Assembly: GCF_905475395.1 (NCBI RefSeq)
Contig: NC_058337.1
Span: 71,506,368 to 71,570,367, forward strand
Reading direction: 5' to 3'
DNA length: 64,000 bases
Source: Chrysoperla carnea
Lineage: Eukaryota > Arthropoda > Insecta > Neuroptera > Chrysopidae
A program made the position numbers and the translations under genes. Below are positions 1 through 64,000 of this stretch, piece by piece. Every line of letters starts with the position of its first letter. Within the stretch, counting starts at the first letter, position 1. The notes below the pieces were generated by a model. That model was given only the letters and a program-made list of their open reading frames with translations. It ran no database searches and was not told the origin of the DNA.

Positions 1-2879
1 AGTGCCAAAAAACGTTCATTTAATTGTGCGTATGTTGTGTCCACAACATCATGTACGGGAGATCTAACATTGGTTGGAACTGTAACAAAAACAAAACAGT
101 AAATTATTTAGTTAAGCCATCTTTATAAATTTATAAAGGACATACGTTGATACATTTTATAATCAGGATTGCCAGATCTCACGTTTAATAGATACGAAAT
201 AATATTTTGTAAAGGACTCTGCCCGCATTAATCTTATGGGAATTGGGTCTCGTTCAAATTTGTTCATATTGCGTCATCCTGATCAAAATTCTCAATGGGC
301 ACGATGATCCAAATGAAAAAATTTCTAAGCTATGCGCGTTGGAATGTTAGTCATTTTGATAAATGTTTTGAAAAAATTATAAAAAAATAATATATTTAAT
401 AAATGTTTTGAAAAATTTTTTTAAAGTGTGCGGGTGTTTTTTTAACTATATGTATGCCTGCAAGTGTAAAATTACGCACACTCACAAATTAACTCAAAAA
501 ATTGCTCGCGTTATGAGCAAATTTAACCGAAACCAAATTCCCTTAATATTTAGTGCGGGATCCTTTGTAGAAACTTCTATTCAGGTTTTTGCAAAAAAAT
601 TTTCTCTGTAACTATAAAAGACAGGCAGTTGAAAATTGTTATGTAGCTTTGGGTTGTTGGTCTATCTCTATAGTACTTATTTGCATTTGGATTTCTCAAA
701 AAAACTCCCCTTTTCTCCTTTCTTTCCTAATAAACCAATAACTTAAAATTCACTACCAAACATGAATCTTGTATCTTCTTAATTCCGGAGAAAAGCTCCG
801 AAACTGCGAAACATAGAAGGTTGCCCATCGGTATGCAACTTTGCTTTGTTGGTCTATAGTGCCTAATCGCATACTAACATTACTATAACCTTTCTGATAA
901 TATTAAGAGGGTGAAATCGGGATAATTTTCCCAAATTTAAATTCCGTAGTTATCCATTAATCTTAGTCATAAAAGGGGTCAACCTCGGTGTCGAAATCTA
1001 TCGGAATAAGCTAAATATTTGTACAAACCTTTATTTTGACAGTACAAATGTAGTCTCTCAAAAGTCTCATGTGCGAATGTTTTTGAAATAGGGCAGAAGA
1101 ACGAAGCGATATTATCGGAGTTTTTATGAAAGATCGGATGGTATTCTACGAGCATGACTTGATTGATACTGAAGCAAAATATCACACCGTTTGCTACAGC
1201 AATTTTTAAAGCCAGACCCATCTCTAATAAGAAAGGTTCACCAAGCCCGCTGCACTGGGCTTCAAAGTAAAAACCACTGCTTTATAACCTCCACCTCTCT
1301 TGATCTCACTTATCCATTAAAAGTTTTCAATTTTTTTAAGTGTAAATTCATTGAGTATATCAGAAAAGATGACCATGAATTGATTTACATTTACTATTTT
1401 TAAAGAAATCTTTAATTTATGGTTCAAAATGATGATCTTAGATGGAGCAGTAAAATGTCAGATTAAATTTAATTTTTGTTGTTGTTGTTGTTGAATATAT
1501 CTTTATAAATTATAGCTCATGTGTTATTCTGATGTATGAGCTATTTTGTTGTACAGCTTCATTCAAATCCATTCGATGGTTTTTGCGTGAATGCGTAACA
1601 AACAAACATCCTTACTTTTACTTTAATAATATATAGGGATAGAGATGGGGATAGAAGATCTTGAAGTGTATTAGATTGGGATTCACGATTGATCTTGGGC
1701 GAGAATTTTACCCTCTATAACTTTTTTAAAGATGTAAATACGATTGAAGGTAAAGAAACCGAGATATTCTCAAAAAACTGATTTTTGCGACGTCTGACTT
1801 TAAATATTTAAGGACGTTGACACATGACCATATGTGACTTTTGTGACACTATCAAAATACATATTTATACAAGAATTCAGCTTATTTGGCATATTGAAAT
1901 CGGACCCATAAACGGACAGACAGAATTTTGATGGTATCATTTGCAGAGTTTGTTTAATATTTTATTTCGATAAGGACACTAATTGATTCAAGATAAACGT
2001 AATAAACAATAATTTAAACTTCTAATCTAAATTACTATCACATTTTTATTTTATGAGATTGAAACTTAATTCGCTGTTGCTGTACCAATTTTTTTTGTCG
2101 TTTATGTGTTTTGTTCACGTAGTTTTATTGTGCTGATAAATTGAATACCTATAAGTTTTAGTAAATCGCAGTGTAAGACACTATTTTACGTTAAACTTAC
2201 GTGTTAAATCTTCAATACCGTTAAATTCTAAATGATTATCAGTACGCGAATCGTAGCATTCATCAGCTTTACCTGATTTATCACATGGTGATAAACATTT
2301 CAAATTATTTATCAATATATTGTCATTACAATGTTGTCGAATACGAAACATCATCACAGCTAAATCCACATCACTTTTGGATGGCTTCTGTTCATGATCC
2401 GATACATATGCAGTGTCAGGTACTTCTTCTTTTTGATTAGCCACTATAATTTCATCATTTGTTACGTCAGTACTAAATAATCGTAAACTTGTAATCACAT
2501 ATTTCATAACCGAGCATAATCGTACATTAAATCGTTCTAATTTACCAATTAATATTTTAAATTTATGCATTGAAAAGAATGCTTTCTCAACTTCAAATAA
2601 TTGGTGGCGTACGGATTTTTCAACGTCGTAGTAAATGAATTTCGATTCGATTATTGATAAAAATGTGAATTCACGAAAATAGTAACACCGAACTATTGAC
2701 AAACATAAAATATACCACATGCATGATTGAAATGATAATTTACCAATTGTGATTTTGTACGAGATTGTTGATGGAAAAAACATGCTTCGTTGCGTGAACA
2801 AATATAGCATGGATAACATAAGCGTTAATACAATTACTGGAAATATTAATTGACTCAATATAGTTTTTAATTGACGCAT
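1..2879 (-). CDS. Unrecognised membrane protein, 5' part (3' end outside window)
   Basis: The first coding exon is 2201..2879 (ATG at 2877-2879), ending at a GTAAGT donor in phase 1. A matching exon lies at 1..79: it follows a strong acceptor (TTTTTGTTACAG, AG at 80-81), opens in phase with the first exon and stays open to the window edge. Exon 1 encodes 226 residues. It has a hydrophobic helix at about residues 8-29 and a second hydrophobic stretch at about 47-65, a basic middle, and an acidic, Asp/Glu/Ser-rich tail from about residue 135. The join reads ...EDLTLPTNVRSPVHDVVD. I do not recognise the family. The 2.1 kb intron contains no other convincing exon. The unspliced reading stops 7 codons past the donor. 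The opposite strand of 1..111 is also open, but it has no acceptor and looks like a shadow. Confidence 0.6.
80..2200 (-). other. Intron of the left-edge gene, no gene seen
   Basis: AT-rich non-coding sequence. It holds a short GTT microsatellite near 1479-1493 and a stretch at about 1850-1930 ending in a CGGACAGACAGA motif, which recurs in the dispersed repeats elsewhere in this window. Short open frames at 408-611, 979-1221 and 1191-1403 lack splice or codon support. Confidence 0.5.
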
Positions 2880-3794
2880 TTTATGAAATGTTTCAATAAC
2901 CCCCCGTTAAATATATGAATTTCAGTTAAAAAATTTTTTTTGTAAATACTATTTTTCTTTTCAATTATATGAAATTATCAACTTTTCCATGGTAATTATT
3001 CGCTAATGTCTTATTACGCGTGCGGTCGTAGCGCACAAAATATATTCTTTAAATAGTTTGACAATATATTGTATTGTTGTTAAAATTCATTTGTTACCAT
3101 AGTGCAGCTATTATGGGCAAATATCAAGGATAACTTTTCGCTCAAGATGAAAATAACTCTAAAAAGTCAGATGGCGCACTTCTACAAAAAATTTTTTTCT
3201 ACTATTAGCCTTTCTATAATTATATAGTCATAAATAACTCCGATATCATTATCTTTTATCTAATATACATGAAGAGGAAAAATTAAAATCTTAAAAACGA
3301 GGAGTGGTAAATGATCCACTTTTCCTCTTCTCCAGGGTATCCTGAGTGCTGCTTGTTGAAACTAACAATATAAAAAACTCATGAGTACCAGTACAGTCAT
3401 TAGATGCTTCTTAAAGAAATGGAATTTTTGTCTGTTCATGTTTTTAACACATAAAACGGGCGGAAGGAGATCGTGGAGTCGACACTACCAAAAGTCACTT
3501 CTTTGACACTAACTCAACTCACATACAAAGTTTTTTCATGCCTCTTGCTCAATTTGTGAGAGCATTAGTGCTTCGCAAAACCTTACAAAATCCAAAAATC
3601 CACGATATTTCGAAATAAATATGGGGAAAAGAGGGTGGGAAGTTTACACTCCAAAAGACTCAATTTGCATCAATATACATACGACTGTGAAAAAAATTAA
3701 ATTACTATTTTTTAAAATGATAACATAAGAAACATATATCAAATTATTAAGCTTATTTCCAATATTTTTTATGAAAATAAATTGTTTTTTTCAG
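2880..3794. other. Intergenic, promoter side of the left-edge gene
   Basis: AT-rich. It should hold the promoter of the minus-strand gene starting at 2879. No convincing exon, RNA gene or element is seen. Confidence 0.4.
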
Positions 3795-3875
3795 GCTGTA
3801 TATCCACAAGACTGTAGTGAATTTCATTTTGAAGAATTAAAGGTGACCACCGAATATTACCACAATGAGCTTTAA
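3795..3875 (+). CDS. Possible orphan last exon (26 codons)
   Basis: A good acceptor (TTTTTTTCAG, AG at 3793-3794) is followed by an open frame of 26 codons to TAA at 3873-3875. The peptide contains the string YPQDCSEFHFEELK. From memory this resembles the short F-S-F-E-E-[LI]-R motif after the TPR region of BUB1/BubR1 checkpoint proteins, but the match is too short to name the gene. I found no upstream plus-strand exon between the divergent gene start at 2879 and this point. It may be a chance open frame, a relict exon, or the end of a gene whose other exons I cannot see. Confidence 0.25.
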   Translation, partial: AVYPQDCSEFHFEELKVTTEYYHNEL

Positions 3876-5389
3876 GACAATTTATTTAAATAATTAATTT
3901 TTATATAAAAACAAAAAAGTTTTCATCTTGCAAAAGAAATATGGTATGGACTAGATTTTTTAAAACATTCCATTTTAGTAAAAATTATTAATTTATTTTT
4001 TATTTTTACTAAAATTCATATTTCTTTTGCGACATTTTATTTATGTAACTAAATTTTAGGTGGTGTATATTATTTTAATTTTTCTTTGTGAAGTGTGACA
4101 CACATTTGAGTATATTTATTTTGTAAAATATGATCCGCTTATTAACTTTCAAAAATATAAATATGTTGTTTTGATTGATTTTAAGACACATTAATACTTA
4201 GTCCGTCCATTTCATATTATTTGTTTTGTTATGTAAGTTTTAATTTAGGAAAAAGAATTTAAGAACTGAATCGTATTTTTGAAAATAGAATCAATGTTAT
4301 TATTAAATGTATTAAGTTTCAAAATAAAATATTACAAGAAAATCAAGGGTATTTTTGTCTGTTATGTGTTCATGTATACAATAATTACTCTTCTTGCATA
4401 CAATTTTTAAGTGAAGATGCGTCATTTTAAATAAAAATGACGCATAATTTCGCCGATGGGAAATTGACGTATCGATGTGATTTTGGTCTTAAAATACTCG
4501 TGAATAGCTCTAGTTCAGAATCTATATTTTTGGAAAGTGTTCTTGTCAAAATTTAATATGGTGGGAAAATAAACAATAGTTGATCATGATTTCGATGTAG
4601 AAATTCGAAAATTCAAAATGGAGGACACAATATGGCCGATTGTTAAAGGAAAATAGTTGTTTTTAACGTGGACATTGGGATATTCTAAATGATCCAATAG
4701 TGTCGATTGGTAAAAGAAAATTTTATTAAAAAATTTGTTTAAAAAATAAAGAACGGCAGTAGACTAAAATCTTTTATTGCGTACATATATAAATTCCTTG
4801 TTATAAGTTCCTTGAAACCTTAATTCATTTTCTTATTAAAAAAAAATTAAAATATGGTTCATTTGATATTTGATAATTTTAATTACTGCACGGATACACT
4901 ACAAAATACTGGAAAAGGTTTATACTCACGAAAAATAAGACAAGTCCAATCCTTTTTGTCTTCGACAGATTAAAGAAATCTGCAAAATCAGCAGATTTGT
5001 AATGCCATCAATACCGCCACTTTCTGTAGCTCCTGAAGGTTCGCCTACATCGAATAAGTTTGCCTTTCGTTTTTCGAAAATCGCTCTGAAAAAAAATATA
5101 GATAGACTTCTTATCGTTCGTAACTTGAGTTTTTATATAAAAATTACAAAATTTTATTCAATTTCAAATCATCACAATAATTATAACAAATTCCAAAGCA
5201 CATTATTTTTGTTATATATATTGTTTTGGTTTTTTAACTTATCGTAAACTTTTCGGATACAGTTTTGTTGATGAATATATTTACGGATTAGAAATAAAAT
5301 TTATTTTTACTCACTTCATAAACAGAGAAAACAGTATTCTGCAATAAGTATCATAAATTCAAACTTTGTGGTCTATAATGTCGTCTTAT
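3876..5389. other. Intergenic, small hairpin only
   Basis: Non-coding. A perfect 12 bp inverted repeat with a 5 bp loop lies at 4417..4445 (ATGCGTCATTTT and its complement). An open frame at 5002..5247 shows no family resemblance. Confidence 0.4.
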
Positions 5390-6328
5390 GCGTACATATG
5401 TCAATGAACGAATCTTTCGATTGACCCATTTCTTTATACGTCATCCCGTAGAAGAAGAATGTTCGATTACAAAAGTTAAGATGATGCAGATGCTACACCA
5501 GAAAATCAATTTCGAAGAGATTTTTTCCTTGCTTTGGTTAATACTACTTCAACTTCTGTTAATGAACGATTTCAGTAGCTAAAAAGTCACGACCAAGTTT
5601 GGGGATTTTTATACGAATTCTCTCCTTTACTAAAAACGCAGAACTCTGAAGATTCAGCTGAAAAAGATTCTTATTTGTTATCAGTATGTCAAGATTTAAG
5701 TGCTACTCTCACGACCGAAAATGACTCGGACATCGGGAGGGAACTGTATGAAGAATAAAAACTATTCCGAACCATAAAACCTGATACAATCAAACGTTCA
5801 TTAGAAGTTTTGAAATTCATTGTAGAAAATAAGATAATTGACGTCTTCTCTAATATTTGAGCTGCTCTCCGAATCATGCTGACTTTACCCGAGTTTGAGA
5901 ACGAAGTTTTTCAAAACTAAAACTGATCAAGACGTACTTGAGATTCACGATGTCCAACACAAAACTGAATTCTTTGGCGTTGCTGTCGATCGAAAACGAA
6001 ATTGGAACTCAACTTGATTTCTCCAAAACCATCCAGTAATTTGAAGAGGTCAAAGCACGCAAAGTTAATTTCACTTGATGTAGCCTATATAATTTCACAT
6101 TGTACCTCAATAAAAATGTATTTTTCCGATAAATTTCAGCGAACAGTTTTAACTATTGAGAAATAGTGTGTAAATTGTCAATAATAAATTGTTCTAAACT
6201 GAATGTAGAATGATCAATAAGTTTTGGAGACCATCAAAAATAACCAGAGATAATTGAAATAAAAATCTATGAAGGGTCGAATTTTTTCATACTCGCACCG
6301 GCCGCTATCTCACCTAAAGCCGGTCCTG
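5390..6328 (+). pseudogene. Decayed hAT transposase (ZMYM1/TTF-type), 3' half with TIR
   Basis: Read with several in-frame stops and at least one frameshift (near 5890), the plus strand from about 5462 gives FDYK..DDADATPENQFRRDFF, then VNERFQ-stop-LKSHDQVWGFLY, then KLFRTIKPDTIKRSLEVLKF, and after the frameshift RSFSKLKLIKTYLRFTMSN followed by LNSLALLSIENEI. The last blocks are the C-terminal hAT dimerisation region of the ZMYM1-like (DUF4371) transposase family. The 3' end looks preserved: CCTAAAGCCGGTCCTG ends at 6328, whose complement CAGGACCGGCTTTAGG is a typical terminal repeat of these hAT elements. No left end is visible. It is a plain DNA transposon, long dead. Confidence 0.75.
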
Positions 6329-6969
6329 TCTCTGACCCTCTGATACAATTACATCATAGATAAAATATAATATTGAGAGGGAATATTCATGAAATTTAAA
6401 GTTTAGTTCAAACATTTTTCTTCCGTGACTTTAATAGAGTGAGGGCATTTAAAAATTTCTAAAACGGAAATTCAAATCTTTATACGGACGTGACATCATA
6501 GTACGGGCTTGTCAAATTTGTTGACATAATGTATGATATTAATTACTTACATTTTATATGGTATTTCATTAAATTATACTATTCTACGGCATTTTATTAG
6601 AAAACTTAATAGTAACGAGTGTAAATTCTGTGTTGTAAATTCATTTTTTTAAAGTGTTAATTATACATTGAACTGTCACCAATTGACAGATCACGTACTT
6701 TACGTCATCAGCAGAGAGCCCCAAAAAACTGCGTTTAAATATCTCAAAATTATAAATATTTTTTACTCTTAAATACAGCATTTTTAAGCAGTATTTATAT
6801 TTTTTACTTTGTTATAACGGTATAAACAATGAATTAAAAATATATAAAAAAAATACATGAATATTCCCTATTACATATGAATTATAGTCCCTCTATTTTA
6901 TGCTATTTTGTGGACACTTTTTGATTCGAAGAGCCTTCTCTCTACATTTCATACATAATAAGTTAAAAG

Positions 6970-7209
6970 CAAAGAGCATAGGATAGAGGAGAAGCAGCCC
7001 ATATGAGCTAATGTAAAATCGTAGTATACGAGTTTCAGCGCCTCTACCGAGTCAGGCTTTCAAACTTAATAGTTAATAGTCACCCCCGCAAAGTAGTTAA
7101 ACTTAATAGCCATACCCGCAAAGGCCTACAAACTTAATAGTTGATCGCCTCAGACTCCAGATGTCACTTATAATTATACTTCTGCTTCTTGTCTATCCTA
7201 TAGTCTTTG
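6970..7209. mobile_element. 240 bp hAT-type MITE, copy 1
   Basis: The element begins CAAAGAGCATAGGATAGAGG and ends in the near-complement (CTATCCTATAGTCTTTG), giving terminal inverted repeats of about 28 bp with four mismatches. It is flanked by a perfect 8 bp direct repeat, GTTAAAAG (6962-6969 and 7210-7217). The 8 bp duplication and the C-A-A-N-G terminus fit the hAT superfamily. The interior carries three copies of an AAACTTAATAG motif about 30-37 bp apart. By eye it matches the copy at 55882..56121 at every base. Confidence 0.9.
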
Positions 7210-7484
7210 GTTAAAAGTTTGTTCTAAATATAACCTAACGAACCATTATTGTTTTAAATATGCGCGCAGTCGTAATTCTATCTGTCATAATACATGAAAA
7301 TTAAAAATTTAATAAAAATTGAAATATCATTTCAAATATGACAAACGTCTTTAGTTTATAAAATTAAAAAACGAAATTTTTTTTGTAAAATTCATTTAAG
7401 CCTTGATAATTTTAGTAACAGCAAAACTTTTTGAGGTTAAAATCATTAAAATATTTTTGTATGATATCATTTATTCCAGAAAAA

Positions 7485-9279
7485 ATGCATTTATTTGTAT
7501 TAATATCAGCTTTAAGTATACTTAGTGTTATATCGTCCAAAATTATTAACTATGTAAGTAATCTCATTGTCAGATCAAAGCAAAAGGGGTAATTGAAAGA
7601 ACGCATTCAGATCAAATTATTCCTTGTTTACTCACACAGTTATTAATTTATCGATTAATTAAACCCTAACAGAATTGGAAGTACTTAAAAATGTTTAAGA
7701 AGAGCATTGTGGCATCATAAATAAAAAAAGAAAAGAATGAATGATGAGTTAATAGTGCGAGTTTTGATCAGCCCAAGAGTTAACAAAAGACAATTTTGAC
7801 CCATTGCCAAATTTTAAGTCAGTTTAGTCTAGTGATATGGACAACTTGATTTTCCACAATCCATTCCTTTATTAATAGACAGTATGGAGTGATATAGATA
7901 AAATCGTGTGAAACTGAATAAACTCGCTTTTTTGTATACTAAAATTTGTTTTTTGGAAATTTCCCTAATTCTATAAATTATAAATTTAGCTATAAAATCG
8001 AAAACATGAATAAATGGCAACCTTCTGAATGATGCCCAAAGTTTATTTAGGGATTCCAATTTTTTTCGCTCATAAAATGTTTAATGTCGAAGGCTGTCTG
8101 ATTGATCGAATTATCTGTAGTTATCTGCCACACTGTGTATCGAAAACAAACATTTTTTTTTATTGAATATTTAACAAAACCAAAAAACATACAAGATCTA
8201 TTACGAACCCTGAATTATTACTTGGTCTGAAATAATTACAAAAGCAAATACTTGATTTGTTTTTTTCCACGATGGTAAAATTTCCCCCTTTTTTATTTAT
8301 TTAAGCATTTTCGACATACGTTCGCCAGTTCTTAATGAATCATCAAATATGTAGATTGATCGCCTCTCTGTTACAGATTCTAAATCAAATCATTTTTTGT
8401 ACTGGAGTTATCGTAATACTTCTGAAATTTAGGTCCATAACACTTCTAGACAAAATGTATTAGGTGGATGCAATTCGACGCATAACTTACGGAGAAAATT
8501 GTAAAAACTAAAACTGTAGAAAGAAAATCTCCGACCTTCGGAAATGAAAAGAACTTTCACATATATGGAAGACATATAGGAAGAGTGCCAATTTTTGTAG
8601 TTGAACGTCGAATACATTCAAACTAACGAGAAATATCGAAAAAATTTAATTGTCTTCAACACAGGCGAAAATATCAACAAAACGTTTCTATATACGTCTG
8701 AAAGTAGTAGTAATGCAGAGTTAATTATTGTGAAAACTTAAAGTTGATTAGTTTACTAAATATCCAATTAACGGAGATATTTAATAGAAGAGTTGATTTT
8801 TGAATGCGTTGTTTCAAACTACCATACCTGACTATTGAAATCGAAATTAATACCACTGAAATTAGATTTTAGGCTTATTTAATAGACCAACAAAAGCTGA
8901 AAAAGAATTGCTACATGAAGTAATTGAAATACGACAAACATTGGCGGGGATTCCAATGGTTGATAATTTTGTGGCACACGCGAAATTACAACGTAAATTA
9001 AATGTAGTTGAAAATAATTTACGAGAAGAAACAAATAAACGTTTATCGGCTGGTCTCAAATATAAAACACTTATTCCATATGCATTAAATGTAATACTTT
9101 CTATTTATATTATTTATATAAGTTTTGTGTATCGACATGAACCTGTTATTGATCTTCAGGAATTCAATCTATTCCCAGTTTCAATGATAGTATCATATCC
9201 ATTACATGAAATAGGTTCAATATCTGTACCTGCATGGTTTTTTATTTGTAAAATAGTTTTAAGGCAAGTTGTAAATTAA
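7485..9279 (+). CDS. WRB: Tail-anchored protein insertion receptor WRB/GET1
   Basis: Two exons, 7485..7553 and 8866..9279, join in phase 0 and encode 160 residues (human WRB is 174). WRB/GET1 is an ER membrane protein. With CAML/GET2 it receives tail-anchored proteins from the ATPase TRC40/GET3 and inserts them into the ER. Exon 1 encodes a hydrophobic luminal/TM1 segment (MHLFVLISALSILSVISSK). Exon 2 carries the cytosolic coiled coil (about residues 30-75, with the family pattern VDNFVAHAKLQRKLN) and two further membrane segments, ending in the WFFICK helix. I placed the acceptor at AG 8864-8865 because it alone keeps phase with the only good donor. A more pyrimidine-rich AG seven bases downstream breaks the frame. 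Nothing odd in the product. Confidence 0.85.
7554..8865 (+). other. WRB intron, nothing recognisable
   Basis: A 1.3 kb AT-rich intron. Minus-strand frames at 7829-8059 and 8429-8617 have no support. Confidence 0.6.
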
Positions 9280-10917
9280 ATGTTTTGAATTTATCACATC
9301 GTTTTTCATTTATCCAGAGTGAAAAAACTACCTTAAAATTCTTTTAAATTAGTTTTTGATTTCCAAGCATAAAGAGTTTACAAACTACAACTAATGTTAA
9401 TCTTATGATATAAATAATGATATTATACTGCATGATAATAAACCATTCAAAATTTGAACGGGTTTGAATCAGAATTAGAAGAATTAAATTTTTTTTCGAT
9501 CTGTTCTAAATTTTGGATTGGTTTTAATCGATTGGCCGTCTAGTTAAAAAATCCTTTTTTTTTTCGGTTGTTACTAAATTCTAATTCATATTGAAAATGT
9601 TGAATATGATCGAATAAATCAAATTCAATTCAGTTTTATTTCTGATTCAAATTTACGGTTATTTCAATAGGATGGAAATAATTCACAATTCCATTTAAAA
9701 AATATTATGTTATTATGCATTCACTGGAATGACTAAATTTGATGATAAAAACTATATTGATAACCACGTAACGAATTGTGAAAAGATTGACTCGCGGTCT
9801 GTGTAAATTTACTAAAACGAAATTGTAGTAAAAAATATTACTTTATTAACAACAGAACTTGTTACAACAAAAAACACCTTAGTAATCGGTTCAAGAAACA
9901 CTTTCATAATCGGTCTGCTAAAACGTTACATTTACATGAAGTGCTATTTTTAATAGTTTGTAAAAACATATTTATTTGTTTCGAACATTTTAGTGGTAAT
10001 CGTGGATTTTCTGATAAGCAATTCATTACCTTTAAAACACAAATATATTTATATTTAACTATATTATTTAAATTTGTGGCCATACCTGATATATTCGAAT
10101 AAGTGTTCGTGGCTTTAGGAATTTATTTTTAGCATTAAAAAATTACAAAAAGTTCTCATGTTCAGTCACCACAAATCCATAAATTTTTTGACAAAATTAA
10201 TGGATTGGGCACAAATTTAAAATGGTGCGCGAAATTTGTTCTAGTTTTAGCTTTGAATGGGACTGTTTACGGACCCATGCTAATAATTTCTAAAGGTTGG
10301 ACACACATTCGAATAAACCGTGTATATGCACAGAAATCCTTGTTTTATTAAACCCAGACTGTAGGAGCAAAAAACTAACAAAAATATCGATTTTTTATGC
10401 ATTTTCGAAGGAAGTTAATTAAGCCTTCTGATAGTCAAAAGATATGCCTATTCGCGATTAAAAATTTAAAATCTTGGAAGTTTTACAAGTTTTTTAGTTT
10501 GAAGCATTTTCAGAAAATAATTCCTCAGTAAGAAAGTATTCGGGTGCAACAATAAATTTTCCATGGTTAGGCAAGTTATTATGAGTTTCCTAGGATAGTA
10601 TACACTTAGACACTTCAGATCCGTCTAAGGAAAGTTCTGCATTAAGAGAAAGACAATTAAGAGGTATAAATATGAAAGAAATGAGCGATAAAGAGCGCGT
10701 TTTGACAATTTGTAGATACAGGGTATTTTATATAGTAGGGATGTATTTAAATCAAGTAATAATCACTATAATTGGTTCCCTCTAACAGGTCATAATCTTG
10801 AAGAAGCCCAATGCAATCTTACTTTATTATAACGCAATTCGAGGTCAAACTATCTACTTCTCCGGTCCTATTTTTGTCCCCTCCTACAACCTGAATTATA
10901 CGAACGTAACAACTTAC
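9280..10917. other. Intergenic, no gene recognised
   Basis: AT-rich sequence between WRB and the unknown minus-strand exons. Further exons of that unknown gene may lie here, but I could not identify any with confidence. Confidence 0.4.
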
Positions 10918-12108
10918 TTCATGTCTGGCATCACCAACATATGTTGAATCTCTAATAATCGGATTAGTTTCAAGTTGATCAATAGTTGCCTGTAAATAAT
11001 TTGGTGTAAGACCATTCAAATCGGAATGCGCGTCATCTAATGCTTCAATAATATCAAACATTTGTTGATCATTGTTAAGATCAGCGTTTTGCACTAAAAT
11101 TAAAAGTATAATTTTTATTATAATTAACTACCAAAAAAGAAGACTCGCAAGAGAACTTTCTGCTTTAAATACGCAAACATGTGTTACTTATGTTTTCATG
11201 AACCTTATGCTGATTCCGTTAGTTTTCGATCCTTTTAATAAAAATTTTCGATTATCATGCCCAAAGTTATGACATATTGTAACGGGACGGAAACCATAAT
11301 TTAACGAAATTTACGAACGTTTTAATGTAAAAAATTTAAAATGATGTTGTGCTCTTCTAATCTAGACTAGAATAGTCCAACATGATTTTAAAATTTGGTC
11401 TGGTTCTAGAACATAGAATAATATTATGTTCTAGAACCCTACCACTTTTCGTGAAATAATCGGCTGCAAAAATTTTTTTTTGTACTTTGCTTTTTTAGTA
11501 TTTGTATACAAAAAAAATTCGTCTTGTGAGTCCTCATACTTTGTTCAAACCAAAATTAATAAATTACTGATATCCATTTTTCGAATAATTTTATCCGAAA
11601 CCCATATTGACGATCTTTTACTTATTTTTGGTTTTAATAAGTCTTCACGTCTTATTGAATTTTGTTGTTTTTTATAATATGATGCAGTTGGAAATAACCG
11701 CCCATTAGCAATTTCATCCAGGACTTCATTCATTGTATTAAAAAAAAATTTTTTCGAAAATTTTTGAAAAAACTTTAAATTTTCAATTTTTATAAAATAT
11801 AATGGCCAAAATTTTTGAATTCTTATCAATTTTGATTTGATATATTGTTTGTTAAGGATTTGAAATCCATAGTTACAGTAAAATTAGGATTTTTGAGTTG
11901 TTCGTGTTTTTATAATAGTTTTAATTTGAAGTGGTTGAAAGAAAACAAGTTGACCTTTGAAGGTTAAGATCCAATCTTAGAAGCCTACGAGCTGTTTTAG
12001 ATACAATTTTACTTAACATTTTTCCATATATAACTTACCTGAAAAGAAAGATCTCATTAAAGAGTGGTTGTGGGTTTCTGGGATAAACTGTAGGTATACA
12101 TATCTCAT
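10918..12108 (-). CDS. Unrecognised gene, two phase-compatible exons (partial)
   Basis: Exon A is 12039..12108, from an ATG and ending in phase 1 at a GTAAGT donor. Exon B is 10918..11093, preceded by a TTTTAG acceptor and ended by a GTAAGT donor in phase 0. Their join preserves frame and reads MRYVYLQFIPETHNHSLMRS... then VQNADLNNDQQMFDIIEALD... ending GDARHE. Exon B is acidic, helical in character and clearly coding-like. I do not know the family, and the downstream exon was not found; without splicing the frame stops at 10819. Exon A lies only about 100 bp past the HSPA14 stop, so it could also be a downstream exon of a larger unit: an alternative frame is open from an acceptor at 12134-12135 but does not splice in phase to exon B. 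Confidence 0.4.
11402..11438. repeat. Perfect 14 bp inverted repeat (hairpin)
   Basis: GGTTCTAGAACATA and its exact complement are separated by 9 bases. Confidence 0.7.
11545..11733 (-). CDS. Unrecognised coding-like open frame inside the intron of the previous model
   Basis: From ATG at 11733 the frame reads MNEVLDEIANGRLFPTASYY, then a Lys/Arg/Ser-rich stretch with RREDLLKPKISKRSSIWVSD, stopping at 11545. Codon choice resembles the recognised genes nearby. The sequence upstream of the ATG is T-rich but has no AG that would splice in frame from the exon at 12039. It may be a first exon, possibly with a donor at AA-GTAAAA inside it, an alternative exon, or a short independent gene. The family is unknown. 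Confidence 0.25.
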   Translation of the reverse strand: MNEVLDEIANGRLFPTASYYKKQQNSIRREDLLKPKISKRSSIWVSDKIIRKMDISNLLILV

Positions 12109-12213
12109 CGGTTGCCGTTTTGCTGTTAAATGCTGCAATCAAATCTCGGAGTCAAAAAATTATAAGACAAAATTCAAAAAGTAACTTTAAAACATTTTAT
12201 TTGATAAAAAGAT

Positions 12214-13644
12214 TTAACAAGTTTCAATTAAGTTCATTGTAATTTTATCTTGTGTAATAACAACTTGAAAATCAGCTGCAGATTGTTCGCAACCGGCATT
12301 CGTAAAAGAAATTTTATCTAAAATATGTTCATCATTTTCGATGCTCCCTTCAAATATTGAATATTCAAATGCTTTTGAATCGGATTCCGTAAATGTAATT
12401 TTCGTTGGTAACGGTGTACGACTTGGTATATGTACTTTAACAACTTTCGAATTCGAATCACAAACGTACACATCATTTGCCAATAGTGGTACATCTAAAC
12501 TTAAATCATCATGATCGTATGGTGATTCAAGCAACGATGCCTGTCGAGCACAACCTTCTGCAATAATTTCATCTGGTTTATCGTCAAATACTTCAATGTC
12601 TGCTGACAACGAGCCTCGAATTACTGACTGAAGTTTCGGTATTCGTGTTGAGCCTCCGCAAAAAATTATTTTTGTAACTGATGTTAAATTCGCTTTCGCT
12701 AGACATTCTTTAATCGGTTCAATATATTTTTGCATATGTGGTGAAATTAAATTCTCAAATCGTGGCCGAGTTATATTTTGTTCCCAGTCGATCCCATCAC
12801 ATAACGATTCAATAAATAATGAAGTAGAAGTTTTTGTCGACAAAATATGTTTAGCTAATTCAGAATGTCGTGTTAACTTATACATGGATTTCTTACTTTC
12901 ATGTGGATCCAATTTCCAACGATTAAAGAATTCTTTTGCAATATATTCAGCTAATAATTTTGTAAAATAATTACCGCCTAGATTAGGATAATGCACTGTT
13001 GCTAAAATTTCATATAATCCGTTATGTATTTGTAAAATCGTTGCGTCACACGACACACCACCTACACGATAAACTAATACTTTTGAATTATCACTCTCGT
13101 CCAATCGATAAGCTAATGCAGCTGCAGAAGGTTCACTTATTAATTGTAACACACTAAATCCAGCATTTTCTAAGCAATCCCAGACACGTTGACGCACGGA
13201 TTGTGAAAAATATAAGGGAACTGATACGACAACCTTAATATTATTCGACTGTACAATATTAAATGCAATCGAATACATTTTTTTGAATAAATGTGTAGCA
13301 ATATCGTCGGGCGTTGCGGATTTATTACTACTATTGAACGTGTATGTAACATTGCCATTATTCACGGTAACTGCACAAGGCATTCCAACTGCAGTTTGTT
13401 CTAATTCTTCATCAGTTAATTGATCATTAAATAATCGTTTATTATTAATTACAGTACCAGTTGCATTATGTGTTAAACTTGCTTTTGCAGCCATGCCGGT
13501 AATAAATTCATTTTGATTGTAGGCAACCACAGCAGGAGTTAATCGATCACCAGAATCGTTAGATATTACCTCAGTTTTTCCATCTTTATAGAAAGCTAAG
13601 GCAATTGTTGTATTACCAAAATATATACCAAATTGTGTCGTCAT
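12214..13644 (-). CDS. HSPA14: HSPA14-like Hsp70 (ribosome-associated type)
   Basis: A single-exon protein of 476 residues, close to human HSPA14 (509). HSPA14 (Hsp70L1) partners the J-protein DNAJC2 in the ribosome-associated complex and helps nascent-chain folding in the cytosol. The Hsp70 nucleotide-binding domain fills about residues 1-370, with recognisable segments YKDGKTEVISNDSGDRLTP, LISEPSAAALAYR and IIFCGGSTRIPKLQ. A short substrate-binding domain ends at residue 476. Two phosphate-loop signatures are non-canonical: the first lacks the usual G-I-D-L-G-T-T Asp (GIYFGNTT), and the second is VYRVGGVSCD instead of D-L-G-G-G-T. Human HSPA14 also departs here, which supports this assignment over a generic Hsp70. 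The start is the first ATG of a frame that matches HSPA14 from its first residues. Confidence 0.9.
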   Translation of the reverse strand: MTTQFGIYFGNTTIALAFYKDGKTEVISNDSGDRLTPAVVAYNQNEFITGMAAKASLTHNATGTVINNKRLFNDQLTDEELEQTAVGMPCAVTVNNGNVTYTFNSSNKSATPDDIATHLFKKMYSIAFNIVQSNNIKVVVSVPLYFSQSVRQRVWDCLENAGFSVLQLISEPSAAALAYRLDESDNSKVLVYRVGGVSCDATILQIHNGLYEILATVHYPNLGGNYFTKLLAEYIAKEFFNRWKLDPHESKKSMYKLTRHSELAKHILSTKTSTSLFIESLCDGIDWEQNITRPRFENLISPHMQKYIEPIKECLAKANLTSVTKIIFCGGSTRIPKLQSVIRGSLSADIEVFDDKPDEIIAEGCARQASLLESPYDHDDLSLDVPLLANDVYVCDSNSKVVKVHIPSRTPLPTKITFTESDSKAFEYSIFEGSIENDEHILDKISFTNAGCEQSAADFQVVITQDKITMNLIETC

Positions 13645-13804
13645 TTTGATCTATAAAATGAATTATGGAAATTATTTTTTATTTCACTATTTTATTTAAT
13701 TTGTACTAACAGATTTTGAAACTTTTTTAGGTTGACGTAAATATTTAACTGCCAAGATATGACATGTGCTTTTCTTAGGGATTTTTATGATGTTAAATTA
13801 TAGG

Positions 13805-14164
13805 GTATGTTCCGTAATTTTCATCAGTATACTGGCCAGTGCTAATGACGCCATAAACCGACGCCATACTGGTGAATCATTCCGAAAATACTGACCAGTG
13901 CGTGTATATTACTATTACAATATCTTTGATATATATATATTCTTATTATATTCGTCAATTACGAGTAAGTCTTTTTCAGACGCCATATTCTTCTTAATGA
14001 ACAATAAATAAATAAATTTTTTTACACAAACATTCGGTGAACAAATGTACACTATCATGCTCATTTTACCAGTTCAATATGGCGTAGTATACCAGTACAA
14101 TATGGCGTCGATTTCTGACGTCATGAGCACTAGCCATTATACTGGTGAATATTACGGAACATAC
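13805..14164. mobile_element. 360 bp MITE-like element with 48 bp inverted ends
   Basis: The left end GTATGTTCCGTAAT... and right end ...ATTACGGAACATAC are inverted repeats over about 48 bp with few mismatches. GACGCCAT-type motifs and their complements recur inside, so the whole unit is a nested foldback. Target duplication is unclear. It sits 160 bp upstream of the HSPA14 start. Confidence 0.75.
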
Positions 14165-14394
14165 ATTTTATGAATTAAGTCGAATGTAAGTCGAAAATAA
14201 ATTTAAGATGGCACTTACACACAGACATAAATTAATATGGATAGCTGCTTAAATAACAAAAAATTACGGGGCGGGGTATAAAATAAGACAAATTAAAAAA
14301 TTTTAAAAATTAAATTAACAAACCGCGGGTAGAGTCTAGTGCAACCCCTGAGGTCCACACGAATAACTTTGAAGCATAATAAATAGTTACAAAA

Positions 14395-14812
14395 AAACTC
14401 GACCGACACGAAAAAACTTGATCGAATGTTATGAAATTATTTTCGGATCTTATATTGCCGTTAATACGCTTACATCGACACTTAAAAGAAGTCGATATCA
14501 TTTTTCGTTCGCGCGATATCGATTAGGAAAGAATTTTAAAAAAACTCGCCCGAATGTTATGAAATTACTTTCGTATCATATTGCCGTTAATACGTTTCGA
14601 TCGATATCTCATTTAGGTCGATATCATTTTCTGTTAGCGCGATATCGATTAGAAAAGAAATTAAGAAAAAAACTCCCTCGACTCGAAACGATTCGACCGA
14701 ATGTTATGAAATTCCTTTCGGATCGTATTTCTGTTAATACGCTTCGATCGAAACCTCACCGAAGTCGATATCATTTTTTTTTCGCGCGATATCGACGGCG
14801 AAATTAATGTCT
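14395..14812. repeat. Three-unit degenerate tandem repeat
   Basis: Three units beginning near 14395, 14530 and 14690 share GAATGTTATGAAATT, then a GTTAATACG(C/T)TT block, then GTCGATATCATTTT and GCGCGATATCGA. Spacings between units are 128 and 147 bp. The plus frame 14418..14807 is open across all three units and repeats RYHF..ARYR, but I treat it as a by-product of the repeat and not as a gene. Confidence 0.8.
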
Positions 14813-15310
14813 ACGAGCGTACGTACGTACACATACACATTCCTTCTCAAAATTGGTGTTAAACCCTCATTCTAACCATGAAAGGTAAGGATATGTTGAA
14901 AATTTCGATTTCGAAAATCGGACCCATTACATTAACTTCCTAAATTGGGAAGTTAATAATTGTGATTGAGTTTGGCTACTTTTATTAAAATTTCCTTTCT
15001 CGAACATCTGATGAAAAATCGCTACTTAAATCTGCATTTGTTACGTCGCAATAATACCAATTCACCATTTTCGAATGTCGATTTATACATTGAATCGATT
15101 CATTTATGAAATTATATAATGCCCGAGCACTGTCACTGTCATATATTGGTAACTAAATATAGTAAAAGCGTTGGATAATGTGTTAATACGCAGTGAATAT
15201 TAATTCGAAATTTGTCAGAAGTCCAAGAGAATTGTCATCCCAGACCTTAAAAAAACTAAAGAAACTGTAGTCATGAAGCGTACATTTTTCAGCCATTAAT
15301 TTTTAAAATA

Positions 15311-15720
15311 AACAAGTGAAAACAAACAAACAATTGACTAAGTTAATTGTTGAAATACTTTGTACAGACAAAATAATATAATAGTTAATTGTTGAAATAC
15401 CTTGTTGATTACACATTCGTTTGTTTTTTTACGTAACGTAAGTAAAGAAAGATAAACAAACAAACACATACATAATATAAGTAACGTATGAATTTAAAAT
15501 AAAAACAATAGGTACTTGTATATACATGTATATAATGTTTCTAAGCTAATTTGCGCACTCACCGGTAAACACTGATGTTAACGAAAAATGTTTCAAACAA
15601 AAGTTGTTTATATCCTTACTTTAAAAGGAACATTTTTTACATTTCAACTTTTGTTATAATCTCTAACGGTTTACAAGATGGGTCCTCATCGCCAATACTC
15701 TTCATAGATATAACTAGTCA
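15311..15720. repeat. Dispersed repeat family A, copy 1 (diverged)
   Basis: It shares ordered blocks with 41727..42240: AAGTGAAAACAAAC near the start, a TTGTTTGTTTTTT..ACGTAACGTAA block, then ATGTTTCAAACAAAAGTTG and GATGGGTCC near the end. It has no coding content. The class is unknown. Confidence 0.6.
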
Positions 15721-15787
15721 ATATGATTGTCATACCACCATAATAATAGTTTTGACCTTTTCAATTGTTTATAACTTTTGCAAATAG

Positions 15788-16350
15788 TACAAGATCCGAA
15801 TTAAGGTCGACCTTCACCTATCTGCTTACCGAATGAAAGTTATTTTTTATGAAATGTAAAATATTTACAAATATCCCTGTTGTGGGTTGCCTTAAAAAAT
15901 ATGGTCCAGACAACTTTTAATAAAAATATCAAAACTGGGAAAGCTTGTAAACATTATTTTTTGACTGATTTTGTGGAAAATCATATAGCACCGTATTTGC
16001 AATAAAATTATCTTTATTTATATATGCGAGTCAATGAATTAACAGATGAACGTAATTACTATTCACAACCTGTATAAATGCGATTATAGTGAACGAAAAA
16101 AGGCAGACAACATAGCTGCTGCATATTCTTTATGGCTTTTACTTTCGAGTAGATCAAAATTCGTAAGATTTGCAAGTCAGTGAAAAATTTCTAAAAATTT
16201 TACTCTTGATATTTTCACTAAAAGTAGTCTGGACCACATTTTTTTAGGCAACCCATTGCAGGGATATTTGTTAACATTTTATATTTCATAAAAAATAACT
16301 TTCATCCGGTAAACAGATGGGTGAAGGTCGATCCTAATTGGGATCTTAGA
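15788..16350. mobile_element. Foldback element, about 563 bp, long inverted arms
   Basis: The arms of roughly 170 bp are inverted copies: left AAGATCCGAATTAAGGTCGA against the complement of right TCGATCCTAATTGGGATCTT. They are followed by shared blocks GAAAGTTATTTTTTATGAAAT, AATATCCCTG, GGGTTGCCT and GGTCCAGAC. The divergence between arms is modest. No open frame is present. The target duplication is not clear. Confidence 0.75.
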
Positions 16351-16589
16351 CTAAAAGCGCCTACTGCCCATTAGATAAAATTGCTGCTGCCTGCGTATGG
16401 TGGTCTATGTCAATTGATCATTCTATGTAATACAGGTCTGTTATTTATTGTCTGTACATGCTGGATTGCTGGTACATACTGCACATGAAACAAGCAGAAG
16501 TCAAAATGACAATTGTTGATATTTTTTGAAAATAAATATTTTTCTTGTATTTGTGAATGTGAAATTAACATTGAAAATAATGTGACATA

Positions 16590-17624
16590 ATGGAAAATAC
16601 AAACGATTCATCAATACAATTACCTTTAAACTCTTTAGAAATTGTCATTAAAGAAGAAAGTAATGAAAAAGTAACATTTTCCGGTAAAATCCAACAACAA
16701 AATCGACCATTTAAATGTGAATTTTGTGAACGTACATTTCAAAGAGAATTTCACCTAAACGAACATATTCGAATTCACACTGGAAATTTATATTCTTGTG
16801 AAAATTGTCGAAAATTCTTTAAAAGTCGATCTGGTTTAAAACGCCATAGTATTCTTCATACAAATGAAAAACCATTACAATGTGACATGTGCGAGGACAA
16901 GTTCCTTCTACGACATGAATTAAAACTACATAAAAATTTTCACCCTAAAATCAAGCCCTTTAAATGTGAAATTTGCGATAAAACCTTTGTAACTAAGTCC
17001 ATATTGAATACTCATACAAAAATTCATACAGATGAAAAATCATTTGCTTGCCGCGTATGTAATAAATCATTTTTACGTAAACATAACTTAATAGAACATG
17101 AGCGTGTACATACGGGAGAAAAACCTTATGCATGTACAATTTGTAACAAAAACTTTAACACGAAAACTTGCTTGAATGAGCATGTAAGACGACATTATGG
17201 TGAAAAACCATATTATTGTAATCTTTGTGGAAAGCATTTTATAACGAATTCAATATTAAAGGTTCATATGGTAACACATAGTGGTATAAAAGCATACACA
17301 TGCACTGTGTGTAGTAAATCATTTAGTGTAAAAAGTTATTTAAAGGCACATGAAAAAATACATACCGGTGTTAAATGTTATCAATGTTATTTTTGTGATA
17401 AACGATTTTTACGTAAATATAATTTAATCGAACATGAGCGTACACATACGGGAGAAAAACCATTTAATTGTTGGATATGTGATAAATCGTTTAATACTAA
17501 AACATCGTTAAATGAACATCAAAAGCGTCATTCAAATGATCATAAATCGTTTCACTGTGATCAGTGTGATAAGGCATTTTTACAGAAATCTTTATTAAGG
17601 AAACATGTGAAAGAAGTACATTAA
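16590..17624 (+). CDS. C2H2 zinc-finger protein, 11 fingers
   Basis: A single-exon protein of 344 residues, likely a sequence-specific DNA-binding nuclear protein. A short N-terminus with an IVIKEES string (a SUMO-type consensus, Val/Ile-Lys-x-Glu) is followed by 11 C2H2 fingers from about residue 41 to the end, with H-x5-6-[FY]-x-C linkers, several of the TGEKP type. All fingers keep both Cys and both His; the last has HVKEVH spacing. Fingers 4-7 and 8-11 look like a duplicated block: fingers 5/9 share FLRK-NLIEHER, and 6/10 share FNTKT-LNEH. No ZAD, BTB or KRAB domain is present, so orthology cannot be given. The start is the first ATG in frame, 11 bases after a stretch rich in A/T. A decayed LINE fragment lies just downstream. 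Confidence 0.9.
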   Translation: MENTNDSSIQLPLNSLEIVIKEESNEKVTFSGKIQQQNRPFKCEFCERTFQREFHLNEHIRIHTGNLYSCENCRKFFKSRSGLKRHSILHTNEKPLQCDMCEDKFLLRHELKLHKNFHPKIKPFKCEICDKTFVTKSILNTHTKIHTDEKSFACRVCNKSFLRKHNLIEHERVHTGEKPYACTICNKNFNTKTCLNEHVRRHYGEKPYYCNLCGKHFITNSILKVHMVTHSGIKAYTCTVCSKSFSVKSYLKAHEKIHTGVKCYQCYFCDKRFLRKYNLIEHERTHTGEKPFNCWICDKSFNTKTSLNEHQKRHSNDHKSFHCDQCDKAFLQKSLLRKHVKEVH

Positions 17625-17659
17625 TAAATGAATTATGTTTCTTTTGTTTAATTTCCAAA

Positions 17660-18110
17660 TTAGAAGTGCATGGAAACGAAATTAAAGAAGTTGATTCACT
17701 TCACTACCTGCATCGGATCAACAATTTCCATCAACAGAAGTGCGAAAAGATATTGAGCTGTGAATACAAGAGCCAAGAGAAGCGTTTTCCGTCTGGAACT
17801 CCAACCAACTGTTAAAAACAAAACTTCGTATCTTTACAACACCAATTACACGTCGATTCATTTATATTGTGATACCTGGTTAGTGGAAAAACAGCTTACC
17901 CACAAAAAAACAAGTATTTATTAACAAATATGAGGAGGATTATTAAAATATACTTGCTAGCAGTAACAATAAACAGAAGGCACCTCTGGCGCCTCAAAAA
18001 TAAATCAAAAACCGATTGATATTCAAAAACACAGGAGAAAATGCCATTGTTTGGGACATGCTCTTCGAAAAGCCGATACAGATTTAGCAAATATTGCGCT
18101 TTTACTTTTA
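17660..18110 (+). mobile_element. Decayed LINE 3' fragment (RT C-terminal region)
   Basis: Broken frames give HGNEIKEVDSLHYL, then AFSVWNSNQ, LLKTKLRIFTTPITRRFIY, KKQVFINKYEEDY and, near 18030, RRKCHCLGHALRKADTDLAN. These match the usual end of non-LTR reverse transcriptases (LKTKLRIFxxxV, FxNxCLRxI, RRWxWIGHxLR). Several stops and frameshifts are present, so the piece is dead. No poly(A) or target duplication could be fixed. Confidence 0.65.
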
Positions 18111-18769
18111 ATAAGAATTTGTTATATTTTATTATTTATGACTTGTAATAGGGCACTTGATTATATTATACCAGCAACCCAGCCCCACTTCGCATGGTAA
18201 AGTTTCCACCCCTAATTATGCACCCGAGTTTATCAAGTAAACATATACATGTATGTATAGAACTTATTATTTACACAATTTACGAAATTTTAATTAAGTT
18301 AATATAGCAGTATCGAAACGGGGAACAGTTTTGTCAAATCAGCAATTAAAATTTATATTACAATAAAATTTTCCACGTTTTTTTAGAATTTTTTCAAAAA
18401 CTATGTATTTTAGGGAAAAAATACTCCAGTCTTAAAAAAAGAAACAGTAAGTATGTATTCCTCGTATAATATATCATACAAAAATAAGTATCTTTTTTAA
18501 GGAAAATTTAAAAAACCATAGAAAATAGGATTTTTTATCGATTTGCGTTTGTTACTAGGACAGTTGTCAAAACACTATTCAACCCCAGAAAATCTAATAT
18601 ATTGTATCTTTATCAAACAGCGCTTTTCGACTAGGGTAGAAATATGTGTTGTGCCTTTACTTGATTGTAATATGTCCAAAACAAAAAATAATCATTTTGT
18701 AAATGAAAAGCTCAATTGTACATTGATGTAGATTTTTCAGAAAATATGAAAGATAAGAAAAATACTTAA

Positions 18770-19269
18770 GGTAGTACCAGCATGAAATCACTTTTCGACA
18801 GATTTGGCCGAATTTTTTTTCTCGGGTTTATAATAGCTTTATTTATGAATTCCTAAAATTTCATAATTTTTGACCGTTTAGATCGCGAGATATTTAAAGA
18901 CAAAGTTCGCGATTTTGAGGGTCATGTCCCATTTAAAGCATGTAAAATGTCCGGTATCTCCAACTATTTTTTATGATATTATTATATATTGAAGAAAAAG
19001 TAGAAAAAAATGTTTATACAATACAATTCTAAAAAAAAAAATTAGAAATTAATTTTCACTTTCGAGATATTAATTTTGACGTAAATTGATCGAAATTGGG
19101 ACGTTGGCATAATTATTTCCCATTTTAAACGGTCAAAATTTCTGAAACTTTGGGAATTAATAGTAAGCATTATTAAATTCTTAAATTTAATTTTTCGTTA
19201 AATTCTGTCGAAAAAAAAATTGTACCATTGCTTTAACATAGAAACTGCAAATACCATGCTGGAACATCC
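18770..19269. mobile_element. 500 bp MITE-like element flanked by TTAA
   Basis: The left end GGTAGTACCAGCATG and the complement of the right end GGATGTTCCAGCATG form a 15 bp inverted repeat. Both sides abut CTTAAG, containing TTAA (18766-18769 and 19270-19273), which fits piggyBac-type target duplication. The interior has no ORF. Confidence 0.6.
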
Positions 19270-19273
19270 TTAA

Positions 19274-21343
19274 GAGTGATTTATTTTTTTCTCTAAAATG
19301 CATAGTTTTCGAGTAAATTTCAAAATTGTTTAAAATCTTTGATTTTTCCAAAATCGCACCTTTTTTTTCTATTTTATAGGTAAAAGTTAAAAATTGGCAT
19401 AGGCTGTACCCAAAATTTCAGTAAATCATATGAAATTTCATTTTACTTCGTGAGACTAGTTTTTGTATGCAAAATTCGCACTAATTGACTAGTCAATTAA
19501 TTCATATAAATCAATTTTAATATTATTTTCTAAAAATAGCTTTTAGGTTTAACTTACAAATTATTATTCTTATAAATTATAAACACATATTATGGGAAAA
19601 ATTATATAATAGATTGAAAAAGAAAATATTGCTGATTTGACTAGAGTGCTATGATTTCGAAAACTTCCATACTACCTCAACTAAGGGAACTACATGTTCT
19701 ATTGAATAAATGGTTAACCGTGACCGTCGATACGGCTATACTTCCTTCAGATCTACTATACATAAAAACTAGAGATTCGATTTTACCAGTAAAATATATA
19801 TTTTACTTAATTTATCTGCTGGTAAATTACCGGACAATTAACCAAATAAATTTTTAATGCCATCTAGCATATCTACAACGTATTACCGGATTAATTAAGC
19901 ATAACGCATAACGCGGGATATTTAAATATTAAGTGAAATTTTCTATTTCTTATTTTAATTTTATTATTCCAAAGTGAATTGAATAAATAATTTCAATAAT
20001 CACTTGTAAGTTATTAAAAAGGTTCACTTAAAAAAAAATACTCTCAGTTATAAAATTTTTTGGTTAATTATAATTCAGAAATTTATTTTACCGGTTAATT
20101 AACCAAATAACTTACCGATAAATAAACAGATAATTGTCCTCTCGAATCACTAATAAAAATCATTGGAAAAAAATTATCTGAATGATGCTGAAAAGTGTTT
20201 CAAAATCTGTTGTTTTAGAAATTAACGGATAAACAGACAGACGGATTCGGAGGGCGACTTTCTTTTATTGTAGTATGTAAAGATTAGATAGACGTTTTAT
20301 TTATTTATTTATTTTTTGTAAAAAATTAAAAGTTTTACTCCAATAAAAATGATTACACAAATTTTTTTTTTTCTTTTGAGCTTATTTATTTCTAGTTTTT
20401 GTCTATAATCCATGAATAAAGAGAAGTAACTTTGGATAAGGTCAATTGGTATAATTAGGAGTTAACTGTGTTACATTTGTTTCAAACCAGTTTTTTACCA
20501 ATTTGCAAACAAAAAAACTACTGTTGGGCCTTCACATATATTTTAAGTCTCCTGACCCACGTTCGGTTAGTATTTTAACTGAACATTTCTGCTCAAACTA
20601 AACCTTAAATCATACGCAGTGGGAATTTTTTATCATACCAATAAAATTTAGGATTCTTTAAACATAAATGACCAATTCAAATAACTAGCAACAGAACTTC
20701 ATGAAATTGATTGATGAAAGAAAAGATGAGATTTATGAATCAATGTGTTTTTACACCACTTACAATTTCGAGTATGGGGACACATTTTAACGTTTTTTAT
20801 CCTAACAAATAAAAAAAAAAAATGAAACAAATTTTAAAAATAACCGCAGGGTAAGTGAACGCTGTTTATTAGATGATAATCGCAATGTATGCCGTAATAT
20901 AGCCTCCATTATAGCCCACCTCTTTTATAAATCCCGCCACTAAAATTTAATTAAAAATAGAATAGTTAATTGTTTTGATTAAAAAAAAAATAATCATATT
21001 ATGTAGTTTTGGATTTCGAAAGTCATCCGAAAAAAGAATAGCTCGGTTTGGCCGAAGGATAACGGTGTGGATTACCATACCACTGGTTTAAGAGAATATG
21101 TCTTCCATATTGTCAACAGTACCTATTTCGGGGAAAATTTTCTTTAAGAATGCTCAAATTTGTGTTGACAAAAAATTAGTAATAACAGAAAAAAAAATTA
21201 GATTTTGTAAAGTATATTCAATAATTTCACTTACAAACAGTAAAAAAAACGTGGAGAGGTGCAACGTGCACAATACATTAAAATTGTTGAATTTTGTTGT
21301 GTTTATAAAAATCTTTGGAATAAAATAAAAATAATTTAGAGTC
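19274..21343. other. Intergenic, remnants only
   Basis: AT-rich. A stretch near 20209-20270 ends in an ACAGACAGACGG motif typical of the decayed dispersed repeats here. Around 21040-21095 a TGGCCGAAGG box followed 31 bases later by GGTTTAAGAGA resembles the A and B boxes of a degenerate tRNA-derived SINE, but this is weak. No gene is recognised. Confidence 0.35.
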
Positions 21344-21937
21344 TTATCCTTCAGTTAATTTAGTACTCTTCGATGTAATTGGTAAAAATAACTTAAATTC
21401 AGCTGGCAATTCATCTTCTGAATATAATCGATCCGAAAAATACACTCTTCGCACTCGACAACTGGCATGTATTTGTACTCGAAGTGTTTCCACATAGTTT
21501 GTACCGTAAGCACGTCGTGTAAAATCTGCTAGATTAAATTGAATTTGATTCCAACCATCATCCAATCGCATTGGCATTGTACATATAAATGGCTTCACCC
21601 GTGTTGTAGATTGATAATTACTTGCACGAAATCGTCTGCGGACATTTTTATCATCCAATATTTGTACTTCGAACGTGAAATATCGTTTTAAATTTTTGAT
21701 GATCATCACTAAAAATGGCAATTTTATTCCTAATGTTTTTTTGGGATCGTTTGGGCATGATATATATGTAGTTGTTACATTTGATCCAAGTATTTCTAGC
21801 ACCAACGATTGGATATCTTCATCTGATATTCGTTTTATATGACCATTTCGAACTTTCTTATCCCATATTTGTAACGGTTTACTACCAATACTGTACAGAA
21901 TGGATAAAAAACCACTTTGAAATGTATTTTTAAACAT
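21344..21937 (-). CDS. CFAP20: Cilia- and flagella-associated protein 20
   Basis: A single-exon protein of 197 residues, almost colinear with human CFAP20 (193). It begins [20 protein letters not shown] and contains the invariant stretches [38 protein letters not shown] and [22 protein letters not shown]20/BUG22 is an inner-junction protein of axonemal doublet microtubules, needed for ciliary and sperm-tail structure and tubulin modification. Only the last dozen residues diverge. The start is 78 bp from the ATG of divergently transcribed UBLCP1, so the two probably share a promoter. Confidence 0.97.
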
Positions 21938-22015
21938 TTTTTTACCGTCACTATTCTAATGTTGACTAAATTTGTTCCATAACCTCACTTAAGTGACAAA
22001 CATTTGTAAGTCAAG
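21938..22015. promoter_or_regulatory. Probable bidirectional promoter, CFAP20/UBLCP1
   Basis: Only 78 bp separate the two start codons, so both 5' UTRs and core promoters must be packed or overlapping here. No TATA box is evident. This is inferred from spacing alone. Confidence 0.55.
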
Positions 22016-25000
22016 ATGGAGGATGTAAATTTAAACAAGATTAATTTAGTGATCAAATGGAGTGGAAAAGAGTTTAAACTAAATGATTTTGATACAAATA
22101 ATACTGTATTATTGTTAAAACAGGCCATCCAAAATGTAACGGGAGTCCTTCCAGAAAGACAGAAATTATTAAACGTCAAATTTAGAGGTTAACATTTTTT
22201 ATAACTTTTTTTGGTATAATTATTTTTTTATTAATCAAAATAAACAAACTACTTTTTAATTTTAAAATAATGTTATATAAATAATTATTTATTAGCTGAC
22301 TTGATTGTCGATCTCGAAATTCGATCAAGAATAATATTTCACGTTCCGAATTGGTAAAACCGATTTCAAGTAAATTTGTTATGCTTTGGTGGATATTTGA
22401 AATCAGTAATATTTGATTGTTTATCTCTTTTTTGGGCTTATCATAATATGAAATTCCCGTATGATTTAATTATGGTTAGTCTAACGACTTTGCGTTACGA
22501 AAATTCTTGTAAATGGGGCATACTTTCTTTACCGGAAGATTTTTGATTGTGTGGCCAAGCTTAAAAACGATGAATGCAAAGTGTGTAGGGATATCTGTTT
22601 TTTGTTATTATAACAGAAAAATTACGGAATAACAAATGGGAAAATCATTAGGTCCAACATTCGATAAAATGGCATGTCAGATGTTCGACACTGAAAATTG
22701 CGGAAAATTATGTAGATGTCGGACAACACACCGTTTTATGAAGTTTCTGAAAATAATAATACAAAAGAGGGATACGGATCCCTAGCACTTAGACTTAGAC
22801 TAAAATGTCGGACAATATTATTTTTGCATTTCTTATTCAATTGCCTTTCTATTTGAATATCCTTCATTGTTATTATCACTCAACGTTCAAACTATTTTCG
22901 TATTTTCGGAATATTATAAGGATAGTATTTTATGGATAAGACATGGGCAGTTTTGTGTAAGTGAAACTCCTGCCGCAATGCTAAAATATGATACCACCTT
23001 CGTTTATGATTTTTTGTGATATTATTAGTTATAGGTACATGGATGAAACTTTATATGCCAAATCAAAAATTTTAAAAATTCGCAGCGCAGGAGCTGCGTT
23101 AGCTAAGCGAATTATTTCAGAGATTGAAAAAAATAATACATTTCTCTTAAAATCGAATATTGCCTTTTTCATTTTTCAAGAATTTTTATTTCTTAAAGCG
23201 CCTAGAGAAAAAATTACAAAAGTTTTTTCTTTAAAACAGATAAAAAATACAAAAATATTTTTTATTTTGAAAAATTCAAAATTTTGTACCTTGCGAAACT
23301 CAGTACAAAAGCAATAGCTCCATTTCCTTTGGAAATTTCCTAATATACCGGATATCTTAGACAACCTGTACACACCCCATTCTATAATACAAAATAATTC
23401 GTTTAAAATGAAACTAGAAAATTGTTGGATATATTTTTTTGAAAATAAATAAATTCGATAAAAAATGGAATGTAAAAAAAAAACATTCATTAACAACTTT
23501 TTAATATGATGTGTTTCTCTATATCTTTACGAGAACGAGTTTGAATAAGATAAGCCACTTTCAGTAAGAACTGGAAGCTATAAACATGTTCGGTCGCTCA
23601 GGTATAGTCGATTTTAAAATATGTCACATTGAACGATCGATTTTTCTTTTTAAAGATGATGTGGCCTGAGCATTCGGTTTATAATTTTACTAGCTAACCC
23701 CGTTAACTTCGTTTCAACTATAATTAATTTATTTGATTATAACTTTTGATCAGCGATTATTAATCTAAAATAACAAATTCTCTATTAAACCATGATTAAA
23801 AAAATGAAATCGTACGATTGGTTCTTAAGATAGACTGTACATTAGATGGAAGGTATTCACCCTTAATAACTCTTGATCTGATGTGATTATTGTTTTGAGT
23901 GAAAACACGTCGATTTAGATATCAACGGAAAAGTTCAAAATTAGTACCTATAAAATTCTAAAAAACAATCCTAACATACTGCTTGTGAGAATAATAATTA
24001 GAATTATCTTTTGTAATATTATAAACCACATGAAATTAAGAAAACGTTAGTAAAATTGACATTTTAGCAAACATTGATTCATATTTGTCCACAAAATTAT
24101 TTACATGGGGCTTCCATATACAAGGTATCATTCCCTTTTTCACCACTTTAAAGTGAAGGTAGGAGGGTGAAAAATATTTTACGATGTATTCTCGAACCTA
24201 CCGAATGTACAAAAATTTCATTAAAATCGGGCAAGCCGTTTCGGAGGAGTTAAAACACAAACACCTTGACATGAAATTTTTATATATTAGATGTATAATA
24301 ATTATATGAAATTTTGAAACAGTATTATTATAGGAAAGCCAGCTGATGATACTGTGGTCATTTCCACGTTAAATTTAAAAGATGGTTTTAAAATTATGAT
24401 GATGGGATCATTGGAGGAGTCCATTGCACAAATAAATACACCTCAAGAGCCGAATGATGTTGTAAATGACTTAGATTTACCTGATGAAGAGTTAACTGTT
24501 GACAATTCGGTAATTATAAAACAAAATCAATTTATATCTTTCAATATCTATATTTACATTGTTATAAAGATTACGTACCTCGCAACATCGAGAGTGACAC
24601 CTGTCACCATTTGGTCGTTAAGCAAAAAGAATCAATGAATTCTTAAATCGTTCTAGTTTCACCAATTATGTCCAATTTAAGACAAAATCTTAAATTCTTA
24701 AAGTATGAAGAAACCGTTTGATTGTTTCATATCATAATTTTCTGTTACAGATATATATTTCGAAGATAGAAAAAAGAATTGCAACATATAAAATAGATAT
24801 ACTGAACCCACCACGTGACAATAAATATTTAATTGTTTTGGATATCGATTATACAATATTTGATCATCGTTCCACAGCTGAACAACCAGTAGAATTAATG
24901 CGGCCTTATTTGCATGAATTTTTAACAACATTATATCCATATTATGATATTATGTTTTGGTCTGCAACTAGTATGAAATGGATATTGGAAAAACTAAAAT

Positions 25001-26025
25001 TATTAGGTGTTACAAATCATCCTGATTATAAAATTGTATGTCATTTGGATTCAGCTGCTATGATTTCAGTTAGTTCGTCTTCACCCAAACATGAATTAGT
25101 TGATGTTAGTAATTTTTTTATTTGATAATCTTACTCAGCCGATCAAATTAAAATAGATACCCCGTATATTTGCGGAAATCTACGACACACAGACTGATGC
25201 TAGTAAGAGTTTATAATTAAGCTAAAGTTCCTATGAAATTTCATTCTTGTCCTCTGAGGGTCTAGTCTGCATAAATATTTTCCCCATTTTCTTTGTTATT
25301 TGTTAAGTTATGCCAATAAAATCTTTTATTCAGTATCTCCTAAACAACACACTTAGATGGAATCAGATCAACTGACAGTATCTTGTTTTTGGAATCCTAA
25401 AAAAATCCTAAACATAAAATCAATGACAATTTGCGGCCATTTGGATAGCCAGAGTTGAATATCAGTGCTAAAAACAAACACATTTATAGCAGCCTTTAAA
25501 CCGTCTTTTTTTTTCGTTTTTTGAAATTTGTTCACAAGACTTACTGGTTGAATACCTACAAATTAACTCTCTATCTGTTATAGTTTTAGCGAAAATGGGC
25601 ATTTTTGAACTGTTCAGGAGATTATAATATAAAAGAAAAAAGAAAAAAATTATATTTCTTTGTTTTAGGTAAAACCTTTACAAGTAATTTGGGGGAAATT
25701 TCCACAATATAGTCCAACGAATACTGTGATGTTAGATGATATACGTCATAATTTTTTAATGAACAAACAAAGTGGTTTACGAATTCGAGCTTTTCGGCAA
25801 GCACATTTTAATCGTTACAAAGATAAAGAACTATTCTTTTTAGCAAAATATTTAAAATATATTGCAAAAAAGCATATTGATTTAACGACATTAAATCATC
25901 GCAAATGGGAAAGTTTTATTTCTCATGCTAAAGATTTAGATCAAATATTATACGGAGAAGAGGACCTCACAGCGAACACAACGTCTCAAAATGAAAACAG
26001 TAATAATACCACCGCTGAAGATTAA
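22016..26025 (+). CDS. UBLCP1: Ubiquitin-like domain-containing CTD phosphatase 1
   Basis: Four exons, 22016..22187, 24334..24509, 24751..25104 and 25669..26025, join in phases 1, 0 and 0 and give 352 residues (human 318). UBLCP1 is a nuclear HAD-family Ser/Thr phosphatase that binds and dephosphorylates the 26S proteasome 19S particle. The ubiquitin-like domain (about residues 9-85) contains [20 protein letters not shown] and KIMMMGS. The phosphatase domain carries the catalytic D-x-D-x-T motif DIDYT (147-151) within [13 protein letters not shown], then [28 protein letters not shown] and the late motif [13 protein letters not shown]. The C-terminus is longer than in human and Asn/Thr-rich. 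The first intron (2.1 kb) contains an old dispersed repeat. The gene is head to head with CFAP20. Confidence 0.95.
23689..24290 (+). repeat. Dispersed repeat family B, copy 1, in UBLCP1 intron 1
   Basis: It begins ACTAGCTAACCCCGTTAACTTCG-like and carries, in order, CATGGGGCTTCCATATACAA, CCCTTTTTCACCACTTTAA and a GCCGTTTCGGAGGAGTTAAA block. The copy at 52796..53392 has the same order. It has no coding capacity and is highly diverged. Confidence 0.55.
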
Positions 26026-27955
26026 AATATATTCTTTTTATAAATGAAATGCCTCAAAATCATAAACGTATAGAATAAATTGCACATTGTTTTGTATGTC
26101 TCTTATTTTTTTATATAATCATTAGTCCTGTTCAAAATCAACATGCTCGTCGACACTTGTACGGGCGTCTACAACATTGTCTATCTCTTACTAATTATAA
26201 AAAAAATACATGCTTTCTTTTTAGATACCCGCACAAAAGTTGTCGCTCATTGTTATTTTGAACGAATCCAATGTGTTAATATGATGTTTTATCGATATGA
26301 TTGTTTTTATTTCTTCTATGGCTTTTTTCATTAAATTTTTTCGGTAACGTTGTTGCGACTTTACATTTGGATAATCGGAATCATTGTTGATACTGATGTT
26401 CAAGTGCTTTCAGAAAGAGGTCAAAATACGGAATTCTTCAAATGTGCGATTATTCTATATGGCTATGCTTACTACTTAATAAATTGAGTTTTTTATTATA
26501 TACAATGATACAAAAAGCTTTAAAATTTGCTGTGTACGATTTAAATATTTTCGAGCAATAAATTATTTCTACTTGCTGCTATTTAATTTTTTTAATTTTA
26601 GTTACATTAAATTTTTTTGTAAATATTATTTTTAGTTATTTATGGTTATTTTATCCGCAATGTCAACGCAACTGCATTTAACTCGCATAAATAGATAGAA
26701 AAATTGAATTTTTTGGATTTTATCCCTTAATGTGGAAATGAAACAGCGTCATATGCTAAAGACATCTTACTTGCATGATTGAATCAATTATACAAAGGAA
26801 AATATGTTATAGATTAATTGGAAAGTAGTAAGTTTTTGCTTACCCTTGTATCATACTTTGACTTACCCCTGTATATATGAGTCTCCGAGGTTTCCAGCCA
26901 ATTAAAAAAATGATCAAAAAGGCCTAAACTGTAACATAAAAATTCATTTTCTGCTGGGGTTTAAGTCATGTTGTATAATTCTCGATTATTTAAGCATTAC
27001 TTGCTCCCGGTAATACCGGTTATTAAGCTGTTTTTAAATAATGTTGAAGGTTTTTTTGTTTTTCGCCTGGTATATATTTGATAAGAGCGTATACATTATA
27101 TAAAGGACAAAGGATACAAATCTCTTTGTACAAATGAGGACGGTGGTGACCTTAGAACAAAAGTCTCGCAAATAATATAATAATTACATGGGGCTCACGC
27201 GAGGACGAGAAAATGGGTGGGAATCCCGCAAATTAACTCTCAGCACACCATTGGGTATTGTTGATTCAGAAAAAATGAATAGTTTTGAATGAGGATTTTA
27301 TCAATAATAATAATATTTTTGTTTATATACAATTTTATTTTCGATTTATTGTTTGTTTTATTATTCGTAGCAGTAGTATTCGATATTATGATTTTAATAA
27401 AAATCTTTAATATACTGCCCCGAATACCATATGAACAAAATAAATAAATTTTAAAATTTCGTTTTCAATTACAAAAATTACAATTAAACAGATAATTTAC
27501 AAATATATTAATAAATGTTTTTGCATTAAAAAAAATAGGACAAATTATCTTTACATTTTAAACTGTCTTATTATGTTTGTTAATCATGGATACATTGCAC
27601 TTTTAAGGTACCTACTGTAAAGTTTACAGTGTAAACCTTTTAAATAAGATCCAGAAGCACAAAAAATTACATTGAGATTTAATATTCTCAGTAAATGTGT
27701 ACAGTATTGTGGCAACTTTAAGACTCGATTCTTTCGTTATATAAATGTGGTGTCCACGGATGGAAATCACTGAATGCAAATTTTTTTAATAACATCAAGT
27801 CATTCTTTATAATAAATAATAGTAGTATATAATTTCCTTTTCAATAATTTTTAGTGTTTGTTAATTTCTGGACACACTGTAGTACGATTTGATATGGTAA
27901 TTTTATTTTCTTGATAAATAAGGACATAGAATAAAAAAAATTAAATAAGGGCATA
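26026..27955. other. Intergenic, nothing recognisable
   Basis: AT-rich sequence downstream of UBLCP1. No gene, RNA or clear element seen. Confidence 0.4.
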
Positions 27956-28157
27956 CCCTGGTGGAAAAAATATTTGAAAAAAGAATAAGTCTTAATAAGT
28001 CTTAGGAAACTCTGAAAAAGTCTTAGAAACTTTAAAAAAGTATTAAGAACTCTGAATAACTCTGAATTAGACTATTCCGAAAACGTTGAGAAATTCAAAG
28101 TTCCTAAGACTTTTTCTGAATTTCTTATTCTTTCTTCAAGTATTTTTTCCACCAGGG
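27956..28157. mobile_element. Tc1/mariner-type MITE, 202 bp (family C, copy 1)
   Basis: The ends CCCTGGTGGAAAAAATA and TATTTTTTCCACCAGGG-like are inverted repeats (one base differs in the A-run), flanked by TA on both sides (27954-27955 and 28158-28159). The arms continue with AAGAATAAG and AAGTCTTA blocks and their complements, making almost the whole unit fold back. Confidence 0.8.
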
Positions 28158-28159
28158 TA

Positions 28160-29626
28160 AGAAAGAAATTGATAATTCCTGAACACGTTATATATAGTTC
28201 AATCATATATTTTGTGTACGGTAATCTTATTTTATGGACAAGTAGGGGTATTTTTTTATAAATAATAATTTTATTTAATCCCTAATTTTTAATCTTATTT
28301 ATTTGTTTGCCTTCCTTTCCCGTCAAAATGGAGAAACAAATCTACTCCATTTTTCTAATAGCTGAAGAAAAATATCTTATTCCCTGGGTTCAACTGTTTA
28401 TAATCAAAATGAAAATTCTATGTAACCAATTTTAAACTTGTTTCAAACTATCATTACGATTGAATTAAGTGGTTTTCAATCACTTAATCACTCTTAATTT
28501 TAGCCAAATATGCTCAACTTTAGAGAAAATACTTATTATATTTTATCCTTTCGATGATGAGAAGAAACATAGATAACTTTGTATCCTCTAAAGTATGTCA
28601 TTTCTTCAGGTAAACTTTTCTGCAATATTTGGTTTATGTTATATTGTCCGGCGCAACCTCATGATTTCCTCAGTAGGAATTATTTGACAGTAAGAAAAAT
28701 ATTGTCATAAAGTGATATATGCATAGTTTATGAAAATCTATTTACCGTAATATGAACAAAATAATGGATTATTAAAAAAAAAAAAGACCGAATAAAATAT
28801 GTTTTTGGTTGTTATCACGTGATTGAAAACGATTTTGATTGGCTTCGATGCAACGAAATAAAAACTTAGTAAATATTAGAGGGAGAGTTAAGCTAATACA
28901 AATTAATGTTTGGTTTGATTAATCGCACGATTGGATCTTATACTATCCTAGATACCAAATCAATTAGGCTGAAAATGCCGCGATTGTCTTAGCTCTGCCT
29001 CGGACTCATAGATTAATATAGCCTAACGAATTGGATTCTAGTAAATAAAATAAATCATTATGCCTATGATATTTTCGTATACAGGTACTTTTTGGGAAAA
29101 TCATTCAGGTGACAATCGGTGCCTTTAGACTGTTCAAATGTATTAATAAAACTTTCTAATGAAAAATAGCCCACTCTTTTAATGGTATACTCATTTCATA
29201 GACCACTGTAATTTTTTTAAGTTTTAAGTCTGCTTATGACTCGTTTCAATATTGTTGCCGACCAAAGACAGAGAAAGGACTGAGCAATACCCGCACATAA
29301 TTGACCGCTCTGTAGAAAAAGAAAAAGCGACTGTGCGGTCAATACCTGTCTCTTTTCTATAGTTCTATAGAAATTCTAGAAAGAGATAACTATTGGCCGT
29401 ATATTCGCTTTAGTTTCTTGCCTTTATTTACTGTACAGCTGAATAGATAACACTCAGTTCACATCATTATTCATTATGTCTTTGTTGTCAACCAAAATAA
29501 ATTTTGTATATTTTTTAATGTTACAGTAAAGACAATTATTTTAGGTTAGATTGAAGGCTAAAGGATTCCTTCGAGACGTAAGGCCCATTTCGCCCCTCTC
29601 AACTTCAAATTTTATGAGACAATGTA
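28160..29626. other. Intergenic between two family C MITEs
   Basis: No gene recognised. A short inverted motif around CTATAGTTCTATAG lies near 29359. Confidence 0.4.
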
Positions 29627-29843
29627 CCCTGATGGAAAAAAACATTTGAATAAAGAATAAGTCTTAGAAACTCTGAAAAAGTCTTACGAACTCTGAATTT
29701 CTCAATATTTTTGGACTGTCTAATTCAGAGTTACCCAGAATTATTAAGTGTGAATTAGACAGTCCAAAAAAGTTGAGAGTTCCTAAGACTTTCTTCAGAA
29801 TTTCTAAGACTTATTCTTTCATCAAATATTTTTTCCACCAGGG
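29627..29843. mobile_element. Tc1/mariner-type MITE, 217 bp (family C, copy 2)
   Basis: Same ends (CCCTGATGGAAAAAA... and ...TTTTTTCCACCAGGG) and same TA flanks (29625-29626, 29844-29845) as the copy 1.5 kb to the left. The interior AGACTTTTTC/GAAAAAGTCT blocks are shared. The centre differs: it has a GGACTGTCTAATTCA inverted pair in place of copy 1's centre. Confidence 0.8.
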
Positions 29844-30136
29844 TATTAAAAAAAACTTGATGGATTTGATTCGTTAAATTTTTTCATTCAACGCATGTTT
29901 CAGCAATATTTCTTGAGAACTCTCCACAATAAATAAAAGAAACTACTATTCACACGTTGCAATTGATACTTCAGGTAGATCGCCCTATAGATTTGAATAG
30001 AAGAACTAAATAAAATTTCTTAAAGAGGAGGGACTTTCGCGTAACTTTTTGTGCATCTGCTTTTATTAATTGGACTACTGTATTTTTAAACCTAATTACA
30101 AAAAACATCGTACTCAATGCTATTAGTCTTGATATC

Positions 30137-31843
30137 TCATGAATGTATTTTTGAATGTCGTTTTAATGTAGAATGTTGTGCAAATGCTTTCTCACAAATA
30201 TTACATTTGTATGGTTTTTCTCCCGTATGTATACGTTCGTGATCCTTTATATATTTACGATACATAAAAGTTTTCTCACAAATACTACACTTATACGGTT
30301 TTTCGCCTGTATGTACACGTGCATGCATTTTTAATGTACTACGTTGTGAAAATTCCTTTTCACATAAATCACATTTAAATGTCTCTTCGCGCGTATGTGT
30401 TTTTTCATGCCCAATTAAATATTTTTTCATTGCAAATGTCCGGCCACAAATTTTACATATAAACGGCCGCTCGGTTTTATGAGTACGTTTATGAGTTTTT
30501 AAATATTCCGGAGATACAAATGTTTTATCGCATGAATTACATTTATATGGCCTTTCGCCAGTATGAATACGTGTATGAATTTTTAAACGATATGTACTAG
30601 AACAAATTTTCCCGCAAATGTTACACTGTACAGTGGGTTTCTTTTCACCTGTATGTAATTTTTTATGTTCACGTTCGTTACCGCGCTGTGAAAATGTTTT
30701 TCCGCATATATTACACTGATATGGTCGTTCTCCAGTATGAATTTTTTTATGTTCACGTAAAGTCGATCGGAATGTAAATGCTTTTGAACATTCTGTACAC
30801 TTGAAAGGCTTTTCTCCAGTATGAATCCTTAAATGATTTTTCGCATGGAATTTATTTGTGAACTGTTGTTTACAAATATGACATTGGTATGGTTTGACCC
30901 CCGTATGAATACGTTCATGTTCCCTCACATTTGATTTTTGTGCAAATGTTTTATCACATATACTACATTTAAATGGTTTCTCCCCCGTATGGATACGCTC
31001 ATGTAAGCTTAAATTTTGTTTGTATACAAATGTTTTATCACATTGATTACACTTAAATGGACGATCACCGGAATGTACTTTAAGATGTGTCGTTAAATCT
31101 AAATTTGATGTGTATGCCTTTGGACAGTGTGGACATTTGTAAGGTCTTTCAGCGGCATGAATTCGTTCATGACTTAATAAAAGTTTACGTAATGGAAATG
31201 TTTTATGACATACGATACACTTAAAAGGTCGATCTTTTTTATTTATACGCCGTTTTCGGCGTGTTTTTTCAGGTTTATCACATTCATCTTTAATTGAATT
31301 TAAAACTTCAAAATCCAAATTTCCATCTGAATCATTATCGTTGTCATCATGATCGATATCATCTTTATTATCTTCATCATCATCATTTTCTTCTTTAATT
31401 CGACATTCTAATTTATCTGTAATCTCTTCTTTAATCTCACAATTTATCATTCCATCTTTAATCTCACAACTATCGTTTTCAATTAATAATTCCATTGTTT
31501 CACAGATATTCATGGCTTTACTTAAATCTAAATCTTCGATTCGTAATAATTCTTCCCGAATACGGTCATAACATTTTGCTAAACCACATATTAACTGATC
31601 TTTAACTAAGCTCGTACGTAAATCACCAAATTCACAGGTCATGCTTAAATTCACTAGGTCATTGATGTAATGTTGAATTGTTTCATCGGTGTTTTGGCGT
31701 CGTGTGAGAAACTTATGCCTTTCTACAGTAACATTTCGCTTAGGAGTCATCGTTAAAAGATTTGAATACGCATTGGGTGTATAAGTTGTCATATTCACAA
31801 AATTTTCAGAAGTATTATCACTTTTATTAACTTCGGAAGGCAT
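30137..31843 (-). CDS. Gag-like domain + 13-finger C2H2 protein (SCAN-like architecture)
   Basis: Single exon, 568 residues from the first ATG (31841-31843); the frame stays open 33 codons further upstream but without an ATG. Residues about 41-125 resemble the capsid part of Ty3/Gypsy-type Gag: HKFLTRRQNTDETIQHYIND, then LSMTCEFGDLRTSLVKDQLI with CGL, then IREELLR, then DLDLSKAMNICETMELL. Residues about 130-190 are acidic and carry two IKEE SUMO-type sites. A basic KTRRKRR patch precedes 13 C2H2 fingers (about 207-568), all with intact Cys and His, mostly TGEKP-type linkers. Finger 8 lacks the usual core Phe. This is an intact host-type gene: a likely nuclear DNA-binding protein whose Gag-derived part could mediate self-association, as SCAN does in vertebrates. 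That function is inference. No protease or polymerase is nearby. Confidence 0.88.
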   Translation of the reverse strand: MPSEVNKSDNTSENFVNMTTYTPNAYSNLLTMTPKRNVTVERHKFLTRRQNTDETIQHYINDLVNLSMTCEFGDLRTSLVKDQLICGLAKCYDRIREELLRIEDLDLSKAMNICETMELLIENDSCEIKDGMINCEIKEEITDKLECRIKEENDDDEDNKDDIDHDDNDNDSDGNLDFEVLNSIKDECDKPEKTRRKRRINKKDRPFKCIVCHKTFPLRKLLLSHERIHAAERPYKCPHCPKAYTSNLDLTTHLKVHSGDRPFKCNQCDKTFVYKQNLSLHERIHTGEKPFKCSICDKTFAQKSNVREHERIHTGVKPYQCHICKQQFTNKFHAKNHLRIHTGEKPFKCTECSKAFTFRSTLREHKKIHTGERPYQCNICGKTFSQRGNEREHKKLHTGEKKPTVQCNICGKICSSTYRLKIHTRIHTGERPYKCNSCDKTFVSPEYLKTHKRTHKTERPFICKICGRTFAMKKYLIGHEKTHTREETFKCDLCEKEFSQRSTLKMHARVHTGEKPYKCSICEKTFMYRKYIKDHERIHTGEKPYKCNICEKAFAQHSTLKRHSKIHS

Positions 31844-32205
31844 TTTAAATAATTTTACGGAAATGTCATCACAATAATTGCAATTAAAATAAATTTTAAG
31901 TAATTTTATAATGAAATGCTTCGTAAAACATTTTGATAACAAAATTTTTCGATATAAACATTAAAATGCATATGAAGATGAAATGAAAACACTAAAAACG
32001 GTGTAGATTTGTTTTCCAAGAATAAATGTCTTTGAACTTTATAAAACGCGAGTTGACAAATAATTACAGCGCTCTTGCATGCGAATTGTTCATGAACTTT
32101 TGTCCAAAATTTAGCGCGTAAAACTGTATTTTCTAACAATGAAATAAATAATTAATTTTTAAATAGCAGAAATATCATTTTCAAAGAAAATTCAGATAGT
32201 AACGG

Positions 32206-32239
<34 letters not shown>

Positions 32240-33283
32240 CATTTTTTAAAATTATTATTAATGAATCTGTTAAAAAATCGGTACTGTATTTGTATACAGG
32301 GTGGGGCAGAGAAGTGTTTTTCAAATCATTTGTTTACCATCTTAAAATACACAAAAAACCATTTAAGAAAATTACATAATTTGAATTTATAATTAAATTG
32401 TAATTTTTCTTATGAGTTTATTCGAAAGGAAGAGCATTTTGGAAATTTACATACTCTAAAACATAAACTTCTTAAATTTGGGGCCGGGTTAAAATTGTTT
32501 TTTTTTTTTTTTGTTAGTCGATAAAAGTATTTTAAATAAATAGTTCCAGTTTTTGTATAACAGTTTGGCATAGTTCAAAAGACTTATATTCACACGAAAT
32601 ACACAATTTTTAAAACTATATATACTTTGTAAGTATAAAGAGATTTTAATGAACTTTGAAAATAAAAGCACTTGTGCGAATTTTTTTGTTATCATCAACC
32701 TCTGTTAAATCATTATGATAAAGCCAATATAGTATCTCTATAAAATGCTAACAGGCTTAAGAACACGATTTTTAATTTTTACTTTTAAATAGCAATACTG
32801 TTTAACATAAAGTATCAAGTTTGCTTTGGTATGAGCGTTATATTGTTTAAAAAAATTCGTTCGTAAAAGAGTGCGTCAAGCGCATTAAATTGGCAAGCTT
32901 TCGAGTGCTTTTATTCCAAAATTTAAAAAATACAGTATCTATTCACAAAGTAGTAAAGTATAATCAAATTTTCAATGCAAGCTTTCGAATAGGCTATGTG
33001 ATATTGATCCGAATATTTTTCTCAAAGATAGTAAAATTGAAGTATCATAATTTGAATTTTTCAAAGTTTCCTGATTTTTTGATTAGCAAAAACATTTAAA
33101 TCAGACTTTCCATCTTATATTCAGAAATTTCTATTTATAAATAAAAATTCAACTGATTTCATTCTTAAAAATTTTATTTTATATTAAAAATCAACAATAA
33201 TAGATAATCAAAATAATAAAATCAACAATGTTTATAGAAAGAATAAAAAATAATAATGTTAAAATTAAAAATATAAATGTTAA
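31844..33283. other. Intergenic, with a 29-base A run
   Basis: It contains the promoter side of the Gag-like zinc-finger gene. A run of 29 A lies at 32211..32239, followed by CAGGGTGGGGCAGAGA near 32297, possibly an element edge. Small frames here have no support. Confidence 0.45.
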
Positions 33284-36200
33284 TCATAAAATTAATAATT
33301 TTGAAATAATATTAAGAATTTTTTGATGATCATCATCCGATGTTATTCCAATATCAATCATATCTTGTATCGTAAGAGTTAAAAACACTTCATAATCTAT
33401 TTCTTCACTAATAAATAATGGAACTAATTTACCAAGTCCATTTGTTTGTAAAATCGTTATTATTTTAAAAAAGCTTTCGTTTGGACATTTATATTGTTGT
33501 GCATCTAAATTGAATACCACTTTACTGAAAAAAAAATTATTCAAATTGAATATCGTAGTTTACTTGGATATTTTATCAAAAATTTTTCATATAATTCAGT
33601 CAAATTAAACATTGAACGCTGCATACGCATATTTCAGTTTTTGTCGATTTTGATCAGGAAAAACTGGTTTTCACCAGAGATTGTGGATTTATTTTTAAAG
33701 TAACTTAAATTTTCAATTATTTAATGTCAAAACGGCTTTTTATGACTTACGGTTTTGGAGATACAGCTCCGAAACTACCTGTACTATAAAAACCTCAAAT
33801 TATTCTGACCTCAAATTGTTGCAAATTTAATCTACTTTAAAAATGGATCCACAATCTTTGATGGAAAACAATCCTTCCAAGTTAAAATCTACAAAAACTG
33901 ATATAAGGTCAAAATTTTGGAGTTTTTGTTGAACCCTGTTTAATATACAGGGTTGATATTGATTTGGATAAAATACCATGTTCCATAAAAAAATACCGTT
34001 CCAGTAAATGTCCATACGTAATTGTAAATAGACGCGCGGAACCCTTAAGTTTAAAGAATATAGTAACTAACCTATCCAATTGTAAATTCGAATTTGTATT
34101 TACCATTTTATTGCCATCCTGGTTTATAGAAAGAGGACTTTTAATTGTTTGTTGGACGACATAAGTTTTAGTAACTTGTTGGTAAATATTCCCATTATAA
34201 TTTGTGGTAGTTGTTTGCTGTTTTTGAGCAATTACAGTCTTAGTACACGTGGTTTTTGGCGAAATTGGCTTAGATGAACATTTTACTGGAACCAAATTTG
34301 TTTTCTTATCCATCATCATTGGAGATAAACGATGTGCACTTCTATTTCCAACTGAACTGAGGTTTGGTGATGTACGTTGTAAATTTTCAATTGTTGACAA
34401 GCGTTTTAAGCTATTATTTGATGCGGAACGATTTGAAATTTCAAAATCAGTTGGAAAAAATGTTTGTTTTTTATTTTTTTCAGTTGAACTAACATTCAAT
34501 ACCGTGCTTCTATTTCCACCTGAACTGAGATTTGGTGATGTACGTTGTAGATTTTCAATTGGTGATAAACGTTTTAAGCTATTATTTGATGCGGATCGAT
34601 TTGAAATTTCAAAATCAGTTGGAAAAAATATTTGTTTTTTATTTTTTTCAGTTGAACTAACATTCGGTGTTGTATTTCTATTTCCACCTGAACTGAGATT
34701 TGGTGATGTACGTTGTAGATTTTCAGTTAGTGACAAGCGTTTTAAGCTATTGTTTGATGCGGAACGATTAGAAAATTCAAAATCAGGTGGGAAGAATATT
34801 TGTTTTTTACTTCTTTCAGCTGAACTAAGATTCGGTGTCGTACGTTGTAAATTTTCAATTGGTGATTTACTTTTTAAACAGTTATTTGGAACTGAACAAG
34901 AATTACGGTAAAATTTTTCATTTAAATTTATCGTGTTTTTTTGTGTAGCCGTGGTACTGCCTAACCTGCCTGAATTTGGAGACACAAATTTTGTAGAGAT
35001 AATATTACATCCAGTTGGAGACTTTTCTACCACAAAAGTATCATTGGTTACGCAACCAGATGTATTTTCAAAAGCAGTTGAAATCCTTCGTGTGTTATAT
35101 TTTGAATTTTCGTTAGGTGATTTGCTATTAAAATTTTCATTCGACTTTATTCGCCTTGGTACATTCATAGAACCACCCAAAATTGGTGTTTTATATTTTT
35201 TGGAAAAATTATTACGTTCATTTGGCGAATTTTCCAGTGAAAATGTATCGTTATTTAAGAAAACCGGGGAAATAGGAGACAAATCTAGTGATGAAACAGA
35301 TCCTGATACTCCTGAACCAGTATTCGGCATCGTTGATATTGAAATGCGTGGATTTGGAGATACAATGCTTGGAATTGATGTTGAACTATTATCAATTAAA
35401 GTGCTTGATATAAAATTTTTGTTTGGGCTGCTTAATCGACGAGAATTTTGAAGAAAAGCCATTATCTGCTTATTATGAATTATTTTTGCACAATCAAAAG
35501 CTGTTATTTCTGAAATTAAAAAGTTTGAATCAAAAAGCTTAAGTTTTTATCTCTTATCCCAATATTTAACCACAGTATTTGTAGGTGTATTTTTAAATTG
35601 TTTTTGAATAATTCCTCTTAAATAAATGAATATATTGCTTTTGTATCTATGATATCGTAAAAATTTCTAAAAATATTCTTCATATAGAGAACTTTTTTAG
35701 TACCTACACAATTTACTGAATCTGAATACAACACATTCAACTCTTTATCGACATGGGGGTGGAAATAAAGCGTGTTTCGTAAAGCGTTTCAATAAGATTA
35801 CGAAATGCCGATGTAAAACTACTTTAATATTCGAAAGCAATATTTTAAAATTGGGTATATTTAATCGTATTTAATAAATTCAATGAAATTGTCATAAAAA
35901 AACGTACCAAATAAATAAAATCCATACCTGTTCGAATAGACTGATGATTTATATTAAAAGATTTCGATAAAAAGAACTGTACTAATTCCGTATGTCCAAA
36001 TAAAACTGAAAAGGTCAATGGTGAGATTGGATTTTCAAAACCATGTAAATTACATCCAAAATGCAGCATACATCCAAATAATAATTCCACACTTTTCAAA
36101 TCACCATGAGCACATGCTAACGATATAGCTGTTAAACCTTTAAAAAAAATACAAAAATTAATTTGTGAAAATCACAACAAAAATTGCAGAATTCATCTCA

Positions 36201-36469
36201 CCGTATTTATTCTTTTTTAAAATATCAACGTATTTACATAAAAATTCTACACAATTAAAATGTCCAAATCTTGCCGCTTGCATTAATGGCGTCCAACCCA
36301 TAAAATTTTGTGCATTGATATCAGTATGATGCGTTCGATCCAAATAAAAATATTGTAATAAATCTAAACGACCTGTAGCTGCAGCAACATGTAATATTGA
36401 GTTACCATCATCGTCTAAGCCCCAATGTTCAATAAAATTATTACGTTTGATTTTTTTATTTTTGGCCAT
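33284..36469 (-). CDS. ANKS3: Ankyrin-repeat and SAM-domain protein (ANKS3/ANKS6-like)
   Basis: Four exons, 36202..36469, 35928..36137, 34072..35509 and 33284..33524, join in phases 1, 1 and 2 and give 718 residues. About five ankyrin repeats fill the first 180 residues (for example GNSILHVAAATGRLDLLQYF, GWTPLMQAARFGHFNCVEFL, ITAFDCAKIIHNKQIMAFL). A long Ser/Asn-rich linker follows, and a C-terminal SAM domain with the diagnostic FLTLTIQDMIDIGIT, very like ANKS3 FLTLTESDLKEIGIT. In vertebrates ANKS3 and ANKS6 form a nephronophthisis-linked complex at the ciliary inversin compartment. Human ANKS3 continues past its SAM with a coiled coil that is missing here. The linker contains about three 56-residue tandem repeats. 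Orthology to ANKS3 versus ANKS6 is not settled; the architecture is secure. Confidence 0.8.
34330..34885 (-). repeat. 168 bp tandem coding repeats in the ANKS linker
   Basis: About three copies of a 56-codon unit (KKQIFFPTDFEISNRS, then NNSLKRLS and ENLQRTSPNLSS), with partial units on both sides. The copies differ at few positions, so the array is young or is being homogenised. The unit length is a multiple of three and keeps the frame. The complementary strand is open through the array and past it, which is a composition effect. Confidence 0.85.
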
Positions 36470-37985
36470 TTGTTAATAAAAAATATTGTTCATCTTTCAT
36501 GTACATTATATTTTTCTAAATAATCAAAATTATTATTCAAGATTGTTTTTAATTTATTCCGATTATATAAGCTTTTTTGAAATATTTCTTGAAAACAACA
36601 GTAAACAAATAACATGAAATACACTGATCATCAAAATAATTGAGTCACTTATAATTTTTTGTCGGGGATTCGTTGTACTTTCAAGTTTTCGAACCAAAAT
36701 TCATACATTTCGTCTATCACTTCTCTTCTTATTTCCAATGAAGTCAGTGCGGTGTAAGAAATTTGATCGAAATGAAATGATAGCATACCCATATAAACCA
36801 CTCACCGCTTTTTATTTAAATTTATCACCATAAGTCTTAAATCATGAAAGATCCCCATTTCATACTATGTTCCAAATTTCCAATTTTTCTCAACGATCAT
36901 TTTTGGCAATATTCACAAGAATATCTCTTTTTTCAAAATTCAAACACCTAGTGTATTTAAAAAAAGACACTTTACCAATTATAAGTGTACCTATATTTAC
37001 AAATTATCATTATTTTAACGTTATCTTCCATTTGAAGAAGTTTTGCTGTTATAACTTGGACTAGCATAATTGCATCCTTGCCCTCACTAATATAACGCTG
37101 AAAAGTTTGTTTGGTTGAACGCGCTAATCTCAGGAACTACTGGTTCGAAATTCAAAATTATTTTATTATTGGATAGCCTATTTATCGAGGAAGGCTTTAG
37201 TCCGAAAAACATCACGCGCTAGCAATTTCTCGCTCGCTTCGGTGGTCGACATCGAAAACTACTGAATGGATTTTAATGCAACTTTACAATATAATGTAGC
37301 TTATTTATTAGAATAACACATAGACTATAATTTATAAAGGCAGATGTTACCCGCTCGCTTCACTGTACGATTTCTATTTTAAAAGCAAAATAATTTGGTT
37401 GTATAAGAAAAAGTAACATTCATTTCTAGTGTTATGCATGGGAGAATAATTAAGATCGTCCAGCGAAGCAGACGGGTTAGGCTAGTGATATTATAAGTCA
37501 TTCAATTTCATTAAAAAAAAAATGTAGATAATAAAATGAATATTTTATATTTGGGATTCATTAAAAATAGTTCTCTCTCTAGATTTAGCTCCTCGAGTCC
37601 TCGTACAGTAGGTACTATCTACTGTCGGCGTGCTTTAGTAAATTTGGCACACGGCTTGCACCAAACCTGCACGATAAATCTAGGTTTATCACACATTGAG
37701 CTGCTTAAATATATAACTAAATAAACAACTTTTGATAAAAGTAGGATTAAACACAAAATTTGTACAACAAATGTAATAATTTTATTAACATATTTTCTAA
37801 AACAAAATCTACAGGAGATATTTAACAATTATTTTAAAAGTTTTTAACTAACTTTATTTTATTAAACAATGTTTACGAATTTTCCATGTAAAACACTTCA
37901 ATATATTATATTTAATACATAATATTACGATTATAAATTTTTCTTGGTAAATAAACTTTTTTAATTTCAAAGAATTATGGTTAAT
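36470..37985. other. Intergenic between ANKS-like and PGS1
   Basis: No gene is seen. The stretch 37170-37480 holds decayed repeat sequence with ATTGGATAGCCTATTTATCG and CGCTCGCTTC motifs typical of old dispersed repeats. Confidence 0.4.
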
Positions 37986-40122
37986 TTAAAAATAATTTTT
38001 AAATAAATATACAACAGCATGTACCCAATATGGTACTGGTCGATTTGTATCTGCTTCATATGAATTATTATACAAACTGGAACACTCCTCATGTAATTTT
38101 TGTGCTAGTTCGTCACTTTTGGTAACAATTACAATTTGTGTCTCAAGATCACGTTTTACAGAACGTGCACCGAAATTTGGTGAGCCAATAAACGTTAAAA
38201 CTGGATATTTGTGTTCAGGTAAATAATACCTAAAAATATTATGAGTTAAGACAAAATTAGTACCTGATGTGGAAAAAAAAACCACACATCTATGTTTACA
38301 GGCGTGTCGCAACGGATATTGAAATCTACCGAGTTCACGAAAAGTTTCAAACGTAAATTGTCTATTTTTATTAAAATAAATTTTCTTTTTGAACTTTTCT
38401 TCTATCTCTTATTACAATTTTGTAGATATATTTATTGAAAATGATAAGTGGATTGATTGAAAATATTAATTGAGTTCACGAAAACATTTTCAAATGTAAG
38501 TAATTTATTTTTAACGAAGTAAATTCTTTTTCTTTTGAATTTACTTCTGCCTCTTTCAATTTAAAACAAATTAATTGAAATGATGTGTGAAATCTATTGA
38601 GTTTACGAAAAAAGTTTCATACATAAGTTGTTCGTTTTGTATTTTAGAAACTTAAATTAATCACGATCCATGGAATTAAGAGATTTAGATTTTTTTGGTA
38701 CGTCTTTGGAAATACTATTTACGTCTAGACAAACAATTCTTATTTGAAACATTTTTCGAAAACCGAATGGTTTATATGAAGAATACTAAATATTTCCCTC
38801 TCTAAATGATGCACGAAAATAGTTAAATTTTGAAGAGAGAATACAAAAAAAAAAAAAAAAACTTACCACAAGCCTTTTGCATGATACGTCCAACCAGGTC
38901 GTAAATATTCAAATAATCGAATACTATCACTTTTACCATTAAGACGATCCTGAAACTTTTTTGCCAACAAACTATAAGCAGCTGGTATTCCTCCAGCCGG
39001 ACCTTTAGCTCCTTGAAATCCATTAGCCTAAATTTTTCAAATCCGTTTTGTAAATCTTTACTTTATAGGTTCGAAAATATAAAAAAAAAATACCTTTGGA
39101 TGTGCCATTAAAACTCGACATTGCGCCGAACGTTTATCAATTAAAGTTTGCATATAATCATTGGTCAAATTAAAATATCCAGTGGCCAAATAAATTGTAG
39201 AATTTGGTTGAGCTCGGGAAAAAAAAGTTTTCGTTACTATACTATCATTATGCACGTTTAATTGACCCATTTCAACTAATGGGAAAATCCATGAATCCTT
39301 TGTGCTTAGAGTATTATCAAATTTTTGTACTTCAGCTGTACGATTTAATAAACTTTTAATCTTGGAACTTGCTTCATGTACAAATTTTTCTTGACTACCC
39401 GAATACGGTAAATGTGACCATTTCTTTGACAAACCAACGTTGTTTTGTTCATCAACATTTAAACTAAACTCTTGCACCGATGTAACTAATTCATGATAAA
39501 AATCTGCTAATTTTTTATCCTCAATTACATAATATCGATCTTGACGATTTGTGAAATAATCATTGGATAAATTTGCTCCACTAATAATTAAGGAGTCATC
39601 AAATATATACAATTTCATGTGTTGTAAGCCAACTAATTCAACCCAACGTGGGGGTAAAATTTTTCGATATAGCCCTCGCAACGCTGGTGTATGATACAAT
39701 GATAAATTCACTGAATTTTTATGCTGTTGAATTAACGGCAAGAGAATGGTGCGAGAGTTTACGTCTCCGCGCGATCCACGTGAGAAATCTAATAAAATAT
39801 TCACACTAAGTGTGCCATTTTTTAGGTAACGATTGTTTAATATTGTATCGACTAGATTTTTTTCTAATGGTCCTGTACCCAAATATAGACTTGCTAAGGT
39901 TATTCGTTTCGTTGCCGTCGAACATTTTTCCACTAAACTGTTATAAAAATGTTGTGGGGTGTTCATAATTTGAATGCAGGTGCTGTTCACTGGAAAACAT
40001 GGAGCCAACGAATTTAACCATGTTATTGAATTACATCCAGTATCTGTTGTTATATAATTTGTTTTATTCAAATCTGTTGTAGATTGTTCAACTAACGTTG
40101 CTAACGCTCGTCTCAATATCAT
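37986..40122 (-). CDS. PGS1: Phosphatidylglycerophosphate synthase, mitochondrial
   Basis: Three exons, 39094..40122, 38867..39027 and 37986..38229, join in phases 0 and 2 and give 477 residues (human PGS1 is 556). It condenses CDP-diacylglycerol with glycerol-3-phosphate to phosphatidylglycerophosphate, the committed step toward cardiolipin in the mitochondrial inner membrane. It belongs to the phospholipase D family. The first HKD motif is HMKLYIFDD (from residue 168) with SGANLSNDYF. The second is split by intron 2: YHAKGLW (His392, Lys394), then TFIGSPNFGARS. Exon 1 also has the family string LASLYLGTGPLEKNLVD. The N-terminus (MILRRALATLV) is short but basic and suits a targeting signal; an upstream exon cannot be excluded. 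Confidence 0.93.
38325..38670. repeat. Three-unit degenerate tandem repeat in PGS1 intron 2
   Basis: Units start near 38327, 38472 and 38597 with (A/T)TGAGTT(C/T)ACGAAAA, then TTTCA(A/T)A and a T-rich block with TTTTTCTTTTGAA. Spacing is about 145 and 125 bp. Confidence 0.6.
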
Positions 40123-40656
40123 CTACAAAAAATCAGATTTTTAAATTAATAAAAATTCAATATAATTCAAATTTTCTATCAAAGAATTACATTTTTGTGT
40201 AATGAAATTAGAAAAAAAAATATGTTAAGCTTTTAAAAATAATTTAATTTGAATATTTCACTCATTGTTCCTTAGTAATAACATAAATCAAATTTTCAAA
40301 TTTTGACGTTTAAAAATTGACATAATTAAATTTTGAAATGTATTCGACATTCCTGCTAAAGAAGACTCTATCTACCGAGTTAAATTGGAACTTTTTTACA
40401 GGTCACTTTAAAATGCATAGATATAAAATATGGTATGGATGCATAATGAATAAAACTTTTTTACAGAAGAATGAATGGTTCATTGACAATTTATGAGAAA
40501 GTATTGCTACACTAGCTTATTTTTTAAATGTGTACTACCCACAAGTATAAAACTAACTTTTAAAAAGTCACTAGTTCACTCATGAAGCTTATAAGAAACC
40601 TTCATGAGTTCACTTTTAACAAGTGCAGTTAGGACTTGTGGCACTATGGAAACGAA
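40123..40656. other. Intergenic upstream of PGS1, small hairpin
   Basis: Contains the PGS1 promoter side. An imperfect inverted pair, TTCACTCATGAAG and CTTCATGAGTTCAC, lies at about 40575-40615. Confidence 0.4.
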
Positions 40657-40774
40657 CCCTTTTGAAGATATCGGTATTTGTCATATGTAGATTTCTAATT
40701 ATACGCCATAAGTGTTTATTATGACGTTATAATTAGAAATCCACACATGACAAATACCGACATCTTCAAAAGGG
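40657..40774. mobile_element. 118 bp inverted-repeat element
   Basis: CCCTTTTGAAGATATCGGTA and following bases form about 47 bp of inverted repeat with the right half (ending CCGACATCTTCAAAAGGG), leaving a centre of about 20 bp. Few mismatches. No clear target duplication. Confidence 0.7.
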
Positions 40775-40799
40775 TAAGTGCCTTACTCCAGGGGGCTTT

Positions 40800-41530
40800 T
40801 TGGACAACATTTCATACTCAGTAGAGTTGCTTATCTATTTATGTAATAAATTATCTCATGACAATTATTTGGAGATCAGAAAACATGTCAAAAGTACAAA
40901 ATTCCTGAAAGAAATGCTATTGGATATGAGGAATAAAGTTTCATTGGATTTGTATTCAAAATTGGATCACTATGAGGATGGAGCAGTATATATAAATTTA
41001 ACAGACAGAGATGTAAGAAGAACTATTGCTATTTTCAGAATGAACAGGTTTGTTTGGGAAAATAAGAAAAAGCGAAGTGGGGAGAGGATTTGTGTTCTGT
41101 GTAACGGAATTGAAACAGTCGAACATCTTATAGAAGAGTGCTATGGGACAGTAGGAAAAGAAAGGGGCGATCTTTACCGTCGCGGGTTGAATATAATACA
41201 AAATTGATTTTGGATGCTAAGAATATTGTAGATCTTAAAGCAATCTATAAATATTTACGCTTCATCTTGGACAAGCGCTCACAATATCTTTGAATTTCAA
41301 TCTGCCTTGTTGTACTTGTGACCAGATTTCATTTTATTCATTTATTTCTGATGGCCCATTTAGTTTAAAATTTCTATTATTTATATGTTTCATGATGTTT
41401 CTTTTTTTTTTTTGTGTACTGTGTTATCTTTCAGTTTTATTCTGATTTTCTGTGTATAAGTTATATAATGTTAACAATATTACTTTGATTAACCAATTGG
41501 CATAAAGTTTATTATTATTATTAATAATTT
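40800..41530 (+). mobile_element. 3' end of a non-LTR retrotransposon (LINE)
   Basis: An open frame of 135 codons reads SLDLYSKLDHYEDGAVYI, then RRTIAIFRMNRFVWENKKK and the zinc-knuckle-like CVLCNGIETVEHLIEEC, the usual RT C-terminal end. After a stop at 41205 another frame continues with LDAKNIVDLKAIYKYLRFIL to about 41290. A 3' untranslated part ends in a short TTA repeat near 41508-41525. It is 5' truncated and dead, but less decayed than the piece at 17.7-18.1 kb. Confidence 0.8.
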
Positions 41531-41630
41531 ATAATCTGTGCATATGGTAATCAGTTCAATCTGTAGTGTCAAGTAGGCAGGGTTCCAAGACATGAACATA
41601 ATTATAGGACACTAATTTTTCCATTTTTGA

Positions 41631-41691
41631 ACTATTTACATCCAAAACTAGTTAGTATATGTATCCATAACTAGTTTTGGATATAAATAGT
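41631..41691. repeat. 24 bp stem hairpin
   Basis: ACTATTTACATCCAAAACTA(GTTA) and its complement with one mismatch, loop of 13 bases. Confidence 0.75.
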
Positions 41692-41726
41692 ACAGAATTA
41701 CAAAATTCGTGTACTATAATAAATAA

Positions 41727-42240
41727 CAAGTGAAAACAAACAATTGACTTACTTAATTGTTTAAATGCCATGTATAGACAGTGTTGATGACGAAATCGTT
41801 TGTTTTTTGACGTCACGTAAATAAATAAAGATATCCACTCTTAAATAGCCACACACACATAACTGATATTCCCACATTAATATACACTATACAATTTGCA
41901 CCTAATTAGCGCCCTCTTGGGTAAACAGTGATGTTTACAAAAAAATGTTTCAAACAAAAGTTGTTTATTTTTTTATAAGGAACATATTTTACATTTAAGC
42001 TTTTGTTCTATCTCTGACGATTTAGAAGATGGGTCCTACGGACCCAAGACCCAATTGACCTATGTTGCTCATTTACGAACTCGATCTCACTTTTTATGTC
42101 CTAAGCACGCTATCAAAATTTCTTTTCGTTTTTGAGTAATCGTGTTGACAGACAAACGGACAGACGGAAAGGCGAACAGACAACCGGAAATGGACTAATT
42201 AGGTGATTCTATGAACATGGACTAATCTAAGTCTAGAAAC
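41727..42240. repeat. Dispersed repeat family A, copy 2
   Basis: Matches the ordered blocks of 15311..15720 (AAGTGAAAACAAAC, ATGTTTCAAACAAAAGTTG, GATGGGTCC) and continues through GATAGCGTGC-type (complement) and GACAGACAAACGGACAGACG to GGACTAATTAGGTGATTCTA. The right part, in complement, matches 48376..48500 and 55012..55240. Confidence 0.65.
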
Positions 42241-43243
42241 ATATGTTCCCTTATTAATGTCCGCGTTAGTTCGTAAAACTGCTACATAGCAACGCCACCA
42301 GTATCGAATCCAAACCACTGGCCAATAATTAATTAATTTTTTTTTTCAACAAATATTATTATCAATTAATTAATTTTTTTTATTAATTTAATGAAAATAT
42401 AAATAGAATTTATACAAAATTAAACTTGTTTATTTATTTTCTACTAGCGGTATATTTGGATTCTACATATGTAGCGCTGTCTAGTGTTTAATAATGTAAC
42501 TAAAACATTTTCATTAATAGACCCATGGTTTTGTCAGAAGACTATATATAGTATATGACTGTGGTTTGCCCACCATGGCAAGCCACGTCAAGGAATTTTG
42601 TTTAGTTCCCAGCCACTTATTCTTAGGCGCTGGGAAAGCTTCAATACAATCAATATAGACATAGAAAGGTACTTAATTTTATTTTTTTACGTCATATAGA
42701 TCTTTTATCCAATTATATAGAGATCAGTGCAATTGATATATTTAAAATAGACTATGTGTCTGTCTTTGCTGCCTGTATCACCGTAACTCTTAAACGGGTT
42801 AAACGATTTGAATGCGGCTTTTTTTTAAAGTAATTTGAAAGAGCACTCTTGGCTATGTTTCAAGAAAATCTGAGGGGGAGACGTCAGGGAGTTTTTAAAT
42901 TTTGTATATTTCACTTGCTTTAAAATGGATTAAATGCGTTTGGAAATGGTGTAAAATTGACCGTTTTTTTTATAAATTAACGAAAATAAATACAAAATTT
43001 CATAATCATTTTCATTCATTTTTCGTATCAATATATAACTATATTTTCGTATCTATAGAAATAAATAATTAATTATATAAATTAAAAAACAGTTTTTAAT
43101 TACCTTAATTATTATTAATATTGCCAAAATTATATAAAAACTGTTCAAAAATGAAAACATAATTATGTTTGCTTACGTTTAGTGTGTATGTTTAAAATAT
43201 TTTCACTTTAAAATAAAGTACAAACCCATAACTTTATAAATTA
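42241..43243. other. Intergenic, old repeat debris
   Basis: A stretch around 42755-42830 (GTCTGTCTTTGCTGCCTGTA, AAACGGGTTAAACGATTTGA) has the character of a decayed dispersed repeat. No gene. Confidence 0.4.
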
Positions 43244-43993
43244 CAGGGTAGTTCCCATCATATAAACTTATAAAAAAATATACTCAATATACTAAAAAGA
43301 AGTAGGGTACACAAAAATCCCCGACCTGTACTAACCGGAACCCATTCGACGCATGGTCAACCCGCGGATCACAGGTGAACGCAATCACAGGTTGAATGCA
43401 TCAGCCTGCAATTTTTTGTCATTCGCGTTCACTCTGTGATTTCATTTATCCTATGATCCGAAACATGGCGATGCCTCTAATGGGTTCGAGATATATTTCT
43501 TGGTTCTTGGAGAATTGACATTAGTCAACGAAATGACAGAAATTATAGCGTTGCTGGCTTTCTTTCGCACCGAAGTGAATATGCAGTATAACAAATTACA
43601 TAATTGTATTTGCCATTTTGTTAGATTTATTTTTTATAAATAAAACAGGTGTTAGAGGACTATTGCTACTTTTTGTTTGAGCAGATTTGGTTAACTTGAG
43701 TTGCTAGTATCCTTGTGTAGTGTCCATGGGTTCGTGTTAGCACGGGTCTGGTTCGGTTTTTGGCCCTTCGTTTATCTTTGGATCCGTGGTATCATTTTGC
43801 AAGCCTCTTTAAGGGTGCGTCTTAATTGTTAGCACGGATCTGCAGGTTTCCTGCGGGTTTTTGGCTCGACTTTCACCCTGTGATCTAGGATTTATTTATT
43901 AATGCAAAACATATAAGAAAATACGGTAAATACATTTATATTTAGTATGTTGAGTATATTTCTTTATATGTTTAAATGATGGGATACACCCTG
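43244..43993. mobile_element. 750 bp Tc1/mariner-type non-autonomous element
   Basis: The ends CAGGGTAGTTCCCATCATAT and the complement of the right end CAGGGTGTATCCCATCATTT form an inverted repeat of about 55 bp, continuing with ATATACTCAATATACTAAA. TA flanks both sides (43242-43243 and 43994-43995). The interior is more GC-rich than its surroundings and has no long ORF. Confidence 0.7.
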
Positions 43994-44052
43994 TAATATA
44001 TAAAGGTAATCTATATTTCATGGTAAAGTAAAAAATACTTTATAAACACCTA

Positions 44053-44925
44053 GGTAGAACTAGGCAAGGTATGCTCTTTTGCAGGTAGGAGTAGGATGGG
44101 GACATTCTTTCACTCTCTCGCACGGTACCCAGTCACCGCCATATTGCTTATTTATTTATAGTATAGGCGCTGAGTAGGTTTTCTATACAATTACAGGTCC
44201 TACCGAACAAGTAGTGTATTTTTTTTTTATATCGACGTATTTTGACCCGCTGAATCTGAATTTTCAGCTTGCTCATAGCTCAAAATGTGGGGAAAGTTGT
44301 TATAAACAAATAAATTGTTTATACGGCCATAACTCCTAAGTTATTGAAAATTTAGCATAATAGCATTCAACATGAAAAAGAAAATATTTTCTTTTTTTAT
44401 TCGTCTTGATAGGACCAATAGAACCGGAGATATTATTAAAATTATAAACAAAAATTATATTGCACAATAGGTCGGCGCAAAACGCTTGGTTTAAAACCTC
44501 CATAGATTGGCCAATTAATAATATTTTTGTACTCATTTTAAAGGTATGAGAAAATCCCAAATAATTATATATGAGAAAATTGCAAATTTGTTCTAGTTAA
44601 GAATGTTTTTGTAGGTACTCAGCGCCTACACTATTCCGTTCGAGCTGTCAAATTGGTCATTGTTTTGTTTACATATTATTGCAAAGTCGAGTTGTCTCAT
44701 AAAAAATTGAAAAAATCTGAGGCGGAAAAAGTTCATTAATCATTAATTATTCATTCATGTAAGGAATATTTTTCACACAAGGATTGTTCACACAAACGTA
44801 TTCATGTTTTTTACAACATTTGAATCAAGCAGCGGGAAAAAGCTAAAATGGCGTTGATCGGCACATGCACGAACTGAACCAAAACTCGTCTTATATCGAG
44901 TATACCTACCTTGTCTAGTTCTACC
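44053..44925. mobile_element. 873 bp element with inverted ends
   Basis: GGTAGAACTAGGCAAGGTAT at the left and the complement of the right end GGTAGAACTAGACAAGGTAG pair over about 25 bp. A second inverted pair further in carries GTAGGCGCTGAGTA on both arms. No ORF was recognised and the superfamily is unclear. Confidence 0.65.
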
Positions 44926-45225
44926 ATGGTCAACACAAGACATTATATACATACCATACAATAACATAACCTAACGGATACATACCTAGTAGTATCTACA
45001 AACTTTACAAACTAATAATATTAACATATAATTTTGATAATTGTTAAAGTAATTAAGGGTAAGCCAATTATGGTTCTTATCATTTAACCAATTATTTACT
45101 TCTAGATAAGAAAATAGTTCTAGATAAGTGAAAATGACAAAGAAATTTGAATTAATTTTATTTAATTAAATGAAAACTATCAATTTTTCACTATTTCCGC
45201 AAACAAATTCGTAATCTACGTAATA

Positions 45226-45629
45226 GTATATTACACATCTACTTAGCAAAAGTAAAGAATGTCCTTGGCTTGAAATGAGATCTGAGACTTTCTTTACTTG
45301 CTACCGTGGTGTGTATGCTATTTTTCTCCCCAGAGAGAGGCAGAAAGCGGCAACTTCGTTTTGCACAGCGGGACGAAAGTTGACACTGTGCACGGAGATA
45401 AGAAAAAATATGTTTTCTCTCCTCCAGCCAGAAAGTGTCAACTTTCGCCTCGCTATGCTAAACGTTGCCGCTCTCCGCCTCCATCGAGAAGAAAAATAGT
45501 ATACACACCACGGGAACAAATAAATTATGTCTCAGATATCATGTTCATTGTCGAACAAAGCGTAGCCGAGGGTTTTTCTTTACTTTTGAGGGCGATTCTT
45601 TAGTCTTGTTCCCTAGATGTGTAATATAC
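45226..45629. mobile_element. 404 bp GC-rich foldback element upstream of NUP93
   Basis: The arms start GTATATTACACATCTA at the left and end with the exact complement at the right. They pair through AAAAGTAAAGAA, CCGTGGTGTGTAT-CTATTTTTCT and GAAAGTTGACAC blocks, with indels of up to about 25 bp. Short open frames on both strands here are by-products of the arms. It ends 153 bp before the NUP93 start codon. Confidence 0.75.
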
Positions 45630-45782
45630 TTGAATTTGATTTTTTTCTGACGTTCTAGGAGCATTTTTAAGAAAAGTAACTAAACTGAATCTTTGCCGCT
45701 TTTTGCAAAGAGTTCAACTTAAAAAGTAGACATTTCGTTTTATACATAATAATTTTCTAACTGAAAAAATTATCTTTTAGAT

Positions 45783-48700
45783 ATGGCTGATTTCAACGAT
45801 CTCCTGTTTCAAGCTGAAAAACTAGCTAATGATCTCGAAGGAAATGATGAATTACCTAAAGTTGACCGTAGTCTACGACAAGTTTTAGAAGCCTCCAATG
45901 AATTGTACGCCCGTGTTGCCCAATCAGGTGCACAAGATATTCAAGCTAATTTGTTACTTGGTTCAAAAGGTATCGATTTGCCACAAATCTCACAAAAATT
46001 AGAGAATTTAATATCTCGTAAAACTTTTGAACCACTTGAGCCAATTGCCGATTCTGATATCCATACATTTTTAAAGAATGAAACAGAAAGCGCCATTTTA
46101 CGAATTATCTCCGAAGTTAACGAACGTGTAAGTAATTAATTATCTAGATTTCCGAGGCTACTGAAACTTTAATAGAAACTTAAGCAAACCATATTATATA
46201 TTTTTCAATAGTTATAATGAATAACCAACATATGTCGATGTTTTTCGAAGCTATTAAACATTGCTTAAAACCCATAAAACGATTAAAAAGCAAACCATAT
46301 TTTATATTTTTCAATAGTTAAAAGGAATAAACAATATATGCCGATGTTTTTCGAATTTATTAAACATTGTTTAAGGAGGGTCCCTCACCAGTAATAGAAA
46401 AAATAAATTAGTAGAAAATGATCCAAATTTTTAGTATGTTGTAGTTAACGATACATATTATTAAATCAAAAACAAATTTGGGTATCTTATCGATCAATTA
46501 AGAGAGTAATTAATTAATTAAAAATACACTAAATAACATAGCTAACATAATCATCCTCATATCATGCTATGCTATTTAGTGTATTTTTAATTAATTAATT
46601 ACTCTCTTAATTGATCGATAAGATACCCAAATTTTTTTTTTGATTTAATAATATGTATCGTTAACTACAACATACTAAAAATTTGGATCATTTTCTACTA
46701 ATTTATTTTTTTCTATTACTGGTGAGGAAACTTTCTTAAAACCCATAAACGATTCAATTTTCAGTTACAAATAAAAATATTAAAACTGATTTTTACTTAT
46801 TTTATTACTTATCTTGCTATAGAAGAGCTGTGTACAACTCTAAGCGTTTTGGCGTCTTAGAAACTAATTTTGTCCTTATAGTTATGCTATTAATGAGTAA
46901 TAATTTTTCCAGACATTGTCACAAGTTCAAGAACTTCAATGGGAGTATATTGAGAATGAATGGGATCAAGAGAAGTATAAATTGTTGAGCGCTATGACTG
47001 GACCATCGGAAGAATTTTTGAATTTAGATAAAACACTCCGTACATCCGTGTTACCTGAAGTACCATCACCATCTCCGCTAACCGTTGAAGAAACTTTATT
47101 TGCAAAGGAAATATTTAAATATAATAAATTCGTTATGGAGAATAATAAGAAAGTGTCTTTGGTTGAATGTTTTGCAAAGATAGCTAAAGACTTCCAAGAT
47201 ACGGTAATAAATATAGTAATTCTAAACTTAATCTGCAGCATATGATAATTCTAAATAAAACCAGAAAAAAGAGCTATTTTCCTAAATTTGTAAAAGTTCA
47301 CTCACAAAGTGGTAAAAAACCTTCGCACAGTTCAGTAAAAATGAAAAGTTTATTTATATTTTATATTGAAAATATAATGCCTTTTGTTAAACGATATTTT
47401 CATTGATGTAATAATCGCGTAAGGTCTAATTATTTTTAATTAATGATTCAAAATAATTTTCTTATAAAACAAAAAAATTACTGCAACCGATTTATTTAAT
47501 TTTTTTTTCAGAAAGTTAATGAAATGTGGGATATTCTAAGCTATATGCTGAATATTCCTCCATTACCAAGAAGTAAAGATCCTTTAATAAATCGTAGCAC
47601 AGCACCTGGATGTAACTTTATCATAAAGGCAGCTCGGACATACTTAGAAGATAGGTAAATATATTTGAATTTTTTACCTGATTGCCTCAGAAGGAGAAGT
47701 TAATGTGTATTATTTGGATCGTTTGGACCCTAAACGTCTTGATGAATTTTAACGTAGGAGGTATCATTAGCTTCGTCTTAATTCTGCGTCTTAATAACTT
47801 TTAAGCGGTGAGAGTTGCAGAAAACGTTTAAATACAAAAAATGTTTATAAAATTTAAATTTTTCCGTGCCATGAATCTTCTTAATTTCTACCTGATGTTG
47901 AAATTAATTCGTTTTAAAGTATTTTAATATTTTTATATCAAATTGTAAATTTTTAATAGTAATATAGTCTGATATTATTTATGTTCATTTTTCCTGTATA
48001 ATTCTCAGAATAATTTTTTATATTTTTTTTTTAGATACAAAATGTATATTAATAATGTTATTACGGAGGATTTACAAAATGCACGACGTGGAGGTGTACC
48101 TGGAACTTATCATCTTGTGCGTAGTTTTGTTGGATTACGTTTTCATGGTGATTATCTAGGTTTACAAGATGGTTTAATTGATGATCGACCCTTATGGCCA
48201 ATGATCTATTACTGTATACGGTGTGGAGATTTTAAGGCAGCCCTTGAATGTATCAAACATGCTGGGTGAGTATTTCCCTCTATCTAAACTTCGAACTATC
48301 TAAGCGATCTTACGTGTTTTCGTACCTTCCAATTATGGTTTGTAATGCTTAGAAATATTGATGAGAGAAAAAAATTTGGTATAGGTGTTCATAAAATCAC
48401 CTAGTTAGTCCATTCTATTTGTCCGTTCGCCTGTCTGTCTACCAGTCACCACGTCAACTCAAAAACGGAAGAGGGATGGCGAGCTGAAGTTTTTATAACA
48501 TGTTCCAGACCTAAACACTAACCTACAGCTATGATCCTATCATGTACTGTAAATGTATATTTCGTTATAAAATTGTATCTTAAATTCTTATCGATTTTTA
48601 TTCTTACGAATTTGTCAATTTTTAATATTTCCCTAAAATCAGGTTTTGACCAGATTATAAATTTATTTTTTAAAGAATGGCGTGTGAAGAACTTCAACCA

Positions 48701-51700
48701 ATTTTAGAGGAATATAGCAAAACCAGTGACTTAAAAAAGATAAATAAATTAGAGCAAATGATTAAAATTCAATATCGACGCAGTGTTCGTAACACTACGG
48801 ATCCATTTAAACGTGCTGTTTACTGTATATTGGGATGTTGTGATGTCGCAGATGAGCATTCTGAAGTAGCACAAACTGCTGACGATTATTTATGGTTAAA
48901 ATTAACTTTAATTCGAGAGGATGCTGAAGGTGAAAAATTAACTTTCAGTGATTTACAAACAACTGTTTTGGAATATTATGGTAAGTAACGTTTGTGTTTA
49001 GTTTTTAAAATCGCCATTTTCGGTTCTACGTTTTCAAACTGCAATATGTGCAATTTATATATTATGATCCTAAAATAAATTTAAAATGGATTTTTGGATA
49101 ATTTGTTATCCAATCTTGAAAGTGTTGGTCGGAAAACTAAAATATACAATCGATATGACTTTACGAGTGTACATGTTCTGTAGAAGATATTCACATATAA
49201 AAATTACGAAAATATAAAAAATTATCAATCCCGAATATTTTCATTTTGTTTTTTATTTTCAGGTGAAACACATTATCAAGCACATAAACAACCCCACTTA
49301 TATTTTCAAGTATTAGCATTAACTGGACAATTTGAGGCAGCCATTGAATTTTTATCACGTATCGAACGTTATAGAGTACATGCAGTTCATATGGCAATTG
49401 CCTTAAATGAAATTTATTTATTAGCTTTACCACGTGATGTACAATCTCCATTATGTAAGATTTTACAGTTTAGTTAACAAATGCTGGAAAGGGGGAGGGG
49501 TAGACAGAAATTCTGGAATAAAAGGAATTTATTTTAAAGCTTTGTTTTGATTAGTTACGTGATAAAACTACTGAAAGCTTTTTGAATCTACAATTATTTT
49601 CAAACAATAGGAGGATTCGATGCTATGATTTTTGTTTGTTGAAAAAACGGTTAACAGAAGCTTCGAACTTATCGTATAAAAATTGGAAATCATTAAAGTT
49701 TCTTTATTAGATTTAACTAGTAACATAACTTTGCTTTTGATAAAATTATATTTTCAGTTTGGCAGTCTCTTTATTGGCAAATCGTTTACTCTCTCATTCT
49801 CTGTTGATTATTTTCGATATATAAGTGAAAACAAAAAAGAGAAACTTTTTCATCGCTCTTTTCTTTATCACAATACTTAGATCAAAGGAATTTTACTATG
49901 CCAACTAATAAAAAAAAAAAAAAGCACAGAAATTTCTGTCTACAACCCGTTTCATCATTGAGTTATTATTAATTAAAATACTAATTTTATGTTTTAGTAT
50001 CGGAAGATCCTGGCGATCCCAAACCTGGTCGGCGATTAAATTTTGTACGTTTAATTATGTTGTATGTACATCGTTTTGAAATTACAAATCCATCAGAAGC
50101 AATTCAATACTTCTTTGTTTTGAGGTATACAATTTATTCAATTTTTTAGCCAATATTTAAAGTAGGATGATTTTAATTCAATATTTTTTCCAGAAACCTT
50201 GTTAATCTTGAAGGACAAAATCTATTTGCAGTTTGTGTATCCGATTTAGCACTAGAATGTCGTGATTATGACTTATTATTTGGAAAAATTCAAAGTAATG
50301 GTACCCGTTTGAAGGGATTAGTGGATCAATTTAGTTCGATTGGTATCAATACGCAAATGATTGCGGAAATGGTAGCAGACCAATTGAATCATAAGGGACT
50401 TTTTGAGGATGCTATTAAACTATACGATTTAGCACATGTAAGTAAATTATAAAAGATAAACTTATTTCAAAAAATAGTCCCATATGCATACTCATAGAAT
50501 ATGTAGATCAGACAATAGGGAAGTTTGTTACTTTTGTTCGTATTTTATTTTATTTTCGATCACACGCTAAAAAATATAAATAAGCCATAATCGTAAATGG
50601 TAAACTTTATAAAAAATTACTTAAGGGAAATTTAATTATGATAATATGGAAATTTAATTTTTATCTTTTAGTACATTATTCTGTTACACAAAAAACGCGC
50701 GGATGTACAATCCTTGCGTTTTTTTTTTTTACACTGAGTATACATACTCATTTAATGTTGGTAATTATAATCTTTATCAGTAGATGATACTAAACTTGAT
50801 TAAAATATAAAATAATTTTCTGTAATTTAATGCAAAGCAATATTACTTAGTACATTTACTGACGTAATATACATATTTATTCTAAAATAGTATTGTTATA
50901 GACTTGGAGTCGCTGACACAAGATTTCCAAATCATTTGTTTCAATACGGCAACCCGCCGGTAGATCAAATTACGTAATTATTAAATAAAAAAAAATGATG
51001 GTTACACTGTTGATCGTCCCGGAGTAATCGAAGGGTAATTGCTACAGGCTAATTTTTTGAATGAATTTTCTTTCTGTCATTCTTGAAAATCATCATGTCA
51101 TATTTTCCCAATGGTTCCAATTAACCGCCATATCATCGTAATTAAGCTGCATTTTATGGCGTTATGTCGGCTATTTGGATGTATCTGAAAAGTATGGCTT
51201 GATGATTTTCCTGAAAGGTATAAAGAAAATCATTAGATAAAAAAAGATAAGCTTCTTTTAATCCTTTTTCAATTACATGATTATTATTAATCATGATAGA
51301 TATGAATGATTATGAATGATTACATGATTTGACCTATTAACGACTCTACTGTAATAAATTGAATGGAAATTTTGTGTCAGTGTCTCCAAGTCCATTATAT
51401 TGAAAACTGAAATGCTTATTTTAAATATATTTTGCAGAAACATGAACAAGTTCTAAAATTAATGTCTACAATGCTATCACAAGTTGTACATCTTGCACCA
51501 GTACCTGGTTCAACGCGTGAACGTTTACAAATTTTAGCAGAGGAGCTAGCTTTTCGTTATGTGGGTGATTCGTTTAATTGTTCACGGCAAATTTACACAA
51601 CATTTTATATATTAAAAGATTTACTCAACTTTTTCGATCATTATCACAATGGACAATATGTGTTAGCTTTAGAAGCAATTCAAAAATTACAAATAATTCC

Positions 51701-53671
51701 GTTATCGATGAATGAAGTGGATGAGAAAGTGAGCAATTTTAAGAGTTTGGAGAGTGAAGTGTGTCGTGTATTACCAGATATTTTGTTGGCTACTATGAAT
51801 ATTTTATATCATCGATATACTCACATCGATGAAGGTACAGAACATTTGAAAGGACGTATTGATGAAACTGAAAAACTTGCAGTGAGTATTTTTGCATTAT
51901 AGTTTGTTTCTATTCAGATGTAAATATTTTAAAACAGCCGTCGAAATGAATTTTCATTTAATTGACATCCTTAAAAAGTGTCAATTATGCATAAGAAAGT
52001 TTTTCAGGCGCAAAAAGATTAATCCAAGTCGATATCAGAATCTGCTATACTATCCGTCCTATACATTCAATTCACACTAATAGACTAATCGTAAGCGCGT
52101 CAGACCTATGTCATAGCATTAACCAAAATATTTTTTCCTATTGAACTATGTACTATAGTATTTTATATGTATTTTAGAACGTTTGGATAACAAAAAACTA
52201 GAGTGTCAGGGTGGTGTTGAAAAATAGCCAATGCTACACTTTTGAAAAACGTAGCTAACTTAATATACATTATCAAAGCTACTTTTTTTAAGATATCTTA
52301 ATCATTACTATTCATTATTGAATTCTACATAACATGCACCCGTTTCAGCACCACCTGTGAGATAGTGTTCATTTTTTTAACGTCGTTTCGCCAGTTGACG
52401 TACTCCTCGAGCTATTTTGATAAACAAGATTATCAATCATAATAAAATTTTTAAAAAATCAACAATAATCCAAACTAATTTGATCATTACCAATAGTACC
52501 ATTTTTTCAGTCAATAGAATACTATCTGACTTTTTTCATCTCAATAGAGTGTGGAGTATGTCTACCAGAGAAATCATGTTAAAAAAAATTCTCCAAGTTC
52601 ACAACCTTACAGGTGGTGCAGAAATGTGTACATATTATGTAGAATATGATGTTCCCAACTTCTAGAATTACCATATATCAGGAATGGGGATTCGTAAGGG
52701 AAAAATATTTGAATCGAACCGGCATTTTTTCCGATTAAATTTGATAAAATTTTGCCAGAAGAGGGATCGATGGAGACTTATTTGTCATAACATATATAAA
52801 ACTAGCTGTGAACCATCCGCGCTTCGCCGGGAAACTTTAATTTTAAATACAAAGATTATTGTGTTATAATCTTCACTTCATTTTCCGTCACTTATCCCCC
52901 TTTTTCACAATTTTAACGATATTAATTTTTTGATGCGGAACCCTAATTTTTTGACATCCCATGTTACACGCTGATGATCAAGCTTTTTTTACGTGAAATA
53001 ATTTTTCAAATCGGTTAAGTACCTAGTTATTCAGTTGATCTATTATAATGTACCCACATAAACTTTTATCCTCCTTTTCACCACGTTAAGAGTTAAATTT
53101 TTTAATTTCTTCGTTGGTGCTCACCTAAAGTGTCAAAAAAAGCCCCACATATCAATTTACATAATCTGTATTTTTTTATAAAAATATTTTCATGGGATTT
53201 CCATACACAAACTTTCATCCTCTTTTTCACCACCTTAGGAGTTAAATTTAAAAAAATCCGTTAGGGAGCGTCTACATCGCAAAAAGAGTAACTATGCTTA
53301 ATTTCAAGTCAATCGGGAGCATAGTTTTAGAGATTTCGTGATAAATCCGTGAGTCAGTGGTATTTCGCTTATGTATATGCAGATTTGTTTTAATTTTCAG
53401 CTCTTACAAATTGATTATTAATTACTATTTTGATTATAAATCATTGATGTTGATATAAATTCTATTATTCAATGCCCGTCTGTAACGCTTGAAAAGCTTT
53501 TGTGAGGATAAACCCATAATTTCAGTAAATTAACTTTTGATTTTCTTTCAGCAACTACATTTTCTACGAGATCAAGCCAAAGCATTAACGAGTTTTGCAG
53601 GAACATTGCCATATCGTCTACCTGGTGATACAAATATTCGTTTAGTTCGTATGGAAATTTTAATGCATTAA
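45783..53671 (+). CDS. NUP93: Nucleoporin NUP93
   Basis: Ten coding exons: 45783..46127, 46913..47203, 47512..47654, 48035..48265, 48676..48980, 49263..49454, 49998..50124, 50194..50437, 51438..51881, 53552..53671. Every junction is GT-AG and in phase, giving 813 residues (human 819). NUP93 is the scaffold linker of the nuclear-pore inner ring; its N-terminal helix region binds NUP205/188 and the NUP62 complex, and its alpha-solenoid binds NUP35/NUP155. Conserved strings include the N-terminal [20 protein letters not shown], then [89 protein letters not shown] and [17 protein letters not shown]. Poly(A) signals AATAAA lie at 53699 and 53726. Intron 1 holds a MITE. Confidence 0.97.
46183..46374. 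repeat. Tandem duplication (about 105 bp unit) in NUP93 intron 1
   Basis: Unit 1 (46183-46290) and unit 2 (from about 46291) share AAGCAAACCATATT, TATTTTTCAATAGTTA, CGATGTTTTTCGAA and TATTAAACATTG(C/T)TTAA. Unit 2 is interrupted after TTAA by the foldback element and resumes with TTAAAACCCATAAACGATT at 46736. Confidence 0.85.
46375..46735. mobile_element. 361 bp foldback MITE with TTAA duplication (piggyBac-type)
   Basis: Left and right halves are near-perfect complements over about 160 bp, from CCTCACCAGTAATAGAAAAA inward through GTATCTTATCGATCAATTAA. The element is bounded by TTAA at 46371-46374 and 46736-46739. The unoccupied sequence survives in tandem unit 1 as CATTGCTTAAAACCCATAAA, which carries a single TTAA, so the ends and target duplication are fixed directly. 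TTAA targeting is the mark of piggyBac transposases. Confidence 0.9.
48376..48500 (+). repeat. Dispersed repeat family A fragment in NUP93 intron 4
   Basis: Blocks AAATCACCTAGTTAGTCCAT, GTCCGTTCGCCTGTCTGTCT and CTCAAAAACGGAA match, in complement, the right part of 41727..42240. Confidence 0.6.
52796..53392 (+). repeat. Dispersed repeat family B, copy 2, in NUP93 intron 9
   Basis: It begins AAAACTAGCTGTGAACCATC...CTTCGCCGGG and contains CATGGGATTTCCATACACAA and CCTCTTTTTCACCACCTTAG in the same order as 23689..24290. Non-coding, much decayed. Confidence 0.6.
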
Positions 53672-53761
53672 GGTTTTTTGTACTACTTTTTATATCAAAA
53701 TAAAAACACAAAATTTCAATTACACAATAAAAATGAATTTTATTAATTTCGAATATGATTC

Positions 53762-54713
53762 TTAAGCCACAAATTCATTAATATCACATGCAGTTGGTAT
53801 AATACTGGTTATTAAAATACCGGAAGTAAAACCATCATATTTTCCTTCTTTCATCTGAAATAGAACAAAAATTAAATATTTGAATTAAAAATTTCAAGTC
53901 TTCAAGATTAGATAAAAAACTTACCGCTCTATAATCTAAAAACATTTGTTTAAATCTTAAGAAATCTGTAAAAGTCAAGAGCATTTCGAATATTTCTCCT
54001 TCTAGTTCGTTATCCAAATCTGAATTATCATATTTTTGTCTGCAATTTCCAAAAAACGATTAATTGAGTAAGAGATACATCAATGAAAGTCTATGGTATG
54101 TAAAATAATTAACTATTATGGTACAATCCTTATATACAATTTTTTATTTAAACCTTAAAAACTAAAAGAGGTGAGTGCGATACCCCTCTTTTTGTGTTTA
54201 TTATATAGCCTAATTTGTGCGAATTAATCTGATATTGAATGATACCAACGTTGGATCTGGGTTGTCTATAAGTTTTTCTGAACAAGAGTCAATTGACAAA
54301 ATGCGGTCCTCGAATTTTGCATACTCAATTCTAGCGCCTGCTCTATATAACAATAAAAGAAAAATTTAGTTGGAGACTACGTACTCAAGTTGTCTAAGAA
54401 AATCTTCCATACAAAATCCTTGAATTTTACTTGTAAGATGAGTATCAATATAATTTTCAACAGTTTCCACATACTCCTTGAATATATCCATATATATGAA
54501 TTTATTTTCATCTAAATCTTCAAATTCTGTCCAATATTTATCCAAAAAGTTATTTGTTAAACATTGAAAGTTATCATCCATTACTAAATCTTCAATATGC
54601 CCAATAATTACATCAAAATATAAATCATCTGAACGATTCTCGTCATTATTTGTTTCTAATATAATTTCCTCAAAGTCCATACTTTGATCACTGTCATCGC
54701 CTTTTTCATTCAT
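53762..54713 (-). CDS. ARL2BP: ARL2-binding protein (BART)
   Basis: Three exons, 54385..54713, 53925..54039 and 53762..53854, join in phases 2 and 0 and give 178 residues (human 163). ARL2BP binds GTP-bound ARL2/ARL3 and acts at the cilium base, centrosome and mitochondria. The BART domain is plain: FDVIIGHIEDLVMDDNFQ, LDKYWTEFEDLDENKFIYMD, IFKEYVETVENYI, then EGEIFEMLLTFTDFLRFKQM with FLDYRA. The C-terminus reads GILITSIIP. The ATG at 54713 was chosen because the family starts with a short acidic leader; the frame is open upstream for 90 codons but reads as non-coding. Exon 1 uses a GTACGT donor. The stop is 90 bp from that of convergent NUP93. Confidence 0.93.
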
Positions 54714-55011
54714 TATGTTTCGAGCGAGTTTATTTTTGTAAAAAGAAAAACGGTAGAAAAAATTTATTGCATTTAAGTTAATGATACAAGTTACACTGTT
54801 TACAATTTCGTTTCTATGGTTACCATCTACGTAAATAAGGGGCAAAACCTCGCGAAAAGAATGAGAGGTAAATATCGGCATGAATTGCGATAACATATTC
54901 ATCTTTTTTACGAGCAGAATACAAAAATGGGAATAAAAACAAAAGTGAAAAAACATAATTGGTTGAGTAAATGGTTGAAACATAAGAAATATTGATGGTA
55001 AGAAAAAAATT

Positions 55012-55240
55012 TGGGTATAAGTGTTAAAAATCCCCTAATTAGTTCATTTCCGTTTGTTTGCCCGCCCGCCCGTGACCACGATAACTAAAAAACGAAAAGA
55101 CATAGAGTTCTATAAAACCAAAGTGGCACTGAGCAAGAGATATAATGTATGTGCATCTCATATCTACACTCTCTCTTGCTCAGTGTCACTTTGGTTAGAT
55201 AGAACTATACAAGGGGAAATTTTTATAGCGTGCTCTTACC
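55012..55240 (+). repeat. Dispersed repeat family A fragment carrying a hairpin
   Basis: TCCCCTAATTAGTTCATTTC and ACTAAAAAACGAAAAGA at the left and TTTTTATAGCGTGCTC at the right belong to family A. Between them lies about 110 bp of inverted repeat (55096-55213) with arms AGTTCTATAAAACCAAAGTG and GCACTGAGCAAGAGA. The other copies have no such arms. Confidence 0.65.
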
Positions 55241-55881
55241 GTAAACTGTTTAAACATCTGCTCAATTTTAGGGTTAGCGGACATTTTTGTACAGTTGCTA
55301 GGGAATTATTAGCTTTTACACCTAAAAATTGTATAAAAATATTAATATTTGTTGACAATTGCAGAAAAAAAAGTTTATATGCGTTTTGCTCTCAGAGGTT
55401 GAAAATACAAAATGCCGGCTTAGGGGATATAGGGAGGGCACAGGATAAGGAGTTAAGCCAGCTTTTTATGTTAAAGGCCTCGAAATTTGTATATATGAGA
55501 TTTTGAGATCGTTTAAATTATTAATCTGTGGTCAAAATATCAAAATTTAAAATAGTAGTTACAAAATGGCGGATTAGATATCTTTGAACATCCCACCCAT
55601 ACTTGAGTTATTTTACCGAGGCCAACATTTAAAGAAAAAAATACGTTTTTAATGCACACAGTTTAATTAAAGTGGTTCAATCCTTTAAATCTGATTTAAA
55701 ATAAGTTATATTTAGAAAAAATATAAATTCGAATCAATTGTACTATTATTAGGCTAAAAAACACACTTTGAAGTTAAAAAAGTTGGCTTCGGTAAAATAA
55801 CTTAAGTATGTATAGTTACGAAAATACGTGCTCCACTCGATATAGAAGAATAAGAATTTTGAATATTTTGATAATCTTAAC
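55241..55881. other. Intergenic, nothing recognisable
   Basis: The frame through 55054..55506 is an accident of the repeat and its flank. No gene seen. Confidence 0.4.
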
Positions 55882-56121
55882 CAAAGAGCATAGGATAGAG
55901 GAGAAGCAGCCCATATGAGCTAATGTAAAATCGTAGTATACGAGTTTCAGCGCCTCTACCGAGTCAGGCTTTCAAACTTAATAGTTAATAGTCACCCCCG
56001 CAAAGTAGTTAAACTTAATAGCCATACCCGCAAAGGCCTACAAACTTAATAGTTGATCGCCTCAGACTCCAGATGTCACTTATAATTATACTTCTGCTTC
56101 TTGTCTATCCTATAGTCTTTG
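55882..56121. mobile_element. 240 bp hAT-type MITE, copy 2
   Basis: By eye matches 6970..7209 in sequence, length and orientation, but sits in a different 8 bp target duplication, ATCTTAAC (55874-55881 and 56122-56129). It inserted independently, not by segmental duplication. Confidence 0.9.
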
Positions 56122-56630
56122 ATCTTAACGTATACCTAATGGTGCTTTAAATCAGCATGATGCAGTTCTTAAAGAGGGGAAGTGTTGTAACATCTTAAAA
56201 GATTACTAGAAAAGGGGGAGGGGGTATATTTATTGTACTAAACATGAAGATTATAAGACCTTCATGGTTATGAAGTTCATGGTACTAAATGACAAGCATT
56301 TTAAAAAAATTGATAAAACTTATTCAAGTATTTTATTTAATCCCTATCCATAATAATACAGTTTTTATTGTTCAGAACTGTGATGGAAAAATTATACTCA
56401 CGCCATCCCCTCACATAAGTTACCAAATTCATTAACATTAAATAATAGAGCGATAAATAATTAATTTTGATTAAAAAAGAAATATTAAATCAATTTTTAT
56501 TCGTATTATACACAAAAAGTATTAAATATATAGAGAGGTTTTACTTTAAAAAAGTTTTGAACAGAACGTAACGCTATCTACAATTAAAAAACTTCAAACA
56601 ATTATTCAAAATAAATTTCAGTTGAAGTTT

Positions 56631-58904
56631 ATGGTTTGCATGCAATCGAAAGTTCTCCAAAAAAGTTTGAGTTGTGATTTACTAAAAATGGATGAAACTT
56701 ATGTGTATGAAAAATCAGTTGAAGATCGTTTAAGTGATTACAATGAGATACTTCGCATTGATGGACGAAGTATTCCAGCATCACAAATTCAACGCGAATG
56801 GTCGTATCACCTTGAATTGGCTATTGATCCTGCTGGATGGCAAGCACTTTGGAAAATACCCCAAAAAGATTGTGAGTTTTATGAAATTGCTTATCCAAAT
56901 ATTGTCATTGTTTACGTGGAAGATATATCATTCATTACCTTAGTTGCACGAGCTAAGGTCATCGCTGTAAAAAATGACATCCATTTACCAGAACAGTTAG
57001 AAGTGAACTTAATAGATTTATATCCGACCATCGAACAAGATCAAACAATTGCGTTAAATATGTCTTCAACAGCAGAGAATATCGATATGCTACGTTATTT
57101 TTACAATAACGTATGGATGCCTTGGGATCAGGATGATGATGAAACTGACTGGCCTAGTGTTCACTTAGAATCTCGAGTACGACTCAGTTTTGATTTAAAA
57201 TCAGGGTCAATGCCGCGTAATGTTTTAGTGAAGATAAAATCATTAATTAATGAGGGAAAATCGATTATCGATAAACTTCGAACACTTGAAGAGGACTTAG
57301 GTGATTGTGATGAAATCGAAGCTGTAAATCCAAAGAAAATTTATGAACTAACAACGTTGAATATTCGTTTAGTTCAAATTCGTACCGAATTTGAGATATA
57401 CGAAAATGTAGAGCTACGCAAAGTTTTGATTAGTGAACAAAAACAAGAAATAATTTTATCTAAACCTAAAAATTGGGTGGTTTTAACATCGAAATCAATT
57501 TCAGAACATATTAAATATTTACAAGCGTATGAAAATCTAAATCCAGACACAGTTCCACAAACTGCAGTGACCCTAAAAAATGCTTTACGAAATGCTAACA
57601 TTTTTGATAAAATTTACTTAGATAATGGAATTTATCAAGTAAATTCTTTGGATAATTTGGAAAGTGGTGGTAAAATTCAAGGACTCTTTGATAGTGTCAT
57701 TATTCATGATGAAGATAAAGTGATCACTCTTTTCGAGATATTCGGTAAAGATGTACAATTTGAAAATTTACATTTACGGTTAAAATATGCAACCACCGGT
57801 ATATCAGTAAAGCAAGGTCGGGTTATTATGAAAGATTGTACATTGAATTGCGAAGAAAAATCGTTTATTCGGCAGGGGATTCTTGTACATTCGGGCTGTG
57901 AATTAATTATGGAAAATTGTAACCTTAGCGGTTTTAATTTTGCGATTGTTTGTAAACCAAATGGGAAAATTCATTTATCGAATTGTACATTGAAACAGAA
58001 CAATACTGGAATTATGTTATTTGATGGATCGAACATTACAATTGAAGATTGTTTTATTCAAGAATGCCTGGATTATGGAATATGCTTTGAATCATTAAAT
58101 ATGCCGAGTGGAATTGTGAATATAGAAGAGTTTAAAAGGTAATAGTTATCTAGCTAAAGCTAAAGCATGTACATATATGTAATATGCAATTCGGAAGTAA
58201 ATTCTCGTTTATTCTAAAACGCCACACTTAAATTATTAAGATATCTATTAAATGTTCAAAATGATGTTTTTTCCTTATGTGGTAATTAATATCATTTTTT
58301 TACGATTGACAAATTTGAGAATATTATATACCATTATAAGTTGCCCAGATTTTTTTGCGAAAGTTTTGCTCAATTGTATGTACAAATGTTTGAAACAAAA
58401 TTTGTTAGTAATTTTATATGAAATATTTTCCATTTCTAAATATTACATGGTCGTATGTTACAACGTTTTCTTTTATAAAGTAACAAATAATTTTTGTTCG
58501 GAACATATTTCCGTAAACTTAAAATAAAATCTTGTTGTTACATTCGATTTCCACCGAATTAAGTTATAGGGAAATTTGTTCATAACAGAAGTTTCTCGTT
58601 AATTTATAAATAATACCTTTCCAATATAAATTTGCCTTTATAATCTTGAGAATTTCAATTTTCTTCATTTAAAAAAAAATAACGAATTTTATTTTACAGT
58701 GTTCCAGGAATCTTGTTATCTAATATTAAACTAGAAAATAATATCAAAGGTGATATAAAAATAATCGAAAAGAAAACTAGTATCAAACAATTGTGTGCTG
58801 GAGTAACACCAATGAAAAAAAGTCATTTTAAAGAAAATTTACAAGAAAAACTATGTGATTTGAAAGATGATGTTGACATGGAAGGGATTTCTCCATTGAG
58901 CTGA
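56631..58904 (+). CDS. SHCBP1: SHCBP1 / nessun dorma homologue
   Basis: Exons 56631..58138 and 58700..58904 join in phase 2 and give 570 residues from the first ATG. SHCBP1 (fly Nessun dorma) binds centralspindlin and works in cytokinesis and ring-canal formation in the germ line. The N-terminal half has EWSYHLELAIDPAGWQALWK and NNVWMPWDQDDDETDWPSVH. The C-terminal half is a right-handed beta-helix of short repeats with Cys/Asn ladders (GISVKQGRVIMKDCTLNC, ILVHSGCELIMENCNLSG, GKIHLSNCTLKQNNTGIM, SNITIEDCFIQECLDYGI). The start is uncertain: an acceptor-like TTTCAG ends at 56621 and the frame is open from there, so an upstream coding or UTR exon may exist; ATGs at 56640 and 56688 are alternatives. 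The short last exon is basic. Confidence 0.82.
58139..58699 (+). other. SHCBP1 intron, nothing recognisable
   Basis: AT-rich intron. A frame at 58252..58527 has no support. Confidence 0.6.
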
Positions 58905-61265
58905 ACTTATGTACTACAATTGAAACAAATATGTTTATAAAAATGTGATTAAATAATTACTTATACTAACAAATTTTTTAATTATGTTAATGTTAATTTT
59001 ATAAAATTTAATAAAACTTTTATAATTTTTAAAATAAGTAGTCTTACTAAAAGCAGTAATTCATCTCACCCTTTTTCATAACACGGCTCCCTAAATTAGA
59101 AATAAGATCCAACACCCCCTCTGCCAATTGAACACTTTAGTAACCAACAGTACTTTCTTTAAGAACCATTACTTATTCTTATAGCTAGATTTTCTACGAA
59201 GGATAATTGAACATTTTATTTACTTGCTTGTAAAGCATAAATTTAAAAAAAAATAAAATGAGCGGGTTTTGGTTGCATATTTTTACACAGCAAATCAATA
59301 TTCGATACAATATCCGCCTGATAATACTCTAAATTACTTTAGAGTACCAGCATAAACTTTCTACGTCCATGATCAGTGCTAAGTTAACCCATATTAGGAG
59401 CCTTAGATAATGCAACTCTCGGCGGCCCCTCTAGGCAATGCAAAGATATTTCTTGTGATCTTTTCCCAGCTGCTCTAGACAGTTTCCTAATCCGCAACTA
59501 TCCATGAGTATTCTTCAAGAAAGCTTCCTTGAAGAATACACATGGATGACTAACAAATGTCTATCATTGTATTAGGTAATTTTCATAAATAACTCACAAT
59601 GACAGTAATAGGTAATGATAGTAATAAAATTAAGAATATGTGATAATGGGGTCCAAATTCAAAGCAATATGGTTACATATCCGATAACTGGATTTTTCCG
59701 GAATTTCTTTATCGGCTTTTAGTAGATGCTGTTATGACGCTGATGATACCAGAGAGAATTTGAGCGGAAGAAGGTTACAATATTTTTTTTTTGGCATTTC
59801 TAAAAAAAATATTAACATCAGTCGATTCAATTCGATTTGGGGCTTTTAACTTTGTATAAGGTTGCCTTTTTTTTAATAATTGAATTAGAAACAAATCTTT
59901 GCAGATTATCTGAATCAGTTATCATGTTATATATCTTGTACATAACGGAGATTATGGTAAAAATTTGGTAATAAATCAATGGTGATAGACTTCGCTTTTC
60001 GAAAAATAAACCAGTTTCTTTGGATGGAAAATTTGTTTATATTTAGATCGCTCAGAGTGTTTGCAATTTTTTTTCAGATCAATGTGAAACTTCGGTTCTC
60101 GAAAGATAAGCCAAAGTTTCTTTGGCTGGAAAAGTTGTTATTTTTAGAACCATCAGATTGGAGTTTTGCAATTTTTTTAGTTATTGTGTTCTAAAATTTA
60201 AGCATTCTTCTATTGAGATTAATTTTTGTACTGTTGTACGCCGTAGATTTACTGAATATAGAATACGCATTTTTATCTACTAATGTTTAATTGAAATGAA
60301 AACAATTTTTTGCAAAAAAAAAAAAAAAAATGCAAAATTACATCAATGAACAATGAAAAAAAGGATTTTGATCTCTAATAATTTTGCAATCAAACCTGCA
60401 TTTTTTGCAAAAAGTTCCCTTAAGAAAAATAAAAACTTATCTTGTATCCGACAGATTGGAGCAAATGGGAAATTTTGGTTTATAGGGATGTAAGTGAGAC
60501 ATTCGATAAATATTTAAGACAATAAACAAACACATCTTAACTGGATGAATCCATTCGGTAAAAAATTGAACGAGTTATACCAGTTTGAAGTTTGTGTTTT
60601 CCCGATTTTCAAAGAGAAATGATTTGCTAAAATTTTTTCATTTAGCGACCTAAATATCCATTTTGAGCCAAACTATCAAGAGATTAAACTTCTAGAAAAC
60701 AAAAAAAATAGAATTTTTTCTTGTAGTCCATATAAGATATGATGTCATCCGCCTGAGATATATGGATTAAAAGGGTCAAAAACGAGGTTCTTTTTATAGC
60801 AGTTTTTGCCCTGGATTCTGATGGAAAAAAAACTATGCTTTTTTGGCTCTTAAATGCATGTATTTTTAACGAAAATCTTTTAACTTACACAAACTCTTAA
60901 CTGGTATTTCTCATTCAATTTTTGACCAAATTTGATCATACGGATATTATTGGTTCTAGTTCATGTTATCAACGAAAATTAATATTTTTGATTCTCAATA
61001 AAAATCACACTTGCACACTAAAACCAAGATTTTTCGGTTCCCTAAATCGATATATACTCATATACAATCGTGTGATCAGCGTACCTTGGACTAAGTTAAC
61101 TGTTGGTTAGTATGACTTTTTAGGTTTTTTAATGTAAATATCTCACCCTTTTATTAGACGGGAGGACGAAACTATTCATTAAAATTAAAACATATCGTAA
61201 AAACATAAACTTTATTCCTTAAAAATTAAATACATATAGTAATTGTAAAAAAAATCAAATATACT
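58905..61265. other. Intergenic, small repeats only
   Basis: A 19 bp inverted repeat with one mismatch lies at 59501..59546 (TCCATGAGTATTCTTCAAG and its complement, 8 base loop). Two tandem units of about 103 bp lie at 59985..60195, sharing CTTCG(C/G)TT(T/C)TCGAAA, TTTCTTTGG(A/C)TGGAAAA and GTTTGCAATTTTTTT. No gene recognised. Confidence 0.5.
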
Positions 61266-61797
61266 CTAAAACGGTTGAGGTAAATTCTTTACCTCTGAAA
61301 TACACTCATCGTAGAGCTCTTTGTAGTCAGGATGATCACGAATAAGCACCATTAAAGATCCACGTTTGACCCCCATGGCTTGTCCTAAATCAGCTCGACA
61401 TGGAGTGTAACAGTAGGGTATGGATTTATCCTCACAAACACCAGGTAAATGACACATAACTTCAATTGGTGTAACATCTCCAGCAAAAATTACCAGCCCG
61501 GTTTCACCTTTACGGATTCTTGTTTGTACATCCTTTAAACCGTTTCGTAAGAATGTTTTTTGTTTACTCGCTGAAATTAAACGACACAAAAAAAGTTAAT
61601 TTTGATGATTTTTGAAAATTACAATTTGCTTTACCTTTTTTAATTAATTTGTGAATTTTTTTGGTTAATTTCTTTGGAGCCATTGGTTTTGCAATAATAC
61701 TAACATTTTCTAATTTTTCTTCGTAAGATAAACCTTCATCTTTTGCTGAACTTTCATCCGCAGCCGATACATTTTCTTCCGATTTACTTTTACCCAT
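61266..61797 (-). CDS. NHP2: H/ACA snoRNP protein NHP2
   Basis: Two exons, 61635..61797 and 61266..61570, join in phase 1 and give 155 residues (human 153). NHP2 is an L7Ae-family RNA-binding core protein of H/ACA snoRNPs and telomerase, needed for pseudouridylation of rRNA and snRNA in nucleolus and Cajal bodies. A charged leader (MGKSKSEENVSA...) is followed by the L7Ae fold: KIHKLIKKASKQK, RKGETGLVIFAGDVTPIEVM, CHLPGVCEDKSIPYCYTP and ADLGQAMGVKRGS, ending LPQPF. The frame continues past the ATG only with a GTG, so 61797 is a safe start. AATAAA (complement) lies near 61211. Divergent from MARS2, with 576 bp between the starts. Confidence 0.96.
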
Positions 61798-62373
61798 TTT
61801 AATATTAGCAAAAAACACGTTTTACAAATTGTTCTATCTTTTAGGTTAATCTAAACACATGTTCTCGTTTTGTTCGATTTCAAAATAAATGCTATTGGTT
61901 TGCATAGAACGCATTGTGCTACCCTCTATTGGAGTTTTGATTCACTAGTATTTAAAAAAGATTAAAAATTCGAAACGCATTTTGAACCAAAAAAATATAG
62001 AAACTGAAAATAAAATTGCAAATTTTTCGTTTTCGCAAACGTAATTCGAAAATTTTCAAGATAATTCGATAGAATTCACGAAATAATAATTTTTAAAATT
62101 CGTCAGTCAAATTTCTTATAGATTATCTTGGGCGTTTGCAGAGAGTAGGCAATATATAAGGTACCTTTTGACTAGTAGACTTTTCAATATTATGTTAATA
62201 ATCTTATGGATTTCAAACCATTTCAAATGCATTTTTCATTTATCTTGATTTAAATAATGTATTGAAAATATTTTGCGTTCATCGTCCTATTCATATTTAG
62301 CGGGCAGTTCTCGTTATGTAAAAAAGTTCGTAGCGTCGGTAATGTTTCTACGAGAACACAGAGTGAGGTTAAT
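61798..62373. promoter_or_regulatory. Divergent promoter region NHP2/MARS2
   Basis: 576 bp between the two start codons. Nothing beyond AT-rich sequence is recognised, so the promoters may be separate or shared. Confidence 0.35.
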
Positions 62374-64000
62374 ATGAGTGCGAAATTGAATTTTTTAATT
62401 AAAAAACGTTATTTTTCATCGTCAGTGCGTGTAAATAAATCTTTTTTTGTAACTACACCAATATTTTATGTAAACGCAGGTAAGATTTATTCATTAATAT
62501 AATACAGTATTTATTAAAATTTTGGTATTGACTTGAATAGTATTTCCTTGAATTAAATTTGTAATTAAAATTTCAATCTATCGGTAATTCAGAAATTCGT
62601 ATCATCTCCCTTACATTTAGTTTTAATCAAGTTTAATAGATATCAGTCGTATCGAAGATTGAACAATTATTTATTATGCATTGTTGTACATGATTTGTAA
62701 TTTTTTCATGAAACTTAAATTGGCTCGTGTTTAAAACATGATTTTTAAATTGTGGTTTTCCACTTTTAAGGGAATTATTTTTGCTAATTATGAATGATTA
62801 GTATATACATCGAGGTTTGCGTTAAATCGAAGTACGAGGCAGTTTTAGTTGTAGTATAGGCAGGATTGGTAACCGTTTTGAGTTGTTTCGGGAAGTCAAT
62901 TATATCGATAAATATTTTAAGACAAAAACTGTTACAGAACAATATTTCGAAAAACTTTTCTTTGAAACGATTATGTTTTATGATTAATGACGATTAGTAT
63001 GGGCTAGTGATTTTCGTAAATGAGTCTGTAGCAGCTAAAATAACACTTGTTACATTTTTTTTATCGTCCTTCGATTACACCTTGCCAACCAGCGCTGTGA
63101 TTACGATTTTCTTTTCAATAATTTTACAATTCAACCTATAGAGTCGTCATACTGAAAGCAAAATTAAAGTAAAAAAATAATTTTTATCAAAATTTTTGTA
63201 TTTTTCACAAAATTTGAGTAAAACGTGATTGAAGAATTGTATTTATAAAACTACCGTTGTAAAGATTTCAGTGAACTTAAGTGTGGAAAAGAGTCATCCG
63301 CGGCGGTTATGACTTTTAGAATGCACATGCTTTGAAACGAATTTTAGTCGAAAAACGAAAATATTGGCTTCTTTATCCGCATTGAAAGTTTTTGCGTTGG
63401 GACAAAACTGAAGGGTGTTAGCACGCCAGTTTTCCACTGAAAGTACCCGCGCTCAAAAATAGTTCGACCCATTGTAATTTAAGAAAATTGTATATAGTAA
63501 AAATTAGTTTCGAAACGAAAAAGAGGTCGACTTTTTTTTCGAGGTTTTTACAACTTAATAAACAATTGTGGAAAATTTCAAAGATGCATGAATTTTTTCC
63601 GTTTCGATATTTAGTTTCATTGTACTATATTTTTAATTAAAAATTATAACTTTAATGTTAATATTATAATAAAATGATTTAGCTAATAATGTTATTTTGT
63701 AATTATTGTTATAGCACCACATATTGGGCACTTGTATAGCGCTGTGATAGCTGATACAATACAACGATGGCAACATATAATTGAACCAAACCAGGACATT
63801 GTATTTAGTACGGGTACAGATGAACATGGTATTAAAATACAAAATGCAGCCTTACAAAATAATGTATTACCAAAGAACTATTGTGAAAATATTTCATCAC
63901 AGTATAAAGCACTTTTTAATCAATGTCAAATTGGTTATACTGATTTTATTCGTACTAGTTCGAATATTGCACACTTCAATGCTGTACAACATTTTTGGGT
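62374..64000 (+). CDS. MARS2: Mitochondrial methionyl-tRNA synthetase, 5' part
   Basis: Exons 62374..62479 and 63715..64000 join in phase 1; the second runs off the window. MARS2 charges mitochondrial tRNA-Met for organelle translation. A basic, Ser-rich leader (MSAKLNFLIKKRYFSSSVRV) suits mitochondrial import. Then come [20 protein letters not shown] with the class I HIGH motif split from its upstream by the intron, VFSTGTDEHGIKIQ, and YTDFIRTSSNIAHFNAVQHF. The KMSKS loop is expected beyond the window. Closest to MARS2 and not to the cytosolic enzyme, which has a long N-terminal extension. Confidence 0.95.
62480..63714 (+). other. MARS2 intron 1, nothing recognisable
   Basis: A 1.2 kb AT-rich intron without evident elements. 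Confidence 0.6.

Follow-up and report, generated by a model that had tools for sequence, protein, structure and literature searches.

A lacewing C2H2 zinc-finger gene with a probable Gypsy-type Gag capsid domain at its N terminus

Has an insect zinc-finger gene gained a retroelement capsid domain and kept it as a working part, in a layout like that of the vertebrate SCAN proteins? The question is raised by a frame in a 64,000-nucleotide stretch of the genome of the lacewing Chrysoperla carnea (NC_058337.1, positions 71,506,368 to 71,570,367 of the forward strand), referred to here as the window. An earlier reading of the letters by a model (the sequence-only reading) proposed that a Gag-like domain stands ahead of 13 C2H2 fingers in this frame. 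Our computational analysis leads us to favor, with a probability of about 0.62, the explanation that a C2H2 gene of C. carnea gained an N-terminal Gypsy-type Gag capsid C-terminal domain (CA-CTD), which was retained as a working protein-contact module.

The gene and its surroundings

The sequence-only reading located the gene correctly and left its strand, which is minus, unstated (Table 1). It was also right that the frame is intact (568 aa, no internal stop, from an ATG at 31843 to a TGA at 30139-30137) and that all 13 fingers are intact, as both Cys and both His are present at canonical spacing in every one. Finger 8 is without the usual F, and the usual L is missing in four fingers. The Gag-like strings that had been quoted do occur in the protein. 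The Gag domain itself, which had been put at residues 41-125, stands, but its limits need revision, given that the profile covers residues 31-122 and thus starts about ten residues earlier. For the N-terminal tail (residues 1-30), we looked for a relative of its own and identified none.

Table 1. Parts of the Gag-finger gene, in window positions
Feature	Position	Strand	Basis or detail
Whole coding frame	30137..31843	-	568 aa plus stop, uninterrupted
N-terminal tail, residues 1-30	31754..31843	-	Start context tttaaaATG (A at -3)
Gag capsid C-terminal domain (CA-CTD), residues 31-122	31478..31753	-	Homology, profile, model
Major homology region-like stretch (Q50, E54, Y59, I60, L63)	31655..31696	-	Sequence
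In-frame 2-residue insertion Cys-Tyr, residues 91-92	31568..31573	-	Gag alignment
Acidic linker, residues 123-204	31232..31477	-	30 of 82 residues D or E
C2H2 finger array (13 fingers), residues 209-567	30143..31219	-	Pfam and motif spacing
AATAAA polyadenylation-like signal	30062..30067	-	72 bases from the first base of the stop codon

Within the domain, Q50, E54, Y59, I60, and L63 form a pattern that resembles the major homology region, by comparison with the spacing in HIV, and Q50 occupies an invariant column in the alignment with Gags. Of the 21 aligned Gag rows, the 20 that cover this site are without the Cys-Tyr insertion, and the 21st has a wider gap there. The linker includes psi-K-x-E motifs at three places (first residues 137, 149, and 184) and, at residues 195-199, the basic run RRKRR. 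Motifs of the former kind can be SUMO sites, and basic runs such as RRKRR can be nuclear localization signals (NLSs).

The claim that no pol sequence lies nearby also held. When 65 retroelement-locus frames (at least 170 aa each) were compared with the 64-kb window, all 32 matches fell on the Gag domain and no pol was found, with integrase hardly covered by this check because the loci extend only ~1.5-2.5 kb past the Gag match. No direct repeats longer than 33 nt bracket the gene between positions 24000 and 38000, so no LTR pair was found there. Neighboring frames encode an Hsp70, a BART-type protein, an SHCBP-N protein, and a piece of Nup93/Nic96, and genes with a CFA20 domain (at 21.3 kb of the window) and with a PLD domain (at 39 kb) lie on either side of the Gag-finger gene.

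Several other features of the window may be recorded. A further C2H2 gene, which has 10 fingers and no Pfam Gag match, lies at 16590-17624 on the plus strand, 12.5 kb from the Gag-finger gene. Two short foldback (MITE-like) copies are found downstream of the gene (27953-28159 and 29637-29846), the first of which has ends like TACCCTGGTGGAAAAA. On the other side, at 33909-35462 of the minus strand, a 517-aa open frame without a Pfam match includes three 168-nt (56-residue) tandem repeats (34339-34842). It adjoins a 103-nt inverted repeat (33630-33732 and 33803-33905) with a 70-nt gap and 78% complementarity.

Origin of the N-terminal domain

A six-frame protein search of the same 559-Mb genome returned 57 matches to the domain, one of which is the gene itself. 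The best of the others has E = 1e-16 and 39% identity and is located in an open frame of 1103 aa; many of these 56 non-self matches are in open frames of 1103-1433 aa. Among the Gag copies found, the best intact ones are 39%-40% identical to the domain, and two broken, shorter ones (L017 and L018) reach 43% and 46%.

From 49 inspected loci we obtained 21 Gag rows, after exclusion of duplicates and of short or broken pieces. Fourteen of the 21 were used in the profile and conservation tests; incomplete rows, one near-duplicate, and L076 (by hand) were left aside. The profile of these 14 Gags, built without the window sequence, gave 86 bits for the whole protein and 91 bits for the domain, compared with 9.5 for the best of 2000 shuffles; these scores are flattered, because the rows had been picked by similarity to the window sequence. 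A profile of eight Gags from less similar sub-families gave 65 bits (whole protein) and 71 bits (domain), and the best shuffle gave 8.8. The Gag capsid origin proposed earlier is upheld by the search and the profile scores, and in our view the domain is almost certainly a Gag CA-CTD by descent, as far as sequence comparison can tell.

One test came out negative. A Pfam profile match to Gag or SCAN had been set beforehand as the point on which the sequence-only reading should stand or fall, and when we searched Pfam with the whole protein and with the N terminus, neither Gag nor SCAN families were matched, not even at E <= 10. A bridge to known families does exist through relatives of the domain, and it is independent of the window sequence. 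One Gag locus of the same genome (L002) matches Retrotrans_gag at E 1.9e-6, above the curated cut-off, and two others match RVT_1 (L005 at 3e-27 and L028 at 5e-21), preceded by protease-like sequence that scores under the curated cut-offs. The domain is homologous to Gag and yet outside Retrotrans_gag as Pfam models it; in L002 that family also spans the N-terminal capsid domain (CA-NTD), which is missing from the window gene.

The similarity starts at a "PK-N-ER-F" stretch, which marks the end of the CA-NTD, and then covers the CTD. The window protein lacks the sequence found ahead of this stretch in the longer Gags, and no CA-NTD, CCHC motif, protease, or reverse transcriptase (RT) was found in its frame. 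By comparison, the frames of L002 (1103 aa) and L005 (1351 aa) carry a CA-NTD, and that of L005 also includes protease-like sequence and an RT. These two and L015 (a frame of 172 aa) are 36%-40% identical to the domain across the CA-CTD, with the figure varying between alignments.

As for the donor, a Gypsy element is likely, rather than a BEL element. It should be noted that L005 matches both Retrotrans_gag and DUF1759 below threshold, the latter a family associated with BEL elements. A tree, built without SCAN sequences, leaves the domain unplaced: its end branch is 0.77, the top identity is 38% over 91 columns, and it belongs to no supported set.

The domain was also modeled. With nine Gag rows as input, the prediction has five helices (pLDDT 90.3, pTM 0.78). 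Folded alone, without the Gag rows, the domain gives a pLDDT of 49 and different helix limits. The fold assignment rests on homology and is not an independent prediction, because the model is confident only when Gag rows are supplied (90 vs. 49). With this model as query, 492 PDB structures match at E <= 10, and every one of the best 50 is a capsid of a retrovirus or retrotransposon or a host protein derived from a capsid. MOAP1 and PNMA2 lead these 50 (the best match is the CA-like CTD of MOAP1, with E 0.016 and TM 0.62 on the query), and the CTDs of HIV, MLV, and Ty1 are also among them; no SCAN structure is. In the viral model library the matches are mostly to retroviral Gags, with plant-virus proteins and one herpesvirus protein interspersed. 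No Foldseek match reached E <= 0.001 in either the PDB or the viral model libraries.

Sequence searches of the PDB were not used as proof. With the single domain, the matches looked like chance, hexokinase being first (E 0.04). With an alignment (A1), chance-like matches to PI3K and Hfq came first, and MOAP1, PNMA2, and Drosophila Arc2 appeared at E 0.5-0.7. The A1 profile matches the Drosophila Arc2 capsid weakly (E 0.7) and over nearly its full length.

Two genome-wide counts are given for the record. Contig C6, which at 38.6 Mb matches the published X in size and makes up ~7% of the assembly, holds 18 of the 57 Gag matches and 23 of 51 Retrotrans_gag matches, and Gag material looks dense there. 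TTAGG telomere-type repeats gave 323 overlapping matches, versus 0 in the reversed control, which fits a non-dipteran insect. Flies are not known to have TTAGG telomere repeats.

Retention of the domain and the alternatives

Is the domain a working part of the protein? Several lines of evidence bear on this. In columns with a conservation of 60% or more among the 14 other Gags, the domain has the consensus residue in 17 of 17 cases. This figure is inflated, as it was their similarity to this domain that brought the Gags to light. In the same leave-one-out test, the 14 Gags keep 43%-79%, over 18-22 columns. The codon-position ratio, (p1+p2)/2p3, is 0.75 for window-Gag pairs (11 of 14) versus 0.77 for Gag-Gag pairs (55), all pairs being limited to the 25%-45% identity band. 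When neutral decay of five Gag domains was simulated, 394, 194, 72, 22, and 10 of 1000 were stop-free at 90%, 80%, 70%, 60%, and 50% identity to the start, respectively. This decay test is silent on a recent capture from a donor family that was lost afterwards, and the branch of the domain (0.77 changes per column) may include change from before the capture as well as after it. The intact frame, the kept conserved positions, and the insertion that preserves the frame suggest maintenance as coding sequence. The conserved columns, the codon positions, the decay simulation, and the insertion together disfavor a long neutral history; they are compatible with a recent capture from a now-lost element. 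The 13 fingers, the polyadenylation-like signal, and the A at -3 of the start codon also speak for a gene of this kind. We consider it probable, on this evidence, that the domain is translated and retained within the host protein, and a working host gene is likely.

The recipient can also be described. The finger array has many paralogues, the best 20 of which are 44%-49% identical to it. The finger-array search scored 112 of 2335 candidates, and a longer mixed query 150 of 4611. We examined 27 other C2H2 frames, which represent 24 distinct genes. None of the 27 carries the Gag domain above threshold (one reached 4.5 bits, and the rest gave nothing), and a psi-K-x-E motif precedes the first finger in 26 of them (23 of 24 distinct genes; the remaining frame is truncated where its locus ends). 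The many paralogues and this shared motif suggest that the recipient belongs to a large family of lacewing finger genes. A large C2H2 family (L032-L057) has in common an N-terminal motif that resembles LHTE(L/V)IIK(D/E)E and often occurs in repeats; it is possibly a lineage-specific docking or SUMO module.

These comparisons can be read in another way. The Gag fragment could lie in frame by chance, untranslated or without function, and the finger protein could start later, as do paralogues with a short N terminus. None of the other finger frames has a Gag domain, and the window gene has its psi-K-x-E motifs after the Gag domain, just as the others have theirs ahead of the fingers. Moreover, suitable later starts are available at M117, which is at the domain end and has A at -3, and at M132, past the domain. 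However, the first ATG likewise has A at -3 and would be reached earlier by scanning. The domain is stop-free although the intact Gags are no more than 40% identical to it (43% and 46% for the broken, short ones), its conserved columns are retained, and its codon-position pattern is that of coding Gags. For these reasons we think a mere passenger rather unlikely.

A further alternative accepts a working domain and gives it a different task, in which it would co-assemble with living Gypsy-type Gags and poison or mark their particles, with the fingers adding nucleic-acid binding. The CA-CTD is a contact domain of the capsid, and the genome itself contains related Gag genes, in long open frames. 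There are also precedents, in that RTL8 antagonizes PEG10 particles (PMC11684626) and the Gag-derived Fv1 limits MLV (PMC7231272). On the other side, the 13 fingers and the basic run point to the nucleus, and co-assembly is doubtful because the nearest intact Gag is only about 40% identical. An anti-retroelement role of this kind seems to us a minor prospect, with odds well short of one in five.

Could the element have captured the fingers, rather than the gene the capsid domain? A retroelement that took up a host finger array would have its Gag-type domain at the N terminus, as in the gag gene of an element, and the locus would be a dead copy of it; but no LTR pair, CA-NTD, CCHC, protease, or RT was found in the frame or nearby, and a fusion copy is present at none of 49 inspected Gag matches (of 56), which makes such transduction very improbable. 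For these 49, 29 loci were scanned in frames of at least 150 aa and 20 in all six frames; the seven weakest matches (E 0.4-9) make up the remainder. Three of the 20 six-frame-scanned matches have a single C2H2-like motif within the Gag frame, and none has a finger array. Descent from a true SCAN gene, either by common ancestry or by horizontal transfer from a vertebrate, would account for the identical layout but is barely credible, given that no SCAN match appears at E <= 10 and that the relatives found are lacewing Gags.

The favored explanation, capture of the CA-CTD by a finger gene, runs as follows. By homology, a one-stretch C2H2 finger gene of C. carnea acquired at its N terminus the CA-CTD of a Gag, probably of Gypsy type. 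By analogy with CA-CTD and SCAN, this module would join two or more copies of the protein, and the 13 fingers would select the DNA site. The NLS-like basic run and the putative SUMO sites of the linker would fit a nuclear regulator. Whether the domain dimerizes is, by this analogy, about an even bet. The fuller proposal, that lacewings evolved a SCAN-like regulator independently of vertebrates, in which a Gypsy CTD dimerizes a 13-finger DNA-binding protein, is tentative, and we would put it at somewhat below even odds. Of the features expected of a domesticated gene, an intact frame without LTR or pol at one locus is found here, with 49 of the 56 Gag matches inspected.

Comparison with known systems

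The origin of SCAN is reportedly the subject of a paper by Emerson and Thomas from 2011. Like the lacewing protein, SCAN-C2H2 proteins have an N-terminal Gag-capsid-derived domain of ~90 residues with five helices (modeled in our case), then a linker and a C2H2 array. The SCAN-like layout that the sequence-only reading described, with a capsid CTD ahead of an acidic linker and fingers, is indeed present. SCAN is described as derived from the Gag of a Gmr1-like Gypsy/Ty3 element (PMC3424704) and as a five-helix homodimer that resembles the HIV CA-CTD (PMC5509000). Unlike SCAN genes, the lacewing gene is from an insect, has no second copy that we saw and no Pfam SCAN match, has lacewing Gags as relatives, and consists of one uninterrupted frame. 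By these sequence comparisons it is outside the SCAN family. A genome-wide search with the SCAN profile gave no match, and control profiles were likewise without any match. The independent capture proposed earlier agrees with what was found: a single SCAN-like event is indicated because the detected relatives are lacewing retroelement Gags, there is no SCAN profile match, and no second Gag-finger fusion occurs among the 49 inspected of 56 non-self Gag matches.

Insect ZAD-C2H2 proteins also combine an N-terminal module with a finger array, and ZADs homodimerize (PMC5509000). At least 150 ZAD matches are found in the same genome. Unlike the capsid domain, the ZAD is zinc-coordinating and unrelated to Gag, and Pfam finds no zf-AD in the lacewing protein.

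Domesticated Gags (Arc/dArc, PNMA/MOAP1, RTL/PEG10, and Drosophila Gagr) are similar in that they are host-encoded Gag capsid domains. They retain more of Gag, however, and are not known to be fused to C2H2 fingers. The Ty3/Gypsy-type Gags of the same genome (L002, L005, L015) share the CA-CTD and differ in the parts absent from the window gene, i.e., the CA-NTD (L002, L005) and the protease-like sequence and RT (L005). Wang and Han have reportedly surveyed co-opted gag genes in eukaryotes. In the literature that we searched (titles and abstract openings, with incomplete coverage and most subscription journals outside it), we found no insect Gag-C2H2 fusion. The gene is a further candidate for a domesticated Gag, with a layout not found for insects within that incomplete coverage.

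The domestication of LTR-retrotransposon genes in invertebrates was called poorly understood in a 2020 paper (PMC7231272), and the lacewing gene, if it works, would be an addition to a short list. It would also mean that SCAN was not a vertebrate accident, as an insect would have placed the same half of Gag at the equivalent position of a protein of the same class. If the domain also dimerizes this protein, capsid CTDs would be a repeatedly used source of dimerization modules for zinc-finger transcription factors, and a working gene would suggest a testable rule: that capsid CTDs make good, ready-made dimerizers.
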